Shown one piece after another: positions 1 to 64,000 of a stretch of DNA of 64,000 nt; position 1 is the first letter of the stretch, and each line of letters begins with the position of its first letter. The position numbers and the translations under genes are program-made. Where the stretch lies: assembly GCF_000378485.1 (NCBI RefSeq), contig NZ_KB899967.1, positions 1 to 64,000 of the forward strand. Reading direction: 5' to 3'. The stretch is from Flavobacterium rivuli WB 3.3-2 = DSM 21788. GTDB taxonomy: Bacteria > Bacteroidota > Bacteroidia > Flavobacteriales > Flavobacteriaceae. The notes below the pieces were generated by a model. The model ran no database searches. It worked only from the letters and a program-made list of their open reading frames with translations, and had not been told where the DNA came from.

Positions 1-66
1 TCAATCTCTCAATGAACTTGTGCTTGTTAGCGGGTGCAAAAGTAACACTTCTTTTGTCTTTTCAAA
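1..66 (-). promoter_or_regulatory. Probable stable-RNA (rRNA operon) promoter and leader, reading out of the left edge
   Basis: On the minus strand a TTTG (66-63) is followed after 18 nt by TACTTTTG (44-37), a near-consensus Bacteroidetes promoter. Next comes a G+C-rich start region, then GTTCATTGAGAGATTGA (17-1), which resembles the boxA-like leader segment of Bacteroidetes rRNA operons. The rRNA gene itself would lie beyond the left edge, so its identity is inferred; a tRNA cluster is the alternative. Confidence 0.5.
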
Positions 67-141
67 GACTTATTTCTTACTTTTTTTATTCTTTTTCTTA
101 ACTCTTTGTTAACGTGAAGCTTGGAGAGTGAAGTTTTTTAG

Positions 142-166
142 CCCCCTAACCCCCAAAGGGGGAATT
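142..166. repeat. C/G-run inverted repeat (CCCCC-AAA-GGGGG)
   Basis: Two C5 runs are followed by AAA and a G5 run (C 150-154, G 158-162), giving a small perfect inverted repeat. From memory, similar CCCCCTAACCCCC-type strings are common between genes in Flavobacterium and Pedobacter genomes. Nothing suggests coding. Confidence 0.5.
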
Positions 167-195
167 CCAGGCATCTGTTACTAAAAATGGCGCAA

Positions 196-213
196 TCCCG
201 ATAGCTATCGGGA
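196..213. repeat. Perfect 18-bp palindrome TCCCGATAGCTATCGGGA
   Basis: The site is completely self-complementary over 18 bp and lies in a 500-bp spacer crowded with other small repeats. It could be a dispersed repeat or a protein-binding site. No promoter element sits next to it. Confidence 0.5.
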
Positions 214-330
214 GACAAAGGCTTACTCTTATATATAAGGTGACACGAATTGCACTTATTTGCACGAATTCGTAACTATACATAAGAAAGGAGCCAGGAC
301 GGAATTGCAAACACAAAATCCCAACGGCTT

Positions 331-391
331 TTAGCCCCGATAGGAGCGGCACCACGCCAACCGTAGGGCGGCGTGTACAGCGGATAGCGGG
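331..391. other. Structured intergenic element (CCCCGATAG ... GATAGCGGG), possible Flavo-1-like RNA
   Basis: The element starts with AGCCCCGATAGGAGCGGC and ends with ACAGCGGATAGCGGGC. Between them is a perfect hairpin, CACGCC (353-358) with GGCGTG (370-375). I recall blocks of this type, with a variable central hairpin, as a recurrent intergenic element in Flavobacteria. The layout brings to mind the Flavo-1 candidate RNA, read on the minus strand. That match is from memory and untested. Confidence 0.4.
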
Positions 392-495
392 CGCGACCTC
401 TGCTAATATGCGCATGCGATAACTGCTCCTTATATATAGGTGTGTATTAATGAAACTTTGCAATGCCTAAACGTATTGTTGTTATAGCTATATAC

Positions 496-531
496 AAAAA
501 CTCACTCTTACTATATTATAATAAGAGTGAG
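496..531 (-). terminator. Rho-independent terminator of the AAA ATPase gene
   Basis: A perfect 10-bp stem, CTCACTCTTA (501-510) with TAAGAGTGAG (522-531), is followed on the minus strand by a run of five U. It lies about 30 nt past the stop codon of the AAA ATPase gene. Confidence 0.8.
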
Positions 532-559
532 CCAATAATAATGTTGACTATGGCAAGCT

Positions 560-2023
560 TTACAACTTACTAATATAACTGCCATAAATATCTTTAAACT
601 GGTAACCTTCGTCAAGGCGGTCTTTACTTAGTTTTTTATACTCGGCAAGACCCCATAGTATAAATTCTTTAAAGAAGTATTGGTCTTCTACAGCAATATT
701 TGGCTGATATTTTTGCAATAGCTGTTTAAGCGGAATAATAGAATCGAGTTGCTTTTTATATTCTTCATCGGTAGTATCATCCAATAACTCAAAACCACTT
801 TCGTTAAAAAACCAGTCTATAATTTCCTGGTAAGGGCTTTTTTCATTTGGTTTTTCCAACTTTTCTATCTTAGGGAAATATCCAGGGAAGAAACTCTTTA
901 TCGCACTACCTATCAGTAACTCTGCAACTACGGCAGCTCCCTCCTGCTCCCCTTCATACACCAACTCTACCTTACCGGTAATTGCAGGGATAATTCCCAT
1001 AAAATCGGCCAGACGAACGGTAGTCTTTTCTGTACCAGTACGTAATGCCCTACGCTCTGCAGTACTTAGCAAATTTTCGAAAGCTGTTATACTCATACGG
1101 GCGCTTACTCCACTTTTATAATCTATAAATTCGCTCTCGCGAGCCTCAAAACCTATTTGCTCTAAGAGGTCTTTGGCTAAAGATGGTACATGTATAATAT
1201 CACTCTGGCGGCCGTCAAGGTTTGCTTCCTGCTCTGTAATAGTACGGGCAATGGCTACTGTTTCAGGATAATGCGTTAATATTTGCGAACCAATCCTGTC
1301 TTTAAGCGGTGTTACAATGCTTCCACGGTTTGTATAATCCTCGGGGTTTGCAGTAAATACAAACTGAAGGTCTAAATTCATACGTACTTTAAAGCCTCGT
1401 ATTTGTATATCGCCCTCAGATAATATATTGAACAACGCCACCTGAATGCGAGCCTGTAAATCGGGCAACTCATTAATAACAAATATACAACGGTTAGCAC
1501 GCGGTATCATACCAAAGTGTATAACCCTGTCATCTGCATAAGATAATTTGAGGTTAGCTGCTTTTATGGGGTCAATATCTCCAATCAAGTCGGCCACGGT
1601 AACATCGGGCGTAGCGAGTTTTTCATAAAAGCGATCGCTGCGGTGCAGCCAGCTTATTGGAGTATCGTCTCCTCTTTCTTCAATAAGATTTTTTGCATAG
1701 CGTGAAATAGGCTGTAGCGGGTCGTCATTAATTTCAGACCCATCCACTACAGGTATGTATTCATCAAGCAGGTTTATCATTAATCGGGCAAGGCGCGTTT
1801 TTGCCTGTCCACGCAGACCCAAAAGGTTAATATTATGGCGTGATAATATGGCCCGTTCCAGCTCTGGAATAACGGTATTCTCAAATCCCCATACACCTGT
1901 AAATACTGTTTCTCCTTTACTAATCTTGCTACGCAGGTTAGTCCTTAATTCGTCTTTAATGCTTTTACTTTCGTATCCGGCCTTTTTTAAGGCACCTAAT
2001 GTTTTTATATTCTGTATATCCAT
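560..2023 (-). CDS. ChlI-like AAA ATPase (magnesium-chelatase / MoxR type)
   Basis: This 487-residue protein has a clear P-loop (GLRGQAKT, residues 69-76). A Walker B-like strand, CIFVINEL, sits near residue 180 with Asn where Asp is usual. The region on processing intermediates (QARIQVALFNIL, then FTANPEDYTNRG and PLKDRIGSQI) is typical of magnesium chelatase subunit I and related MoxR ATPases. It is longer than BchI/ChlI (about 340). No chlorophyll or cobalamin genes are near, so it is probably not a pigment chelatase. The next gene upstream encodes a VWA protein, and ATPase/VWA pairs of this kind work as metal-insertion or complex-remodelling chaperones. The substrate is unknown. Confidence 0.8.
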   Translation of the reverse strand: MDIQNIKTLGALKKAGYESKSIKDELRTNLRSKISKGETVFTGVWGFENTVIPELERAILSRHNINLLGLRGQAKTRLARLMINLLDEYIPVVDGSEINDDPLQPISRYAKNLIEERGDDTPISWLHRSDRFYEKLATPDVTVADLIGDIDPIKAANLKLSYADDRVIHFGMIPRANRCIFVINELPDLQARIQVALFNILSEGDIQIRGFKVRMNLDLQFVFTANPEDYTNRGSIVTPLKDRIGSQILTHYPETVAIARTITEQEANLDGRQSDIIHVPSLAKDLLEQIGFEARESEFIDYKSGVSARMSITAFENLLSTAERRALRTGTEKTTVRLADFMGIIPAITGKVELVYEGEQEGAAVVAELLIGSAIKSFFPGYFPKIEKLEKPNEKSPYQEIIDWFFNESGFELLDDTTDEEYKKQLDSIIPLKQLLQKYQPNIAVEDQYFFKEFILWGLAEYKKLSKDRLDEGYQFKDIYGSYISKL

Positions 2024-2049
2024 TATAACTTTCTAATTTTTATTATTGA

Positions 2050-2148
2050 CAATTGATGTGTGCTTACTGCCAATTGCCTTTTCTTTCTTCTATTGTCTCT
2101 CGTCTATTATCTTAAGTCTCTCCCTCTTTAACTGCGACTGCGACTAAA
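2050..2148. repeat. Degenerate short repeats between VWA and ATPase genes
   Basis: The 114-nt spacer is built of short, partly repeated words: TGCGACTGCGAC, GTCTCTCGTCT and later GTCTCTC, and two CAATTG-containing units. It has no hairpin strong enough for a terminator, so the two minus-strand genes could be co-transcribed through it. Confidence 0.4.
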
Positions 2149-2150
2149 AT

Positions 2151-3269
2151 CTACTTAACCCTCTTCTTTCTATTGGTTTCATAATCTTCAAATATCATTT
2201 CCCCAAGTCCTTTAAGTCCGGTATAAAATGCCTTGCCCTGGTTAGCCTCTGTAAATGCATTTACAAAACGTTGCAGGTAAGGGTCGCTGGCAATCATAAA
2301 CGTAGTAATGGGTATGTGCAACTTGCGTGCCTGAGCCGCCATGGTATAACATTTATCTGTAATATACTCGTCAAGGCCGTTACTGTTCATGTAATAAGTA
2401 CCGTCTTTTTCTTTAATACAGCTTGGCTTACCATCTGTAATCATAAAAATTTGCTTATTGGTATTACGTTTTCGGCGCAAAAGATCCATTGCCAACTGAA
2501 GTCCGGCAACAGTATTTGTATGGTACGGCCCCACCTGAAGATACGGTAAATCTTTAATAGCAATGGGCCAGGCATCGTTGCCAAAAACCAAAATATCGAG
2601 TGTGTCTTTAGGGTAGCGGGTGGTTATTAATTCGGCAAGTGCCATGGCTACTTTCTTGGCAGGGGTAATGCGGTCTTCGCCGTAGAGTATCATACTGTGG
2701 CTAATGTCTATCATTAGCACTGTACTCATTTGCGATTTATGCTGGCTGTCCTCTACTACCAAATCCTGTTCGGTAAGCATAAAAGTCTCAGTACCATTGT
2801 TTATCTGGGCATTCTTTAAGCTTTCGGTAAGCGATATCCTGTCTAACCCATCGCCAAAATGGTATTCCCTTAACTCACCGGTATGTTCATCACTGCTACC
2901 GGAATGTTTGGTTTTGTGGTTACCACTCCCGCTTTTTTTAAGGTTGCCAAAAATTTGGTTAAGTGCCTGCTGCCGAATATTACGCTCTGTTTTTGCTGTA
3001 ATTTTTAGGCCGCCCGTACCATCATCTTTAACTTCATCTTTTATATAACCTTTCTTTTTAAGGTCTTCTATAAAATCATCAATGGTGTAGTTCTTATCTG
3101 TAAGTTTATATTCTTTATCAAGTTCCCGCAACCAGTCGAGCGCTTCATCAAGATCGCCGGAAGTATGCGTTATCAGTTCGGTAAAAATTTCAAAGAGTTT
3201 ATCAAACGGAGACACATTGGGAGCTTCATATTGCCTGAATATAAAACCTTTTTTATTGCTTGTTTCCAT
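2151..3269 (-). CDS. VWA domain protein, partner of the ChlI-like ATPase
   Basis: The protein has 372 residues. The C-terminal half is a von Willebrand A domain with a complete MIDAS motif: DISHS at residues 188-192, and the ITDGKPS segment near residue 278 supplies the later Asp. The N-terminal half is charged and probably helical, with a Ser/Gly/His-rich linker around residues 112-130. No signal peptide is seen, so it is cytoplasmic. It resembles the ChlD/CoxE-type partner of AAA ATPases and lies directly upstream of one on the same strand. The pair probably forms a two-component remodelling machine. Confidence 0.8.
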   Translation of the reverse strand: METSNKKGFIFRQYEAPNVSPFDKLFEIFTELITHTSGDLDEALDWLRELDKEYKLTDKNYTIDDFIEDLKKKGYIKDEVKDDGTGGLKITAKTERNIRQQALNQIFGNLKKSGSGNHKTKHSGSSDEHTGELREYHFGDGLDRISLTESLKNAQINNGTETFMLTEQDLVVEDSQHKSQMSTVLMIDISHSMILYGEDRITPAKKVAMALAELITTRYPKDTLDILVFGNDAWPIAIKDLPYLQVGPYHTNTVAGLQLAMDLLRRKRNTNKQIFMITDGKPSCIKEKDGTYYMNSNGLDEYITDKCYTMAAQARKLHIPITTFMIASDPYLQRFVNAFTEANQGKAFYTGLKGLGEMIFEDYETNRKKRVK

Positions 3270-3270
3270 A

Positions 3271-3286
3271 GCCTTAAAATTAAGGC
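3271..3286. promoter_or_regulatory. Palindrome abutting the VWA start codon
   Basis: GCCTTAA and TTAAGGC form a perfect 7-bp inverted repeat around AA, one base upstream of the start codon. It could be an operator or a translation-masking hairpin. The AAGG of the proximal arm may itself serve as a weak ribosome-binding site. Confidence 0.35.
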
Positions 3287-3438
3287 AAAAACTTTAATTA
3301 TAGTGTTAAAGAAAAAACGCTGTAACTATAATATTTTATAGGAGGCTATGAAGGCTAATTTAACTAATTGACACCCGCTTTTTAAATTAGGAATTTATAG
3401 AGAGCCGAATTTATACAGCATCTTACTAATTTTTATAC

Positions 3439-4014
3439 CTATTTAATATTATTTATAAATTGGAGCAATTCTTCAACACCAAGAACAAAATCAGGTGTTA
3501 CATTCTCTAATGCGGTGCGGGGCATAAAAGGCATTTCTGCAGTTGCAGGATCTTGTATTACAACCGTACCACCCTGCTGTTTTATAACTTTAAGTCCGTT
3601 AGTACCATCTGAATTAGCGCCAGATAGCAATATACCGGTTAACTGAGGCCCGTAAACTTCGGCAGCCGATTCAAAAGATACATCAATACTCGGCCTGCTG
3701 TAATTTACTTTTTCGGATGTATCAAGCGATAGCTGATGGTGAGTTTCAAAAAGCAAATGATAATCTGACGGTGCAACATATATAAAACCGGGTAGTAATG
3801 GTGTTTTATCTTCTACCTGCTTAACAGGAATAACGGTTTTCATGGCTATAAGCTCTTCGAGGGTACTGTCTTCGGCACTTTTTCTATGCAAAACAAATAC
3901 AAGGGCAAATTTAGACATAAGGGTTAGCTGTGGCAATACCTTCATAAGTACTTCCAGGCTTCCGGCAGACCCGCCTACAATAACTACTTTAAAACCTATT
4001 TTATTTTCTTCCAT
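3439..4014 (-). CDS. Stand-alone CheB-type protein-glutamate methylesterase domain
   Basis: The protein has 191 residues and is only the catalytic CheB domain; the receiver normally fused to it is absent. The catalytic triad is visible: Ser16 in VGGSAGS, His43 in VLHRKS and Asp136 in SGANSDGTNG. It removes methyl groups from glutamates, classically in chemoreceptors. The gene overlaps the end of cheR by 19 nt, so translation is probably coupled. No receptor, cheA or cheW lies in the window. It probably belongs to a sensor-kinase signalling module, not flagellar chemotaxis. Confidence 0.85.
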   Translation of the reverse strand: MEENKIGFKVVIVGGSAGSLEVLMKVLPQLTLMSKFALVFVLHRKSAEDSTLEELIAMKTVIPVKQVEDKTPLLPGFIYVAPSDYHLLFETHHQLSLDTSEKVNYSRPSIDVSFESAAEVYGPQLTGILLSGANSDGTNGLKVIKQQGGTVVIQDPATAEMPFMPRTALENVTPDFVLGVEELLQFINNIK

Positions 4015-4805
4015 ATCTTTTCCTTATGAATCTGCTCATAGCGATCCTGCATGGATGAAAATTTTATAGTTTCCTTAGTACCCAGTGCAAGGTATCCAAG
4101 TTTAGAAAGGCTGTCATCAAAAAGCTGTAAAGCGCGTTCCTGCAAATCTTTATCAAAATAAATAAGCACATTGCGGCACAGTATAATGTCAAACTCATTA
4201 AAAGAACCATCCGACACTAAATTGTGTAGCGAAAACACCATTTTTTCTGAAAGGTCTTCGCTAAATTTTGCAAGCCCATAGTTAGCAGTGTAATATTGCG
4301 AAAAGTCGTTTTTACCTCCCATTGCCATATAATTTTCTGAATAGGATTTTATCATCCTTAACTGAAAAATACCTTTCTTGGCAGTATCTAAAACCAAAGG
4401 ATTAATATCTGTGGCATAAAGTAATGATTTGTGCAGCAGGTTAGCTTCTTTAAGTAAGATAGCCATAGAATATACTTCTTCTCCTGTTGCACAGCCGGCA
4501 TGCCAAAACCGTATAAATGGTTTTGTGGCAAGTATAGGTAATATCTCTTCGCGAAGTATTTTATAAAAGTGGGGATCACGAAACATCTCGGTAACATTTA
4601 CCGTGATCTCCTCTACCATGTGTTTAAAGTAAGCAGCATCTGACCTTACTTTAGAGAGAAATACTGCAAAATCAGGGAAACCGTCCAGTTGAATTAACCT
4701 GTCTACACGACGCTTTAACGATGCACGCGAATAACCGCCAAAGTCGAAACCATGGTACTCATATACATCGTTAATAAGCACTTCGAGCTGTCGGTCGTTA
4801 ACCAT
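3996..4805 (-). CDS. CheR-type SAM-dependent methyltransferase
   Basis: The 269-residue protein has the full CheR layout: an N-terminal helical domain (residues about 1-75, with FGGYSRASLKRRV), then the SAM-binding fold with HAGCATGEE and the late motif DIILCRNVLIYFD. It methylates glutamates using S-adenosylmethionine. It overlaps cheB and starts only 7 nt after the preceding response-regulator gene, which indicates one operon. In related Bacteroidetes clusters such CheR/CheB pairs accompany hybrid kinases. What they modify there is not known to me. Confidence 0.88.
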   Translation of the reverse strand: MVNDRQLEVLINDVYEYHGFDFGGYSRASLKRRVDRLIQLDGFPDFAVFLSKVRSDAAYFKHMVEEITVNVTEMFRDPHFYKILREEILPILATKPFIRFWHAGCATGEEVYSMAILLKEANLLHKSLLYATDINPLVLDTAKKGIFQLRMIKSYSENYMAMGGKNDFSQYYTANYGLAKFSEDLSEKMVFSLHNLVSDGSFNEFDIILCRNVLIYFDKDLQERALQLFDDSLSKLGYLALGTKETIKFSSMQDRYEQIHKEKIWKKIK

Positions 4806-4812
4806 AACCGTA

Positions 4813-5178
4813 TTAAATATTGCTTAATAATTCAAGTAATTTATCCATATCTATAGGCTTAGAAACGTAACCGTCTGCACCGGCAGCAAGGCATTTTTCT
4901 TTATCGCCATTCATGGCAAGAGCCGTAACAGATATTACAGGAGTACTAACCCGCGAAGGTATCTTTTTTATAAGAGGAATAGCCTCATACCCATCCATTT
5001 CGGGCATCATCATATCCATTAGTACTGCATCAATATGCTCATCTGTGTTAAGTAGTTTTAAGGCTTCTTCTGCACTAAGGCAGGAAACACAATCAAACGA
5101 CCGCGACCGCAGCGTTGCACTAAGCGCAAATATATTACGCGCATCATCATCAACAATTAAAACTCTCTTTTTCGTCAT
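4813..5178 (-). CDS. Single-domain response regulator (CheY-like)
   Basis: The protein has 121 residues and is a receiver domain only. The acidic pocket is DDD at residues 10-12, the phospho-acceptor is Asp55 in VLMDMMMPEMDGY, and the conserved Lys is in YVSKPID near residue 107. It closely resembles the third receiver of the hybrid kinase encoded just upstream (VLLDMMMPNMDGYE, ITKPVDID), so it probably arose from it and competes for the same phosphate. It has no output domain and likely acts as a phosphate relay or sink in this operon. Confidence 0.88.
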   Translation of the reverse strand: MTKKRVLIVDDDARNIFALSATLRSRSFDCVSCLSAEEALKLLNTDEHIDAVLMDMMMPEMDGYEAIPLIKKIPSRVSTPVISVTALAMNGDKEKCLAAGADGYVSKPIDMDKLLELLSNI

Positions 5179-5196
5179 TTTGTAATAAGCAATATA

Positions 5197-8100
5197 TTAA
5201 TGCTGGTCGTAAAGCCAAACCCTAAGCAGGGATAATAACTGGTCTATATCTACCGGTTTAGTAATGTAATCAGATGCACCTGCATTAATGCATTTTTCCC
5301 TGTCACCTGTCATAGCCTTTGCTGTAACGGCAATAACCGGCAGGGTTTTATACTTTTTATTTTCACGAATATGGGTTGCTGTTTCATAACCATCCATATT
5401 AGGCATCATCATATCAAGCAATACAACGTCTATTTCAGGGTGTTCTTCTAAAGCTTTTAGTGCTTCTTTACCATCTATAGCCGTTACAATGTTCATTTTT
5501 AACGACTCGAGCGATTTTGTAAGCGAATAAATATTACGCACATCATCATCAACTACCAGGACAGTCTTATTATGAAGTACGTTATTTAGCAGGCTTAGTT
5601 TTTTATAATGCTCTTTTTTTCCTTCAGATCCTTTATTTTCTTCTACAAGGTGCAGGAATAAAGAAACTTCATCAAGCATACGCTGATAGGAGTGTGCCGT
5701 TTTAATAACAATAGAGTCGGCATATTTTTTAATCTTAAGCTCTTCTTTCATAGAAAGGCTCTTGCCTGTAAATACAATTACCGGCAGATTTTCAAGCCCT
5801 GGATTTTTCTTAACACTTTCAAGTATATCATACGCCTGCCTGTCCGGTATTCCCATATCAAGTATTACGCAATCTACATCAGTCTGTTTAAGCGCGCTTA
5901 CGCCTTCTTCTATCTCGCTCTTAATTTCCGAATTTATATTATAGGTCTCTAAAAAGTAAGCCAGGGCCTTAGCATGCTGCGGGTTATCTTCAAGAATAAG
6001 TACCTTTTGAGATTCGCGGCTTATAATATGCTCTATCCTTTTAAATACCTCGGGCATTTGCTCAAAAGCAACAGGTTTATCAAGAAAGTTTACCGCACCC
6101 TTAAGCAGGCTTTCCTGTTTAAGTTTATGCGAAGACATTATGTGTACCGGTATGTGTTTGGTTTGGGAGTTGTTTTTTAAATCTTCCATTACTTCCCATC
6201 CGCTTTTTATAGGCAACTGGATATCAAGCAAAATTCCGGCCGGTTTGTAAAGCATGGCAAGGTTTAAAGCATGGTCACCCCTTACAGATACTATACCTTT
6301 GTAACCGCGTTTTCGGCTAAATTCTAACAGCGATTTTGCAAAGTTTACATCATCTTCAACAATAAGCACTACCTTGTCTTTATCTGCAATAGTATCCCTG
6401 TCGTCAGGAACACTTTCCGGAATAAACGGGCTTATATAGCGGTATCTTAAATCAGGCTTTTCTTTGTCGTCATCTTCTCCTTCTGTAATTACCTGCGGAG
6501 CCTGTATTTGCCTGTCTTCAAACTCTTCCGGCTGTAGTAACATCGAACCTATTACCGGAATATTAAGTGTAAATTCGCTACCTTCATCAACAACGCTGCT
6601 AAGGCCTATTTCGCCACGTAATAATTTAGCAAGCTCACGGCTTATAGATAAACCTAAACCGGTACCACCATATTTACGTTTTGTAGAACCGTCTGCCTGC
6701 TGGAATGCCTCAAATACAAGAGGCTGTTTTTCGCGCGGAATACCAATACCCGTATCTTTTACAGAAAATAGTACCCGTTTTTCGTCGGTAGCATGTTTTT
6801 TAACTATAAGCGTAACAGAACCTTCAGATGTGAATTTTAATGCGTTTGATAACAAATTCTTAAGTATCTGCTCCAGTCGCATTTTATCTGTCCTGATAAC
6901 TAATGGCGCATTTTCATCATCTATCTTAAATTCAATTCCTTTTTGCTTGGCTACCTCTGTAAACATGGCTTTCATGCCATCTGTAATTTCTTTAGTAGAA
7001 ATATCAATTAACTCAAGTTCCATTTTACCGGCCTCTATCTTACTAAGGTCCAGTATCTCATCAATAAGTCCTAAAAGACCGTTACCGGAACTTTGTATCA
7101 CCTTAGCAAATTCTATTTGCTCTTCGCTCATGTTATGGTCTATATTCTCAGACAACAACCTGCTTAATAGTAATATGGAGTTAAGAGGCGTACGCAACTC
7201 GTGCGACATGTTTGCCAAAAACTCAGACTTGTAACGTGTGGTTAACTCAAGGTCTTCCGATTTTTTTTGTATCTCGGTATTCTTTTCTTCCAGTAAAACA
7301 CTACGTTCGGCAAGCTCCTCATTGGTTTGCTGCAACTCTTCCTGTTGTACGCGCAGTTCTTCTTCAGATGCCTGAAGTTTTTGCGTTTGCGCCTCAAGTT
7401 CGGCATTCATGCCTTCCAGTTCGCTGTGCTGTGCTTTAAGCTCTTCACTTTGCGCCTGTGTTTCTTCAAGCAATTCCTGTACACGTTTTCTGTTTTGGGC
7501 AGCTTTAATAGCAATACCTATATTATTAGCTACAGATTTTAAGAATTCTATTTCGCGTTTGCTATAGTTGCGCACGGCAGCAAGCTCTACAACGCCCTCT
7601 GCCTGATTATCCATTAATGGCACAGCAATAACGTGGGCAGGGATAACTTCGCCCAATGCGTAAGATATTTTTATATCATCGGCAGCGATACCTTTAAGTT
7701 CGAGCATTTTGCCCGATGCTACAGCCTGGCCCGTTAAGCCCTCGCCTATTTTAAAACGTTTTCTTTCATGATCGGCAATATAACTGTAACCAGCCGAAGC
7801 TACCAAAGAGTTGTCTTCCAGTAAATACAGTACGCCTGCATTACTATTTGTATAAACAGCAAGATACTCTATAATATCATTAGTAAGGGTTTCAAGGCTT
7901 TTTTCGCCTATCATTACCTGGTTAAGCTCTGCAATACCCGATTGCCTCCACTCGTTGTCAGACAGGGATTTAAAAGAGCTGCTAAGTGCAGCAGCCATAT
8001 TATTTAAAGATACTGCTACACTACCCAAGGCATCGCCCTCGCTATCCTCTACCCTAACATCATAATTACCCTGAGATATTTGCCCTGCAATACCACTTAT

Positions 8101-8784
8101 AACACGTATTCTTTCTGCAGTTTCTTTGTCACTTTTCTCTAATGCCAACTGTAATAAAATACGCGAATTATAATCTCTAAGTATCCTTACAAAGAATAAC
8201 AGGCTTATAAACAACGCTATTAGTGCCGCAACAACTATAAGTACAGAGCTATAGGTACCATAATTTTCAGATGTACTTACCCTTTCTGTAAGCAATCCCT
8301 GCTCCTGGTTTTCCATGCGTTTTAAAATAGTACGCATTTCATCCATCAGGCTTTTACCGGCATCAAGGTCGGCCGCAAGAGATAACTGACCTCTCTTTTT
8401 TTCGTCTATACGCAGTTGCAGGTACTTAAAAAACTCTGCCATATATGGCTTAAGTTCTTTAATACTTGCCTGCTGTTTAGGGTTATCTATTGTTAACTCC
8501 TCTACATTGGCAAAGTAAGAGGCTGCATCTTCCTGAGTATTTTTATACTGCTCTAAAAATTCGGTATTACCGGTAACTAAAAAGCCACGCATACTGGTTT
8601 GTGCATCTACCAGTTCTGAGCGGCCTGCGTTAATATTATAAATAACTTCCTGTGTATGGTTTACCCACGAATTACTGTCCAGCAGGCTTCTTATACTTAC
8701 AAAAGAGGCAATAGAGCTTACAAGAAGTATAAGCATTGATGCCCCGGAGCTAATAATTAAATTCCGTTTAAAAGTACCGTTCAT
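5197..8784 (-). CDS. Hybrid histidine kinase: CHASE3-HAMP-GAF-coiled coil-HisKA-HATPase-REC-REC-REC
   Basis: This 1195-residue inner-membrane sensor begins with TM1 (about 10-31), a periplasmic CHASE3 domain (32-175) and TM2 (180-201). HAMP (203-270), GAF (285-430) and a Gln/Glu-rich coiled coil (435-515) follow. The kinase core has His528 in NMSHELRTPL, an N box around Asn646, and the G boxes DTGIGI and GGTGLGLS. Three receivers follow with phospho-acceptors Asp854, Asp976 and Asp1124. The layout resembles general-stress and phosphorelay kinases with several receivers. It lies in one operon with CheR, CheB and two lone receivers. The stimulus is unknown; GAF may bind a small molecule. Confidence 0.92.
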   Translation of the reverse strand: MNGTFKRNLIISSGASMLILLVSSIASFVSIRSLLDSNSWVNHTQEVIYNINAGRSELVDAQTSMRGFLVTGNTEFLEQYKNTQEDAASYFANVEELTIDNPKQQASIKELKPYMAEFFKYLQLRIDEKKRGQLSLAADLDAGKSLMDEMRTILKRMENQEQGLLTERVSTSENYGTYSSVLIVVAALIALFISLLFFVRILRDYNSRILLQLALEKSDKETAERIRVISGIAGQISQGNYDVRVEDSEGDALGSVAVSLNNMAAALSSSFKSLSDNEWRQSGIAELNQVMIGEKSLETLTNDIIEYLAVYTNSNAGVLYLLEDNSLVASAGYSYIADHERKRFKIGEGLTGQAVASGKMLELKGIAADDIKISYALGEVIPAHVIAVPLMDNQAEGVVELAAVRNYSKREIEFLKSVANNIGIAIKAAQNRKRVQELLEETQAQSEELKAQHSELEGMNAELEAQTQKLQASEEELRVQQEELQQTNEELAERSVLLEEKNTEIQKKSEDLELTTRYKSEFLANMSHELRTPLNSILLLSRLLSENIDHNMSEEQIEFAKVIQSSGNGLLGLIDEILDLSKIEAGKMELELIDISTKEITDGMKAMFTEVAKQKGIEFKIDDENAPLVIRTDKMRLEQILKNLLSNALKFTSEGSVTLIVKKHATDEKRVLFSVKDTGIGIPREKQPLVFEAFQQADGSTKRKYGGTGLGLSISRELAKLLRGEIGLSSVVDEGSEFTLNIPVIGSMLLQPEEFEDRQIQAPQVITEGEDDDKEKPDLRYRYISPFIPESVPDDRDTIADKDKVVLIVEDDVNFAKSLLEFSRKRGYKGIVSVRGDHALNLAMLYKPAGILLDIQLPIKSGWEVMEDLKNNSQTKHIPVHIMSSHKLKQESLLKGAVNFLDKPVAFEQMPEVFKRIEHIISRESQKVLILEDNPQHAKALAYFLETYNINSEIKSEIEEGVSALKQTDVDCVILDMGIPDRQAYDILESVKKNPGLENLPVIVFTGKSLSMKEELKIKKYADSIVIKTAHSYQRMLDEVSLFLHLVEENKGSEGKKEHYKKLSLLNNVLHNKTVLVVDDDVRNIYSLTKSLESLKMNIVTAIDGKEALKALEEHPEIDVVLLDMMMPNMDGYETATHIRENKKYKTLPVIAVTAKAMTGDREKCINAGASDYITKPVDIDQLLSLLRVWLYDQH

Positions 8785-8820
8785 GCAGTTATTTTACTAA
8801 TGTTATTATTTTTTTAAGGA

Positions 8821-10026
8821 TTAAACGGGCAGTATTATTATAAAACTTGCACCGTTACCATCGTGGCTTTTAGCCGTTATTATACCATTATGTTTTTCTA
8901 CTATTTTTTTTGCAATAGCAAGCCCTATACCGGTACCCTCATAGCTGTTGCGATCATTAAGGCTCTGGAATATCTTGAAAATTTTATCCAGATATAGCTC
9001 ATTAAACCCAATCCCATTATCGGCAACAATAATACGACAATAATTCCCTAATGCCGTAACCGGACTATTAAAATCTTTATCATTTATACGTTCGGCAGTA
9101 ATAGTTATTTGAGGAATTGTATCTGGTTTTGTGAATTTGAGGGAGTTACCAATTAAATTTTGAAACAGCTGCCGTAACTGGCTTGGTACGCCGGTTATAT
9201 TTGGCAGGTTATCTATCTTTATTTGTGCCTCTTTTTGCTCTACAAGATGATCAAAATCAGACAGCACTTCCTGTAATACATCATTTAACACTACCGTTTC
9301 CGGCAGTACATCAGATGATAACCTTGAATAGTCCAGCAAATCAGTAATCAGTTTACCCATTCTTTGAGACGAACGTACGGTACGGTTTACATAGTCTACA
9401 GCCTTTTCATCCCTTACTAAATAGCGCTCCTTTATAATTTTTATAAAAGTCTCTATTTTACGCAACGGCTCTTTTAAATCGTGCGATACTACCCATGCAA
9501 ACTGCTGTAGCTCATGATTACGCATTTCCAGCTCCTCATTTTTTTCACTTAATTCTTTAGTACGCTCAGCTACCTTAAGCTCCAGGTTTTCCTGAGCTTC
9601 TTTACGTATTTCTATTTCTTTAGAGAGTAGGTCGCGTATATCTTTAAGTTCATTTTTTTGCTCATAAAGCTTTAAAAATGTCTTTACTTTTAAGATAAGC
9701 AAATCAGGGTCTACGGGCTTGGTAATATAATCTACCGCACCGGTTTCGTACCCTTTGGAAATGTATTTTTTTTCTTTACTGATGGCAGACAGAAATATTA
9801 CCGGGATGTCCTTTGTCCTGTTACTGCCGGATAATGCCTCTGCCACTTCAAAACCATCCATACCGGGCATTTGCACGTCCATTATTATAAGCGAATAGCT
9901 TTTTTTAAGGATCATCCTTAATGCCTCCTCACCAGATTCTGCCGAGTCTGCCTGAAGGTTATGTAAATCCAGTATTTTAATAAGGGGAACAATATTTTCC
10001 CGTTTGTCATCTACTATAAGTATCAT
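8821..10026 (-). CDS. Receiver-histidine kinase (REC-coiled coil-HisKA-HATPase), soluble
   Basis: The protein has 401 residues and no membrane segment. The N-terminal receiver has Asp50 in IIMDVQMPGMDGF and the Lys in ITKPVDP. A coiled coil (about 120-172) leads to the HisKA His182 in VVSHDLKEPL, a phytochrome-type kinase motif, then an HATPase with NLIGNSLKFT, DNGIGF and GTGIGLAIAKK. A receiver before a kinase domain suggests a second relay step fed by the neighbouring hybrid kinase. It overlaps the next upstream gene by 4 nt (ATGA type). Confidence 0.9.
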   Translation of the reverse strand: MILIVDDKRENIVPLIKILDLHNLQADSAESGEEALRMILKKSYSLIIMDVQMPGMDGFEVAEALSGSNRTKDIPVIFLSAISKEKKYISKGYETGAVDYITKPVDPDLLILKVKTFLKLYEQKNELKDIRDLLSKEIEIRKEAQENLELKVAERTKELSEKNEELEMRNHELQQFAWVVSHDLKEPLRKIETFIKIIKERYLVRDEKAVDYVNRTVRSSQRMGKLITDLLDYSRLSSDVLPETVVLNDVLQEVLSDFDHLVEQKEAQIKIDNLPNITGVPSQLRQLFQNLIGNSLKFTKPDTIPQITITAERINDKDFNSPVTALGNYCRIIVADNGIGFNELYLDKIFKIFQSLNDRNSYEGTGIGLAIAKKIVEKHNGIITAKSHDGNGASFIIILPV

Positions 10027-10454
10027 AAGGTATGGTTACATGTAGTTTTTACTTGCGGTATACCTTGTGTTACAATACTTTTTAAGGCGTTGCAAAGTTG
10101 GGCAAAATCGTTTGGCTTTTCCATATAATAAACTGCGCCGTTATTAAAACATTCCTTTTGGTAAGCCGGCGAGCATGAGGTAGAGTACATAATAACAGGA
10201 ATATCTTTTAAAACAGGATTTTGCTGCATTTCTTTAAGGCAGTCTATTCCGTTCATCCTTGGCATATTAACATCCATAAAAACAAAGTCTGGCATTACCG
10301 TAAAATCAGAATTCAGTTTGACTAATGCATCAATGCCGTCCGTAGCCGTACGGCATAAAACCGTAGCATCGGCTTCATAAAGAGCCTCAGAGAAAAGCAG
10401 CTGATCGTCCGGATCATCGTCTACTAAAAATATTGTTTTGTATGTTTGATGCAC
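10023..10454 (-). CDS. Single-domain response regulator, Rcp1-like
   Basis: The protein has 143 residues and is a receiver only, with DDDPDD at 12-17 and phospho-acceptor Asp61 in VFMDVNMPRMNG. The Lys is in YMEKPND. Lone receivers of this Rcp1 type usually partner phytochrome-like kinases, matching the kinase gene it overlaps. The start is GTG: no ATG lies before the receiver fold, and an in-frame TGA occurs two codons upstream. A TACTTTTG box (10466-10459) ends only 4 nt before the GTG, so the message could be nearly leaderless. It is first in the signalling operon. Confidence 0.85.
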   Translation of the reverse strand: MHQTYKTIFLVDDDPDDQLLFSEALYEADATVLCRTATDGIDALVKLNSDFTVMPDFVFMDVNMPRMNGIDCLKEMQQNPVLKDIPVIMYSTSCSPAYQKECFNNGAVYYMEKPNDFAQLCNALKSIVTQGIPQVKTTCNHTL

Positions 10455-10662
10455 AATTCAAAAGTATAAAATCATGTGTTAAAAGGTTGTTAATTCAACA
10501 ACCAAATATTAACACTTTAAGTAAATATTTCACAAAGTTTCACATTCATAAACATTATACTACATACCAGTCTGTTAAGGCTAATTTACTTCATTTAACA
10601 GTACGTAATTAATGGATTTTTAATATAAACTAAAATTTTATTAGTCTACTAAAACTATAGGG

Positions 10663-10693
10663 TTTGTATTTTTTAAATTAATTACTACATTTG
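10663..10693 (+). promoter_or_regulatory. Promoter of the TonB-dependent receptor gene
   Basis: TTTG (10663-10666) and TACATTTG (10686-10693) are separated by 19 nt, a near-perfect Bacteroidetes sigma-ABfr type promoter. It lies 28 nt upstream of the ATG. Confidence 0.75.
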
Positions 10694-10721
10694 GCACCGT
10701 TAACCAGCCCAATTGTACACG

Positions 10722-13610
10722 ATGAAACACAACTACTTTAGCATACGCCTTACCATGGCTATTGCATTTTTTTTAATGATCTTTAGTATCCTGCCAATTT
10801 TCGCACAGGACCAGATTGTAGAGATTACAGGGGTTGTTAATGATAACGAGGTTAATGGTCCGTTGCCCGGGGTAACCGTTAGCATAAAAGGCACAGCAAC
10901 AACAACCGCCACAAACGAGAAAGGCGAATTTTATATTAAGACCAATATAACCTATCCGTTTACTTTAGTGTTCTCGGGCGTTGGTTTTAAATCTCAGGAA
11001 CTGCAGGTGCTGTCTGCCCAAAGTAAAATATCTGTAAATTTAAATACAGAGAATACCCTGCTTAACGAAGTAGTGGTTTCTGCATCGCGGGTTGAAGAAC
11101 GCATCCTTCAATCGCCTATTTCCATCGAAAAAATAGACATCAAAGCTATTAAAGACAGCCCCGCACCCACTTTTTATGAGGCGTTAGATAATATAAAGGG
11201 TGTACAACTGCTTACATCGAGCCTTACCCTTAAAGTACCTAATGCACGTGGTTTTAATGTACCTAACAACTTTAGGTTTATGCAGCTTGTAGATGGTGTA
11301 GACGTACAGGCAGCTACACTGGGTGTACCGCTTGGCAACGCCATAGGCCCTACAGAACTTGACATACAAAGTGTAGAAATTACCCCTGGCGCAGCATCTG
11401 CACTATATGGTATGAACGCTATTAATGGCCTTGCGAGCCTTCAAACACGCAGCCCGTTTACCTACCAGGGGCTAAGCCTTTACCAGCGTACAGGTGTTAA
11501 CCATGTGGGCAATGATGAAAAAGACCCTGCTCTGCTTACCGAGTTTGCCCTGCGATATGCAAAGGTGTTTAAAGAAAAATTTGCCATTAAGGTAAACGGC
11601 TCCTTCTTTAGGGGAACCGACTGGATATCGAACACGTTAACCGACCAAAACCCTAATAACCTTGCCACGGCAAACCCTACTGTCCCATCACTTGATGGCG
11701 CTTTTAACCCGGCTGCCGATTTATGGAACAACTATGGCGATGAACGTAACAACAGGGTTACTGTAAACGCCACGGTAGATGGTGTATCTAAAACCTACAA
11801 TGTGTCGCGTACCGGCTACTTGGAAAAAGACCTTGTAGACCCTACTGTTACAAATATAAAATTTGATGCCGGTGGTTATTATAAAATTAAAGACAACCTT
11901 GAGGCATCTTATGTATACCGTTATGGCCTTATGGACGGTACTTTTCAGCGTGGTAATAAGATAAGGCTGGATAATGCTGTGGTGCAAAACCATAAAGTAG
12001 AACTTAAAGGTGAAGAATTTTACATTCGCTGTTACGCGTCTCTTGAAAGTACAGGCGACTCCTACAACCTTAAACCCCTTGCCGATAACCTGGACCTTAC
12101 CCATGCCAGTAATACCAATTGGAGAAATACATTCCAGTCGGCACTGCAAAGCTCTATTAACAGTGGTACAGCTTTGCAACAAGCCTTTGAAGATGCCCGT
12201 GCTGTTGCTGATGCCGGCCGCGTAGAACCCGGAACGCCCGAATTTGAAGCACTTAAAAACACCATAATTAAAACCAATAACTGGGATCATTTAAACTCTG
12301 GTGTTGCCGGTGCTCCTGCAACAGGTGGTGCATGGTTAAAGCAAAAATCGGCTTTATACCATGTAGAGGGCCAGTATGACCTCTCTAAATATGTGCAACT
12401 ATTCGACCTGCAGGTGGGTGCTGATTACAGGCAATACCTTGTTACCCCTGATGGCAATAACTTCGTAGATTTTGCACGCCCCGTGGCAGAACGTAATGTT
12501 GCCCTGCCCGATGGTAGCTTTGGCGATAAACAGCGTTATGAAAAATACGGCATTTTTGGACAGGTAACCAAACGCTTTTTTAATAACAGGTTAAAAATAA
12601 ACGCATCGTTGAGAGCCGACCGCAACCCAGAATTTGATACAAAACTTAACCCAAGGATTGCCTTAGTATATTCGCCAAAAGAGAACCACAATTTTAGGGC
12701 ATCTTTCCAAAATGGCTTCCGTTTCCCGTCCTTGTTTGAGGCCTTATCGTTTGTAAATAATGGTAATGTAAGGCGTGTAGGCGGCTTGGCGCGCGTAAAC
12801 CAGGGCATCGGCTTCTTAGAAAATTCTTATACACTAACTTCTATAGATGCTTTTAACGCGGCCGTAAACACCGCTGTAGATGCAGGCACCCCGCGCGCCC
12901 AGGCTGCCCTTGAGAACCGTAATGTGCTTGAAAAAGCAAACCTTCCTGTTATGAAACCGGAACAGATAAATTCTTTCGAAATTGGTTATAAAAGCGTTGT
13001 ACTTAACAACTCAATATCTATAGACTGGGATGCTTACCTTAATATTTACGATGGCTTTTTAGGCCAGGTAGAAGTTGCCGTACCAAAAAATGGTGTTGTT
13101 GGGTCTGATGCTTCTGTAACAGATATGCTTACCCGAGCCAACCAGGACCGTTACCGTGTATTTACTAATAGCACCAACAAGTATAAAAGTTATGGATCTA
13201 CATTTGGTATAAAATATAACTTTTACGAAAATTATAATGCAGGCTTCAACGTAAGCTACAATGATTTGATAACCAACAGTAAATCGGATATTTTTCTTAC
13301 ATCGTTTAATACCCCTAAATGGGTAACCAACCTTTCTTTTGGCAACAGGCAGATTATTAAAAATGTAGGCTTTAATATTACCGGCCGCTGGCAGGATGCC
13401 TTTTATTGGGAAAGTACATTAGCAAACGGCGATGTTCCTGCATATGTTACACTTGATGCCCAGGTTAACGTTAAGATACCTGTTATTTATGCTACAGCAA
13501 AAATAGGTGGTACTAACATTCTTAATAACAGGTACTACCAGTACGCTGCTGGCCCTACCATAGGTGGCCTGTACTATGTGGCATTAACTTTTGAACTTGC
13601 TAATTTGTAA
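10722..13610 (+). CDS. TonB-dependent outer-membrane receptor
   Basis: The 962-residue protein has a signal peptide ending near FAQDQ, a CarboxypepD_reg-like N-terminal extension (about 35-115), a plug domain (LNEVVVSASR, then IEKIDIKAI) and a large barrel. I chose the ATG at 10722 over an in-frame TTG three codons earlier because the -7 box leaves a normal leader. Unlike the SusC in the arabinan locus, it has no SusD partner and its neighbours are not sugar genes. The plug-domain style suits transport of a metal chelate, vitamin or lipid-like ligand; the substrate cannot be named. It ends in Leu, where a C-terminal Phe is common in barrels. Confidence 0.88.
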   Translation: MKHNYFSIRLTMAIAFFLMIFSILPIFAQDQIVEITGVVNDNEVNGPLPGVTVSIKGTATTTATNEKGEFYIKTNITYPFTLVFSGVGFKSQELQVLSAQSKISVNLNTENTLLNEVVVSASRVEERILQSPISIEKIDIKAIKDSPAPTFYEALDNIKGVQLLTSSLTLKVPNARGFNVPNNFRFMQLVDGVDVQAATLGVPLGNAIGPTELDIQSVEITPGAASALYGMNAINGLASLQTRSPFTYQGLSLYQRTGVNHVGNDEKDPALLTEFALRYAKVFKEKFAIKVNGSFFRGTDWISNTLTDQNPNNLATANPTVPSLDGAFNPAADLWNNYGDERNNRVTVNATVDGVSKTYNVSRTGYLEKDLVDPTVTNIKFDAGGYYKIKDNLEASYVYRYGLMDGTFQRGNKIRLDNAVVQNHKVELKGEEFYIRCYASLESTGDSYNLKPLADNLDLTHASNTNWRNTFQSALQSSINSGTALQQAFEDARAVADAGRVEPGTPEFEALKNTIIKTNNWDHLNSGVAGAPATGGAWLKQKSALYHVEGQYDLSKYVQLFDLQVGADYRQYLVTPDGNNFVDFARPVAERNVALPDGSFGDKQRYEKYGIFGQVTKRFFNNRLKINASLRADRNPEFDTKLNPRIALVYSPKENHNFRASFQNGFRFPSLFEALSFVNNGNVRRVGGLARVNQGIGFLENSYTLTSIDAFNAAVNTAVDAGTPRAQAALENRNVLEKANLPVMKPEQINSFEIGYKSVVLNNSISIDWDAYLNIYDGFLGQVEVAVPKNGVVGSDASVTDMLTRANQDRYRVFTNSTNKYKSYGSTFGIKYNFYENYNAGFNVSYNDLITNSKSDIFLTSFNTPKWVTNLSFGNRQIIKNVGFNITGRWQDAFYWESTLANGDVPAYVTLDAQVNVKIPVIYATAKIGGTNILNNRYYQYAAGPTIGGLYYVALTFELANL

Positions 13611-13652
13611 TATAAGTTATACGATTTCTTTTTTTGTTTGTTTGTTTAAAGG

Positions 13653-13679
13653 CCTGCCTGTAAAAGGGCAGGTTTTTTT
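13653..13679 (+). terminator. Rho-independent terminator of the receptor gene
   Basis: CCTGCC (13653-13658) pairs with GGCAGG (13667-13672) and is followed by seven T. The T run touches the stop codon of the convergent gene. Confidence 0.85.
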
Positions 13680-14430
13680 ATGGGTTAATGCTTACCTCGT
13701 CATAAATTACATCTATTGGCACTATTGATATATCATTAAAAGCCTGCTCTGCTTTTACCCGCCCCCTGCCTGATGCAAAACTATGGGCAGCACCCACAAA
13801 ACTTCCTAATGTAAAATACCAGGACAGCTCTGTAACAGGAATGTTTCCAAGCACGGTTACACCAAGTTTAGTTCGTGCAAGAAACCAGTATGAGTCCCAA
13901 TAGGAAGGATTAACTACGTTAAAAAGCAAGGCATATACTGGTAATACAACAAGTACTGTTAACACGCCCGATGTAATGGCCTGCAACAGTAAATCTGGCC
14001 GTAAAATAAGTATGAATATAGTAAACGCAACAAAAACAGCACAGCTTACTATAATAGAATTTATTCCAAATACTATGTTAAACAGCATTAAAGAAATTAC
14101 TCCAACTAAAAACATGCGGCCAAACAATTTTTTACGTTTCTTATAAACCTGTTCTTTGGTTACAGAAAAAGCAAACTCATAAACACTTACTGCAATACCC
14201 ATTATAGTAAAGCCAAATAAAAAATCTTCTATAGAAACAATAGATTGCCCCATTAACGTAGGAGGATGCCAGTAATCCTTAAAATACCAGTACTCTGCTA
14301 CAAAACCGGCAAGACCTCCCATAATGCTTACCTTAAGCATTTTTTTACGCAAACTTTTTCTCAGCCCATACATTGTCAGCCAGGGAAAAAACAGCATTAC
14401 AGATAGTAGTAAATAGGTATAGGTATCCAT
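13678..14430 (-). CDS. Lycopene-cyclase-like polytopic membrane protein
   Basis: The protein has 250 residues and about seven or eight hydrophobic helices. It contains two similar halves, each with an acidic pair motif at a helix start: SIEDFLFGFTIMG near residue 67 and IPVTELSWYFTLG near residue 205. These resemble the P-x-E-E motifs of heterodimer-type or fused (CrtYc/CrtYd) lycopene beta-cyclases. The first motif has Ser-Ile-Glu-Asp rather than Pro-x-Glu-Glu. No other carotenoid genes are nearby, so a carotenoid role is only a possibility. It converges on the TonB receptor gene. Confidence 0.5.
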   Translation of the reverse strand: MDTYTYLLLSVMLFFPWLTMYGLRKSLRKKMLKVSIMGGLAGFVAEYWYFKDYWHPPTLMGQSIVSIEDFLFGFTIMGIAVSVYEFAFSVTKEQVYKKRKKLFGRMFLVGVISLMLFNIVFGINSIIVSCAVFVAFTIFILILRPDLLLQAITSGVLTVLVVLPVYALLFNVVNPSYWDSYWFLARTKLGVTVLGNIPVTELSWYFTLGSFVGAAHSFASGRGRVKAEQAFNDISIVPIDVIYDEVSINP

Positions 14431-14778
14431 AGGCTTTATTAAATAGTACGGGCAACCTTAAGATTTTAGATAACTGAGGGCATTGCAACAATCTGGATAT
14501 CAAATATAAAAACAAATTTAACATAATTTTTGTATTACCAATATTTTTAATCTATTTAATTTACAACAGCAATAATTATTTCAATTATAATCAGATAATT
14601 ATTGTGCCAAACAACCATTTGTTGTAGATATTAATTACAAGTTTATACAACGATTTAGAACTAATAAATTGTTAAAGAAACGTGGTCGAGGGTGTTTTAG
14701 GGATATGATTTTTTAATTTGGCGAATTAATATTTAAAAAACCGGGATAAATTTCAGCATACTCAAATGCATTATCCTG
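14431..14778. other. AT-rich divergent intergenic region
   Basis: No gene is visible in these 348 nt. On the minus strand TATATTTG (14508-14501) and TAAATTTG (14520-14513) are possible -7 boxes for the lycopene-cyclase-like gene, but neither has a well-placed TTTG upstream. A short inverted repeat, ACAAC-N5-GTTGT, lies near 14613. No -7 box with correct spacing was found for the rightward gene. Confidence 0.35.
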
Positions 14779-15078
14779 ATGGAAATAACGATTAAACCTT
14801 ATTATATGAACTTTGAACTTGAAACCATTATAGGCATTTTGGGAGCCATACTGTCGTCATTATCATTCTTACCGCAGGTAATAAAAATATGGAAAACAAA
14901 ATCGGCCGATGATCTCTCTATGCCCACTATTGTACTCCTTGCTGCTAATGCCGCAACATGGCTTACTTATGGCGTTATTAAGGATGCTATGCCACTTGCT
15001 ATAACTAACGCATTAATGCTAACCATGCTACTGGTAATTATATTTTTTAAACTAAAGTTTAAACCAAAAAATAGTTAG
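14779..15078 (+). CDS. SemiSWEET-type sugar transporter
   Basis: The protein has 99 residues with three transmembrane helices and the PQ-loop signature (SFLPQVIKIWKTKSADDLS), followed by a Trp-Leu pair and a conserved Thr-Asn (residues about 77-78) typical of bacterial SemiSWEETs, which dimerise to form a bidirectional sugar pore. An internal ATG at 14806 would give 90 residues, closer to the family length and starting MNFELETIIG, so the true start may be there. It stands alone, but the arabinose cluster starts 170 nt away on the other strand. Confidence 0.85.
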   Translation: MEITIKPYYMNFELETIIGILGAILSSLSFLPQVIKIWKTKSADDLSMPTIVLLAANAATWLTYGVIKDAMPLAITNALMLTMLLVIIFFKLKFKPKNS

Positions 15079-15152
15079 TGGATTTTATAATTGTGTTGAT
15101 TGGGTTATAACAATACGATAATTTGGAATATAACTTAAGGTTACAATTTTAA

Positions 15153-15192
15153 AACTTTGCAACTTAGTTACTCTGAAACTTTAAAACTGTTC
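15153..15192. repeat. Octanucleotide-phased repeat (AACT every 8 nt)
   Basis: Five units begin at 15153, 15161, 15169, 15177 and 15185, exactly 8 nt apart. Each starts AACT (one has TACT) and the last four bases vary. It lies between the SemiSWEET stop codon and the transketolase terminator. Confidence 0.6.
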
Positions 15193-15227
15193 AAAAAAAA
15201 ACGCCTTATCGATTACTCAATAAGGCG
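15193..15227 (-). terminator. Terminator of the araA-to-transketolase operon
   Basis: CGCCTTAT (15202-15209) pairs with ATAAGGCG (15220-15227). On the minus strand the stem is followed by nine U. It sits 25 nt past the stop codon of the last gene of the operon. Confidence 0.85.
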
Positions 15228-15251
15228 GCTAATATTATGAAACAAAATTTG

Positions 15252-16211
15252 TTATGCTTTTTTACGGGCGATAACTTTCTGTACAGCTTTAACAATATGT
15301 TCAGCATCAAGGCCGTATTTAGTCATAAGTTGTGCAGGAGTTCCGCTTTCGCCAAAACTATCATCTACAGCAACATATTCCTGTGGCGTAGGATTGTTTA
15401 CAGCAAGAAGCTGGGCAATACTGTCACCAAGTCCGCCAAGCCTGTTGTGCTCTTCGGCAGTAACCACGCAGCCTGTTTTGGCTACTGATTTTAATACTGC
15501 TTCTGCATCAAGAGGTTTAATGGTATGTATGTTTATAATTTCTGCATCAATACCAAGTTCAGCAAGTTTTTCACCAGCCTGTATAGCTTCCCATACAAGG
15601 TGGCCTGTTGCAAAAATACTTACGTCGGCACCTTCGTTAACCATCCACGCTTTACCAATTTCAAACTTCTGGTCGGCATCTGTAAATATTGGCACCACAG
15701 GGCGGCCAAAACGCAGGTAAACCGGGCCTTCATACTCTGCAATTGCAATAGTAGCGGCTTTAGTCTGGTTGTAATCGCACGGATTGATAACGGTCATGCC
15801 CGGAAGCATTTTCATTAAACCGATGTCTTCTAATATCTGATGTGTAGCACCATCTTCACCAAGCGTAAGGCCCGCGTGAGAGGCACATATTTTTACATTC
15901 TTGTCAGAATAGGCAACACTCTGGCGAATCTGGTCATAAACCCTTCCCGTAGAAAAGTTTGCAAACGTACCTGTAAAAGGTATTTTACCACCTATTGTAA
16001 GGCCGGCAGCAATACCTATCATGTTAGCCTCTGCAATACCTACCTGTACAAAACGCTCCGGAAACTCGTTAATAAAGTCCTGCATTTTTAAAGACCCAAC
16101 AAGGTCGGCACACAAGGCCACTACCTGGTCGTTCCTTTTACCGGCTTCCAGAAGGCCGTCGCCAAACCCGGAGCGGGTATCTTTTTTATCTGTGTATGTG
16201 TATTTCTTCAT
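15252..16211 (-). CDS. Transketolase, C-terminal subunit
   Basis: The protein has 319 residues and comprises the pyrimidine-binding and C-terminal domains of transketolase, with the conserved Glu in VQVGIAEANMIG, GLTLGEDGATHQ and VYLRFGRP. Together with the N-terminal subunit it uses thiamine diphosphate to move two-carbon units between D-xylulose 5-phosphate and aldoses. Two-gene transketolases are normal in many bacteria, so this is not a broken gene. It is last in the arabinose operon and receives the xylulose 5-phosphate made by AraA, AraB and AraD. Confidence 0.92.
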   Translation of the reverse strand: MKKYTYTDKKDTRSGFGDGLLEAGKRNDQVVALCADLVGSLKMQDFINEFPERFVQVGIAEANMIGIAAGLTIGGKIPFTGTFANFSTGRVYDQIRQSVAYSDKNVKICASHAGLTLGEDGATHQILEDIGLMKMLPGMTVINPCDYNQTKAATIAIAEYEGPVYLRFGRPVVPIFTDADQKFEIGKAWMVNEGADVSIFATGHLVWEAIQAGEKLAELGIDAEIINIHTIKPLDAEAVLKSVAKTGCVVTAEEHNRLGGLGDSIAQLLAVNNPTPQEYVAVDDSFGESGTPAQLMTKYGLDAEHIVKAVQKVIARKKA

Positions 16212-16356
16212 CTTAAATTTCAGATTTATGATTTCAGATTTCAGATTGCCACTTTTATGTGAGTTAGATGCCGGATAGTTTGATTTTGCAGTGTTAAGAA
16301 CTCATTGCGCCACCGAAGCTAAATCTGAAATCTACAATCTAAAATCTTAAATCCTT
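16212..16356. repeat. Inverted pair of heptanucleotide-phased repeats between transketolase genes
   Basis: On the right side AATC begins at 16322, 16329, 16336, 16343 and 16350, an exact 7-nt period. On the left side the reverse complement GATT begins at 16223, 16230, 16237 and 16244, also every 7 nt. The two blocks flank about 75 nt and could fold into a long hairpin in the message. The spacer separates two subunit genes that should be made in equal amounts. Confidence 0.65.
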
Positions 16357-17202
16357 TTAGTAGTCTCCCAAGGTTTCCTCTAATTGTGCTAATGCCGTTG
16401 CAAGCTGAGCATCGTTAGGCGCTGCACCGTGCCATTTATGGCTTCCCATCATGTAATCTACACCATGGCCCATACCTGTTTTAAGCAGGATCATGATAGG
16501 TTTACCCTGACCTGTAAGTGATTTAGCTTCTTCAAGTACTTTAACTACCTGTGCCATATCGTTACCCTCACTTTCAAGAACTACCCAGTCAAAAGCAGCA
16601 AATTTAGCTTTAAGGTCGCCTAAAGAAAGTACCTGGCTTGTAGGCCCGTCAATCTGTTGGCCGTTGTAATCTACCGTACAAATAAGGTTATCTACCCTGT
16701 TGTGCGGTGCAAACATAGCAGCTTCCCATATCTGGCCTTCCTGTAGCTCTCCATCGCCGTGAAGTGTGTAAACTATAGATTTATCGCCATTAAGTTTTTT
16801 AGCTAAAGCAGCGCCTATGGCAACACTCATACCCTGCCCTAACGAACCTGATGCAATGCGAACACCCGGAAGGTGCTCATGCGTTGTAGGGTGTCCCTGC
16901 AAACGCGAATCAAGCTTACGGAACGTAGCAAGTTCTGACTTATCAAAGTAACCGGCATGTGCTAAAACACTGTAAAATACCGGAGAAATGTGACCGTTAG
17001 AAAGGAAGAAAAGATCTTCGCCATAACCGTTCATATCAAAACCTTCTTTGCGGTTCATAACCTCAAAGTAAAGGGCAACTAAAAAATCAGCACATCCAAG
17101 AGATCCACCCGGGTGGCCGCTCTGGCAGCTGTGTACCATGCGCACAATGTCGCGGCGAACCTGCGATGCTATGCTTTCTAATTCTTTTATTTCGTGTTTC
17201 AT
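16357..17202 (-). CDS. Transketolase, N-terminal subunit
   Basis: The protein has 281 residues with the thiamine-diphosphate domain: SCQSGHPGGSLG near residue 25, the cofactor motif HGDGELQEGQIWEAAMFA, and VDYNGQQIDG. It supplies the pyrophosphate- and metal-binding half of the enzyme. It is 3 nt downstream of the transaldolase gene, so translation is likely coupled. A repeat-rich 145-nt spacer separates it from the C-terminal subunit. Confidence 0.92.
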   Translation of the reverse strand: MKHEIKELESIASQVRRDIVRMVHSCQSGHPGGSLGCADFLVALYFEVMNRKEGFDMNGYGEDLFFLSNGHISPVFYSVLAHAGYFDKSELATFRKLDSRLQGHPTTHEHLPGVRIASGSLGQGMSVAIGAALAKKLNGDKSIVYTLHGDGELQEGQIWEAAMFAPHNRVDNLICTVDYNGQQIDGPTSQVLSLGDLKAKFAAFDWVVLESEGNDMAQVVKVLEEAKSLTGQGKPIMILLKTGMGHGVDYMMGSHKWHGAAPNDAQLATALAQLEETLGDY

Positions 17203-17205
17203 ATA

Positions 17206-17874
17206 TTATTTTGCTGTAGCCGCTGCTGCTTTGGCATGGTCTGCAAGAAATTGCGCAAGGCCGTTATCAGTAAGCGGGTGTTTAAGTAAAGCTTCGATAG
17301 CACTTAGAGGCCCTGTAATAACATCGGCACCAAGTTTAGCACAGTTAATAATGTGCATTGGGTGGCGTACAGAAGCTGCAAGGATCTCCGTTTCATAACC
17401 GTAGTTGTCATAGATAAGGCGGATATCCTCGATAAGCTGTAAACCATCGGTAGAGATATCGTCAAGGCGGCCTACAAATGGCGATACATAAGTAGCACCT
17501 GCCTTAGCAGCAAGCAATGCCTGCCCTGCAGAGAATACTAATGTTACATTGGTTTTTATACCTTTTTCAGAGAAATATTTGGCAGCTTTTACACCGTCTT
17601 TAATCATTGGCAGCTTTACCACAATGCGCTCGTGCAATGAAGCAAGCTCTTCGCCTTCGGCTACCATTTCGTCAAATGTTGTAGCAATTACTTCGGCACT
17701 CACATCGCCATCGGTAATATTGCAAATATCAACATAATGTTTTAGTACCCTGTCTTTACCGCTAATGCCTTCTTTAGCCATAAGCGATGGGTTTGTTGTT
17801 ACTCCATCAAGTACACCAAGTTCGTGGGCCTCCTTAATTTGGGCAAGGTTTGCCGTGTCAATAAAAAATTTCAT
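17206..17874 (-). CDS. Transaldolase / fructose-6-phosphate aldolase (TalC-FSA family)
   Basis: The 222-residue length fits the short class. It starts [13 protein letters not shown], followed by GVTTNPSL and the Schiff-base Lys in VVKLPM (near residue 86). Later come [13 protein letters not shown] and SPFVGRLDD. These proteins are TIM-barrel decamers in the cytoplasm. Sequence alone does not separate transaldolase from fructose-6-phosphate aldolase activity. Its place beside transketolase in an arabinose operon favours transaldolase, completing the non-oxidative pentose phosphate steps. Confidence 0.88.
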
Positions 17875-17895
17875 ATTGTTATTTTTAGGTTTGTT

Positions 17896-19602
17896 CTACC
17901 AAAATGTAATGTAAAGGCCTGCAACGCATAATAGTGTTACTACTATAAGAGCCAGTGTAGATGGTGCTACCCTGAACATTGTTGTATCAAGACCAAAGGC
18001 TTTAGGGTTAATTTTAGGGCCTGCAAGGCTCATACCTATCATTAATATCATTGTAAAGAAGAATGACCAACCCATACAGATAAGGAAAGGTATTTCGAAA
18101 ACACCTGATGTATTTTGATAAGCTGTCCATAAAATGGTTTCAGGTCCAAATACATTTACCGCGTAGCTGTTAAAGAAGATAGACAATACAAATCCTGTTA
18201 TAACACCCGCAACGGCTGCAGATCCTGTTGTACGTTTCCAGAACATACCTAAAAAGAACATGGCAAAAACACCCGGGCTAAAGAAACCTGTATATTTCTG
18301 GATAAAAGTAAAGCCTCCTTCGCCACCTATTCCTAAAGCATCATTCCATGTAAGGGCTACAGAGAATATAATTGCTGCTAAAATGGCTAAACGCCCAACG
18401 ATTACCAGTTTTTTCTCTTCGGCGTCTTTATTAATATACCTTTTATAAATATCCAGTGTAAAAATGGTTGATATACTGTTTGCCTTACCTGCAAGAGATG
18501 CAACAATAGCTGCCGTAAGAGCCGCTACTGATAAGCCTTTTAATCCTGTAGGAAGGAAACCAAGTATAGCCGAATAAGCGTTGTCAGCCTTAAAGGCTTC
18601 GCCTATACCCATTTCTGTTTGTAGTGCGCCATTTTTGTATAGTACATAAGCTGCAATACCCGGTAACATTACAATAACCGGCATGGCAAGTTTCATGAAA
18701 CCTGCAAACAGGATACCTGTACGAGCCGTTTTAAGATCGGCTCCCAGTGCGCGTTGTGTAATATACTGGTTACAACCCCAATAGTTAAGGTTAACAATCC
18801 AGATCCCTGCAAAATACATGGCTAAGCCCGGTAACATAAGGTATTTATTAACATCGGCCTGTGTAGCGTTAGGACCCGGTTTTTGCACCATTAGCTGAAA
18901 GTGGTCTGGTGCGTCATGCATCATGGCTTTAAAACCTGCAATAGCATCGGTACCAAGGCCAAAATGGTCGCTTACAAGAGTAAGTGCAACATAAGTTGTT
19001 GCAAGGCCCCCTATTACAAGTACTACTACCTGTATAACATCGGTAAAGCCTATTACCTTCATACCTCCTAAAGTAATGATAAGCGAGAATATAGCCATCG
19101 CGATTACGATTGCGTGAAAATATTCAGGACCGGCCATAGCTGCAATAGCGATTGCGCCAAGGTATAATATCGAAGTAAGGTTTACAAATACATATAAAAA
19201 CAGCCAGAAAATAGCCATAATAAGGCTTGCCGTCTGGTTATAACGCGTTTCAAGAAACTGCGGCATGGTAAATATCCTGTTTTTAAGATACACAGGTATA
19301 AACCAAACAGCCACTATAATTAGTGCAATGGCAGCGATCCACTCGTAGGCTGCTACTGCAACACCAACAACAAAGCCGTTACCGCTCATACCTATAAACT
19401 GCTCTGCAGAGATATTTGATGCAATAAGCGAAGAACCAATGGCCCACCATGTTAATGAACCTTCGGCAAGAAAGAAATCTTTAGAGTCGGATACTTCTCC
19501 CTCTTTTTTCTTCTTGCTTGTATAAATGTAATACCCGTAGCCGGATACCAGTAAGAAATAAACAATGAAAATAACATAATCTATTGTAGAAAACTTGCCC
19601 AT
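17896..19602 (-). CDS. Sodium/sugar symporter (SSS/SGLT family)
   Basis: The protein has 568 residues and about 14 transmembrane helices. It begins DYVIFIVYFLLVSGYGYYI and carries the SSS features WWAIGSSLIASNISAEQFIG and the conserved GGMKVIGFTDVIQV region. It should bring in L-arabinose with sodium across the inner membrane. It lies between araA and the pentose-phosphate genes, which supports an arabinose substrate. A terminator-like hairpin precedes it, so its expression may be lower than that of araA. Confidence 0.88.
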   Translation of the reverse strand: MGKFSTIDYVIFIVYFLLVSGYGYYIYTSKKKKEGEVSDSKDFFLAEGSLTWWAIGSSLIASNISAEQFIGMSGNGFVVGVAVAAYEWIAAIALIIVAVWFIPVYLKNRIFTMPQFLETRYNQTASLIMAIFWLFLYVFVNLTSILYLGAIAIAAMAGPEYFHAIVIAMAIFSLIITLGGMKVIGFTDVIQVVVLVIGGLATTYVALTLVSDHFGLGTDAIAGFKAMMHDAPDHFQLMVQKPGPNATQADVNKYLMLPGLAMYFAGIWIVNLNYWGCNQYITQRALGADLKTARTGILFAGFMKLAMPVIVMLPGIAAYVLYKNGALQTEMGIGEAFKADNAYSAILGFLPTGLKGLSVAALTAAIVASLAGKANSISTIFTLDIYKRYINKDAEEKKLVIVGRLAILAAIIFSVALTWNDALGIGGEGGFTFIQKYTGFFSPGVFAMFFLGMFWKRTTGSAAVAGVITGFVLSIFFNSYAVNVFGPETILWTAYQNTSGVFEIPFLICMGWSFFFTMILMIGMSLAGPKINPKAFGLDTTMFRVAPSTLALIVVTLLCVAGLYITFW

Positions 19603-19623
19603 AACTTTAAAATAAGTTTTGTT

Positions 19624-19651
19624 AAAAAGGCCGCAATTTTACATTGCGGCC
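19624..19651 (-). terminator. Intra-operon terminator or attenuator between araA and the symporter gene
   Basis: GGCCGCAA (19629-19636) pairs perfectly with TTGCGGCC (19644-19651) around a 7-nt loop. On the minus strand five U follow directly. It lies 12 nt past the araA stop codon and 22 nt before the symporter start, with no promoter in between. Partial read-through would set araA higher than the genes after it. Confidence 0.75.
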
Positions 19652-19663
19652 AGGGTTAAAATG

Positions 19664-21154
19664 CTATTTGTAAGCAATATCGTTCCATCTAAGTTCGTTT
19701 CTAAACTCGCTTAAACGTGTATCTTTACCAATTAGTAAGTATTCAATATCTGCCATATCTGCAAAATCCTGTAACAACTCTGCCGATAGGTTCTGGCTAT
19801 AAGCAGTGTGGTGTGCACCACCACCATATATCCATGCTGCACATCCGGTTTTCATATCCGGGTACGGCTGCCATAATACACGTGCCACAGGCAGTTTTGG
19901 CAATTCTTCTGTAACATCTACTGCTTTAACAGTATTTACAAGCAAACGGAAACGGTTACCCATATCTATTAACGATGCGTTTAACGCTTCGCCACCTGCA
20001 ACATTAAATACAAGCCTTGCAGGGTCTTCTTTACCGCCAATACCTAATGGATGTACCTCAAGGCTTGGCTTTGTAGCAGCTAACGACGCATCAATTTCAA
20101 GCATGTGAGAACCAAGCACTAAAGAGTTAGCCGGGTCAAAATGATACGTATAATCTTCCATAAATCCGTTACCACCTTCAAGGCCACTGCCCATTACTTT
20201 AAATGCACGCACTAAAGCAGCTGTTTTCCAGTCGCCTTCGCCTGCAAAACCGTAACCATCAGCAAGCAAACGCTGTACTGCAAGTCCCGGTAATTGTATC
20301 ATTCCATGAAGGTCCTCAAAGGTATCAGAAAATCCTTTAAAACCACCATCAACCAAAAATTTTCGTAAACCTATCTCTATCCTTGCAGCCTCATATACTG
20401 ATGAATGCCTTTCGCCACCCGGTAGTAAATCATCTGCCATTGTATAAGTTTCCTGATATTCAGCAACTAATGCTTTTATATCGTTATCGCTAACAGCATC
20501 AATTAAAGCAACAAGGTCGCCAATACCATAACTATTTACAGAGAAACCAAATTTAAGTTCTGCCTCTACCTTATCGCCATCTGTAACAGCAACAAAACGC
20601 ATATTATCGCCAAAACGTGCAAATTTAGCACCCTGCCAGTCGTTCCATCCTGCAGCAGCCCTTGTCCATGAACCTATTTCAGCCAATGCCTCAGGATCCT
20701 GCCAGTGGCCTACAACTACTTTACGGTTTTTACGCATGCGCGATACCATGAAACCAAATTCCCTGTCGCCGTGTGCACTCTGGTTAAGGTTCATGAAATC
20801 CATATCCATAGTACTCCATGGTATGTCGCGGTTAAATTGTGTATGAAAGTGAAGTAATGGTTTTTTTAAGATACTAAGACCACGAATCCACATTTTAGCA
20901 GGAGAAAAAGTGTGCATCCATGTAATAACTCCTATTACATTCTCGGCAGAGTTTGCTGCTAAAAGAGTTTCATATATTTCATCTGTCGTTTTTACTGTCG
21001 GCTTAAATACCACACGAACAGGTATTTCATTAGCACCATCTAAACCTGCGGCGATAGCTTTAGAGTGCTCTGCAACAAGGTTTAATGTTTCTTCGCCATA
21101 TAAATGCTGGCTTCCTGTTATAAACCAAACTTCGAATGTTTTTAAATTGATCAT
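19664..21154 (-). CDS. araA: L-arabinose isomerase
   Basis: The 496-residue length is normal for AraA. It opens with [18 protein letters not shown] and has [17 protein letters not shown], the active-site [12 protein letters not shown] (Glu near 307), GSHMLEI and [16 protein letters not shown]. It converts L-arabinose to L-ribulose using a divalent metal, in the cytoplasm. It is first in the araA-symporter-transaldolase-transketolase operon. The upstream region carries a regulator-like palindrome (21249-21267) and a 22-bp palindrome (21212-21233). Confidence 0.96.
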
Positions 21155-21211
21155 GCTGTTTATTATAAAATTAATTTGTGTCTTGTGATTAAACCTCTTA
21201 TTCCCAAAAAG

Positions 21212-21233
21212 TTATTAACGCAAACGTTAATAA
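21212..21233. promoter_or_regulatory. 22-bp perfect palindrome over the presumed araA -7 box
   Basis: Arms TTATTAACG (21212-21220) and CGTTAATAA (21225-21233) are perfectly complementary around four bases. On the minus strand the centre reads TTTG and forms AACGTTTG, one base off the -7 consensus, 66 nt from the araA start. A protein bound here would block the polymerase. The arms differ from the AARTGT-N7-ACAYTT sites, so a second regulator is possible. Confidence 0.55.
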
Positions 21234-21248
21234 AAATAAAAAATTAAT

Positions 21249-21267
21249 AAGTGTCGAAATAACACTA
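21249..21267. promoter_or_regulatory. Putative AraR operator at araA
   Basis: AAGTGT-N7-ACACTA matches 11 of the 12 fixed positions of the palindrome seen at susC and araB. It begins 20 nt upstream of the presumed -7 box, so it would overlap the -33 region of the araA promoter. Confidence 0.55.
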
Positions 21268-21576
21268 ATTTTTTGACATACACAAGTGTTTGGTAAAAAA
21301 AATAAACATTACACAATTTTAACATCATAAATTATAAGTATAAATACATTTTGACCATAATAGATCGTAAAAAATTATAAATACGACTTAAAGTAGGGAC
21401 AAAAGCTTAAAAACATAAAGCAGGTTTTGAAATTCGTCTTAACATATTTTTTTAATTTTAAACATTTCGAATTTTAACAATTATAGAAAACAATTAACTT
21501 ATAGTCAAAAATACCATAATTAAGTTACATCGCAATTTTTTTCTTTAAATTTTAATGCTACATTGAATAAGATAAT

Positions 21577-21610
21577 AAGTGTATAATTTATACTTATTAT
21601 TTTATCTTTG
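21577..21610 (+). promoter_or_regulatory. Putative AraR operator and promoter of the MFS transporter gene
   Basis: AAGTGT-N7-ATACTT (21577-21595) lies within a larger 27-bp palindrome (21573-21599). The -7 box TATCTTTG is at 21603-21610, 31 nt before the ATG. The palindrome covers the place of the -33 element, which has no clear TTTG. Confidence 0.6.
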
Positions 21611-21641
21611 CTTCAATTGCAAACATTATCATTTTCTACCA

Positions 21642-22772
21642 ATGAAATACTCTCCTAAAGTAGCCCGCGCTGCTGTTGCTGCCATGTTTTTTATGGCTGG
21701 GCTTGTTTTTGCCAGCTGGGCATCGCGCATAGCTACTATACAGCAAAAACTTAATTTATCCGACGCAGCATTAGGTGCCGTACTTTTTGCATTACCGGTA
21801 GGTTTAATGCTGTCTCTTCCCCTCTCAGGATGGGCGGTTACAAAAATAGGCAGTCGCAAAGTAGTTGCCGCGGCCTTAGCCTTATATGGTGTGGCACTTG
21901 TATCTTTAGGCCTAGCAGATAATGTTTTTTTACTAACGTGCTGCCTTACTGTATTTGGCCTTGCGAGTAATGCCGTAAATATATCTGTCAACACACAGGC
22001 TGTTGCTACTGAGGCAATGTACACCAAGCCAATAATGGCATCGTTTCATGGCTTGTGGAGCCTTGCCGGATTTATAGGTGCCGGTATAGGTACTTTTATG
22101 ATAGGTAAAGGTATTCTCCCTACCCCCCACTTTACAGGCATAGCAATTGTTACCATAATTACTATTTTTATTTGCTGGAAATACCTCCATCATGATCATA
22201 ACCCTGAAAGTACCGGACCTGCTTTTGTAAAGCCAGATAAATCACTTATAACTTTGGGGCTCATAGCTTTTTGCTCTATGGTTATAGAGGGCGCCATGTT
22301 TGACTGGAGTGTTATTTACTTTAAAAAAATTGTTCTTGCGCAGGGTGCCTGGATAGGTGCCGGTTATACCGCCGGCATGTGCTTTATGGCTGCCGGGCGT
22401 TTTGTAGCCGACTGGTTCTCGCACAAATTCGGGCTTAAGACAACTTTACAGGTAAGCGGATTTTTAAGCACTGTAGGTTTGCTAACCGTTGTGGTATTCC
22501 CTACCCTTGTGCCTGCAATAATTGGGTTTATGTTTGTAGGGGCAGGTATATCATCGGTAGTGCCTATGGTGTACAGTGCCGCCGGAAAATCGACTACTAT
22601 GAAGCCCGGTGCTGCCATTGCTGCTGTTTCTACCATTAGTTTTTTAGGGTTTTTAATAGGCCCGCCGGTAATTGGCTTTCTTGCCGGATTATTTACCTTG
22701 AAAATTTCTTTTATCTTCCTCGCTGCAATGGGTGTTAGCGTTGTTGTATTCTCTACTAAAGCTAAGATTTAA
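21642..22772 (+). CDS. MFS sugar transporter, probably arabinose-regulated
   Basis: I place the start at ATG 21642, giving 376 residues that begin MKYSPKVARAAVAAMFF; an in-frame GTG 63 nt upstream lies before the promoter's -7 box. There are about 12 hydrophobic helices, with the MFS loop motif GWAVTKIGSRKV between helices 2 and 3 and ADWFSHKFG in the second half. It resembles YbjJ/FucP-like sugar permeases. It is divergent from araA and carries an operator-like palindrome in its promoter, so it probably moves L-arabinose or a product. The direction of transport cannot be told. Confidence 0.82.
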   Translation: MKYSPKVARAAVAAMFFMAGLVFASWASRIATIQQKLNLSDAALGAVLFALPVGLMLSLPLSGWAVTKIGSRKVVAAALALYGVALVSLGLADNVFLLTCCLTVFGLASNAVNISVNTQAVATEAMYTKPIMASFHGLWSLAGFIGAGIGTFMIGKGILPTPHFTGIAIVTIITIFICWKYLHHDHNPESTGPAFVKPDKSLITLGLIAFCSMVIEGAMFDWSVIYFKKIVLAQGAWIGAGYTAGMCFMAAGRFVADWFSHKFGLKTTLQVSGFLSTVGLLTVVVFPTLVPAIIGFMFVGAGISSVVPMVYSAAGKSTTMKPGAAIAAVSTISFLGFLIGPPVIGFLAGLFTLKISFIFLAAMGVSVVVFSTKAKI

Positions 22773-22812
22773 AGCATATCTATAGATGATAGACTAACAT
22801 GAACCTTTTAAT

Positions 22813-22966
22813 TTGTAAATCTTACGATTTACAACCTTTACAGGTAATAAAAAATCATTTAATTGTAATACAACTTCAAATTAAAGCTACACGGCAAATT
22901 ACAATGAAGTGTAATTTCTGAAAAAATATTTATAAGCCTGCCTATTAACTTAGATGGGCTTTTTTA
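22813..22966 (+). terminator. Three hairpins in series after the MFS gene, the last terminator-like
   Basis: TTGTAAATC/GATTTACAA (22813-22834, 4-nt loop) and AAATTACA/TGTAATTT (22896-22917, 6-nt loop) are perfect. They are followed by AAGCC/GGCTT (22934-22961), which leads into a T run. The third is the likely terminator, about 160 nt past the stop codon. The others may protect the transcript end or be protein sites. I see no gene in 22773-23217. Confidence 0.5.
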
Positions 22967-23026
22967 TTGCCTCAAATTGAACTCATATCTAATTGCTGTT
23001 AAATTATGTGATTTGTGGTTAAAAAA

Positions 23027-23061
23027 ACAAAAAAGCCGGCTTCATTACTGATGCCGGCTTT
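23027..23061 (-). terminator. Terminator of the araB-araD-mutarotase operon
   Basis: GCCGGC (23035-23040) pairs with GCCGGC (23053-23058), extended by A/T pairs. On the minus strand a run of U follows. It lies about 160 nt past the mutarotase stop codon. Confidence 0.75.
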
Positions 23062-23217
23062 CTCAAACTTAACCCTTTAACTTAACAAAATATGTCCCAA
23101 TAATTTGTTGTGTACTACATTCTTAATATTTAATGTGGTAATGCCTCCTGAGAGAAATATAGCGTTGCGCTAACCTTAACAAACCCAAACAATGCCAAGA
23201 TTAAACGTTATAAGCAA

Positions 23218-24396
23218 TTACTTTACAGAAAATTTATAAGTGGTTTTTGTAGTATATTTTTCTCCGGGGCTTAACACAGTCGAAGGAAACTTAGGCTGGT
23301 TAGGTGCATCCGGGTAATGTTGTGTTTCTAAACAAAGGCCACTGCGTTTTTCGTAGTTGCCACCAGTTTTACTGGCTTTTGTGCCATCAATAAAGTTACC
23401 GCTGTAAAACTGTACGGCAGGCTGGTCTGTATATACCTGCATATAACGGCCAGACGCTTTGTGATATACACTTGCTACTTCTTTCAGCTTGTTGCTGCTG
23501 TCTGTAAATACCCAGCAATGATCGTAACCGCCACCTTTTTTAAGCTGGTCATCGGTAGCATTAATATCTTTACCTATTTCTTTAGCAGTAGTAAAGTCAA
23601 ACGGTGTACCCGCAACAGCTTTAAGTTCTCCCGTAGGGATAAGCGTAGCATCTACAGGAAGAAATTTATCTGCTTTAATTTCTAACACATGGTCTGTAAT
23701 AAGTTTACTAAAATCTCCCGAAAGGTTAAAGTAAGAGTGCTGCGTTAAGTTAATTACAGTTTTCTTATCAGTTTCAGCTTCGTAGCTTATTTCAAGTGCG
23801 TTATCATCAGTAAGCACATAAGTAACAACGGTTTTAAGATTACCAGGGTATCCTTCTTCGCCATCTTTAGCGGTGTAGCTTAGCTTAAGTGTAGGGTTAG
23901 CACCTGCCACCTCTTCGGCAGTCCATACCCTTTTATCAAAACCCTTACCACCGTGAAGTGAGTTAGGGCCATCATTTACCGGCAATTGATATGCCTTACC
24001 ATCAAGGGTAAATTTACCTTTAGCAATACGGTTGCCATAACGGCCTATAACGGCACCAAAAAAATAAGGGTTGCCTTTAAAATACTCGTCTTTGTTTTTA
24101 TATCCCAGAACAACATCTTCATACTTGCCATCTTTATTTGGCGCAGTAAGCGATGTAATAATACCACCCAGGGTAATTACATTTACCTTCATGCCTTTGG
24201 CATTTGTAAGTGTATATTCTCCTATTTTAACCCCTTCAGGCGTTGTACCATAGTCTGCTTTTGTAATGCCCCCTTTAGCGGCAGCAACTTGTTCTGTTTG
24301 TTCCGGCATGGTAGTTTCTTCTTTTTTTTCTTCCTTACAACCTACAAGCATAGAGCCGGTAAGCAAAAGGCAAACACCCATTTTTACTGTGTTCAT
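23218..24396 (-). CDS. Aldose 1-epimerase (mutarotase), lipoprotein
   Basis: The protein has 392 residues. A lipoprotein signal (LLLTGSMLVGCKEE, Cys20) places it in the envelope. The GalM fold shows VIGRYGNRIAKG, NSLHGGKGFDKRVW, the catalytic His in LTQHSYFNLSG and the catalytic Glu in CLETQHYPDAPN. It interconverts sugar anomers, here most likely L-arabinose freed by the hydrolases before transport. It is last in the araB-araD operon. Confidence 0.92.
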   Translation of the reverse strand: MNTVKMGVCLLLTGSMLVGCKEEKKEETTMPEQTEQVAAAKGGITKADYGTTPEGVKIGEYTLTNAKGMKVNVITLGGIITSLTAPNKDGKYEDVVLGYKNKDEYFKGNPYFFGAVIGRYGNRIAKGKFTLDGKAYQLPVNDGPNSLHGGKGFDKRVWTAEEVAGANPTLKLSYTAKDGEEGYPGNLKTVVTYVLTDDNALEISYEAETDKKTVINLTQHSYFNLSGDFSKLITDHVLEIKADKFLPVDATLIPTGELKAVAGTPFDFTTAKEIGKDINATDDQLKKGGGYDHCWVFTDSSNKLKEVASVYHKASGRYMQVYTDQPAVQFYSGNFIDGTKASKTGGNYEKRSGLCLETQHYPDAPNQPKFPSTVLSPGEKYTTKTTYKFSVK

Positions 24397-24426
24397 AATT
24401 GGTTATTGGTTTGATTGTTTATATTT

Positions 24427-24473
24427 CCGGGACAGGCGCCCATCTCTCTCGTAAGATAACGCACCTGTACCGG
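24427..24473 (-). other. Intercistronic hairpin between araD and the mutarotase gene
   Basis: CCGG-x-ACAGGCGC (24427-24439) pairs with GCACCTGT-x-CCGG (24461-24473): 12 pairs, including one G-U pair in the minus-strand RNA, with a single mismatch. No U run follows, so it is not a terminator. It may stabilise the message or set relative expression. Confidence 0.4.
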
Positions 24474-24508
24474 CAATAGTATTGCTATGTGGGCAGCAAC
24501 ACGTAATC

Positions 24509-25213
24509 TTAGCTTTGCCCGTAGTACGAATCGGTTCCGTGTTTACGGTCGTAATGCTTTTTAATAAGCGAGTCTTTAAGCCTTGGCGCATTAGGGTTTA
24601 TCTGCAACGTTAGATAAGCCATTTCGGCAACTGCCTCAAGAACCTTGCTGTTGTATACTGCCTTAGCAGCATTTTTACCCCAAGTAAACGGACCATGGTT
24701 ACCCAGGAGCACCATCTCTACCTCTTCGTAGTTAAGACCCTTTTCCTTAAAGCAATCCAGTATTTGTATACCGGTGTTGTGTTCATAATTACCCTGTATA
24801 AGGTGGTCAGCCATTGGTGCAGCAGCAGGAATATCAGTTGTTAAATGATCGGCATGCGTAGTACCAAAAATAGGTATGTCGCGCTGCGCCTGTGCCCATG
24901 CCACAGCATAGGTAGAGTGTGTATGTACTATACCCCCTATTTTTTCCCAATGCTTATAAAGATAGGCATGCGTTTTAGTGTCGGATGACGGACGCATACT
25001 GCCTTCTACAATATTATTATCAAAATCAACGATAACAATATCTTCAGGTTTTAAAATTTCATAAGGAACACCGCTCGGCTTAATGGCAAAAATGCCTTTA
25101 CTCCTGTCTACGGCGCTCACGTTACCAAAGGTATATATTACAAGTTTTAATGCATCAAGCTGCATGTTAGCCTCATAACACTCTTCCTTAAGGTCTTTAT
25201 ATATGGAACTCAT
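24509..25213 (-). CDS. araD: L-ribulose-5-phosphate 4-epimerase
   Basis: The protein has 234 residues of class II aldolase/epimerase fold. It shows KPSGVPYE, the zinc His pair in HTHSTYAVAWAQ near residue 95, and LGNHGPFTWG near residue 170. It converts L-ribulose 5-phosphate to D-xylulose 5-phosphate. Its start overlaps the end of araB by 17 nt, so translation is coupled. Confidence 0.95.
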   Translation of the reverse strand: MSSIYKDLKEECYEANMQLDALKLVIYTFGNVSAVDRSKGIFAIKPSGVPYEILKPEDIVIVDFDNNIVEGSMRPSSDTKTHAYLYKHWEKIGGIVHTHSTYAVAWAQAQRDIPIFGTTHADHLTTDIPAAAPMADHLIQGNYEHNTGIQILDCFKEKGLNYEEVEMVLLGNHGPFTWGKNAAKAVYNSKVLEAVAEMAYLTLQINPNAPRLKDSLIKKHYDRKHGTDSYYGQS

Positions 25214-26888
25214 AGTTTTTAGATTTTATTACCGTTTCTACAAATTCTCCCAACTGTATGTACGATTGTATTTGGCCTTCAAATTTAGCAACCTGGTCTG
25301 CCTGAGGGAAATATTCTGCCTCAAAATCGCTGCCCATTACTTTACTTGCCTCTATTACATTACTGTAAACACCGGCAGCAACAGCAGCATAAATAGCAGC
25401 TCCAAGAGCAGGTGCCTGGTCAGATTCTGCTACTTTTATAGGCATATCGAGTACATTAGCAAGTGTCTGCATAATAAATGGCGACTTACGTGCCACACCA
25501 CCGATACCTATAACACTGTTTATTTTTACACCTTCGGCCTCAAAACGGTCAACGATCATTTTAGAACCAAAGCAGATAGCGTTAACCAGTGCTTTAAATA
25601 TATGCGGCGCTTTAGTACCAAGAGACAAGCCTGTCATAGCGCTTTTAAGTTCCTGGTTAGCATCCGGCGTACGGCGGCCGTTAACCCAGTCAAGTGCTAC
25701 AGGTACAGCCTCAGATAAAGGAATATGTTCTGCCTGTAATGTAAGCGTACGGATAAAGTTATTGTCTATTTCTACTTGTAGCTTAGCTTTTTGCTCGGCA
25801 GAAAGGATATCCGATTTCATTACCAGATTGTCTATTGGCCATGAAAGGATGTCTTTAAACCATGCAAGTACATCGCCAAAAGCTGACTGGCCTGCTTCAA
25901 GACCAATAAGGCCCGGAATAACAGAACCATCTACCTGGCCGCAAATACCTTTTACGGTATTGTTACCAATGATGTCAGATTGAGAGATCATGATATCGCA
26001 GGTAGAAGTACCCATGATGCGTACAAGCACGTTCTCGTCTACCTTAGCCCCTACTGCACCGGAGTGTGCATCAAAAGTACCTACAGCTACAACAGTATCT
26101 GTATTTAGGCCCAATTTTGCAGCCCATTCGGCATTAAGGTTACCGGCAACAAGGTCAGACGTGTAGGTTTCATCATATAAATTGCCACGAAGTGCAGCAA
26201 GGTACGGGTGCAGTTGCCCAAGGAATTCCTCAGACGGTAACCCGTTCCAGCTTTCATGCCACATAGCTTTATGGCCTGCAGCACAACGGCTGCGTTTAAA
26301 GCTTTTAAGGTCTTTATCGTCTATTAATAAATACGTCATAAGGTCGCAATGTTCCATCCAGGTATGCGCCGCATTTTTAACCGCTTCGTCTTCCCTAACA
26401 ATGTGAAGTATTTTTGCCCAGAACCATTCAGATGAATAGATACCGCCTTCAAATTTAGTGAAGTCTTCTCCACCCCAAGAGGCAGCAAGCTCATTAATTT
26501 CATTAGCTTCTTTTATGGCTGTGTGGTCTTTCCATAAGATCATCATAGCATTAGGATTCTCTTCAAAACCTTTAACCAATGCCAGCGGAGTACCATCGGC
26601 GGCTACAGGAATGGGAGAAGAACCGGTGGTATCTATACAAATACCTACTACAGATGCAGGGTTAACCTCGCTTGTAGAAACTACCGATTTAATTGTATGC
26701 TCTAAACCTTCTATATGGTCCAGAGGATGTTGCCTGAAACGGTTAGTCTCAGGGTTACAATATTGTTTGTTTTTCCAACGGGCGTACATGTGCACTTCTG
26801 AGGCAAGCTCAGCACCGTTTTCAGTATCGATTAACACGGCGCGAACAGAATCTGTACCGTAGTCTAACCCAATTACATATTTTTTCAT
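25197..26888 (-). CDS. araB: Ribulokinase
   Basis: The 563-residue FGGY kinase starts VIGLDYGTDSVRAVLID, has the GTSTCDIM phosphate-binding motif and IGIGGVARKSPFIMQ in the C-terminal domain. It phosphorylates L-ribulose with ATP. It heads an operon with araD and the mutarotase gene. Its leader carries a strong hairpin, and its promoter region holds an exact AAATGT-N7-ACACTT palindrome. Confidence 0.95.
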   Translation of the reverse strand: MKKYVIGLDYGTDSVRAVLIDTENGAELASEVHMYARWKNKQYCNPETNRFRQHPLDHIEGLEHTIKSVVSTSEVNPASVVGICIDTTGSSPIPVAADGTPLALVKGFEENPNAMMILWKDHTAIKEANEINELAASWGGEDFTKFEGGIYSSEWFWAKILHIVREDEAVKNAAHTWMEHCDLMTYLLIDDKDLKSFKRSRCAAGHKAMWHESWNGLPSEEFLGQLHPYLAALRGNLYDETYTSDLVAGNLNAEWAAKLGLNTDTVVAVGTFDAHSGAVGAKVDENVLVRIMGTSTCDIMISQSDIIGNNTVKGICGQVDGSVIPGLIGLEAGQSAFGDVLAWFKDILSWPIDNLVMKSDILSAEQKAKLQVEIDNNFIRTLTLQAEHIPLSEAVPVALDWVNGRRTPDANQELKSAMTGLSLGTKAPHIFKALVNAICFGSKMIVDRFEAEGVKINSVIGIGGVARKSPFIMQTLANVLDMPIKVAESDQAPALGAAIYAAVAAGVYSNVIEASKVMGSDFEAEYFPQADQVAKFEGQIQSYIQLGEFVETVIKSKNYEFHI

Positions 26889-26905
26889 TAGTTTTTATTT
26901 TATTA

Positions 26906-26938
26906 GCTAACGCGATAGCCTTATACTATCACGTTAGC
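26906..26938 (-). promoter_or_regulatory. 13-bp hairpin in the araB leader
   Basis: GCTAACGCGATAG (26906-26918) and CTATCACGTTAGC (26926-26938) form a stem with one mismatch in DNA. In the minus-strand RNA that position is a G-U pair, so the RNA stem is complete. It ends 17 nt before the araB start codon and is followed by an A-rich stretch, not U. The bias toward the RNA form suggests it acts in the message. Confidence 0.55.
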
Positions 26939-26957
26939 GTATATTTTGTTGCTATGG

Positions 26958-27000
26958 CAAATATAACATGAAAAAAATAATAAATGTGCTTTTAACACTT
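26958..27000 (-). promoter_or_regulatory. araB promoter and putative AraR operator
   Basis: The -7 box is TATATTTG (26965-26958). The operator AAATGT-N7-ACACTT spans 26982-27000, where the -33 element should be. No clear TTTG is present upstream, so the promoter may be weak without help. The site ends 7 nt before the stop codon of the upstream gene. Confidence 0.6.
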
Positions 27001-27007
27001 AATATTT

Positions 27008-29008
27008 TTAAGAAAGTTTAACTTTTATAACTACAAAAGACTGAGCAGGTACAGTTACATCTATAGTACTGCCATTAAGCTTAAATTCAGACTCTTTAGG
27101 AGTAATAGGCTCTGCATCAAAAGAATTCTCTGCAGACAGGTTATCACTCATTAGTGTAATGATTTTACCAGTCTTAGCCAGCTTATTTCCTTTAACGCTC
27201 ATGTTAGTCCTCTGAGCTTCTTTAGAGGTATTTACAACCTTAACGATAACTTCTTTAGTATTTTTATCGGTAACGGCAGTTGCAAATAAACCATTTTGGC
27301 CTGTAATAGCTTTACCACCTTCAGTCACGGCAACAAGGTCGGTACCCGGGTTATTGCCATACAATTGCTGTACATAATAGTTAGGTGTAGCGTAGCTCTT
27401 AAGGTTATTGAACCAAATAAGGTCCGGGGTCCACTGCCATCCATCGGCATGGGCAAACAAAGGCGCATAAGACGTTAGGTTAACAACCTCAGCATTACGC
27501 TCAAGGCCAGTCATAAAAGCAGCTTCGGCAAGGGCGCCGTCCCAGTTGTTTTTATTCTCAGGACTTGCAATAGCCTTACTTTGCACAGCATATTCGCCTG
27601 CAAAAACTTTAGGGCCTTTACGGTCGTACTTGTCATAACGGGTTGCGCTGTTTTTAAACCATTCTGCTGTATTGTAAAAATGCTCATCAACTATTTTTAC
27701 ACCCAGCTTAGAAAGTTCTTTCCAACCATAGTCAAAATATTCACCGTCAGGGAATGGACCCGACCCCGATACTATTGTAATGTCCGGGTATTTACCATGT
27801 ATGGCTTTTTCGAACACTTTATAGCGCTCTACATAATCAGGTCCCCATTGCTCGTTACCCACACCTATGTATTTCATGTTAAATGGTTTTGGGTGCCCCA
27901 TGTCGCTGCGCAGTTTACCCCATTTAGTTGTAACCGCCCCGTTAGCAAATTCTATAAGGTCTGTAGCATCCTGAATGTATGGGTCAAGCTCTGCCATTGG
28001 TACCATTTCGCCGGTATTAAACTGGCAGGCAATACCACAGCTAAGAACCGGTAGCGGCTCTGCCCCTATGTCTTCCGACATCTGGAAGTACTCATAGAAA
28101 CCTAAACCAAACGTCTGGAAATAATCCGGTGCCGGGCGGTGGTCAAACTCTGTATTCCAGCGGTTGATTATAAGTTCACGATCTTCAACCTTACCTACCG
28201 ATTTTTTCCACTGGTAGCGTTGCTCCAGCGTGCGGCCCTCTACAATACAACCTCCGGGAAAACGAAGGAAACCAGGGTTAAGGTCGTATAATTTTTGAAC
28301 AAGGTCTTTACGCAATCCTCCCGGACGGCCTTTCCAGGTATCCTGCGGGAATATCGATATCATGTCAAGGTTAATAGTTCCTGTTCCTGTAAATGATATT
28401 TTTAAATTTGCTTTAGCCTCTGTTTTTGTGGCTTTAATTTGAGCGGTATATTTTTTAAGCTCTTTGCCGGATGGGCTTACTGTAGTTTCGCCAATTATAT
28501 TACCGGCAGCATCTGTAAACTGAAATTTGATTTGAGATATGTTACCTTCCTGGTTCGCAGCCATTACAGATACATTGTACAAATCGTTAGCCTTAACGCC
28601 CATACCACGGAAACCTTCGTTAACCAAAGTATAGCCTTTATCATCTTTTACCTGAACGCGTAAAAGGTGTTTGTTTACAGGATGATCGTTCTCTATAGCA
28701 CTTGCATAGCCCGATTTATCGTTTAGCTTATGCCTGTCGCTGTTAGGCTGTTTCCATCCCATTAAAGGGTCGTCAAACTCAAACGAGCGGTTCTTTACCA
28801 TCTCTGCATAAAGGCCACCATCTGCACCAAAGTTAATATCTTCAAAAAAGATACCGTACATGGTAGGCTGAATTTTTATGCCTGTATTAGCAAGGTTAAG
28901 TACCAGTTTGTGTTCTTTAGCAGCTGTTTTGCTTTGCGCATTGCACAGCATTGTACCGCTTAATGCAAAAGCAGACAACGCTGCAATTTTAAAAAAATGA
29001 TTTTTCAT
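27008..29008 (-). CDS. GH51 alpha-L-arabinofuranosidase with CBM-like insert, secreted
   Basis: The 666-residue protein has a signal peptide (MKNHFFKIAALSAFALSG to CNAQS). It shows the GH51 start motif FFEDINFGADGGLYAE. A beta-sandwich insert of CBM4/9 type fills about residues 85-225. The catalytic acid/base is in IGVGNEQWGPDY and the nucleophile in FAGEYAVQS. It removes L-arabinofuranose side groups from arabinan or arabinoxylan, probably in the periplasm. It follows the GH127-type gene by 27 nt. It is one of two GH51 enzymes here and resembles plant-type, CBM-containing members. Confidence 0.92.
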   Translation of the reverse strand: MKNHFFKIAALSAFALSGTMLCNAQSKTAAKEHKLVLNLANTGIKIQPTMYGIFFEDINFGADGGLYAEMVKNRSFEFDDPLMGWKQPNSDRHKLNDKSGYASAIENDHPVNKHLLRVQVKDDKGYTLVNEGFRGMGVKANDLYNVSVMAANQEGNISQIKFQFTDAAGNIIGETTVSPSGKELKKYTAQIKATKTEAKANLKISFTGTGTINLDMISIFPQDTWKGRPGGLRKDLVQKLYDLNPGFLRFPGGCIVEGRTLEQRYQWKKSVGKVEDRELIINRWNTEFDHRPAPDYFQTFGLGFYEYFQMSEDIGAEPLPVLSCGIACQFNTGEMVPMAELDPYIQDATDLIEFANGAVTTKWGKLRSDMGHPKPFNMKYIGVGNEQWGPDYVERYKVFEKAIHGKYPDITIVSGSGPFPDGEYFDYGWKELSKLGVKIVDEHFYNTAEWFKNSATRYDKYDRKGPKVFAGEYAVQSKAIASPENKNNWDGALAEAAFMTGLERNAEVVNLTSYAPLFAHADGWQWTPDLIWFNNLKSYATPNYYVQQLYGNNPGTDLVAVTEGGKAITGQNGLFATAVTDKNTKEVIVKVVNTSKEAQRTNMSVKGNKLAKTGKIITLMSDNLSAENSFDAEPITPKESEFKLNGSTIDVTVPAQSFVVIKVKLS

Positions 29009-29035
29009 TATGGGTTGTTATTGTTTAATACGTAT

Positions 29036-31027
29036 TTATTTTGAAGCCTCCGGTATCCAGACTTCCATTTTGTTAACACCACGGTTAGACCATGAATAGT
29101 AGGGTATTGCCGTAAACTTTTGGTTACCCGTAGTTCCTTCTATTGTAAAGATGCCGTTAAGCATATCTGGCTTATGGGCTATTGCAAAAGTAGTGGTGTT
29201 ATTTACCGTAATATCTTTAAAATTTTTGGCGTTGTCTTTTTCTTCCAGGGCATATACCAGCGGGCCATACTCTAACGATACTTTATTTTTATTGTCTTTA
29301 ATTTTATCGCTGCTTACAACCTCACGCACCGCCATAGGGAAGTTAACTTCTACAACGTCTTTTTGTTTCCACTTGCGGTTAATTACAAAGTAACCGTTTT
29401 CTACCTTAGCTGCAACAGCCTTGCCATTCACACTAACAGTAGGCGCAGGTGTAGCGGCATTTTTGTAAGTATATAATCCGCCCGGCATAACTTCGTTACG
29501 TGCCCAGCCCGGAACACGCATTTTTACTGTAAATGAGCCTTCTTTTTCCGGGTCTACAGATAGTTTTACAGCACCATTCCACGGGTAGTTTGTTTGTTGT
29601 GCCACTTTTACCTTATGCTTATCTAATGTTACATCAGCAGTATTAGACATATACAGGTTTACATAAAGCGTATCTTTTTGATGTGCATAGATAAGCCCCG
29701 GTATTGCCGGAATAAACCGGATAAGATTTGTTGGGCAGCATGAACAATCGAACCAGCCCGAACGCGTGCAGGCACCTTTGTTGAACTCAAACTTAGCATC
29801 AGATTCCATCGGGTTAGGGTAAAAGAACTCTGTACCTGTTAAAGATATACCCGATATTAACCCATTATACATAGTACGTTCTAAAACGTCGTTATACTTA
29901 ACATCGCCGGTAAGGTTAAACAAACGATTATTCCAGTACACACTGCCTATTGCAGCACAGGTTTCGTTATAAGCCGTAAGGTTTGGCAATTCGTAGTTAG
30001 CCCCAAAAGCTTCTCCATCATGCAGTGCACCAATGCCTCCTGTTATATAGGTTTTCTTTTCGGTCATGTTATGCCAAAGCTTGTCTACTGCGTTACGGTA
30101 TGCTGCATCTTTTTCTATGGCAGCAATATCTGTCATTCCTGCATACAGGTAAACAGCACGTACAGCATGGCCCACAACCTCATCCTGCTCTATTACAGGC
30201 TTATGATCTTGTGCATAAGCACCATAGTTTTCTTTATTTTTAGGATCACCCCTATGGTCTAAAAAGTATTTAGAAAGTTTTAAATACTCTTTTTTACCTG
30301 TAATTTCATAAAGTTTTATTAAACCCGTTTCTATAATTTCATGGCCGGGAACAGCATGGATTTTATCATCGCCATCGCCAAAAGTTTTTACAAACAAATC
30401 GGCATTTTTAAGGGCTATGTCTAAAAAGTTGCGTTTACCGGTAGCTTTATAATGTACCGCAGCTGCTTCATACATGTGCCCTGCATTATAGTCTTCATGG
30501 CTCATGTTCATGTATTCCCAACGAACACCTTTTTCTACCTTAACCCAGGTAGCTGGTGGTTTTGCCGGGTTAATAGTACGCCACGTACAAAGATATCCAT
30601 CTTTTTCCTGACCCACTTTAACAATCGCAATGATAGAATCCAGCTGTGCCTCCAGTTTAGGATTTGGTGAGCTTATAAGCGAATTTGATGCACCCTCTAT
30701 TATTTTATAAACATCAGAATCATCAAAAGGCATCACGCCTCTCACAGTACCTTTCTTTTTACCTCCGGCAATCAAAAAATTTTCAAAACGCCCCTCCTCA
30801 CTGCATTTTTTTATAGCATATTGGATGGTTTTTTCCTGGATGGTTTTAATGTACGGCAACCAGAAATCATCTGTTACCTTAACCTTACTAATTTCTACAG
30901 GCTGTATAGGATAGCCCGATATGAGTACGCTTTTATCTGCCTCAGCAACAGTTTCGGTTTTGTTTTTAGAGCAGCCAGCTATTACAAGAGCCAATGCCAG
31001 GCAGCTTAAAATTGTTTGTTTATTCAT
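29036..31027 (-). CDS. GH127/GH146-type beta-L-arabinofuranosidase, lipoprotein
   Basis: The protein has 663 residues and a lipoprotein signal (ALVIAGCSKN, Cys19). The (alpha/alpha)6-barrel family shows its zinc-thiolate site: Glu and Cys in NETCAAIGS, and the Cys pair in DCSCCPTNLIRF, where one Cys is the nucleophile. It cleaves beta-L-arabinofuranosyl bonds, such as the terminal caps of some plant arabinans. GH127 and GH146 cannot be separated by eye. No promoter was found in the 165 nt upstream, so it may depend on transcription from susC. Confidence 0.88.
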   Translation of the reverse strand: MNKQTILSCLALALVIAGCSKNKTETVAEADKSVLISGYPIQPVEISKVKVTDDFWLPYIKTIQEKTIQYAIKKCSEEGRFENFLIAGGKKKGTVRGVMPFDDSDVYKIIEGASNSLISSPNPKLEAQLDSIIAIVKVGQEKDGYLCTWRTINPAKPPATWVKVEKGVRWEYMNMSHEDYNAGHMYEAAAVHYKATGKRNFLDIALKNADLFVKTFGDGDDKIHAVPGHEIIETGLIKLYEITGKKEYLKLSKYFLDHRGDPKNKENYGAYAQDHKPVIEQDEVVGHAVRAVYLYAGMTDIAAIEKDAAYRNAVDKLWHNMTEKKTYITGGIGALHDGEAFGANYELPNLTAYNETCAAIGSVYWNNRLFNLTGDVKYNDVLERTMYNGLISGISLTGTEFFYPNPMESDAKFEFNKGACTRSGWFDCSCCPTNLIRFIPAIPGLIYAHQKDTLYVNLYMSNTADVTLDKHKVKVAQQTNYPWNGAVKLSVDPEKEGSFTVKMRVPGWARNEVMPGGLYTYKNAATPAPTVSVNGKAVAAKVENGYFVINRKWKQKDVVEVNFPMAVREVVSSDKIKDNKNKVSLEYGPLVYALEEKDNAKNFKDITVNNTTTFAIAHKPDMLNGIFTIEGTTGNQKFTAIPYYSWSNRGVNKMEVWIPEASK

Positions 31028-31133
31028 GATGGTTTTATATATAAATAGTAAATGAGTAAGCTCCTTACATAGTATTGTGACTATTGCAGGAACTTACCCA
31101 ATTGTTTTGACTAACTAAAAATATAACTGCAAT

Positions 31134-31152
31134 GCCTGCTTAACGAGCAAGC
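31134..31152 (-). other. Short hairpin after the GH43 gene
   Basis: GCCTGCT and AGCAAGC pair fully in minus-strand RNA (one G-U) around a 5-nt loop, about 40 nt past the GH43 stop codon. The next 20 nt are only moderately U-rich, so termination would be partial. The rest of 31028-31192 shows no clear promoter. Confidence 0.35.
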
Positions 31153-31192
31153 ATAAACATTTGATAATTTATCTTCTTTATAAAGCATATAA

Positions 31193-32194
31193 TTAATCCA
31201 TAAGTGTTACTGTTGGCCAGCTATCTTCCCATTTAATCTCTTTTATTTTAAGCTTAGGTGCGCCATGCTGGGCAACATCATAAGCATGAAAAACCATATA
31301 ATCTTTACCGTTAAAGGTATAAGTACTATTATGGCCCACCCCTGCCCAGTTTTTGTTACCTTCTATTACTAATGTACCTCCACCTTCATTAAGAGGTTTT
31401 CCGGCTGCATCCAGGTAAGGCCCCTGTACAGTTTTGCTCCTGCCTACCACTACTTTATAAGTGCTTTTTTCTCCGCGGCAGCAATAATCCCAGGAGAGGA
31501 ACAGGTAATAGTAATCGTTCTTTTTAAATATAAACGGAGCTTCAAGCGCGGCATCTCCGGGATCTTTATCTTCCAGTTTAAAACTGCGCTCACGCCTTGC
31601 AACGGTATACCATTCCTCCGGTTGGGCAGGTGTAAGTAAGTCTTTATTAAGCTTTACCATTTTAAGTCCGTCCCAAAAAGAACCAAACGTTAGCCACGGT
31701 GTATTGTTCTCATCATATATAAGGTTAGGGTCTATGGCATTCCATAAATCCCTGTTAGGTACAGAGCGCACTACAATGCCGTGGTCTGTCCATTTATAAT
31801 TTTTATCGGCTGGGTTTAGGGTTTTGTTTGTCGCTACACCTATTGCCGATGTATTTTTTGCAAACGCCGATACTGAATAGTATAAATAATATTGCCCGTT
31901 ATGGTATGAAACATCCGGAGCCCAAATGTGGTTTTCAAACTTAGGCACTACGCCTTCTACCCAGGCAGGTGCAGTTTCAAAAATAGGTTTTAATTGTGTC
32001 CAGTTCGTCATGTCTTTAGACGAGAACATAGAGATACCCTTACCGGTACAAAACAGGTAGTACGTACCATCCTGTTGTATCATAACAGGATCGTGTACAA
32101 TGGTTTCATTTATGGGCAGTGTTTTCTGCGAAAAAACACTGCCATAAATAAACAAAACCCAAACATAAATATTTAATCTAAAACTAACTCTCAT
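31193..32194 (-). CDS. GH43 endo-1,5-alpha-L-arabinanase, secreted
   Basis: The 333-residue protein has an N-terminal signal (YVWVLFIYGSVFSQK). The five-bladed propeller carries the base Asp in VHDPVM, the pKa-setting Asp in NAIDPNLIYD and the acid Glu in ALEAPFIF. The HIWAPDVSYHNGQYYLYYS blade is typical of endo-arabinanases of GH43 subfamily 5. It cuts the arabinan main chain. It starts 2 nt after the stop of the preceding GH43 gene. Confidence 0.9.
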   Translation of the reverse strand: MRVSFRLNIYVWVLFIYGSVFSQKTLPINETIVHDPVMIQQDGTYYLFCTGKGISMFSSKDMTNWTQLKPIFETAPAWVEGVVPKFENHIWAPDVSYHNGQYYLYYSVSAFAKNTSAIGVATNKTLNPADKNYKWTDHGIVVRSVPNRDLWNAIDPNLIYDENNTPWLTFGSFWDGLKMVKLNKDLLTPAQPEEWYTVARRERSFKLEDKDPGDAALEAPFIFKKNDYYYLFLSWDYCCRGEKSTYKVVVGRSKTVQGPYLDAAGKPLNEGGGTLVIEGNKNWAGVGHNSTYTFNGKDYMVFHAYDVAQHGAPKLKIKEIKWEDSWPTVTLMD

Positions 32195-32196
32195 AA

Positions 32197-33198
32197 TTAT
32201 TGCTGTATTCCTTCGGTAGTCATGATAACACGTTTCATAGTACCGTCCTGATTATAATAAAGCCTGTCTACACAAACCGATCGCCTGAAGCTGCCTCCAT
32301 GAGGCTGGCTTGCCCCATTATGATAAATAAAGTATGATTTATCTTTAAAATCTATAATTGCCTGGTGGTTTGTGTTACTGTTACCGGCCAGTTCGTTAAG
32401 GATACCTTTATACTCCCATGGCCCCGTAACCGATTTACTCATTGCATAAGCTATCTTTTCCGGAAACTGGTACGCATAAGACAAGTAATACCAGTCGCCA
32501 TGTTTATGTATCCACGGAGCTTCGGTATAGTTAGGCAGGTCTACAATTTGTATCTCTCCATCTATCTCTATCATATTTTCTTTAAGCTTAACGTAGTGGC
32601 ACACCGTATTGCCCCAATATAAATAAGCCTGACCGTCTTTGTCTATATAAACCGTAGGGTCTATATCATCCCAGTCTATTTTGGTTTGCTTAGTCATATC
32701 ATTAGTGATAAGTGCTTTGCCTATGGCATCTTTAAAAGGCCCTGTTGGCGAATCTGACACTGCTACACCAATAGCTTTACCGGGAATGGTAGCGTGTGTT
32801 ACTGTAGTATACCAGTAAAACTTGCCGTTACGCTCTATAACCTGTGCTGCCCATGCATCGCCACTTGCCCATTTAAAATCGGTAGCTTTTAGCGGCACCT
32901 TATGTTCTTTCCAGTGTACTATATCGGCAGACGAATATACCAGCCACTCGTTCATCTTATAAAAGTTGAAATCGTTTGGCGCTTCATCGTGCCCTGCATA
33001 CAGGTAAACCGAATCTTTATATACCATGGCAGCGGGGTCGCCGGTATATTTATCTTTAATAATAGGATTGTTAGGTTCTGCTGTTTTTGCGGTAGCTTCA
33101 ACCTCCTTACTTTCATCTGTCGATGCTTTTTCTGCAGTTTCATTTTTACACGAAAAGAATAAAAAAGCACTCAACATAACCAATGCAACTTTCTTCAT
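32197..33198 (-). CDS. GH43 family glycoside hydrolase, lipoprotein
   Basis: I take the start at 33198 (MKKVALVMLSAFLFFSCKN), which gives a clean lipoprotein signal with Cys17; a longer in-frame start 39 nt upstream would bury it and overlap the gene before. The 333-residue protein has catalytic Asp in YTGDPAAM, Asp in DIDPTVYID and Glu in YTEAPWIHK. It looks like an exo-acting GH43 (alpha-L-arabinofuranosidase or beta-xylosidase type). In this locus arabinofuranosidase is more likely. Confidence 0.88.
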   Translation of the reverse strand: MKKVALVMLSAFLFFSCKNETAEKASTDESKEVEATAKTAEPNNPIIKDKYTGDPAAMVYKDSVYLYAGHDEAPNDFNFYKMNEWLVYSSADIVHWKEHKVPLKATDFKWASGDAWAAQVIERNGKFYWYTTVTHATIPGKAIGVAVSDSPTGPFKDAIGKALITNDMTKQTKIDWDDIDPTVYIDKDGQAYLYWGNTVCHYVKLKENMIEIDGEIQIVDLPNYTEAPWIHKHGDWYYLSYAYQFPEKIAYAMSKSVTGPWEYKGILNELAGNSNTNHQAIIDFKDKSYFIYHNGASQPHGGSFRRSVCVDRLYYNQDGTMKRVIMTTEGIQQ

Positions 33199-33215
33199 TT
33201 GTTTTATTTGGTATG

Positions 33216-34739
33216 TTAATCTATTTTTTTGCCCCAAATTGCCGTACCGCTATTATTTAATCCGGAAAGCAATATGGTAGATGTTTTACTGTTTTCCCAG
33301 TCGCGGCCACGCTCTACATGCAGTTTATCTGTAAAGCCGTTACTCCACGTAAGTGTTAACCATGATCCTGTCAAAGTCCATCGGCTTGCAACATCAGTAT
33401 TCATACTACCATCTGCATTAAGCTTTAATGCTATCGACGTTTGAAAATTAGGATCTGTCTGTTCGGCTGCATAACCTGGAACAACTTGGTAGCCAAGTAT
33501 AATTTGCTCATAGTTACCCACAAGGTCTGCAGTGGCAATTGCCGTTTGCTCTACACCGGCATAACGTTCCGGCGACACTATAGGCCAGCCTTCTTCTGTC
33601 CAGTACATAGGGCGAACATGCAAATCCATGTAATAACTGTCTATGCCCGGCCTGCCCTGGTGTGCCATAAAATACTGGCTGCCATCATCTTTAAATACAG
33701 CACAGTGCGATACGCCCTGCCAGCCGGAATGTCCGTTAAATTTATAAGGTGCCAGGATCATAGGAGAATCATCCAGGTTGTTATTAATATCTGCACCGGC
33801 ATAATCAAGAAAAGGCCCCTGGGGAGAATCAGACCTTCCTACCCTTACATTATATTTTGTCTGTAACCAGTCATACGCTATAAACAGGTAATATTTATTA
33901 AACTGAGCATTGTAAATAACCTCCGGCCCCTCAATGTTACCATTAATGCGGTTTCCGGTAAAGCCACGTTGTGCTACCCTCACACCTTTATCTCCTCCAC
34001 TTTTAGCGAGTCCCGTATCCGGGTTAAGCTCCAGCATATAAATACCGTCCCATGCAGATCCATAATACATCCAATGTTTACCCGACTGGTCTATAACTAC
34101 AGTAGGGTCAATGGCATTAGTTTGTGTTGTACCGCTTGTATCTGGCGGAGATGTTACGGCGAGCCCTCTCTCTGTCCAGGGGCCCAAAGGTGTAGATGCT
34201 GTAGCAAGGCCAATTACACTAAGCCTGCCTACCTCTGATGATAAAGAGTAATACAAACGGTATTCGCTACCCACTTTTATAATATAAGGCGCCCAAAGCG
34301 AATTAAACGGCTGAGTACTTGTATTAGTCCTCGGATTGTTAAAAGAGCGTATGTATTGTGAGCCCATAGCCGGTAGCTGGTCAAAAACCCATCCTACAAA
34401 GTCCCATTTAATAAGATCTGTAGATTTACGTACCTGTATGCCCGGCCTTATATCTGCCCCATAGCATACATCTGTACTGTAGCAGTAATAAGTATCTCCA
34501 TCTTTAATAATAGACGGGTCGTGCACATTACGGTAGCCCCATTGGTAAACTGTAGCCGGGCCATACCCAGGATATGTATCTGTTATACTTGCAATGTTAA
34601 AAGCAGCTGGTGTACCGCCATCTACAGGAGGTGTTACCGTAGCTGCAGGATCATCTTTAGAGCATGAAACTGTTACTATTGCCGCGAGAAATAAAATTCC
34701 TGCAGGAATTTTATTTTTTAGAGGATTATTAAATTTCAT
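33216..34739 (-). CDS. GH43 endo-arabinanase with C-terminal beta-barrel domain, lipoprotein
   Basis: The 507-residue protein has a lipoprotein signal (FLAAIVTVSCSKDD). The propeller (about 45-400) carries Asp in VHDPSIIKDG, Asp in NAIDPTVVID and Glu in NIEGPEVIYN. The last 100 residues form the extra domain seen in two-domain endo-arabinanases (from ADLVGNYEQIILGY to the end). It probably sits on the cell surface and starts the attack on long arabinan. It differs from the shorter endo-arabinanase gene, so the pair may handle branched and linear chains. Confidence 0.9.
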   Translation of the reverse strand: MKFNNPLKNKIPAGILFLAAIVTVSCSKDDPAATVTPPVDGGTPAAFNIASITDTYPGYGPATVYQWGYRNVHDPSIIKDGDTYYCYSTDVCYGADIRPGIQVRKSTDLIKWDFVGWVFDQLPAMGSQYIRSFNNPRTNTSTQPFNSLWAPYIIKVGSEYRLYYSLSSEVGRLSVIGLATASTPLGPWTERGLAVTSPPDTSGTTQTNAIDPTVVIDQSGKHWMYYGSAWDGIYMLELNPDTGLAKSGGDKGVRVAQRGFTGNRINGNIEGPEVIYNAQFNKYYLFIAYDWLQTKYNVRVGRSDSPQGPFLDYAGADINNNLDDSPMILAPYKFNGHSGWQGVSHCAVFKDDGSQYFMAHQGRPGIDSYYMDLHVRPMYWTEEGWPIVSPERYAGVEQTAIATADLVGNYEQIILGYQVVPGYAAEQTDPNFQTSIALKLNADGSMNTDVASRWTLTGSWLTLTWSNGFTDKLHVERGRDWENSKTSTILLSGLNNSGTAIWGKKID

Positions 34740-34747
34740 AGACTCTG

Positions 34748-36286
34748 TTATTTAGACTCTAACACTACTACCGAGAATGGTGGCAGGGTTACAGATAGTG
34801 TTCCTTTTTTAAATTTAAAATCTTTAAAATCTTTTGGAGTAATTGCATTTGGATTTTCAAATGTATTATGGTCCTGTAGTTTTGAAGATGAGATTATCTT
34901 AGCCGTAAAATCTTTAAGGTTTAGTTTAGCCAGGTCGATATCTACAGTAATTTTGTCTTTAGCATGAATGTTTACCAGAGATATATGCGTTTTACCATCT
35001 TTAACCGATGCCGAAGCTGATATTGCCGAAAGTTTTTTATCGCCAAATTTATATTCCGGAGAATCTACTTTTATTGGGATAAGCTTAGCATCCTGATGCA
35101 CTTTGTATAAATGCATTACATGATACGTAGGTGTAAGCAGCATTTTATCGCCTTTAGTAAGTATTACTGCCTGTAGTACATTTACCGTTTGTGCAAGGTT
35201 AGCCATACGCACGCGGTCACTGTGATTATTAAATATATTTAGGGTTGTGCCTGCAATCATGGCATCCCTCATAGTATTTTGCTGGTATAAAAAGCCCGGG
35301 TTTGTGCCCTCTTCTACATCATACCATCCGCCCCACTCATCTACAATAAGCGCAATTTTTTTAGCAGGGTCATATTTATCCATTATTTCGCTGTGCTTTG
35401 TAACCAGTTCTTCCATTTTAAGGGCTGTTTCCATGGTAGCAAAATACTGTTCTTCATTAAATTTAGTCGACGATCCTTTTTTCTCCCATGTTACAAAAGA
35501 ATATGAGTGAAGGGCAACGCCCTCTATAAGGTTTTTAGGAATGTCGCGCATAAGCACTTCTGTCCAGTGATAATCGGCCACGTTAGCTCCCGATGCAATG
35601 CGGAAAAGCTTGTTGGTATTATCCCAGTCGCTCATAAAAGTAGAGTACTGTTTAAAAAGGTTGGCATAATACTCTGGTGTCATGTTACCACCACAACCCC
35701 ACATTTCGTTACCCACTCCCCATATAGAAACACCCCAGGCTTTCTCCCTGCTGTTCTTCTTTCTCAGGTCGCTCATAGGGCTTTTGCCACTATGGTTTAC
35801 ATATTGTACCCAGTCTGTAAATTCTTTAACGGTACCACTGCCCACGTTTGCAGCAAGGTAAGGCTCTGTACCAAGAATTTCGCACAGGTCTAAAAAGTCG
35901 TGCGTACCAAAGCTGTTATCCTCTGTAGTGCCACCCCACCATTGATTAACCATTGTGGGTCTTTCGTCTTTAGGGCCTATACCGTCTTTCCAGTGGTAGG
36001 TATCTGCAAAACAGCCACCCGGCCAGCGCAGGTTAGGAATCCCTAAATCTTTTAATGCTACAATGATGTCGTTACGAACACCATTGGTGTTAGGTATTTT
36101 GCTGTTTTCGCCTACATAAAAACCATCATATATACATCGGCCCAAATGTTCTGCAAAGTGGCCATAAATGTGTTTGTTTATTGTAGGTGCATTGTCTTGT
36201 GAGGCAAGGGTAATAGTTGATTTTTGTTGTGCGGATAGAGATAATACGGCTGATAAAAAAAATGCAGCTGTGAATAGTTTTTTCAT
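34748..36286 (-). CDS. GH51 alpha-L-arabinofuranosidase, secreted
   Basis: The 512-residue protein has a signal peptide (FFLSAVLSLSAQQ). It matches the compact GH51 type: HIYGHFAEHLGRCIYDG, the acid/base Glu in WGVGNEMWGCGG and the nucleophile in LIVDEWGGWYD. It has no CBM insert, unlike the 666-residue GH51 farther down. It is the first enzyme after SusD in the operon and is expected to release arabinose from oligosaccharides in the periplasm. Confidence 0.93.
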   Translation of the reverse strand: MKKLFTAAFFLSAVLSLSAQQKSTITLASQDNAPTINKHIYGHFAEHLGRCIYDGFYVGENSKIPNTNGVRNDIIVALKDLGIPNLRWPGGCFADTYHWKDGIGPKDERPTMVNQWWGGTTEDNSFGTHDFLDLCEILGTEPYLAANVGSGTVKEFTDWVQYVNHSGKSPMSDLRKKNSREKAWGVSIWGVGNEMWGCGGNMTPEYYANLFKQYSTFMSDWDNTNKLFRIASGANVADYHWTEVLMRDIPKNLIEGVALHSYSFVTWEKKGSSTKFNEEQYFATMETALKMEELVTKHSEIMDKYDPAKKIALIVDEWGGWYDVEEGTNPGFLYQQNTMRDAMIAGTTLNIFNNHSDRVRMANLAQTVNVLQAVILTKGDKMLLTPTYHVMHLYKVHQDAKLIPIKVDSPEYKFGDKKLSAISASASVKDGKTHISLVNIHAKDKITVDIDLAKLNLKDFTAKIISSSKLQDHNTFENPNAITPKDFKDFKFKKGTLSVTLPPFSVVVLESK

Positions 36287-36352
36287 ATTGGGTTATGTTT
36301 AAAAACCGTAGAAGCTGAAATCAGCTTCTACGGCATAAATATTTAACAGGAA

Positions 36353-37906
36353 TTAATTTGCAGAGTTAGGCAATGCATTAGGATTTACATCAAGCTCTGC
36401 TTGGGGTATTGGTAAATATTCTTTACCAGGAGTCCACGTCTCAAAATCTGAGTCATGAGATTTTAATAAAGTAAGCTTTTCAGCATTATATAACCATCCC
36501 CAACGGATTATATCGTGTATACGAATACTCTCTATAGAAAGCTCTAAAGCGCGCTCGTGTGCAAGTTGGTCCCTCATTTGGCTTTGCGACATTCCCGGAC
36601 GGGTTACGGCAAGATTAGGTAAATTAGCACGGCTTCTTACCTGCTGAATGTATTGATAAGCCTGGGCAGTTTGTCCTTGCTCATTAAGAGCTTCGGCATA
36701 CATTAAAAGTACATCTGCATAGCGCATTAAGCGATAGTTAATTTCGCTATATTCTACACCACCCTGGCTCTCTGTAGAAACACCAAAACCGTCGTGAGTA
36801 TATTTACGTGGATAAATATTTCCCTGTGGATTTACCCATGGTGCGCCATTATATACTGTAATAGAATTTTCTGAAGGCTCATACGATGCTATAGATACTA
36901 ATAAACGAGGATCTAAATGACCATCTACCGTACGCTCCTGCTTGTATTCATCATAAATCCAGCGAGTAGGTAAAAAGTCGGAATATCCATAACCTTCCAT
37001 AGCGTAAGTATGTCCTACCGAGCTTACCTGCATCCAGGCTGATGATGGTTCGCCTCCATAGTTTTTAATGGTACCGGATCCTGTCTGAAACTGAATCTCA
37101 AATAGAGACTCTGAATTATTTTCTGTATATGGACCAAAGTTATCTTTATAGTTAGCTGTAAGGCTATAAACATTTAATTCTGGTCCATTTATAAGCTTAT
37201 TAAACTCTGCCGCAGCCTGAGCCCATTTCTGAGTGTATAAATAAGACTTACCTAAAAAGCCTGTTGCAGCACCTTTTGTTGCCCTTCCTATCTGGTTAGT
37301 ATCTAATCCTGAAAGATCCTGATAAGATACAGGTAACATAGTTTGCGCAGCAGTGAAATCGGCTATAATTTGTGCCCATATTTGTTCATTGCTAGCTGTA
37401 GCATTATAATACTCTGTTACATTTGTAGGTACAGAAGTAATTAAAGGTACTTTCTCATAATTTGTAACTAGGTTAAAATAAGCGAGCCCCCTTAAAAAGT
37501 GTGCCTGCCCAATACAACGTGCTTTAACAGCTTCATCCATTTCTATTGCAGGCACATATTCTATTACCTGGTTAGCGCGATAAATAGCCTGATAATAAGC
37601 AGACCACATCCAGGTTATTGGCCCCGATGTAGGTAAAATTGTAAAATTAGCAACCTGTACTAAATCCAGCCATGGGCTGTCTCCTTTAAAATCGTCTCCT
37701 CTGCCATCTGTAAGTGCAGGTGTCATACGCATATAAGACCCATCAACTATAAAGCTGTTATAAATGGCATTCACACCTTTAACGGCATGCTCTTCTGTTT
37801 GCCAAAATGATTCTGTAGTAGAGTAGTTAGGATTTGCAATGTTTAATTCGTCATCACAGCCAACTGCTGCAAATAGCAATGATATAAATAATATTGTCTT
37901 TTTCAT
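36353..37906 (-). CDS. susD: SusD/RagB-type glycan-binding lipoprotein
   Basis: The 517-residue protein has a lipoprotein signal (SLLFAAVGCDDELN, Cys17). It shows the SusD features: NPNYSTTESFWQTEEHAVKGVNAIY, AHFLRGLAYFNLVTNYEKVPL, the late RYADVLLMYAEALNEQG and LAHERALELSIESIRIHDIIRWG. It captures arabinan oligosaccharides at the surface and acts as a lid on SusC, encoded 20 nt upstream. Confidence 0.95.
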   Translation of the reverse strand: MKKTILFISLLFAAVGCDDELNIANPNYSTTESFWQTEEHAVKGVNAIYNSFIVDGSYMRMTPALTDGRGDDFKGDSPWLDLVQVANFTILPTSGPITWMWSAYYQAIYRANQVIEYVPAIEMDEAVKARCIGQAHFLRGLAYFNLVTNYEKVPLITSVPTNVTEYYNATASNEQIWAQIIADFTAAQTMLPVSYQDLSGLDTNQIGRATKGAATGFLGKSYLYTQKWAQAAAEFNKLINGPELNVYSLTANYKDNFGPYTENNSESLFEIQFQTGSGTIKNYGGEPSSAWMQVSSVGHTYAMEGYGYSDFLPTRWIYDEYKQERTVDGHLDPRLLVSIASYEPSENSITVYNGAPWVNPQGNIYPRKYTHDGFGVSTESQGGVEYSEINYRLMRYADVLLMYAEALNEQGQTAQAYQYIQQVRSRANLPNLAVTRPGMSQSQMRDQLAHERALELSIESIRIHDIIRWGWLYNAEKLTLLKSHDSDFETWTPGKEYLPIPQAELDVNPNALPNSAN

Positions 37907-37926
37907 GATCTTAAATTTTACTGAGA

Positions 37927-40900
37927 TTAAAATGTCATTTGTACACCTACCAAATATGTTCTTGGCCTCGGATAGCTTCCTCCATCAAATCCCGGGCTAA
38001 ATACTCCTGAATTAAAGTCTGGATTAAATCCTTTGTACTTAGTAAAGGTATGCAGGTTTTGTACCGTACCATATATCCTCACCGATTCTACAACTTTACC
38101 AAAAACGGCAGGCAATTTATAACCTAAAGAAACCGTATTTATTCTAAAATAGTCTCCTCTTTGTAACCATCCCGGCCTATTAGAATCTCTGTTATTAATA
38201 TTTGGATCTGTAGCTGTCAATCTCGGAATATCAGTGTTAGTATTTGTTGGTGTCCATCTGTTAAGTATATCAGTACTGGCGTTTACAGCATCTCCAGACC
38301 ACATTAATGTTCTGTACAATGCACTATTTATATAGTATCCTCCTGCACCAGAGCCAAATGCAGTAATGTCGAAGTTCTTATATTTTGCTGTAATATTAAG
38401 TCCATAAGTAAATGCAGGTATGGCACGACCTAAAAACGCTCTGTCATCAGCATCAATTACACCATCTCCATTCACATCTTTAAACTTTATATCTCCGGGA
38501 GCTGTACCGGCACTCTGAAATGCATGGCCCGCTACTTCTGCCTGTGATTGAAAAATCCCTTCATACACATATCCATAATGCTCACCTATTCTGCCTCCAA
38601 TAACAGTTTTAGATCCTGTACTATAAATAGGCTCATTATTACCACCAAGTGCCAAAACTTCATTTTTAATAGTACTAAAGTTTGCAGAAACATCTAAGCT
38701 AAAATCACTTTTAGTAGTATAGTGGTAAGCTAATTCTAAATCAACGCCACTGTTACGAAGGCTCCCTGCATTAACAACAGGAAAAGTATTAAGAGAACCT
38801 GTTGATAAAGGAATAGGTACACCTACCAGAATATCTGTCGTTTTTTTAGTATAATATTCAGCCGTTATATCTAATGCACCATTAAATAGCGAGGCATCTA
38901 AACCAAAATTTCCAGATGTTGTAGTTTCCCATTTAATATTCTCTGTAACCACACTCGTTTGAAGCCCACCAATAACTGTATTTACACCACCGGTTGGCGT
39001 CGCAAAATTATAAAGTATGTTGTTATTTATAACCGCCTGGTATAAGTAATCACCAATGTTTTGATTACCTAACTGACCGTAGCTACCACGTAATTTTATT
39101 TGCGATACAATATCTTTAGAAACATTAAAGAATTTTTCGTTTGATAATTTCCAACCAGCCGATACTGACGGAAAAGTTCCATACCTGTTTTCTTTTGCAA
39201 AACGGGATGAACCATCTCTTCTTACAGTTGCTTCAAATAAATATCTATCATCAAAACTGTATGTAAGACGGCCAAATAACGATGAAAGATTGCTATTATA
39301 TTGCGAACCACCTACTGTTTGGTTAATCCCGTTTGAAAGTACCGGTAAGTATGGCATAGGCAAACTTTCTGAATGTGCCTGTCTGTTTACAGCTTCTGTA
39401 GTTTGATAAGTTTGTCCTAATATTACATGTACATCATGTTTACCAAAAACTTTTTTATAATCAAGAGTATTTTCAACTAATGTATTTGTATATATTCTTG
39501 AATTATCATCAAGTAATGATTTACCTGAATTAAAGAAATATCCCATATTAAACTGTGGTACAAAAGAAAAATCTCTTGTCTGAGTCTTATCGTAACTTAA
39601 ATTTAATTTATAAGTTAACTCATGACCGCCGCTATTTACAAGCTTAAATTCCGGATTAATAATCGCAAAAGTTCTATCTACCTCTACAGTATTAGTAAAC
39701 AGTGAGTTTATACCAGGTACATTTAAAGATATAGCACCCTGCACCTCTGCTTTTGTACCACCCCAGCCACCTATGTTATTGGGATCATATAACGGCATAG
39801 TTGGTACCGCCAGCACAAGATCATTAATTAGCGGAGGCCTGCCTCCTGTTAATACATCTCCTCTAAATGTTAATGAATTTTCGAATGAATGCGTGTAGTA
39901 TAATGAAGGCGACATTTTAAATATACCTTTTTCAAACGTAACATTAATACGTCCTGAATACCTTTCGTAGTTAGGACCATTACCTACAAACATTCCTTTA
40001 TTACTAAAATAATCCATCGATGCATTGTAAGTCATATTTTCACCACCTCCGGAAAAGTTAAAATTCTGGTTTTGGCGTGAACCGCGCTTTAATCCAATAC
40101 TCTGCCAGTCATTATCTGTATTAGAGACAAACAAAGGAGAAGTAGGGTCATTACCTGCAAGAAGCGGAACATTTGCATTCGTACGTTTTTCATTCGTAAT
40201 CATTTGGTATTGTTCCCTGTTTAATACCGATATTTTTTGTGGCACCTCATCTACACCATAATAAGAACTATATTCTATTTTAAGAGGCGAATTCTTCCTG
40301 CCCCCTTTAGTAGTAATAATAACTACACCGTTTGCGGCACGCGAGCCATAAATAGCACCGGCAGCAGCATCTTTTAATATCTGAATGCTTTTAATGTCAT
40401 TAGGGTTAAAATCCCTTACAGATGTACCTACAGGAACACCATCTACTATATATAATGGCTGGTTATCACCAAATGTACCAATACCTCTAATCCTGATGTT
40501 TGGAGCTGCACCGGGCTGGCCATCGTTAGTAACTGTTACACCGGATACTCGCCCCTGAATAAGCGATGACACATCACTATTAGATGTTTTAAGTGCTTCA
40601 TTTACATTAACAACAGCAACAGACCCAGTTAAATTGGCTTTTTTCTGGGTACCATACCCAATAACCACAACCTCATCCATCTCTGTCGCATCTGTAGATA
40701 AGGCAACATTAATTACTGTCTGTGTTCCTACTGTAACTTCTTTGTTTGTAAAGCCAATGTAAGAAAAAACTAATACATCGTTTGCGTTGGCTTTGATAGA
40801 AAATTTGCCATCAAGATCTGTAGATACTCCGTTTGAGGATCCTTTTACAACTACGTTTGCCATTGGCAAAGTGCTGTTGTCGGTACCGGATGTTACTGTT

Positions 40901-41028
40901 CCTGTTATAGTGCCCTGCGCATGCAAGCCAGAAACAGATAATAAAAGAATCACAAAACCTGCAAGCTTCATGTAGCTAAACCTGCCGGAAATGTGTTTTA
41001 ATAATTTGGTAATTCTCATCATAATCAT
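37927..41028 (-). CDS. susC: SusC/RagA-type TonB-dependent receptor for arabinan oligosaccharides
   Basis: The 1033-residue protein has a signal peptide ending at LHAQG, a CarboxypepD_reg-like domain (about 38-115), a TonB-box-like DEVVVIGYGTQKK, the plug with IRIRGIGTFGDNQPLYIVDGVP, and the outer barrel ending in Phe. A start at the internal Met20 (40971) would also give a good signal peptide. It heads the arabinan operon, is divergent from the AraR-type gene and has the operator palindrome over its transcription start. Confidence 0.95.
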   Translation of the reverse strand: MIMMRITKLLKHISGRFSYMKLAGFVILLLSVSGLHAQGTITGTVTSGTDNSTLPMANVVVKGSSNGVSTDLDGKFSIKANANDVLVFSYIGFTNKEVTVGTQTVINVALSTDATEMDEVVVIGYGTQKKANLTGSVAVVNVNEALKTSNSDVSSLIQGRVSGVTVTNDGQPGAAPNIRIRGIGTFGDNQPLYIVDGVPVGTSVRDFNPNDIKSIQILKDAAAGAIYGSRAANGVVIITTKGGRKNSPLKIEYSSYYGVDEVPQKISVLNREQYQMITNEKRTNANVPLLAGNDPTSPLFVSNTDNDWQSIGLKRGSRQNQNFNFSGGGENMTYNASMDYFSNKGMFVGNGPNYERYSGRINVTFEKGIFKMSPSLYYTHSFENSLTFRGDVLTGGRPPLINDLVLAVPTMPLYDPNNIGGWGGTKAEVQGAISLNVPGINSLFTNTVEVDRTFAIINPEFKLVNSGGHELTYKLNLSYDKTQTRDFSFVPQFNMGYFFNSGKSLLDDNSRIYTNTLVENTLDYKKVFGKHDVHVILGQTYQTTEAVNRQAHSESLPMPYLPVLSNGINQTVGGSQYNSNLSSLFGRLTYSFDDRYLFEATVRRDGSSRFAKENRYGTFPSVSAGWKLSNEKFFNVSKDIVSQIKLRGSYGQLGNQNIGDYLYQAVINNNILYNFATPTGGVNTVIGGLQTSVVTENIKWETTTSGNFGLDASLFNGALDITAEYYTKKTTDILVGVPIPLSTGSLNTFPVVNAGSLRNSGVDLELAYHYTTKSDFSLDVSANFSTIKNEVLALGGNNEPIYSTGSKTVIGGRIGEHYGYVYEGIFQSQAEVAGHAFQSAGTAPGDIKFKDVNGDGVIDADDRAFLGRAIPAFTYGLNITAKYKNFDITAFGSGAGGYYINSALYRTLMWSGDAVNASTDILNRWTPTNTNTDIPRLTATDPNINNRDSNRPGWLQRGDYFRINTVSLGYKLPAVFGKVVESVRIYGTVQNLHTFTKYKGFNPDFNSGVFSPGFDGGSYPRPRTYLVGVQMTF

Positions 41029-41048
41029 TAAAATTTGGTTAGTATAAT

Positions 41049-41101
41049 AAATGTGTTTTTTACACTTCCAAATTTAACAAAACATTTTCATAAAAAGCAA
41101 A
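41049..41101 (-). promoter_or_regulatory. susC promoter with putative AraR operator over the start site
   Basis: TTTG (41101-41098) and TAAATTTG (41076-41069) are 21 nt apart on the minus strand. Directly downstream AAATGT-N7-ACACTT covers 41067-41049, where transcription should start. This placement fits simple repression. The divergent regulator gene could be controlled from the same region. Confidence 0.72.
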
Positions 41102-41258
41102 TAAAAATTTCGAAATATTAAATTTTAACATAAATAAAGTATCAACCCCATAATACTATAACGTAGTAGCGTTAACTATGCGTATTTTGCCGATATTCGC
41201 AAAAGTTTTGCAATTTACAGCCAATGTTAGTATCTTGCTGCGTTTTTATAAGGTACAA

Positions 41259-41945
41259 ATGGATAACTATAACGATCAGGAAAAAGTATTACTTGCTGTA
41301 GACTGCATAATTTTTGGCTTTGATAACCAAAATTTAAAGATACTACTCATAAAAAGAAATTTTGAGCCCGAAAAGGGCCGATGGTCACTTATGGGAGGGT
41401 TTTTACAAAACGATGAAAACCTGGATGATGCTGCCGTAAGAGTGTTAAACCAGCTTACAGGATTGCATAATATATATATGGAGCAGCTACGTGCTTACAG
41501 TGCCATAAACCGTGACCCGGTAGACAGAACAGTATCCATATCCTACTATGCACTTATTAATATTATAGAGCATACTGCAGAAATTAATGAGAATTATTCG
41601 GCAAAATGGTTTAATATAGACGAAGCTCCGCACCTTATATTTGACCATAATATAATGGTAGCCAATGCAATGCTTCGCTTAAGATATCGCGCATCTACAA
41701 AACCCATTGGATTTGAATTGTTGCCAAAAAAGTTTACCATGAAACAGCTGCAAACACTTTATGAAGCAATTTTAGGCGAAACTTTAGACAAGCGAAACTT
41801 TATAAATAAAATAAATGCCCTTGATATTTTACTTAAAACCGAAGAGAAAGATATGGGCTCGTCCAGGAAAGGTTCTTACTTTTATATGTTTGACGAAGTA
41901 AAATATAAATTAAAAGTATCTGACGGATTTACGTTTAAATTATAA
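41259..41945 (+). CDS. araR: AraR-type Nudix-fold transcriptional regulator
   Basis: I start at ATG 41259 (MDNYNDQEKVLLAVDCI), giving 228 residues; the in-frame ATG 81 nt upstream adds a non-conserved tail. The N-terminal Nudix fold has GRWSLMGGFLQNDENLDDAA, but the catalytic REUxEE part reads RVLNQL, so it should bind rather than hydrolyse. The C-terminal part (about 150-228) is a winged helix with KQLQTLYEAIL and KRNFINKI. This layout matches the NrtR-like AraR regulators of Bacteroides that sense L-arabinose. It is divergent from susC. Confidence 0.85.
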   Translation: MDNYNDQEKVLLAVDCIIFGFDNQNLKILLIKRNFEPEKGRWSLMGGFLQNDENLDDAAVRVLNQLTGLHNIYMEQLRAYSAINRDPVDRTVSISYYALINIIEHTAEINENYSAKWFNIDEAPHLIFDHNIMVANAMLRLRYRASTKPIGFELLPKKFTMKQLQTLYEAILGETLDKRNFINKINALDILLKTEEKDMGSSRKGSYFYMFDEVKYKLKVSDGFTFKL

Positions 41946-41980
41946 ACCTTTCAACTTATTTTTTTTGAGTTTAAAAGTAT

Positions 41981-42016
41981 AGACAAAAAACCTGATAACC
42001 TCAGGTCTTTTTGTCT
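41981..42016. terminator. Bidirectional terminator after araR
   Basis: ACCTGA and TCAGGT (about 41990-42006) form the core, extended by AGACAAAAA on the left and TTTTTGTCT on the right. The A and T runs serve both strands. Confidence 0.8.
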
Positions 42017-42113
42017 ATTTTGCTATGCAATTTTATAGTTACAAATAATTCGAAGCTTAAATTTTTTTCTTCGCAAGATCACCCCCACAATCAGCACAAA
42101 CACACAAAAAATT

Positions 42114-42162
42114 AAATGTTACTTACACACTTAATTACATTAAGACCATAAGGTTAATTTTG
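42114..42162 (+). promoter_or_regulatory. Orphan AraR-type site with a -7 box in a convergent gap
   Basis: AAATGT-N7-ACACTT (42114-42132) is an exact copy of the sites at susC and araB. TAATTTTG (42155-42162) follows 22 nt later on the plus strand, in the same order as at araB, araA and the MFS gene. The flanking genes converge here, so no known start codon is served. Otherwise 41946-42201 holds only the araR terminator. Confidence 0.5.
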
Positions 42163-42201
42163 TGTTAAGAGAATAAACTTCAACTTGTGGCGAATTGGTA
42201 T

Positions 42202-42864
42202 TTAGTTGTCTTTTTTGTTCCTCTCGCGCCACACTTTTTTTAATGCAACATAATCTATTTTTAAGGCAGGCTCCTGTCTTGGCAGTTTATGCTCATCAAA
42301 AGCTTTAAGCAGGAAACCTTCTATCAGGAAATCTTCGGCAACGGCATCCGGGCTGTATTTTGCCTTAATATCTATACTAAATGCCTTCCCAATCTTGCTG
42401 TACCAAAAAGCTTTCCAGCCACTTTTGTGTTCTTTTATTAAATCGAACGTAGATTGCCCGGTTTGCCTGTAAACAAGCTTAACGAGTATTTGCCCTTCCT
42501 TGCGCGATAATTTTTTTAACTGACCTTCAAATTCTTCCTCCATGTATTTCTCTACTATCTTACTGTATTTTTTCTTTTCCCTGTCGGTCTTTAGCTTGCT
42601 CATTGTAGAGTTAAGAATAACAAGGCGTTCGGCCGCAACTTTAGCAAAAGGATATACCTTTAAAACCCGCCTCCTTAGCAGGAGCAGTTGTTTTTTTGTT
42701 TCTTCAGATAATGTATCCTTAACATTAGAAAGTACTATTTCCTGCAGTTGCATATTAAACGCTATAGAGTCGGTCGCTATGCTGTCCTGCACCGGATCCT
42801 GCGCCTTTGCAGCAAACCCTAAAAACAAAAGTACTATTGAAAAAATCCCTGCCTTCATCTTCAA
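42202..42864 (-). CDS. DUF4294 family protein, secreted
   Basis: The 220-residue protein has a signal peptide (FSIVLLFLGFAAKAQDP). The conserved region (about 65-190) contains RRRVLKVYPFAKVAAERL, SRKEGQILVKLVYRQTGQS and EHKSGWKAFWYSKIGKAF. DUF4294 is found in Bacteroidetes and its function is not known. It is alone, convergent with araR and divergent from the peptidase gene, sharing a 73-nt start region with it. Confidence 0.8.
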   Translation of the reverse strand: MKMKAGIFSIVLLFLGFAAKAQDPVQDSIATDSIAFNMQLQEIVLSNVKDTLSEETKKQLLLLRRRVLKVYPFAKVAAERLVILNSTMSKLKTDREKKKYSKIVEKYMEEEFEGQLKKLSRKEGQILVKLVYRQTGQSTFDLIKEHKSGWKAFWYSKIGKAFSIDIKAKYSPDAVAEDFLIEGFLLKAFDEHKLPRQEPALKIDYVALKKVWRERNKKDN

Positions 42865-42937
42865 AAATTTATGTCAAAATTATACAATAATACACAACTC
42901 TGTAATCAAATTTCTATTTTAGCCAAAAATTAAATTT

Positions 42938-44026
42938 ATGTCGTCGAAAACTATACTAAATGATGCTTCTCTTACTTTTTTAGAGCAATATTTAAACAAT
43001 GCTTCACCCACAGGTTATGAGTCTGCCGGACAAAAACTATGGATGGAATACCTTACCCCTTATGTAGACACCTTTATTACCGATACGTATGGCACTGCTG
43101 TGGGGGTTATAAACCCAGATGCACCGTATAAAGTGGTTATAGAAGGCCATAGCGACGAAATTTCATGGTATGTAAATTATATTACAGATAACGGACTGGT
43201 ATACGTAATTCGTAACGGTGGCAGCGACCACATGATCGCCCCGTCTAAGCGTGTCAATATCCATACCAAAAAAGGAATTGTAAAAGGTGTGTTTGGCTGG
43301 CCGGCAATACATACCCGTAATCGTGGTAAAGAAGAGCCTGCAAAAATTGAAACTATTTTTATAGACCTGGGCTGTAATACTAAAGAGGAAGTAGAAAACC
43401 TTGGGGTACATGTGGGCTGTGTTATTACCTATCCTGACGAATTTATGGTACTTAACGAGAACAAGTTTGTATGCCGCGCTATTGATAACCGCATTGGCGG
43501 GTTCATGATTGCAGAGGTGGCCCGCCTACTTAAAGAAAATGGTAAGAAGCTACCTTTTGGTTTGTATATAACAAATTCCGTTCAGGAAGAAGTTGGCCTG
43601 CGTGGTGCCGAAATGATCACTCAAACCATTAAGCCTAATGTTGCTATTGTAACCGATGTATGCCATGACAGCACAACCCCAATGATTGAAAAACGTATTG
43701 AAGGCGATACCCAGATAGGCAAAGGCCCGGTTATTACCTATGCCCCTGCTGTACAAAACAACCTTCGTGAGCTTATACTTGATACTGCCACTAAAAACGA
43801 AATTCCGTTTCAGCGCCTGGCATCAAGCCGTGTGACGGGTACTGATACCGATGCTTTTGCATACAGCAACGGCGGCGTGGCTTCGGCATTAATATCGCTG
43901 CCGCTACGTTATATGCACACTACGGTAGAAATGGTGCACCGCGAAGATGTAGAGAACGTTATTAAACTTATTTATGAAACGCTACTGAATATAGAGAACG
44001 AGGAAACGTTTTCTTATTTTAAATAA
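42938..44026 (+). CDS. M42 family metallopeptidase (deblocking aminopeptidase / glutamyl aminopeptidase type)
   Basis: The 362-residue protein shows the two-metal site of M42 enzymes: His in IEGHSDEISW, Asp in CRAIDNRIGG, the Glu pair in VQEEVGLRGA, Asp in VTDVCHDS and His in MHTTVEMVHRED. It is a cytoplasmic peptidase that forms large assemblies in its family. Its neighbours give no hint of a special role. Confidence 0.92.
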   Translation: MSSKTILNDASLTFLEQYLNNASPTGYESAGQKLWMEYLTPYVDTFITDTYGTAVGVINPDAPYKVVIEGHSDEISWYVNYITDNGLVYVIRNGGSDHMIAPSKRVNIHTKKGIVKGVFGWPAIHTRNRGKEEPAKIETIFIDLGCNTKEEVENLGVHVGCVITYPDEFMVLNENKFVCRAIDNRIGGFMIAEVARLLKENGKKLPFGLYITNSVQEEVGLRGAEMITQTIKPNVAIVTDVCHDSTTPMIEKRIEGDTQIGKGPVITYAPAVQNNLRELILDTATKNEIPFQRLASSRVTGTDTDAFAYSNGGVASALISLPLRYMHTTVEMVHREDVENVIKLIYETLLNIENEETFSYFK

Positions 44027-44032
44027 AAAGCA

Positions 44033-44061
44033 CTGAGGTACTTAGTATCTTAGAGACTTAG
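44033..44061. repeat. Octanucleotide-phased CTTAG repeat
   Basis: CTGAG, CTTAG, CTTAG and CTTAG begin at 44033, 44041, 44049 and 44057, exactly 8 nt apart with free 3-nt spacers. The block sits 7 nt after the peptidase stop codon and just before a hairpin. Confidence 0.65.
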
Positions 44062-44068
44062 ACATCAA

Positions 44069-44104
44069 AAATCCCGTGGCAATAATTGCTAACGGGATTT
44101 TTTT
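44069..44104 (+). terminator. Terminator of the M42 peptidase gene
   Basis: AAATCCCGT (44069-44077) pairs perfectly with ACGGGATTT (44092-44100), followed by T. A similar stem of the same sequence occurs at 45456-45486. Confidence 0.85.
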
Positions 44105-44211
44105 ATGGTATGGGCGTTAAATAATTTATAAAACACGTTAACAAAATCTTAGTACGATTTTAGGAGCAGATTATTTTGTAAATTTATCTGTCAAAAAAAC
44201 GGTAAACACTC

Positions 44212-45132
44212 ATGGATTTTATAGATTACTACAAAGTACTTGGCCTGGACAAAAGCGCCACACAAGCCCAGATTAAAAGTGCTTATAAAAAAATGGCCCG
44301 CAAGCTGCACCCGGACCTTAACCCGGATGACAAGGACGCTAATGCAAAATTTCAGCAACTTAATGAGGCCAATGCTGTACTTACAGACCCCGAAAAAAGG
44401 GCGAAGTATGATAAGTATGGCAAAGACTGGGAGCGCGGCGAAGAGTATGAGCAATACCAGCAAGCGCAGCAGCAGCAAAGCCGTTCTCAGGGTGGTAGCG
44501 CAGGTGGCTTTGGAGGTTTTGAAGGAAACTTTGGCGGTGGCGGCGAAGACTTCTCTGATTTCTTTAGTTCGATGTTTGGCAGGCAGTCCGGTGGTGGGCG
44601 AAGCAGGGCACAATATAAAGGCCAGGATTATAACAGCGAGGTAAGCCTTACGGTGGAAGAAGCTTACACAACCCATAAGCAAACGTTTAGCGTTAACGGC
44701 AAGAGCATACGCATAACTGTTCCTGCCGGTGTAGCAGATGGACAGGTTATAAAACTTGGCGGCCAGGGTGCCCCCGGCAGTAACGGAGGCCCTAATGGCG
44801 ACCTCTATATTACCTTTACAGTTACTAATAATGCGCAATATAAGCGTGTAGGCAATGACCTTTACATCACTAAAGAAATAGATCTGTTTACCGCTGTACT
44901 AGGTGGAGAAGCCCTTATAACCGCAATGAGCGGCACTATAAAGCTAAATGTAGCCCCCGGAACTCAAAATGGAGCAAAGGTGCGGTTAAAAGGCAAAGGT
45001 TTCCCGGTGTATAAAAAAGAAGGAGAATTTGGCAACCTGTATGTAACCTACACTGTTATTATACCTACAGACCTAACCGATAAACAAAAGGAATTATTTA
45101 ACGAGCTGGCCGCTATCTCTAAAAAAGACTAA
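44212..45132 (+). CDS. cbpA: CbpA-like DnaJ co-chaperone
   Basis: The 306-residue protein has an N-terminal J domain with HPD at 33-35, a Gly/Phe/Gln-rich linker (about 85-135) and two DnaJ C-terminal domains ending in VTYTVIIPTDLTDKQKELF. The zinc-finger repeats of DnaJ are missing, which defines the CbpA type. It stimulates DnaK ATP hydrolysis. The downstream gene, 2 nt away, encodes a CbpM-like modulator, supporting the assignment. Confidence 0.92.
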   Translation: MDFIDYYKVLGLDKSATQAQIKSAYKKMARKLHPDLNPDDKDANAKFQQLNEANAVLTDPEKRAKYDKYGKDWERGEEYEQYQQAQQQQSRSQGGSAGGFGGFEGNFGGGGEDFSDFFSSMFGRQSGGGRSRAQYKGQDYNSEVSLTVEEAYTTHKQTFSVNGKSIRITVPAGVADGQVIKLGGQGAPGSNGGPNGDLYITFTVTNNAQYKRVGNDLYITKEIDLFTAVLGGEALITAMSGTIKLNVAPGTQNGAKVRLKGKGFPVYKKEGEFGNLYVTYTVIIPTDLTDKQKELFNELAAISKKD

Positions 45133-45134
45133 TT

Positions 45135-45428
45135 ATGGAAAGCAATGAATTAATACCCGTACAAATATTTCATCTTCATTACCATGTAGAGGAAACCTTT
45201 ATAACATCTTTATACGACCTGCAATTAATTGAAATCACTACAATAGATAATGTTCAGTATGTCGCCATTACCCATTTACCACAGGTTGAAAAACTAATCA
45301 GGCTACACAGCGATTTTAACCTTGATGCAGATGCCCTTGCCATAGCAGCACACCTGCTCGAAAAAGTAGATACCCTGCAAACCGAATTGAATACATTGCG
45401 CAGCAGGCTGCGTGTGTATGAAGATTAG
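45135..45428 (+). CDS. cbpM: CbpM-like chaperone modulator
   Basis: The 97-residue protein is predicted to be helical, with VEETFITSLYDLQLIEI near the start and a C-terminal coiled coil (LLEKVDTLQTELNTLRSRL). Similar MerR-like proteins bind the J domain of CbpA and inhibit it. Sequence similarity to E. coli CbpM is low, and the call rests mostly on size, the coiled coil and the tight coupling to cbpA. Confidence 0.8.
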   Translation: MESNELIPVQIFHLHYHVEETFITSLYDLQLIEITTIDNVQYVAITHLPQVEKLIRLHSDFNLDADALAIAAHLLEKVDTLQTELNTLRSRLRVYED

Positions 45429-45450
45429 AATCACAAGCGTTAGGTACAAA

Positions 45451-45486
45451 AACAAAAATCCCGTAAGCACTACACTCACGGGATTT
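45451..45486 (-). terminator. Terminator of the ABC-F gene (probably serves both strands)
   Basis: AAATCCCGT (45456-45464) pairs with ACGGGATTT (45478-45486). On the minus strand a U-rich run follows, serving the ABC-F gene; the plus strand has only a short T run after the cbpM gene. Confidence 0.75.
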
Positions 45487-45491
45487 CATAT

Positions 45492-47204
<1,713 letters not shown>

Positions 47205-47292
47205 TTAGTCGCATAAAGGTTATTTTAACGCTGTTTTAACAGGAATAACCAAAGAATAAAAATATTTTTGCCTTTGCACTCTAAATTACCTT

Positions 47293-48705
47293 ATGTCTTA
47301 CTCACTCAAATCTGGCTATATATTCTTCCTGCTGTTATTGCTGTCCTCCTGTGCTAAAAAAGAAGACTACAGCGCCTATTTTAGTGGTGAGGTAATTAAT
47401 CCGCGAACGCGGTATGTACTTTTTAGCAAGGGTAATAAAGTTATAGATACCCTAAAGCTTGATGAAAATAACCGCTTTTACATAAAGTTCGATTCGCTTA
47501 CACCCGGCCTCTACAGTTTTAAGCACGACCCTGATTACCAGTATGTTTATTTTGATAAAAATGACAGCCTTATGGTAACGGTTAATACGGCAGACTTTGA
47601 CAGGTCTGTAACCTTTAGCGGGCGCGGCGACCGCAAGAATAATTTTATGATGGAGCTTTATATGCTAAATGAAATAGACCGCCATAAAGCATACGACATT
47701 TATAATTATGAGTACCCAAGGTTTAGCCAGTCTATAGACTCTGCATACGCCCTGCGAAAAAGCTTTTATGACAAGAATAAAAAGGATATACACTGGAGCA
47801 ATGATTTTGACTTTTATGCCAAATCGCGGTTAGACTTAAATTATTTTTCTAAAAAAGAATATTATCCTTATGTGCATGCACGCCGCAGCGGAGAGGACAT
47901 AACGCCATCGTTACCAAAAGACTATTATAATTACCGCAAACAGTTAGACGTTAATAACACTAAGCTTATAGGTTTTTCGCCATACATGCGTTACCTGAAT
48001 GCAAGGCTTAACAATATGGCTATTACGCGGCACTTTACCATGAACAGCGTTGCAGAGGATGCCCTCGAAACCAACATAGACAAACTTAACATAGCAGATT
48101 CGCTATTTAGCAATAAAGATGTTAAAAATGAGGCTCTTAATACTGTAGCGTTTAATTACTTGCTGGAAGACCAGAACATTGCCAACAACCAGAAGTTCCT
48201 TAACCGTTACATGCAGTTATCTACAGATAAAAGCAAGGATAACGAGATACGAAAAATAGGCCAGGCAATAAAAAAACTTAAAGTGGGCAGCAAATTACCA
48301 CTAATACACCTTGTAGGTATTGATGGTAAAGAATTTAATATTAGTGAAGGGATTACTAAAGAAACAGTAATTTTCTTTTGGACCAGTTGTGCACGTGCAC
48401 ACATAGAGCGCATAACCCAAAAAGTAAGTGAACTTAAAAAACTACACCCCGGTATAGACTTTATAGCTGTTAATGTTGATAGCGATGACGAATGGAAAAA
48501 AACCATGAGCCTGTACAAGTTTAATGACGCATTGCAATTGCGCAGCACTAACTTTGATGCACTCAGGAAAAAATGGGTAATAACAAAAATTAACCGCACC
48601 ATTATTCTTAACCCAGATGGTACGATTAAAAATGCGTTCACAAATTTACTCGATAGAGATTTTGATAGATCACTTGATAAACTTAATCGGGACTTTCAGA
48701 AATAG
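47293..48705 (+). CDS. TlpA-like thioredoxin-fold lipoprotein with a single active-site Cys
   Basis: The 470-residue protein has a lipoprotein signal (LLLLSSCAKKED). Residues about 25-110 resemble the DUF4369-like beta domain often found before the thioredoxin fold in Bacteroidetes. The C-terminal part (about 335-470) is TlpA-like, but the usual WCxxC is replaced by SCARA, leaving one Cys. It may reduce or isomerise disulfides weakly or act as a binding protein. A TATTTTTG box (47263-47270) precedes the start. Confidence 0.78.
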   Translation: MSYSLKSGYIFFLLLLLSSCAKKEDYSAYFSGEVINPRTRYVLFSKGNKVIDTLKLDENNRFYIKFDSLTPGLYSFKHDPDYQYVYFDKNDSLMVTVNTADFDRSVTFSGRGDRKNNFMMELYMLNEIDRHKAYDIYNYEYPRFSQSIDSAYALRKSFYDKNKKDIHWSNDFDFYAKSRLDLNYFSKKEYYPYVHARRSGEDITPSLPKDYYNYRKQLDVNNTKLIGFSPYMRYLNARLNNMAITRHFTMNSVAEDALETNIDKLNIADSLFSNKDVKNEALNTVAFNYLLEDQNIANNQKFLNRYMQLSTDKSKDNEIRKIGQAIKKLKVGSKLPLIHLVGIDGKEFNISEGITKETVIFFWTSCARAHIERITQKVSELKKLHPGIDFIAVNVDSDDEWKKTMSLYKFNDALQLRSTNFDALRKKWVITKINRTIILNPDGTIKNAFTNLLDRDFDRSLDKLNRDFQK

Positions 48706-48773
48706 AACTGATTTTGCATTTTGAAATGCCGTTAAGTTAGCCAATGTTATGGTTTTGCAGTGCTTCACACAAA

Positions 48774-48792
48774 AATCTAAAATCTGAAAATC
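48774..48792. repeat. Short AATCT repeat between convergent genes
   Basis: AATC begins at 48774, 48781 and 48789. Just upstream lies TTTTGCAGTG, which also occurs beside the heptamer repeat at 16283-16292, so the two loci may carry related dispersed elements. Confidence 0.45.
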
Positions 48793-48795
48793 CAA

Positions 48796-49269
48796 TTATG
48801 TAATCGGTATCCATATTTCCTCTTCGCTATCATCGCTGCCGTTTTGATATTTCTCTCCCAATACCTCAAAGTGCGGTCGGTTATCTAAAGCGTAGCCCGA
48901 TTGTGGGAGCCATTGTGTAAATATTTCTTTAAAAACCTTATCACCATTAGCGGGATTGCCCTTGTAATAAAATACCGCATACAAACCTGCGGGTAATGTA
49001 AGGGTTTCCATACCTGTAGCCACATCACTAAATGAAGTAACCTCTACTGCCGCCCATTTCTCAAATTCATTGGAAGGATTAAACGACTCTAAGAAATTTT
49101 GAGGGTAAATTTGCAGCGAGTAGCGGTTGCTGCCCACCACATTTGAAATTGTATTGCGCAAAGGCATAAAACTTTTCCAGAGTTCCGGAGTCCTGTTATT
49201 AATAAACGACATAGTGAGCCGTTTACCAACAAGCATTTTAGCAGGGATGGTAAGAAGTGTTGGAGTCAT
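48796..49269 (-). CDS. GyrI-like / AraC effector-binding-fold protein
   Basis: The 157-residue protein matches the SHS2-type small-molecule-binding domain of GyrI and the AraC effector-binding family: PAKMLVGKRLTMSF at the start, a central TLPAGLYAVFYYKG, and HFEVLGEKYQNG near the end with acidic residues. It has no DNA-binding domain. It may bind or sequester a hydrophobic compound. It is 3 nt downstream of the DUF1877 gene and probably in one unit with it. Confidence 0.75.
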   Translation of the reverse strand: MTPTLLTIPAKMLVGKRLTMSFINNRTPELWKSFMPLRNTISNVVGSNRYSLQIYPQNFLESFNPSNEFEKWAAVEVTSFSDVATGMETLTLPAGLYAVFYYKGNPANGDKVFKEIFTQWLPQSGYALDNRPHFEVLGEKYQNGSDDSEEEIWIPIT

Positions 49270-49272
49270 TAT

Positions 49273-49800
49273 CTACTCTATAAACGAAAAAATGTAATTG
49301 CCATTAGCCGCCGCTTCATTAAACAATTGCTTTAAATAGCGCAGCCCTTCGGAAAGATGCCTTTTATTAAACGCCTGATCGTCTGACTCATCGTTATGCC
49401 AAATTTCAGGATAAACCTCGTTAGCATTAAGTTCATCGGCATCATAAAGGTTAATAAATTTATCATCAGCTACAGTTTGCAACAGCGTATTTACTGCCAA
49501 AACATTTGCCGGAGAAACATAAAACAACGGCTGCTCTACCTCATCAAAATCTTCATCAAACTCTATAGCGGTATAGTCTATCTCCTCACCAAGAAATTCA
49601 GTCGGGCTAAAAATTTCATTAATAATTTCCAAGTCGTTACCTTTAAAAAACTTAGCAAGTAAATATTGCAGGCCTTCAAAATTTTGTTCAAATACTTCTG
49701 CCCTAAAGCTTATACCCTGCAACTGGTCGAGGTTAGCTTCCTGCTTAAGTAATTCAAATTCGGCTGGGGTTATTGGGTAAAGGCTCGCGCTCTGGCTCAT
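49273..49800 (-). CDS. DUF1877 family protein
   Basis: The 175-residue acidic protein has no signal peptide. Visible family features are SASLYPITPAEFELL at the start, SPANVLAVNTLLQTV in the middle and HLSEGLRYLKQLFNEAAANGNYIFSFIE at the end. DUF1877 proteins have no established function. It is transcribed before the GyrI-like gene. Confidence 0.75.
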   Translation of the reverse strand: MSQSASLYPITPAEFELLKQEANLDQLQGISFRAEVFEQNFEGLQYLLAKFFKGNDLEIINEIFSPTEFLGEEIDYTAIEFDEDFDEVEQPLFYVSPANVLAVNTLLQTVADDKFINLYDADELNANEVYPEIWHNDESDDQAFNKRHLSEGLRYLKQLFNEAAANGNYIFSFIE

Positions 49801-49872
49801 GATGTTTTATTTATATGCCAAAAATAAACAAAACGCGGGGCTTTCAGTTTCAACAAACAAGAAATCTTCGCA

Positions 49873-49904
49873 TTTGCCACTAAAGTATAATTACCCTATT
49901 TTTG
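49873..49904 (+). promoter_or_regulatory. Promoter of the DUF1684 gene
   Basis: TTTG (49873-49876) and TATTTTTG (49897-49904) are 20 nt apart, a near-consensus pair. The ATG follows 17 nt later. Confidence 0.75.
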
Positions 49905-49921
49905 TAATAAAACTAAACGCC

Positions 49922-50524
49922 ATGAAAAAACTTTTTACCGTTACAACCCTTTTTATAATGAGCCTTGGCTATGCCCAGGACTGTAGCGAAGCAACCAGTA
50001 AGGAAACCCAGAAAAAACTTAACGCAGAGTATGCCGACCCTAAAACATCGCCTCTTACTAAGGAAGATTTAAAAACGTTTAAATCGTTAGATTTTTATCC
50101 GGTAGATATAAAGTATTGCGTTACGGCAAAATTGACACGTACGCCAAAGGACAAGCCCTTTTACATGGCAACAACCAAAGCTCGTAAATCGCTTTATGTT
50201 AAGTATGGCGAACTAAGCTTTACCATAAACGGAAAGCAGTGCAAGCTGGATATTTTCCAAAACCAGGACCTTTTAAAAAATGACGAGTATAAAGATTACC
50301 TTTTCCTGCCTTTTACAGATAACACCAATGGCGAAGGTACGTATGCCGGTGGCCGCTACATAGACCTTAAAATACCAAAGGGCAATACTATGCAAATAGA
50401 TTTTAACGCTGCCTACAACCCTTACTGTACCTATAACCACGACTATTCGTGCCCTATACCTCCGTCTCAAAATTTTCTTGATACCGATATTAAGGCCGGT
50501 GTTAAGGCTTATAAGAAACACTAA
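49922..50524 (+). CDS. DUF1684 domain protein, secreted
   Basis: I start at 49922 (MKKLFTVTTLFIMSLGYAQD), 200 residues with a signal peptide; the longer in-frame reading runs through the promoter. The conserved DUF1684 region has FYMATTKARKSLYVKYGELSF, FLPFTDNTNGEGTYAGGRYIDL and the end NPYCTYNHDYSCPIPPSQN. The family is widespread, but its function is not established. Confidence 0.82.
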   Translation: MKKLFTVTTLFIMSLGYAQDCSEATSKETQKKLNAEYADPKTSPLTKEDLKTFKSLDFYPVDIKYCVTAKLTRTPKDKPFYMATTKARKSLYVKYGELSFTINGKQCKLDIFQNQDLLKNDEYKDYLFLPFTDNTNGEGTYAGGRYIDLKIPKGNTMQIDFNAAYNPYCTYNHDYSCPIPPSQNFLDTDIKAGVKAYKKH

Positions 50525-50539
50525 TTATTACGTTCAGTC

Positions 50540-50614
50540 TTCCATTTCGACGTTAGGAGAAATCATTTAAAATTAGGCATTTCTCCACTACGCTGCGCTG
50601 CGGTCGAAATGGAA
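50540..50614. repeat. 75-bp inverted-repeat element (REP/MITE-like)
   Basis: Perfect 12-bp ends, TTCCATTTCGAC (50540-50551) and GTCGAAATGGAA (50603-50614), enclose a second inverted pair, GGAGAAAT and ATTTCTCC. The inner and outer words resemble intergenic repeats I know from Flavobacterium. There is one copy in this window, just after a stop codon. Confidence 0.55.
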
Positions 50615-50637
50615 AACAACGCAGGTATAAATTATAT

Positions 50638-50681
50638 AAAACAAGAAAGCTGCCCGATGTATCAGGCAGCTTTCTTGTTTT
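50638..50681. terminator. Strong bidirectional terminator
   Basis: A 17-bp perfect stem, AAAACAAGAAAGCTGCC (50638-50654) with GGCAGCTTTCTTGTTTT (50665-50681). It lies between the convergent DUF1684 and Cys-rich genes. Confidence 0.88.
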
Positions 50682-50721
50682 AAAATATTCTGTTGTAATA
50701 AAAGGTAATAAGTAAAACTTA

Positions 50722-50967
50722 TTATGCCGAAATCCTTGGGTAGTAAACGGTGCATAACATACCATCGCCTGCTTTAAGCGGGTGAGCGCAATGTTCTGTC
50801 TGGAATTTGGCACATTTTAAACAATCTGATTCCCTGCTTAGTACAGCACGAAATTCGTAAGCGTGGCAAGCCTGTGTTTCGGCAGTAATTATTTCGTGTA
50901 CGTTGCATAACTGACCTTTTACATGGTGACCGCAGTTACCGCAACAATTTGCTAATGTAATATCCAT
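50722..50967 (-). CDS. Small cysteine-rich hypothetical protein
   Basis: The 81-residue protein has nine Cys. CCGNC lies near the N-terminus and CLKC-x7-C in the second half, with several His (GHHVKG, EHCAH). The spacing suggests two metal-binding knuckles. It has no signal peptide and no recognised family. It is isolated and preceded by an A-rich stretch. The strong terminator placed after its stop codon supports a real gene. Confidence 0.6.
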   Translation of the reverse strand: MDITLANCCGNCGHHVKGQLCNVHEIITAETQACHAYEFRAVLSRESDCLKCAKFQTEHCAHPLKAGDGMLCTVYYPRISA

Positions 50968-51206
50968 GACTTTTTCTTTTTTAATTAGTGATAGAACAAA
51001 TTTACGCAGAATATATGTTAGAGAAATTCTAAATAACTGTATTTGAGCTATTTGTAAATAGACCGCTTATAAATAATGTTGTAATATCATGAATTACAGT
51101 AGATCATAATACAGTATTACTAATGCTATATAAATATTATAAAAGAAATTATTTAATATGTGAAGGCTCTTATTAAGAATATTTACATAATTTTAACAAA
51201 AAATAC
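50968..51206. other. AT-rich intergenic region without a recognised feature
   Basis: The 239 nt between the divergent Cys-rich and barrel genes have no open frame with sensible composition. No TTTG/TAnnTTTG pair was found on either strand. Confidence 0.4.
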
Positions 51207-51800
51207 ATGAAGCACTTATCTTTATTTATTGTTTTATTCGTCACTTCACTCTGTTTTTCGCAACAAAGTAACTCTGTCAAAGATGAATATAGGAACAAGG
51301 GTTATTTCAACATTACCCGGTTTTCATATATTTTAGTAGACAATACTAAGCAGGACATCTTTACACCAGGTGTTGGAAATTCTTCAAACGATCTTCCTAC
51401 AAATAATGCAAAAGCATTTTCAATACAAACTATTAGTGGTTATTTTTTTAGTCCGTATTTCTCGGCAGGTGTTGGCATAGGTTTAGATGGATATAAAGAC
51501 CCGAATATTAATACGTTTCCAGCTTTTGTAGAAGTTAGGGCTTACTTAAAAGATAGTTATAATAGCCCATTTGCTTTTATAGATTATGGCGGACTCATAA
51601 AAATAAGTGATAGCTTTAACAAAGGAAATATGTTTAATATAGGCGCAGGTTATAAAGTATTTGTGAGCGACAGGATCGCATTAATACCCGAAATCAGCTA
51701 TTCGGTCAAGAACATAAGCCTTACCGATGAAAAAGTAAAAACATCAGATAATACGGTTAACATCACCGGGATTCAGTTTGGTATTGGTATAATATTTTAG
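51207..51800 (+). CDS. Hypothetical outer-membrane beta-barrel protein, secreted
   Basis: The 197-residue protein has a signal peptide (SLFIVLFVTSLCFSQ). The remainder is alternating beta-strand sequence with Gly/aromatic patterns (FSAGVGIGLDGYK, FNIGAGYKVFVSDRIALIPEISYS, GIQFGIGIIF), ending in Phe as small barrels do. No specific family is recognised. It stands alone. Confidence 0.65.
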   Translation: MKHLSLFIVLFVTSLCFSQQSNSVKDEYRNKGYFNITRFSYILVDNTKQDIFTPGVGNSSNDLPTNNAKAFSIQTISGYFFSPYFSAGVGIGLDGYKDPNINTFPAFVEVRAYLKDSYNSPFAFIDYGGLIKISDSFNKGNMFNIGAGYKVFVSDRIALIPEISYSVKNISLTDEKVKTSDNTVNITGIQFGIGIIF

Positions 51801-51992
51801 TTTTGCCAGGCAATAATGATTATCGATACGAGCTTTGACGCTCATAATAATTGGGGGGAGGGCCACAGGCAAATTGCTATAGGATAGATTATTAAAGTAA
51901 TCTTTTGGGATAGCGTTAACGGTTGTGTGTTGCTATGGCTTTAACTGATGATTGATAATATTGGCTTGTGCCGAAAATGACTATTGGAGCAA
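51801..51992. other. Intergenic region with G-rich tract
   Basis: The 192 nt contain a G6 tract near 51852 and no gene. No hairpin with a U run was found for either convergent gene. Confidence 0.3.
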
Positions 51993-52556
51993 TCAATAAA
52001 TCTTAAAACGTGCTACTGTATCTTTCATAACCTGGACATCTTGATAATTGGATACTTTATACCTTATTACAGCCGAATCATTTTTTATAGTAACACTGCT
52101 ATCTTCAAAGTCAAAGGATTCATCAGTCCTGATCCTGCCGATATGCTTTTCAAACAAAAAAAATTTCGTTTCATTGATTTCGTACGTTCGACCAGCATTC
52201 ATTAAGCCTGCAAATTCTTTATAAATTATAAGTCCGTCTTTTTTATATACTACATCCTTTGGGTAAATAAAAAATAATAGTACAGAAGCGAGCATTGTCC
52301 CAAAAATACCGTCTGCCAACCAGGCTATAATAACTATAACCGGCGACAAAACATAAACCGCATAATAGATAACTCTCCTTTTAAAAGGCTTATAATTATA
52401 AAAAAATAGTGCAGCGCCCGTTATGCAAATAATTATCTTAGCAATAAATATTATAGTGCTATTAAAACTGATAAGTTGGCTTATAAAAAAATTAAAGAGT
52501 ACAAATACCAGCAAGCCAAAATGAATACGGGTAAAGATTTGTTTTATGGAAGCCAT
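51993..52556 (-). CDS. Hypothetical membrane protein, four helices plus cytosolic tail
   Basis: The 187-residue protein has four hydrophobic segments in the first 100 residues (about 12-30, 34-53, 62-80 and 83-98), then a soluble tail of about 85 residues with beta-strand pattern (VVYKKDGLIIYKEF to AVIRYKVSN). The tail resembles PH-like domains of small membrane proteins, but I cannot assign a family. It lies on the same strand as, and 80 nt after, the next gene. Confidence 0.6.
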   Translation of the reverse strand: MASIKQIFTRIHFGLLVFVLFNFFISQLISFNSTIIFIAKIIICITGAALFFYNYKPFKRRVIYYAVYVLSPVIVIIAWLADGIFGTMLASVLLFFIYPKDVVYKKDGLIIYKEFAGLMNAGRTYEINETKFFLFEKHIGRIRTDESFDFEDSSVTIKNDSAVIRYKVSNYQDVQVMKDTVARFKIY

Positions 52557-52639
52557 TATGTAAGCATCATTTAAGGCATGTTTTTTTAACGGAATTAACT
52601 TAACGCCCGCACAGGCTAAAGGATTATATTATAAGCTAG

Positions 52640-53584
52640 CTAATCCCAATACTCATATTCTATTGTTTTATTATGATTCCGACCATGTTCAAACCACTCC
52701 ACAAGTATAAGATCTCCTATTTTATTGTAAGTATTTTTATAAGCTGTATCGATGTGTCGGTCATATCTTTTTTTAAGTGTGATAGTTGCTCTTGTATCAT
52801 AAAATTCTTCGAATTCTAATTTACCATCCGAATAAAATTCAGCATGGCTTATTATATCTTTCTTATAGAAAAATAGCTCGGCACTATCGCTATCTTCGCT
52901 TTTATAAGTATGTTTAATAAGACTGCCATTACCATTGTATGTAAAATCTTCACTTTCTATCAGTCTTTCTCCATTTGTATTATTAGTCCAGAATTCAGTC
53001 TTTTTAAATCTTCTATCTGTATATAGTTTTTTAAAATTGTCCAGAGATGTATCATTGTCTACATAAATTCTTTCTGTTTGTAATCTCATGTCGTTGTTAT
53101 AATTATATTCAGTTTTAAAATAACTGCTGTCATTATAATACTGAAACTCTTCTATAAGTTTCAATTTGCCGCGTTCATAACAATATTTTTTCTCTCTTAC
53201 TTTTTTTAGACCTGATACATCGGCACTAAAAAACACCTCATGTACTATGTTATCTTTTTCATAATCGTATTTACTTATATCGCAAAGAGTATCATGAAAA
53301 TAACTGCGTAATTCGGTAAGATGTTTTTTATTATAAAAATATTCCGTTTTATAATAAAGGCCTTCTGCAATAAAAGGCACATCACTATGGTTGCTATTAG
53401 ATGACAACTCTGTTAGCCTGCCTTTTTTATCAAATACATGCAAATCAATTTCACCCCAGCCATTGTCTACCACCACACGTTTTGCATTACAGGAAAAACC
53501 TAAACTTTTATTAGTAGATATTTTTTGTGCATAGACACTTGCACAGGTACAAGTTAAAAAAATAATTAAAATTTTATACGGCAT
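52640..53584 (-). CDS. Secreted protein with RHS/YD-like repeat segments
   Basis: I start at 53584 (MPYKILIIFLTCTCASVYAQK, 314 residues), which gives a proper signal peptide; the longer frame reaches into the uvrA promoter region. The mature part is made of repeating Tyr/Asn-rich hairpins such as YDYEKDNIVHEVFF, YNYNNDMRLQTERIY, FTYNGNGSLIKHTY and NTYNKIGDLILVEWF, like short RHS or YD repeats. No toxin domain is seen at the C-terminus. The function is unknown. Confidence 0.65.
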   Translation of the reverse strand: MPYKILIIFLTCTCASVYAQKISTNKSLGFSCNAKRVVVDNGWGEIDLHVFDKKGRLTELSSNSNHSDVPFIAEGLYYKTEYFYNKKHLTELRSYFHDTLCDISKYDYEKDNIVHEVFFSADVSGLKKVREKKYCYERGKLKLIEEFQYYNDSSYFKTEYNYNNDMRLQTERIYVDNDTSLDNFKKLYTDRRFKKTEFWTNNTNGERLIESEDFTYNGNGSLIKHTYKSEDSDSAELFFYKKDIISHAEFYSDGKLEFEEFYDTRATITLKKRYDRHIDTAYKNTYNKIGDLILVEWFEHGRNHNKTIEYEYWD

Positions 53585-53681
53585 TGTTAAGATAATAGTT
53601 GATTCAAATATACAAAACCTCTCCCCACAGTTTAACACTTTCTTACACAAACCCCTCACATAAAAATAGCCCAAAAATCAG

Positions 53682-53689
53682 TACCTTTG
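53682..53689 (+). promoter_or_regulatory. -7 box of the uvrA promoter
   Basis: TACCTTTG lies 16 nt before the ATG at 53706. No TTTG stands at the expected -33 position. Its place excludes the upstream TTG (53694) as a likely start. Confidence 0.5.
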
Positions 53690-53705
53690 CGTTTTGCACA
53701 AAACT

Positions 53706-56537
53706 ATGTTAGATTCTACCGATAATATAGAGGTTTTAGGCGCCCGCGTCCACAACCTCAAAAATATAGATGTAACCATTCCGCGCGAAAAGCTGGTGGT
53801 TATAACCGGCCTTTCAGGGTCGGGTAAGTCATCCCTCGCTTTTGATACCATTTATGCCGAAGGGCAGCGCCGTTATATAGAAACATTCTCGGCTTACGCA
53901 CGCCAGTTCCTCGGCGGCCTGGAGCGCCCCGATGTAGATAAGATAGACGGACTCTCGCCGGTTATTGCCATTGAGCAAAAAACCACCAGCAAGAGCCCCC
54001 GCTCTACCGTGGGTACCATTACAGAGATTTACGACTTTCTACGCCTGCTTTATGCCCGTGCCGCCGATGCTTACAGCTACGTTACCAATGAAAAGATGGT
54101 GAGCTATAACGACGAGCAGATACGTGGCCTTATCCTCGAAAAATTTGATGGCAAGCGCATTACCATACTCGCGCCCATAGTGCGTTCGCGTAAAGGGCAT
54201 TACCGTGAACTGTTTGAACAAATATCTAAGCAGGGCTTCCTTAAGGTACGTATAGATGGCGACATACGCGATATTGAAAGCGGCATGAAACTGGACCGCT
54301 ACAAAAACCACGATATTGAAACCGTAATAGACCGCATGGCGGTAGACAACACGCCTGATACTGATAAACGCCTTGCCGACAGCATTAAGACGGCAATGTA
54401 CCATGGCGAAGATGTTATGATGGTTATAGAGCACGACACTAACGAGGCGCGCTACTACAGCCGTAACCTTATGTGTGCGTCGAGTGGTATATCATACCCT
54501 AACCCGGAGCCTAACAACTTTTCGTTTAACTCGCCAAAGGGTGCGTGCGATAATTGTAATGGCCTGGGCACCGTAAATGAGATCAACCTTAAAAAGATAA
54601 TTCCAAACCCTAAACTATCTATAAAACAGGGGGGTATTGTACCCATAGGCGAATATAAAAACTCCTGGATTTTTAAACAGTTGGAAGCCATTGGCGAAAA
54701 ATATAGCTTTAAAATTACCGATGCCATAGAGAAAATTCCCGCTGAAGCTATGGAGATGATCCTTAACGGCGGCAACGATAAATTTACGGTTACCAATAAA
54801 AACCTTGGCGTAAATAAGGAATATAAAATTGATTTTGAGGGTATATCGGCCTTTATAAAAAACCAGTATGCCGAAAATGCTACGGCAGCTTTAAAGCGCT
54901 GGGCTAAGGAATTTATGGACGAAGTTCCATGCCCCGTTTGCCACGGTACGCGCCTTAAAAAAGAATCGCTGTACTTTAAACTTAACGGCCTTAACATTGC
55001 CGAGGTATCTCAAATGGATATCTCTGACCTTGCAGACTGGTTTGGTGCTATAGATGAACATTTATCTGACAAGCAAAAAGCTATAGCATCAGAGATTGTT
55101 AAAGAGATCAAGGCACGCCTTAGCTTTTTAGTAGACGTAGGGTTAAATTACCTGTCTCTAAACCGTGGCTCCGGTTCACTTTCGGGTGGGGAGGCACAGC
55201 GTATAAGGCTGGCAACCCAAATAGGTTCGCAATTGGTAGGTGTACTGTATATTCTTGATGAACCAAGTATTGGCCTGCACCAGCGCGATAACGAAAAACT
55301 TATAAAATCGTTAGAGTCATTGCGCGACCTGGGCAACTCGGTGCTCGTGGTAGAACACGATAAAGACATGATAGAGCGCGCAGACTATGTTATAGACATA
55401 GGCCCTGCCGCGGGACGTTTTGGCGGACAAATAGTTAGCAAAGGCACCCCTGCCGAATTGCTTAAAGAGCATACCCTTACCGCAGCGTATCTAAATGGTG
55501 AAAAAGAAATTGCGGTACCTAAAGTGCGCCGCCCCGGCAATGGCAAAACACTTAAGCTTAGTGGCGCTACCGGCAACAACCTTAAAAATGTTACGGTAGA
55601 GTTCCCTTTAGGTAAAATGATCGTTGTTACAGGTGTATCGGGCAGTGGCAAGAGTACGCTTATAAACGGCACGCTCTACCCTATTCTTAACGCACATTTT
55701 TTTAACGGCGTAAAAAAACCGGCTCCCTACAAAAAAATCGAGGGGCTGGAACATATAGACAAAGTTATAGACATAGACCAGAGCCCTATAGGCAGAACGC
55801 CGCGCTCTAACCCCGCTACTTACACAGAGGTTTTTAGTGAGATACGTTCGCTGTTTACACAAACACCGGAGGCTATGATACGTGGCTATAAACCAGGGCG
55901 TTTTAGCTTTAATGTTAGCGGCGGCCGTTGCGAAACCTGCGAAGGCAGTGGGCTGCGTGTTATAGAAATGAGTTTTTTACCCGATGTGTATGTAGAATGC
56001 GAAACCTGCAACGGCAAACGTTTTAACCGCGAAACGTTAGAGATAAGGTATAAAGGCAAATCAATATCTGATGTGCTGGACATGACGGTAGATGAGGCTG
56101 TGCCTTTCTTTGAGAACATCCCTAAAATTAACCGTAAGATACAAACTATTCAGGATGTGGGGCTTGGATATATAACACTGGGTCAGCAAAGTACTACGCT
56201 ATCGGGCGGTGAGGCACAGCGTATTAAACTGGCATCAGAACTTAGTAAAAAAGATACCGGAAACACCTTTTATATTCTTGATGAACCTACCACAGGATTG
56301 CATTTTGAAGATATAAGGGTATTGATGGAAGTAATAAACAAGCTTGTAGAAAAAGGTAACACCATACTTATTATAGAACACAACATGGATGTTATTAAGC
56401 TGGCAGACTACATTATAGACATAGGTTATGAAGGTGGTAAAGGTGGCGGGCAGCTTATTGCCAAAGGCACTCCCGAAGAAGTTGTTAAAAACAAAAAGAG
56501 CTATACAGCACAATTCTTAAAAAAAGAATTATCTTAG
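53706..56537 (+). CDS. uvrA: Excinuclease ABC subunit A
   Basis: The 943-residue protein has two ABC modules (P-loops GLSGSGKS at 35-42 and GVSGSGKST near 640), both signatures ([10 protein letters not shown] and [10 protein letters not shown]) and the C-terminal zinc module with CETC and CETC. In the N-terminal zinc module the first Cys pair is incomplete: CASSG where E. coli has CPxCG, while ACDNC is intact. It finds DNA damage with UvrB in nucleotide excision repair. It stands alone, as usual. Confidence 0.96.
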
Positions 56538-56706
56538 TATGATGTTCTGCCGCCAGATTGCATGAAGCGAATAAATTTCTTAAACTTCATTTATTAGTTA
56601 AATTAATGTATTTGGGTATATTTGGCACCAGAAACAAATAATTAAGTAGTTAAACGGATGTAAAGCTTTATAAAGTTTACTTCGTGTTCTAAAATTTTAA
56701 AAGTAC

Positions 56707-57432
56707 ATGTCTAAAGAAAGATACAACAGCGACGACGAATGGATTAAAGAAGGGCTTACACAAAAGCCGTGGAATGAGATAAGGAGCAACGACTCCTGGG
56801 CGATTTTCAAAATCATGTCGGAGTTTGTAAACGGATTTGAAGCAATGGCTAAAATAGGGCCATGCATCTCTATATTTGGTTCGGCACGAACCAAGCCCGA
56901 AGATAAATATTACCTGCTTACCGAAGAAATTGCCGAGAAAATTGCCAATGCCGGATATGGCGTTATTACTGGTGGTGGCCCCGGTATTATGGAGGCCGGT
57001 AACAAAGGCGCCAGCCGTGGTATTGCACCATCTGTAGGATTAAATATAGAACTGCCCTTTGAGCAGCATTTTAACCCTTATATAGACCATGACAAGAACC
57101 TTAACTTTGATTACTTTTTTGTACGCAAGGTTATGTTCGTTAAGTACTCTCAGGGCTTTGTGGTTATGCCGGGTGGTTTTGGCACATTAGACGAAATGTT
57201 TGAAGCCATTACCCTTATACAGACTAAAAAGATAGCCAAGTTCCCTATAATACTTGTAGGCACCGAGTTTTGGGGCGGGCTTATAGACTGGATACATAAA
57301 GTGATTATTGATCAATTTCATAACGCCAGTGCTACAGACCTTGACCTTATAAAAGTGGTAGACACTGCCGATGAAGTTTTACAGGCTATAGATGCATTTT
57401 ACAAAAAATACAGCCTTAGCCCTAATTTCTAA
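56707..57432 (+). CDS. LOG-family nucleotide 5'-monophosphate nucleosidase (TIGR00730 type)
   Basis: The 241-residue Rossmann-fold protein carries the LOG motifs GGGPGIMEAGNKGA (near residue 97) and MPGGFGTLDEMFE (near residue 157). These enzymes remove ribose 5-phosphate from nucleotides, including cytokinin precursors in some bacteria. The N-terminal 50 residues are a charged extension. The gene is alone on the plus strand. Confidence 0.88.
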   Translation: MSKERYNSDDEWIKEGLTQKPWNEIRSNDSWAIFKIMSEFVNGFEAMAKIGPCISIFGSARTKPEDKYYLLTEEIAEKIANAGYGVITGGGPGIMEAGNKGASRGIAPSVGLNIELPFEQHFNPYIDHDKNLNFDYFFVRKVMFVKYSQGFVVMPGGFGTLDEMFEAITLIQTKKIAKFPIILVGTEFWGGLIDWIHKVIIDQFHNASATDLDLIKVVDTADEVLQAIDAFYKKYSLSPNF

Positions 57433-57569
57433 TTGGCTTAAAAGTTTAACAGTTTAGCAAGCAACCCAAAACATAAATTTACATCGTATATAGAGTTATA
57501 AGTACACCCTTTCAACGAACCGATGTGCGCTACTTAAATTATTAGTACAAATAACTTTAAAAATACATT

Positions 57570-60404
57570 TTGAATTTAAAGACGAGGCTTTTTTTCATAG
57601 TTATTATAATGATGGGTTGTTTGGCACAGGCCCAGCATAAAAACACCATTACTGCAACGCTTAATACCGATACTAAAACGGTAAATGTGAAGCAGCAAAT
57701 TGTGTATATAAACCAAAGCCCCGATGTATTAAATTTTATAGAGCTAAACGACTGGAACAACTCTTACTCCAGCAAGACAACTCCGCTTGCAAAGCACTTT
57801 ACAGACCAGTTTATAAAAGCCTTTCACCTTGCCAAAGAGTATGACAGGGGGAACACTATTATAGCTTCGGCTAAAACCGGTGATGGAAGCACCTTACAAT
57901 GGAGCCGTCCTGAAGCACACCCGGATATTGTTACCATTCAGCTTACAAAACCTTTGGCACCAAATGGACAGGTAACACTCTCGTTAGAATATGACGTAAA
58001 ACTACCTAACGACCGTTTTACAAAGTTTGGTTTTGATGATAAGGACGGATCTTTTAACCTGCGCGATTGGTACCTTACCCCTTCCCGTTACGAAGACCAT
58101 GCTTTTACTACGTACAGCAATGAGAATATTGATGATATTGCTAATGCTGCCTGCGATTATACAGTTAATTTACAGCTACCAAAAGAGCTGACGTTAACCA
58201 CAGACCTTGCCTCCGAAAATAAAAAAAGTTCAGGAACTTATACTGAGTATACATTATCCGGCAAGAGCCGAATGGGTTTTAACCTTATTATCGAACCGCA
58301 GGACAGCTTTGAGGTTTTTAAACTTAAAGCGGCAATCGTTAGCTCTAACCTTAAAGACAGCCGAGTTACCGATGTGCAACGTGCTGTAATTGTAGATAAA
58401 ATTACTGCGTTTACGGCAGATAACCTTGGAGCGTACCCGCACGGGGAGGTCGTGGTAAGCCAAACCGATTATGACCGTAACCCGGTGTACGGCCTTAACC
58501 AGTTACCTGCTTTTATAAGGCCGTTCCCTGATTCGTTTGTTTTCGAGATGCGATTTCTTAAAACCTATCTTAACGCCTACCTTAAAAACACTCTTAAGCT
58601 CGACCCGCGCAAAGACAACTGGATTTATGACGGCATACAAATGCAGCTCATAATGAAATATATAAAGGAAAATTACCCTAACGAAAAAATGATGGGTAAT
58701 CTTGGTAGTCTTCCGGTAATAAGGACATACAATATTTTTACCATTGGCATAAACGACCAGTATAATTACCTTGCGTTACTTATGGCACGACGCAACCAGG
58801 ACCAGCCCATAGGCGATCCTAAAAGTTCGCTAATAAAATTTAATGAGCAAATTGCAGGTAAGTATAAAGCCGGTTTAGCAATAAACTATCTCGATCAGTA
58901 TTTAGGAAACAATATTGTAGAACAATCGGTAGAGCAGTTTTATAACCTAAATATTATAGCACGTACAACCAGCAGGCAGGATCTTGAAGACATCCTTAAA
59001 AACAGGACTGATAAAGATATAAACTGGTTTTTTGATAAGCTTGTCGCTACCCGCGATATAATAGATTATAAATTTGGCCCCGTTAAAAAAGAGGGAGACT
59101 CTCTTAGGGTAACTATAAAAAATGTTACAGGTACTACTGTGCCCATGTCTTTATACGGACTTAAAAAAAATAATGTGGTATATAGACAGTGGTTTGCAGG
59201 AGTTGCGAAAGACACTACATTTACCATAGCCCGTGCTGATGCCGATAAGCTTGCCCTTAACTACAATGGAGAAGTGCCGGAGTATAACCGCCGTAATAAT
59301 TACAAAAAGCTTACAGGCATTTTCCCTAACAACCGCCCTGTTAAATATACTTTTTTTCAGGATCTTGAAGACCCAAGGTATAACCAGATATTTTATGTTC
59401 CCAGTTTTACATTTAATATTTACGACGGTTTTACACCGGGGCTTAGAATACACAACAAATCGCTTCTCGAAAAACCCTTTATTTTTGACGTAAGCCCATC
59501 TTATTCTTCTAAAACAAGCGAGCTTGCCGGTTCATTTTCCCTGCTTTATAACCAGTATGTGCGCGAAGGCGAAATGTTTAATGTACGTTACTCTGTATCA
59601 GGTTCTACCTTTCATTACACGCCCGATGCGCGTTATACAAAATTTACACCATCGGTACAGTTCAGGTTCAGGGATCCCGACCTTCGCAAAAACAGGAAAG
59701 AGTTTTTAACGTTGCGACAGGTAACGGTAAACCGCGAAAAAACAAATTATGTACTTACTGAGACACAAAACGAAAACTACTCAGTATTTAATGCCCGATT
59801 TAGTAAATCAGATTCAGAAATTACAAGGCATTATAACTTTAATACCGATTTACAATTGTCTGACCCCTTTGGTAAACTTGCAGGAGAAGTACAGTTTCGC
59901 CGCCTTTTTAACGACAACCGCCAGGTAAACCTGCGGGTATTTGCAGGTATGTTTATATACCGAAGTACAGCATCTGAGTTTTTTAGTTTTGGGCTTGACA
60001 GGCCTACTGATTATCTTTTTGATTATAATTACTACGGAAGATCTGAAACCACGAGCTTATTTAGCCGCCAGTACATACTTGCCGAAGGTGGTTTTAAATC
60101 GCAGCTTGATACCCGCTTTGCAAACCAGTGGATGACTACCGTAAACGGAAGTTTTAATGTGTGGAACTGGATTGAAATTTATGGCGATGCCGGCTTATTT
60201 AAAAACAAGTACAGCAGCCCTAAATTTGGCTATGACAGTGGTATACGCCTTAATCTTGTAACTGATTATTTTGAATTGTACCTTCCCGTACAATCCAGTA
60301 ATGGCTTCGAGTTAACACAGGCACACTACAGCCAGAAGATACGCTTTGTAGTTACCCTTAGCCCCGGTGCCCTTTTAGGACTGTTTACGCGTAAATGGTT
60401 TTAA
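57570..60404 (+). CDS. M1-like peptidase without zinc motif, fused to a beta-barrel region
   Basis: The start is TTG at 57570: it gives a signal peptide (LKTRLFFIVIIMMGCLAQAQ), a stop lies four codons upstream, and the first ATG would cut the signal. The first about 520 residues follow the M1 aminopeptidase layout, with NFIELNDWNNSY in the N-domain and WIYDGIQMQLIMKYI where M1 enzymes have WxxEGFA. There is no HExxH, so it should not be a zinc peptidase. The last 320 residues are barrel-like strands. It is probably an outer-membrane protein of unknown role. Confidence 0.72.
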   Translation: MNLKTRLFFIVIIMMGCLAQAQHKNTITATLNTDTKTVNVKQQIVYINQSPDVLNFIELNDWNNSYSSKTTPLAKHFTDQFIKAFHLAKEYDRGNTIIASAKTGDGSTLQWSRPEAHPDIVTIQLTKPLAPNGQVTLSLEYDVKLPNDRFTKFGFDDKDGSFNLRDWYLTPSRYEDHAFTTYSNENIDDIANAACDYTVNLQLPKELTLTTDLASENKKSSGTYTEYTLSGKSRMGFNLIIEPQDSFEVFKLKAAIVSSNLKDSRVTDVQRAVIVDKITAFTADNLGAYPHGEVVVSQTDYDRNPVYGLNQLPAFIRPFPDSFVFEMRFLKTYLNAYLKNTLKLDPRKDNWIYDGIQMQLIMKYIKENYPNEKMMGNLGSLPVIRTYNIFTIGINDQYNYLALLMARRNQDQPIGDPKSSLIKFNEQIAGKYKAGLAINYLDQYLGNNIVEQSVEQFYNLNIIARTTSRQDLEDILKNRTDKDINWFFDKLVATRDIIDYKFGPVKKEGDSLRVTIKNVTGTTVPMSLYGLKKNNVVYRQWFAGVAKDTTFTIARADADKLALNYNGEVPEYNRRNNYKKLTGIFPNNRPVKYTFFQDLEDPRYNQIFYVPSFTFNIYDGFTPGLRIHNKSLLEKPFIFDVSPSYSSKTSELAGSFSLLYNQYVREGEMFNVRYSVSGSTFHYTPDARYTKFTPSVQFRFRDPDLRKNRKEFLTLRQVTVNREKTNYVLTETQNENYSVFNARFSKSDSEITRHYNFNTDLQLSDPFGKLAGEVQFRRLFNDNRQVNLRVFAGMFIYRSTASEFFSFGLDRPTDYLFDYNYYGRSETTSLFSRQYILAEGGFKSQLDTRFANQWMTTVNGSFNVWNWIEIYGDAGLFKNKYSSPKFGYDSGIRLNLVTDYFELYLPVQSSNGFELTQAHYSQKIRFVVTLSPGALLGLFTRKWF

Positions 60405-60584
60405 AAAAATATAGGCTTTAAAAATCCATAATATATATTAATTACAAATATTCGTTACACAATATTCAGTATCGGAGATTTATACTTTTGTTTTTTTATG
60501 AAAAATGAAATTTAAATTCTTGCCTCATATTTATGTTATGTCATACTTTTAATTAAATTTGTATTTCGCACAATACATTATTTT

Positions 60585-62990
60585 ATGACCGGGACAGAAA
60601 CAAAACAATCGCTTTCATATAAAGATTTCAGGGCAGAAGTGCTAAACGATTATAAAATTGCTATTACAAGCAGGGAATGCAGCCTTTTGGGCCGCCGAGA
60701 AGTGCTAACAGGTAAGGCAAAATTCGGCATTTTTGGCGATGGTAAAGAGGTACCGCAGCTTGCCATGGCAAAGGCTTTTAAAAATGGCGATTTTCGTTCG
60801 GGCTATTACCGCGACCAGACTTTTATGATGGCTATAGGGCAGCTTACCCTTCAACAGTTTTTTGCAGGCCTGTATGGACACCCCGATCTTGAAGAAGAGC
60901 CAATGTCTGGCGGGCGACAAATGGGCGGGCACTTTGCTACCCACAGCCTTGACGAAGACGGTAACTGGAAAAACCTTACACTCCAAAAAAATTCAAGTTC
61001 AGACATCTCCCCTACCGCCGGGCAAATGCCCCGTTTATTAGGCCTGGCTCAGGCATCTAAAATATACAGAAATGTTACCGGCATAAATAACAAAACTAAT
61101 TTTTCTATAAATGGTAATGAGATAGCCTGGGGAACGATTGGCAATGCCAGTACCAGCGAAGGTTTATTTTTCGAAACCATAAATGCTGCCGGTGTACTAC
61201 AAGTGCCTATGATAATAAGTGTTTGGGATGATGACTATGGCATATCTGTACATGCACGCCACCAGACTACCAAAGAAAATATATCTGAAATACTTAAAGG
61301 TTTCCAGCGTGAGAACGATACTAACGGTTACGAAATTATTACCGTAAAAGGCTGGGATTATGCCGAGCTTGTATCGGCTTACGAGAGGGCCGCCCGCTTA
61401 GCCCGCGAAGAGCACGTACCGGTGTTAATGCACATATACCAACTTACACAGCCGCAGGGCCACTCTACATCGGGCTCGCACGAGCGTTATAAAAATTCCG
61501 ACCGCCTGTCGTGGGAAAGTGAATATGACTGTATCGGCCAGATGAAAAAATGGATGATAGAGAACAATATTGCTACGGAGGAGGATTTAAACGCCATAGA
61601 CCATCAGGCAAAAGCCGATGTCCTTGATGCAAAAAAAGCGGCATGGGCGGCTTATGTAGCTCCGCTAAAAGAAGAACAGGCACAGCTTGTAGCGGTATTA
61701 AACAGTGTAGCAGTACAAAGCCCCAACAAAGTTTTTATAGAAAAAAACATTGCCGAGCTTACTGCAATTAGGGAGCCAATGCGCAAAGATCTATTAATAA
61801 CGGCACGCAAAACATTACGCCTTATAATTAAAGAAAATGCTAAAAGCGCCCTGTCTCACTGGATAAAAACATATACCGAAAAAATACAGCCTAAATATAG
61901 TTCGCACTTATTCAGTAAATCAGACAAAAATATATTTTCGGTTGCGGAACAGGCCGCTGATTATGGTGATACTGCAGAAGAAGCCGACGGGCGCATGATT
62001 ATCAGAAATAACTTTGATGCGTTGTTTGCCAAATATCCTGAAATGCTGATTTTTGGAGAAGATGTAGGCAATATAGGCGACGTAAACCAGGGGCTTGAGG
62101 GTATGCAGGAAAAGTATGGCGAAAACCGAGTGAGCGATGCCGGTATACGCGAGGCAACCATTTTAGGTCAGGGAATTGGCATGGCAATGCGTGGCCTGCG
62201 CCCTGTTGCCGAAATTCAGTACCTTGATTATTTATTATATGCCCTGCAAATAATGAGTGATGATCTTGCTACGCTGCATTATCGTACAGCAGGCAGGCAA
62301 AAAGCGCCTCTTATAATACGCACACGTGGGCACAGGCTTGAGGGCATATGGCATTCGGGGTCGCCTATGGGCATGATCGTTAATGCTGTGAGGGGAATAC
62401 ACGTTTTAGTACCAAGGAATATGGTTAAGGCGGCAGGGTTTTACAATACTTTAATGGAAACCGATGAACCCGCCCTTGTTATTGAATGCCTTAACGGCTA
62501 CAGGCTTAAAGAAAAAATGCCTGTAAACCTTGGCAAATTTAAAACACCTATTGGGGTGGTAGAAACCGTTAAAGAAGGAAAGGACATTACATTAGTATCC
62601 TACGGTTCTACACTTCGTGTTGTAGAGCAGGCTGCCAAAGAATTACTTGAGATAGGTATTGATGCCGAAGTTATAGATATACAGTCTTTACTCCCTTTTG
62701 ATATTAACAGCGATATTGTAAAAAGCGTTGCTAAGACCAGCAGGCTATTAGTAATAGACGAAGATGTTCCCGGTGGAGGATCGGCTTATATATTACAACA
62801 GATTATTGATGTGCAGGATGCTTACAAATACCTTGACAGCAAGCCCGATACATTGAGCGCTAAAGCTCACCGCCCGGCTTACGGTACTGATGGAGACTAT
62901 TTTAGCAAACCATCTGCCGAAGATATTTTTGAAAAGGTGTATGCTATAATGCACGAGGCAAAACCTGCTGAGTTTCCTGAACTATATTAA
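60585..62990 (+). CDS. Fused 2-oxoacid dehydrogenase E1 alpha/beta
   Basis: The 801-residue protein joins both E1 subunits in one chain. The alpha part (about 1-400) has the thiamine-diphosphate region GNASTSEGLFFETIN and DDYGISV. The beta part (about 455-801) has FGEDVGNIGDVNQGL, GIREATILGQGIGMAMRG and DEDVPGGGSAY. It decarboxylates a 2-oxoacid, most likely branched-chain or pyruvate; E2 and E3 are not in the window. TAAATTTG at 60554-60561 is a likely -7 box. Confidence 0.88.
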   Translation: MTGTETKQSLSYKDFRAEVLNDYKIAITSRECSLLGRREVLTGKAKFGIFGDGKEVPQLAMAKAFKNGDFRSGYYRDQTFMMAIGQLTLQQFFAGLYGHPDLEEEPMSGGRQMGGHFATHSLDEDGNWKNLTLQKNSSSDISPTAGQMPRLLGLAQASKIYRNVTGINNKTNFSINGNEIAWGTIGNASTSEGLFFETINAAGVLQVPMIISVWDDDYGISVHARHQTTKENISEILKGFQRENDTNGYEIITVKGWDYAELVSAYERAARLAREEHVPVLMHIYQLTQPQGHSTSGSHERYKNSDRLSWESEYDCIGQMKKWMIENNIATEEDLNAIDHQAKADVLDAKKAAWAAYVAPLKEEQAQLVAVLNSVAVQSPNKVFIEKNIAELTAIREPMRKDLLITARKTLRLIIKENAKSALSHWIKTYTEKIQPKYSSHLFSKSDKNIFSVAEQAADYGDTAEEADGRMIIRNNFDALFAKYPEMLIFGEDVGNIGDVNQGLEGMQEKYGENRVSDAGIREATILGQGIGMAMRGLRPVAEIQYLDYLLYALQIMSDDLATLHYRTAGRQKAPLIIRTRGHRLEGIWHSGSPMGMIVNAVRGIHVLVPRNMVKAAGFYNTLMETDEPALVIECLNGYRLKEKMPVNLGKFKTPIGVVETVKEGKDITLVSYGSTLRVVEQAAKELLEIGIDAEVIDIQSLLPFDINSDIVKSVAKTSRLLVIDEDVPGGGSAYILQQIIDVQDAYKYLDSKPDTLSAKAHRPAYGTDGDYFSKPSAEDIFEKVYAIMHEAKPAEFPELY

Positions 62991-63020
62991 AGTAAAAAGG
63001 CAGTTTACACTTAAAAAAAG

Positions 63021-63048
63021 AAAATCCCCAACGCGCGTTGGGGATTTT
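63021..63048. terminator. Bidirectional terminator between E1 and aldehyde dehydrogenase genes
   Basis: AAAATCCCCAACGC and GCGTTGGGGATTTT form a perfect palindrome with A and T runs at the ends. It lies between two convergent genes, 31 nt past the E1 stop codon. Confidence 0.88.
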
Positions 63049-63121
63049 TGTTTTAGTTACGATTGGAAAGAATCGTATCATAGCTTATTGTGACTCACAT
63101 TATTGAAAACGAGGATTTAAA

Positions 63122-64000
63122 CTATCCTATATAAACGGTCTTAACATTTACAAACTCTTTAATACCATCTTCGGCAAGCTCACGGCCGTAGCCTGAACGT
63201 TTTACGCCTCCGAACGGCAATGCAGGGTCTGACTTAACCATTGCATTAATAAAGACCGCACCTTCCTGAAAAAGGTTTATTTTTTCTTTAAGCGCTTCAA
63301 CATCGGCGGTAAATACCGAAACTCCCAAACCAAAATCTGATTTATTGCTTAGTTCTACCGCTTCTTCAAAAGTATTAAATGATAATACAGGTACTGCCGG
63401 CCCAAAAACCTCTTCGTTAAATACAGGCATATCTGTAGTAACATTAACCAGTATTGTTGGCTCATAAAACGCCTCTGTACGCTTACCGCCAAGCACTATT
63501 TTAGCCCCCATTTCTACCGATTTATTAACCTGTTTTTCCACATCTTCGGCAAGGTCTGTGCGTGCTAAAGGGCCCACATACGTATCTTCGTTTAGAGGAT
63601 TACCGGCCTTAAGTTTACTAACTGCTTTAGTAAACTTTTCTATAAAAGCATCAAAAAGGCTGCTGTGTACAAAAAAACGTTTAGCCGCGATACAGCTTTG
63701 CCCGGCATTCTGAAAACGTGCGTTTACAGCTATTTCAACAGTTTTATCAATATCAGCATCCTCACACACAATAAGCCCGTTGCTGCCGCCAAGTTCTAAA
63801 ACTGCCTTTTTTATTTTATTGGCCGCAATGGAAGCTACCGATGCTCCCGCTTTTTCGCTACCGGTAAGCGACACAGCCTTTACAATAGGATTTTCTATTA
63901 CCGCCTTAACCTGGCTGCCCGAAATAAGTAAGTTAGTGTAAATGCCATCAGGAAAACCGGCCTCCCTAAATAGCTCTTCAATTAGTATAGCACATCCGGC
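63122..64000 (-). CDS. NAD(P)-dependent aldehyde dehydrogenase, succinate-semialdehyde type, partial
   Basis: The frame stays open to the right edge (292 codons plus stop), so the N-terminal part, about 160 residues, is missing. Visible are GFPDGIYTNLLISG, the cofactor-site SLTGSEKAG, the general base Glu in LELGGSNG and the catalytic Cys in GQSCIAAKRF. The C-terminal region reads FGGVKRSGYGRELAEDGIKEFVNVKTV. It fits succinate-semialdehyde dehydrogenase (GabD/Sad-like), but the substrate is not proven. Confidence 0.9.
   Translation of the reverse strand, partial: AGCAILIEELFREAGFPDGIYTNLLISGSQVKAVIENPIVKAVSLTGSEKAGASVASIAANKIKKAVLELGGSNGLIVCEDADIDKTVEIAVNARFQNAGQSCIAAKRFFVHSSLFDAFIEKFTKAVSKLKAGNPLNEDTYVGPLARTDLAEDVEKQVNKSVEMGAKIVLGGKRTEAFYEPTILVNVTTDMPVFNEEVFGPAVPVLSFNTFEEAVELSNKSDFGLGVSVFTADVEALKEKINLFQEGAVFINAMVKSDPALPFGGVKRSGYGRELAEDGIKEFVNVKTVYIG

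Follow-up and report, generated by a model that had tools for sequence, protein, structure and literature searches.

The gap behind araR, the gene for the L-arabinose repressor AraR of Flavobacterium rivuli, carries an exact AraR-type operator that stands in front of no gene. This orphan is very probably an AraR operator, because AraR is encoded next to it and the same motif occurs 5′ of genes of the regulon type. The reading that we somewhat prefer, judging from sequence comparisons, is that of a stranded operator, probably still bound by AraR and left with no gene to control. The window, that is, the whole stretch of 64,000 nucleotides analysed here, contains the following elements that bear on this reading:

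26982–27000, minus strand: AraR operator 5′ of araB, followed after 16 nt by TATATTTG
41049–41067, minus strand: AraR operator at the susC promoter, arranged as TTTG-N21-TAAATTTG and then the operator
41178–41945, plus strand: araR, AraR repressor gene (NrtR/NUDIX-type, L-arabinose), with NUDIX, NrtR_WHD and AraR_C domains
41946–42201: gap between araR and the DUF4294 gene, 256 bp, 29% G+C
41979–42018, plus strand: terminator-like hairpin after araR and before the orphan operator (terminator scan and inverted repeat)
42114–42132, plus strand: AraR-type operator without target gene, AAATGT-TACTTAC-ACACTT (AAATGTTACTTACACACTT), exact match, matrix score 20.0
42155–42162, plus strand: possible −7 box TAATTTTG, for which the start would be near 42167–42168 (3.2% chance on this strand)
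42202–42864, minus strand: DUF4294 gene, converging with araR (PF14127, E 2.4e-49)

The orphan operator and its regulator

The initial annotation had described an exact AAATGT-N7-ACACTT on the plus strand between convergent genes, with a −7 box 22 nt past it and no gene start to explain it, and each of these observations stands. The operator is one of three exact matches in the window (at 26982, 41049 and 42114), lies inside a 27-nt imperfect palindrome, AATTAAATGT-N7-ACACTTAATT, and has its first base 169 bp past the araR stop, which ends at 41945. No target gene was found for it in this gap between convergent genes, where no ORF start fits. Short plus-strand frames around the gap are not taken for genes; two of them were compared with their counterparts in Flavobacterium sp. 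Sd200, where the 126-aa antisense frame at 42542–42922 has an in-frame stop and the 21-aa frame at 42243 has lost its ATG.

The AraR of the window matches the BtAraR structure 5BS6 with an E value of 1.3e-72 and 53% identity over 215 aligned residues. Most AraR orthologues align from about residue 24–31 of the 41178–41945 frame onward; the coding start is perhaps the in-frame ATG at 41259, the first 27 codons (41178–41258) being probably non-coding. Three of the six base-contact residues of BtAraR are identical in the window AraR, where K184 is replaced by N and K204/R205 are exchanged to R/K (within residues 205–231); in Bacteroidetes AraR, the DNA-contact residues are called absolutely conserved (PMC4666351). 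Four further AraR-like proteins are encoded in the genome at E 1e-30, so that another of them might share the orphan site. In the library searched, no paper combined Flavobacterium, AraR, arabinose and regulon.

Motif frequency and promoter geometry

The three exact matches in the window compare with a mean of 0.01 over 100 dinucleotide-shuffled versions of it. Background rates were taken from 36 same-genus relatives, sorted by the presence of an AraR-like protein at a cut-off of E 1e-30. In the 22 genomes that encode none, 65.6 Mb of sequence contains 20 exact matches, a rate of 0.30 per Mb that corresponds to about 0.02 per 64 kb; the backwards pattern used as a control occurs in them at 0.38 per Mb. 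The rate is 0.89 per Mb (52 in 58.3 Mb; control 0.33) in the 14 relatives with an AraR-like protein and 1.24 per Mb (44 in 35.6 Mb; control 0.39) in the eight of these 14 whose AraR orthologue reaches at least 60% identity. Since rates rise over the control in AraR-holding genomes, the motif goes with AraR; the background rates also mean that one or two exact matches per genome are due to chance. The genome of the window holds 10 exact matches in 4.49 Mb, and none to the backwards control.

A symmetrised matrix was built from 33 unique sites at the araR loci of relatives; it is not independent of the half-sites, because its training sites were chosen with a related pattern. The score of the orphan, 20.0, is low in the training range of 19.1–28.7. 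Simulated order-3 Markov sequence gave scores of at least 19.9 four times in 46 Mb, a chance rate of 0.0056 per 64 kb and 0.39 per genome. The annotation had expected well under one exact match by chance in a stretch of this length, and the estimates, about 0.006–0.02, agree with it.

The relaxed pattern AARTGT-N7-ACAYTT has 15 sites in the genome against eight for its backwards control, and by itself is therefore weak evidence. Thirteen of the 15 are found upstream of a gene in the fitting orientation, no more than about 270 bp away, which supports the annotation's assignment of the motif to an arabinose regulator; one is intragenic, and the orphan is the only intergenic site without a gene. 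The genes 3′ of these sites, in ORFs called by a simple script, are araB, three susC-type genes, a transketolase subunit, a BT_3657-like arabinofuranosidase (its start set at the first Met within the called frame), GH43, GH3 and GH127 genes, an MFS transporter, a T9SS-sorted protein, a small protein whose tail resembles that of the latter, and a long gene whose site lies within a hairpin. The transketolase and a GntR-like gene were named by eye. Matrix scores of the genome sites before carbohydrate genes range from 19.4 to 26.6.

The candidate box TAATTTTG fits the TAHHTTTG consensus of F. johnsoniae (PMC6847099). By eye, no TTG or TTTG is seen about 20 nt before it, in the place of a −33 element; taking into account that this element is only weakly marked in F. 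johnsoniae (PMC6847099), the box neither proves nor disproves a promoter. A TAnnTTTG within 30 nt downstream is expected by chance in 3.2% of cases in the intergenic DNA of the window, and in 7.4% when either outward side is allowed.

The window and its relatives repeatedly show three promoter layouts. In one, the −7 box is followed 1–2 nt later by the operator (susC, tkt and tal); in another, of the araB type, the operator is followed after 15–16 nt by the box; in the last, 26–29 nt separate the operator from the box that follows it. Several AraR sites have no TAnnTTTG within 70 nt. The box-first layout is common to the susC of the window and to six relatives, which show it at susC in five cases and at a GH51-type gene in the sixth (L043), and in the window, Sd200 and F. 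zepuense a TTTG stands exactly 21 nt before its box. The 22-nt spacing of the orphan corresponds to none of the three layouts. The annotation had placed the operator and box in the same order at araB, araA and the MFS gene. This holds for araB and for the MFS gene, where a variant site, AAGTGTATAATTTATACTT at 21577, is followed after 7 nt by TATCTTTG; it fails on the araA side, where no TAnnTTTG occurs within 75 nt of the site at 21249 and there is only TAACGTTTG, with one base in excess. At susC, the order is reversed relative to the orphan, the box preceding the operator.

The slot behind araR in relatives

Twenty-nine araR loci were compared, or 26 after the duplicates L101, L103 and L104 had been dropped. 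A convergent gene lies behind araR in 19 of the 26, and three of these 19 gaps hold an exact AraR site, namely those of G008 (L096), G137 (L109) and G268 (L107). In five genomes the slot is occupied by AraR-controlled genes: the operator stands 5′ of transaldolase in G368 and 5′ of tkt–tal in G003, G010, G030 and G257, and two of the five also have a T9SS-sorted-type protein. A tblastn search confirmed transaldolase in G368 and G010; the other tal genes and the tkt genes were named by eye from their first residues.

The three gap sites are promoters that have no gene. In G008, G137 and G268, the promoter TTTG-N21-TANATTTG and its operator persist and align with the tal flank of G368, and a tal-type hairpin lies beyond the promoter, which reads towards the 3′ end of araR; there is no ORF, and tblastn gave no significant transaldolase within 1600 bp. 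As in the window, an exact operator thus lies between araR and a convergent gene. The two situations differ in that these genomes have the full TTTG-N21-TANATTTG directed towards araR, whereas the window has only a possible box, which points away from araR.

The gene that follows araR in G003 and G257 lies on the plus strand and has an AraR-type site, and the operators start 183 and 329 bp past the araR stop, compared with 169 bp in the window, so that the orphan sits roughly where the operator of such a gene would be expected. In the window's genome, the 52–55% identical homologue of this gene, which encodes a T9SS-sorted secreted protein, is located on contig C13 (L155 5030–6321) and has an operator of its own, an AraR-type site 26 bp ahead of the start. 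Where G003 and G257 have the gene, with the box preceding the operator, the window has no gene and the box follows. Direct homology of the gap to these promoters was rejected, as the sequences do not align; given this and the different box order, the likeness is one of position only. Upstream of araR, five relatives (G003, G008, G010, G257 and G368; L096, L097, L098, L106 and L108) have paired exact AraR sites 99 bp apart.

Among the genomes searched, the adjoining of araR and the DUF4294 gene is kept only in Flavobacterium sp. Sd200 (L039; the identical contig is also L101, from G141). There the gap between the two genes measures 8 bp and lacks the site, the rest of the window's gap being missing. 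Conservation of the site in relatives, which the annotation had proposed as a check and the lack of which it had listed among its refuting conditions, is therefore not borne out in the sole syntenic relative; with a single such relative, a gain in the window and a loss in Sd200 are indistinguishable. Sd200 has a one-mismatch AraR site, AAATGTATATTGTACACGT (L039 4999–5017), about 83 bp before its likely araR start, and several relatives have similar one-mismatch sites at about −75 to −80 of araR; the window has no counterpart of the Sd200 site.

Out of 398 genomes of the genus, none except its own contains a full-length homologue of the gap. With two candidates scored per genome, 94 of the 398 matched it at E 0.01, all partially except the own genome. 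The best of these partial matches, 50 bp at 84% over the site in G245, is taken as chance, because its left half-site is AAAAGT and its spacer one base longer. Fifteen other DUF4294 neighbourhoods (E 1e-70, besides Sd200) contain no such site in the stretches covered, and 398 genomes drawn a second time, now around G308 and probably for the most part those of the first set, gave no further relative at E 1e-95. The gap was also considered as a copy of another promoter in the same genome; its matches there are no better than those of three shuffled controls.

A proposed stranded operator and its alternatives

On this reading, the operator formed part of the control region of a gene under AraR that filled the slot behind araR, on the margin of the arabinan-utilisation locus. 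The gene would have been lost or moved, leaving the operator in the gap, where AraR probably still binds it without arabinose while no gene depends on it. What we infer from the sequence comparisons is that AraR binds the site, that this lineage once had such a gene, and that the site now has no function. This reading is favoured by the operators that remain without a gene in G008, G137 and G268, by the gene with an AraR site that fills the slot in G003 and G257, and by the combination of an AraR neighbour, the regulon motif and the absence from Sd200. Against it count the failure to find a remnant or homologue of a lost gene in the gap, the impossibility of aligning the gap to the G003 and G257 promoters, in which the box comes before the operator, and the exactness of the match, as a neutral relic stays exact only while young.

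The site might instead be an AraR-controlled promoter that yields a plus-strand non-coding RNA from about 42168, antisense through the DUF4294 gene, with AraR at about −54 to −36 blocking RNA polymerase without arabinose. Such an arabinose-controlled RNA had been suggested in the annotation, and we consider it unlikely. Its appeal lies in TAATTTTG, which fits the flavobacterial −7 consensus and flanks the operator on its outer side, a place that the box also takes at araB (16 nt away) and at the MFS gene (7 nt away), in the weak marking of −33 elements in F. johnsoniae, and in the abundance of antisense RNAs in F. psychrophilum, where 287 over 281 genes are reported (PMC9723704). However, the 22-nt spacing matches no layout of the relatives, a box has the 3.2–7.4% chance given above, the site is absent from Sd200, and Rfam gave no credible match, since mir-7383, the only one, reached 18.5 bits where the cut-off is 88.

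We regard it as highly improbable that the orphan is an auxiliary operator, at which bound AraR would either form a loop of about 1065 bp and so help to repress susC or araR, or be soaked up. The 99-bp-spaced exact site pairs upstream of araR in five relatives and the tandem sites at Bacteroides ara operons (PMC4666351) indicate that several sites per promoter are usual. BtAraR is nevertheless described as a homodimer (PMC4666351), 99 bp correspond to about 9.4 helical turns, so that the pairs are out of phase, and Sd200 lacks the site; nothing was found in favour of the looping with susC that the annotation had put forward. No more credit is due, in our view, to a chance match used by no protein, for which we see only a slim prospect. 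Between 0.39 (from the matrix) and about 1.4 matches (from the pattern rate of 0.30 per Mb) are expected by chance in a genome as large as this one, at least two exact genome matches look random, one intragenic (score 9.8) and one in a terminator hairpin (16.3), and only one of the 33 training scores would be lower than that of the orphan. Yet only 0.006–0.02 are expected per 64 kb, the site starts 169 bp behind araR, and its score falls within the 19.4–26.6 of the carbohydrate-gene sites, above 9.8 and 16.3.

It is also conceivable, if decidedly improbable, that AraR promoters without a gene have been retained behind araR because they serve a purpose, the site in the window being a second case that formed independently and points in the opposite direction, over the DUF4294 gene; the promoters in G008, G137 and G268 would then give a short arabinose-induced RNA towards the 3′ end of araR. 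Should gene-less promoters be active, they would be candidate arabinose-responsive small RNAs in Flavobacterium; should they be inactive, they caution against equating each exact operator with a regulated gene. Read as a stranded operator, the orphan is one more likely binding site for a repressor already known and illustrates how regulatory sites may outlast the genes that they served.

BtAraR (BT0354) of Bacteroides thetaiotaomicron binds operators of the AAGTGT-N7-ACAC type, and L-arabinose abolishes this binding (PMC4666351). The Bacteroides AraR sites were sought in promoter regions, whereas the orphan has no gene. Its architecture is that of the BtAraR operators, near-palindromic half-sites with a 7-nt spacer (PMC4666351), and it has the stretch TGTTACTT in common with the crystallised BtAraR operator (PMC4666351). 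It departs from the BtAraR operators in one half-site, which reads AATGT and not AGTGT, as do many flavobacterial sites.
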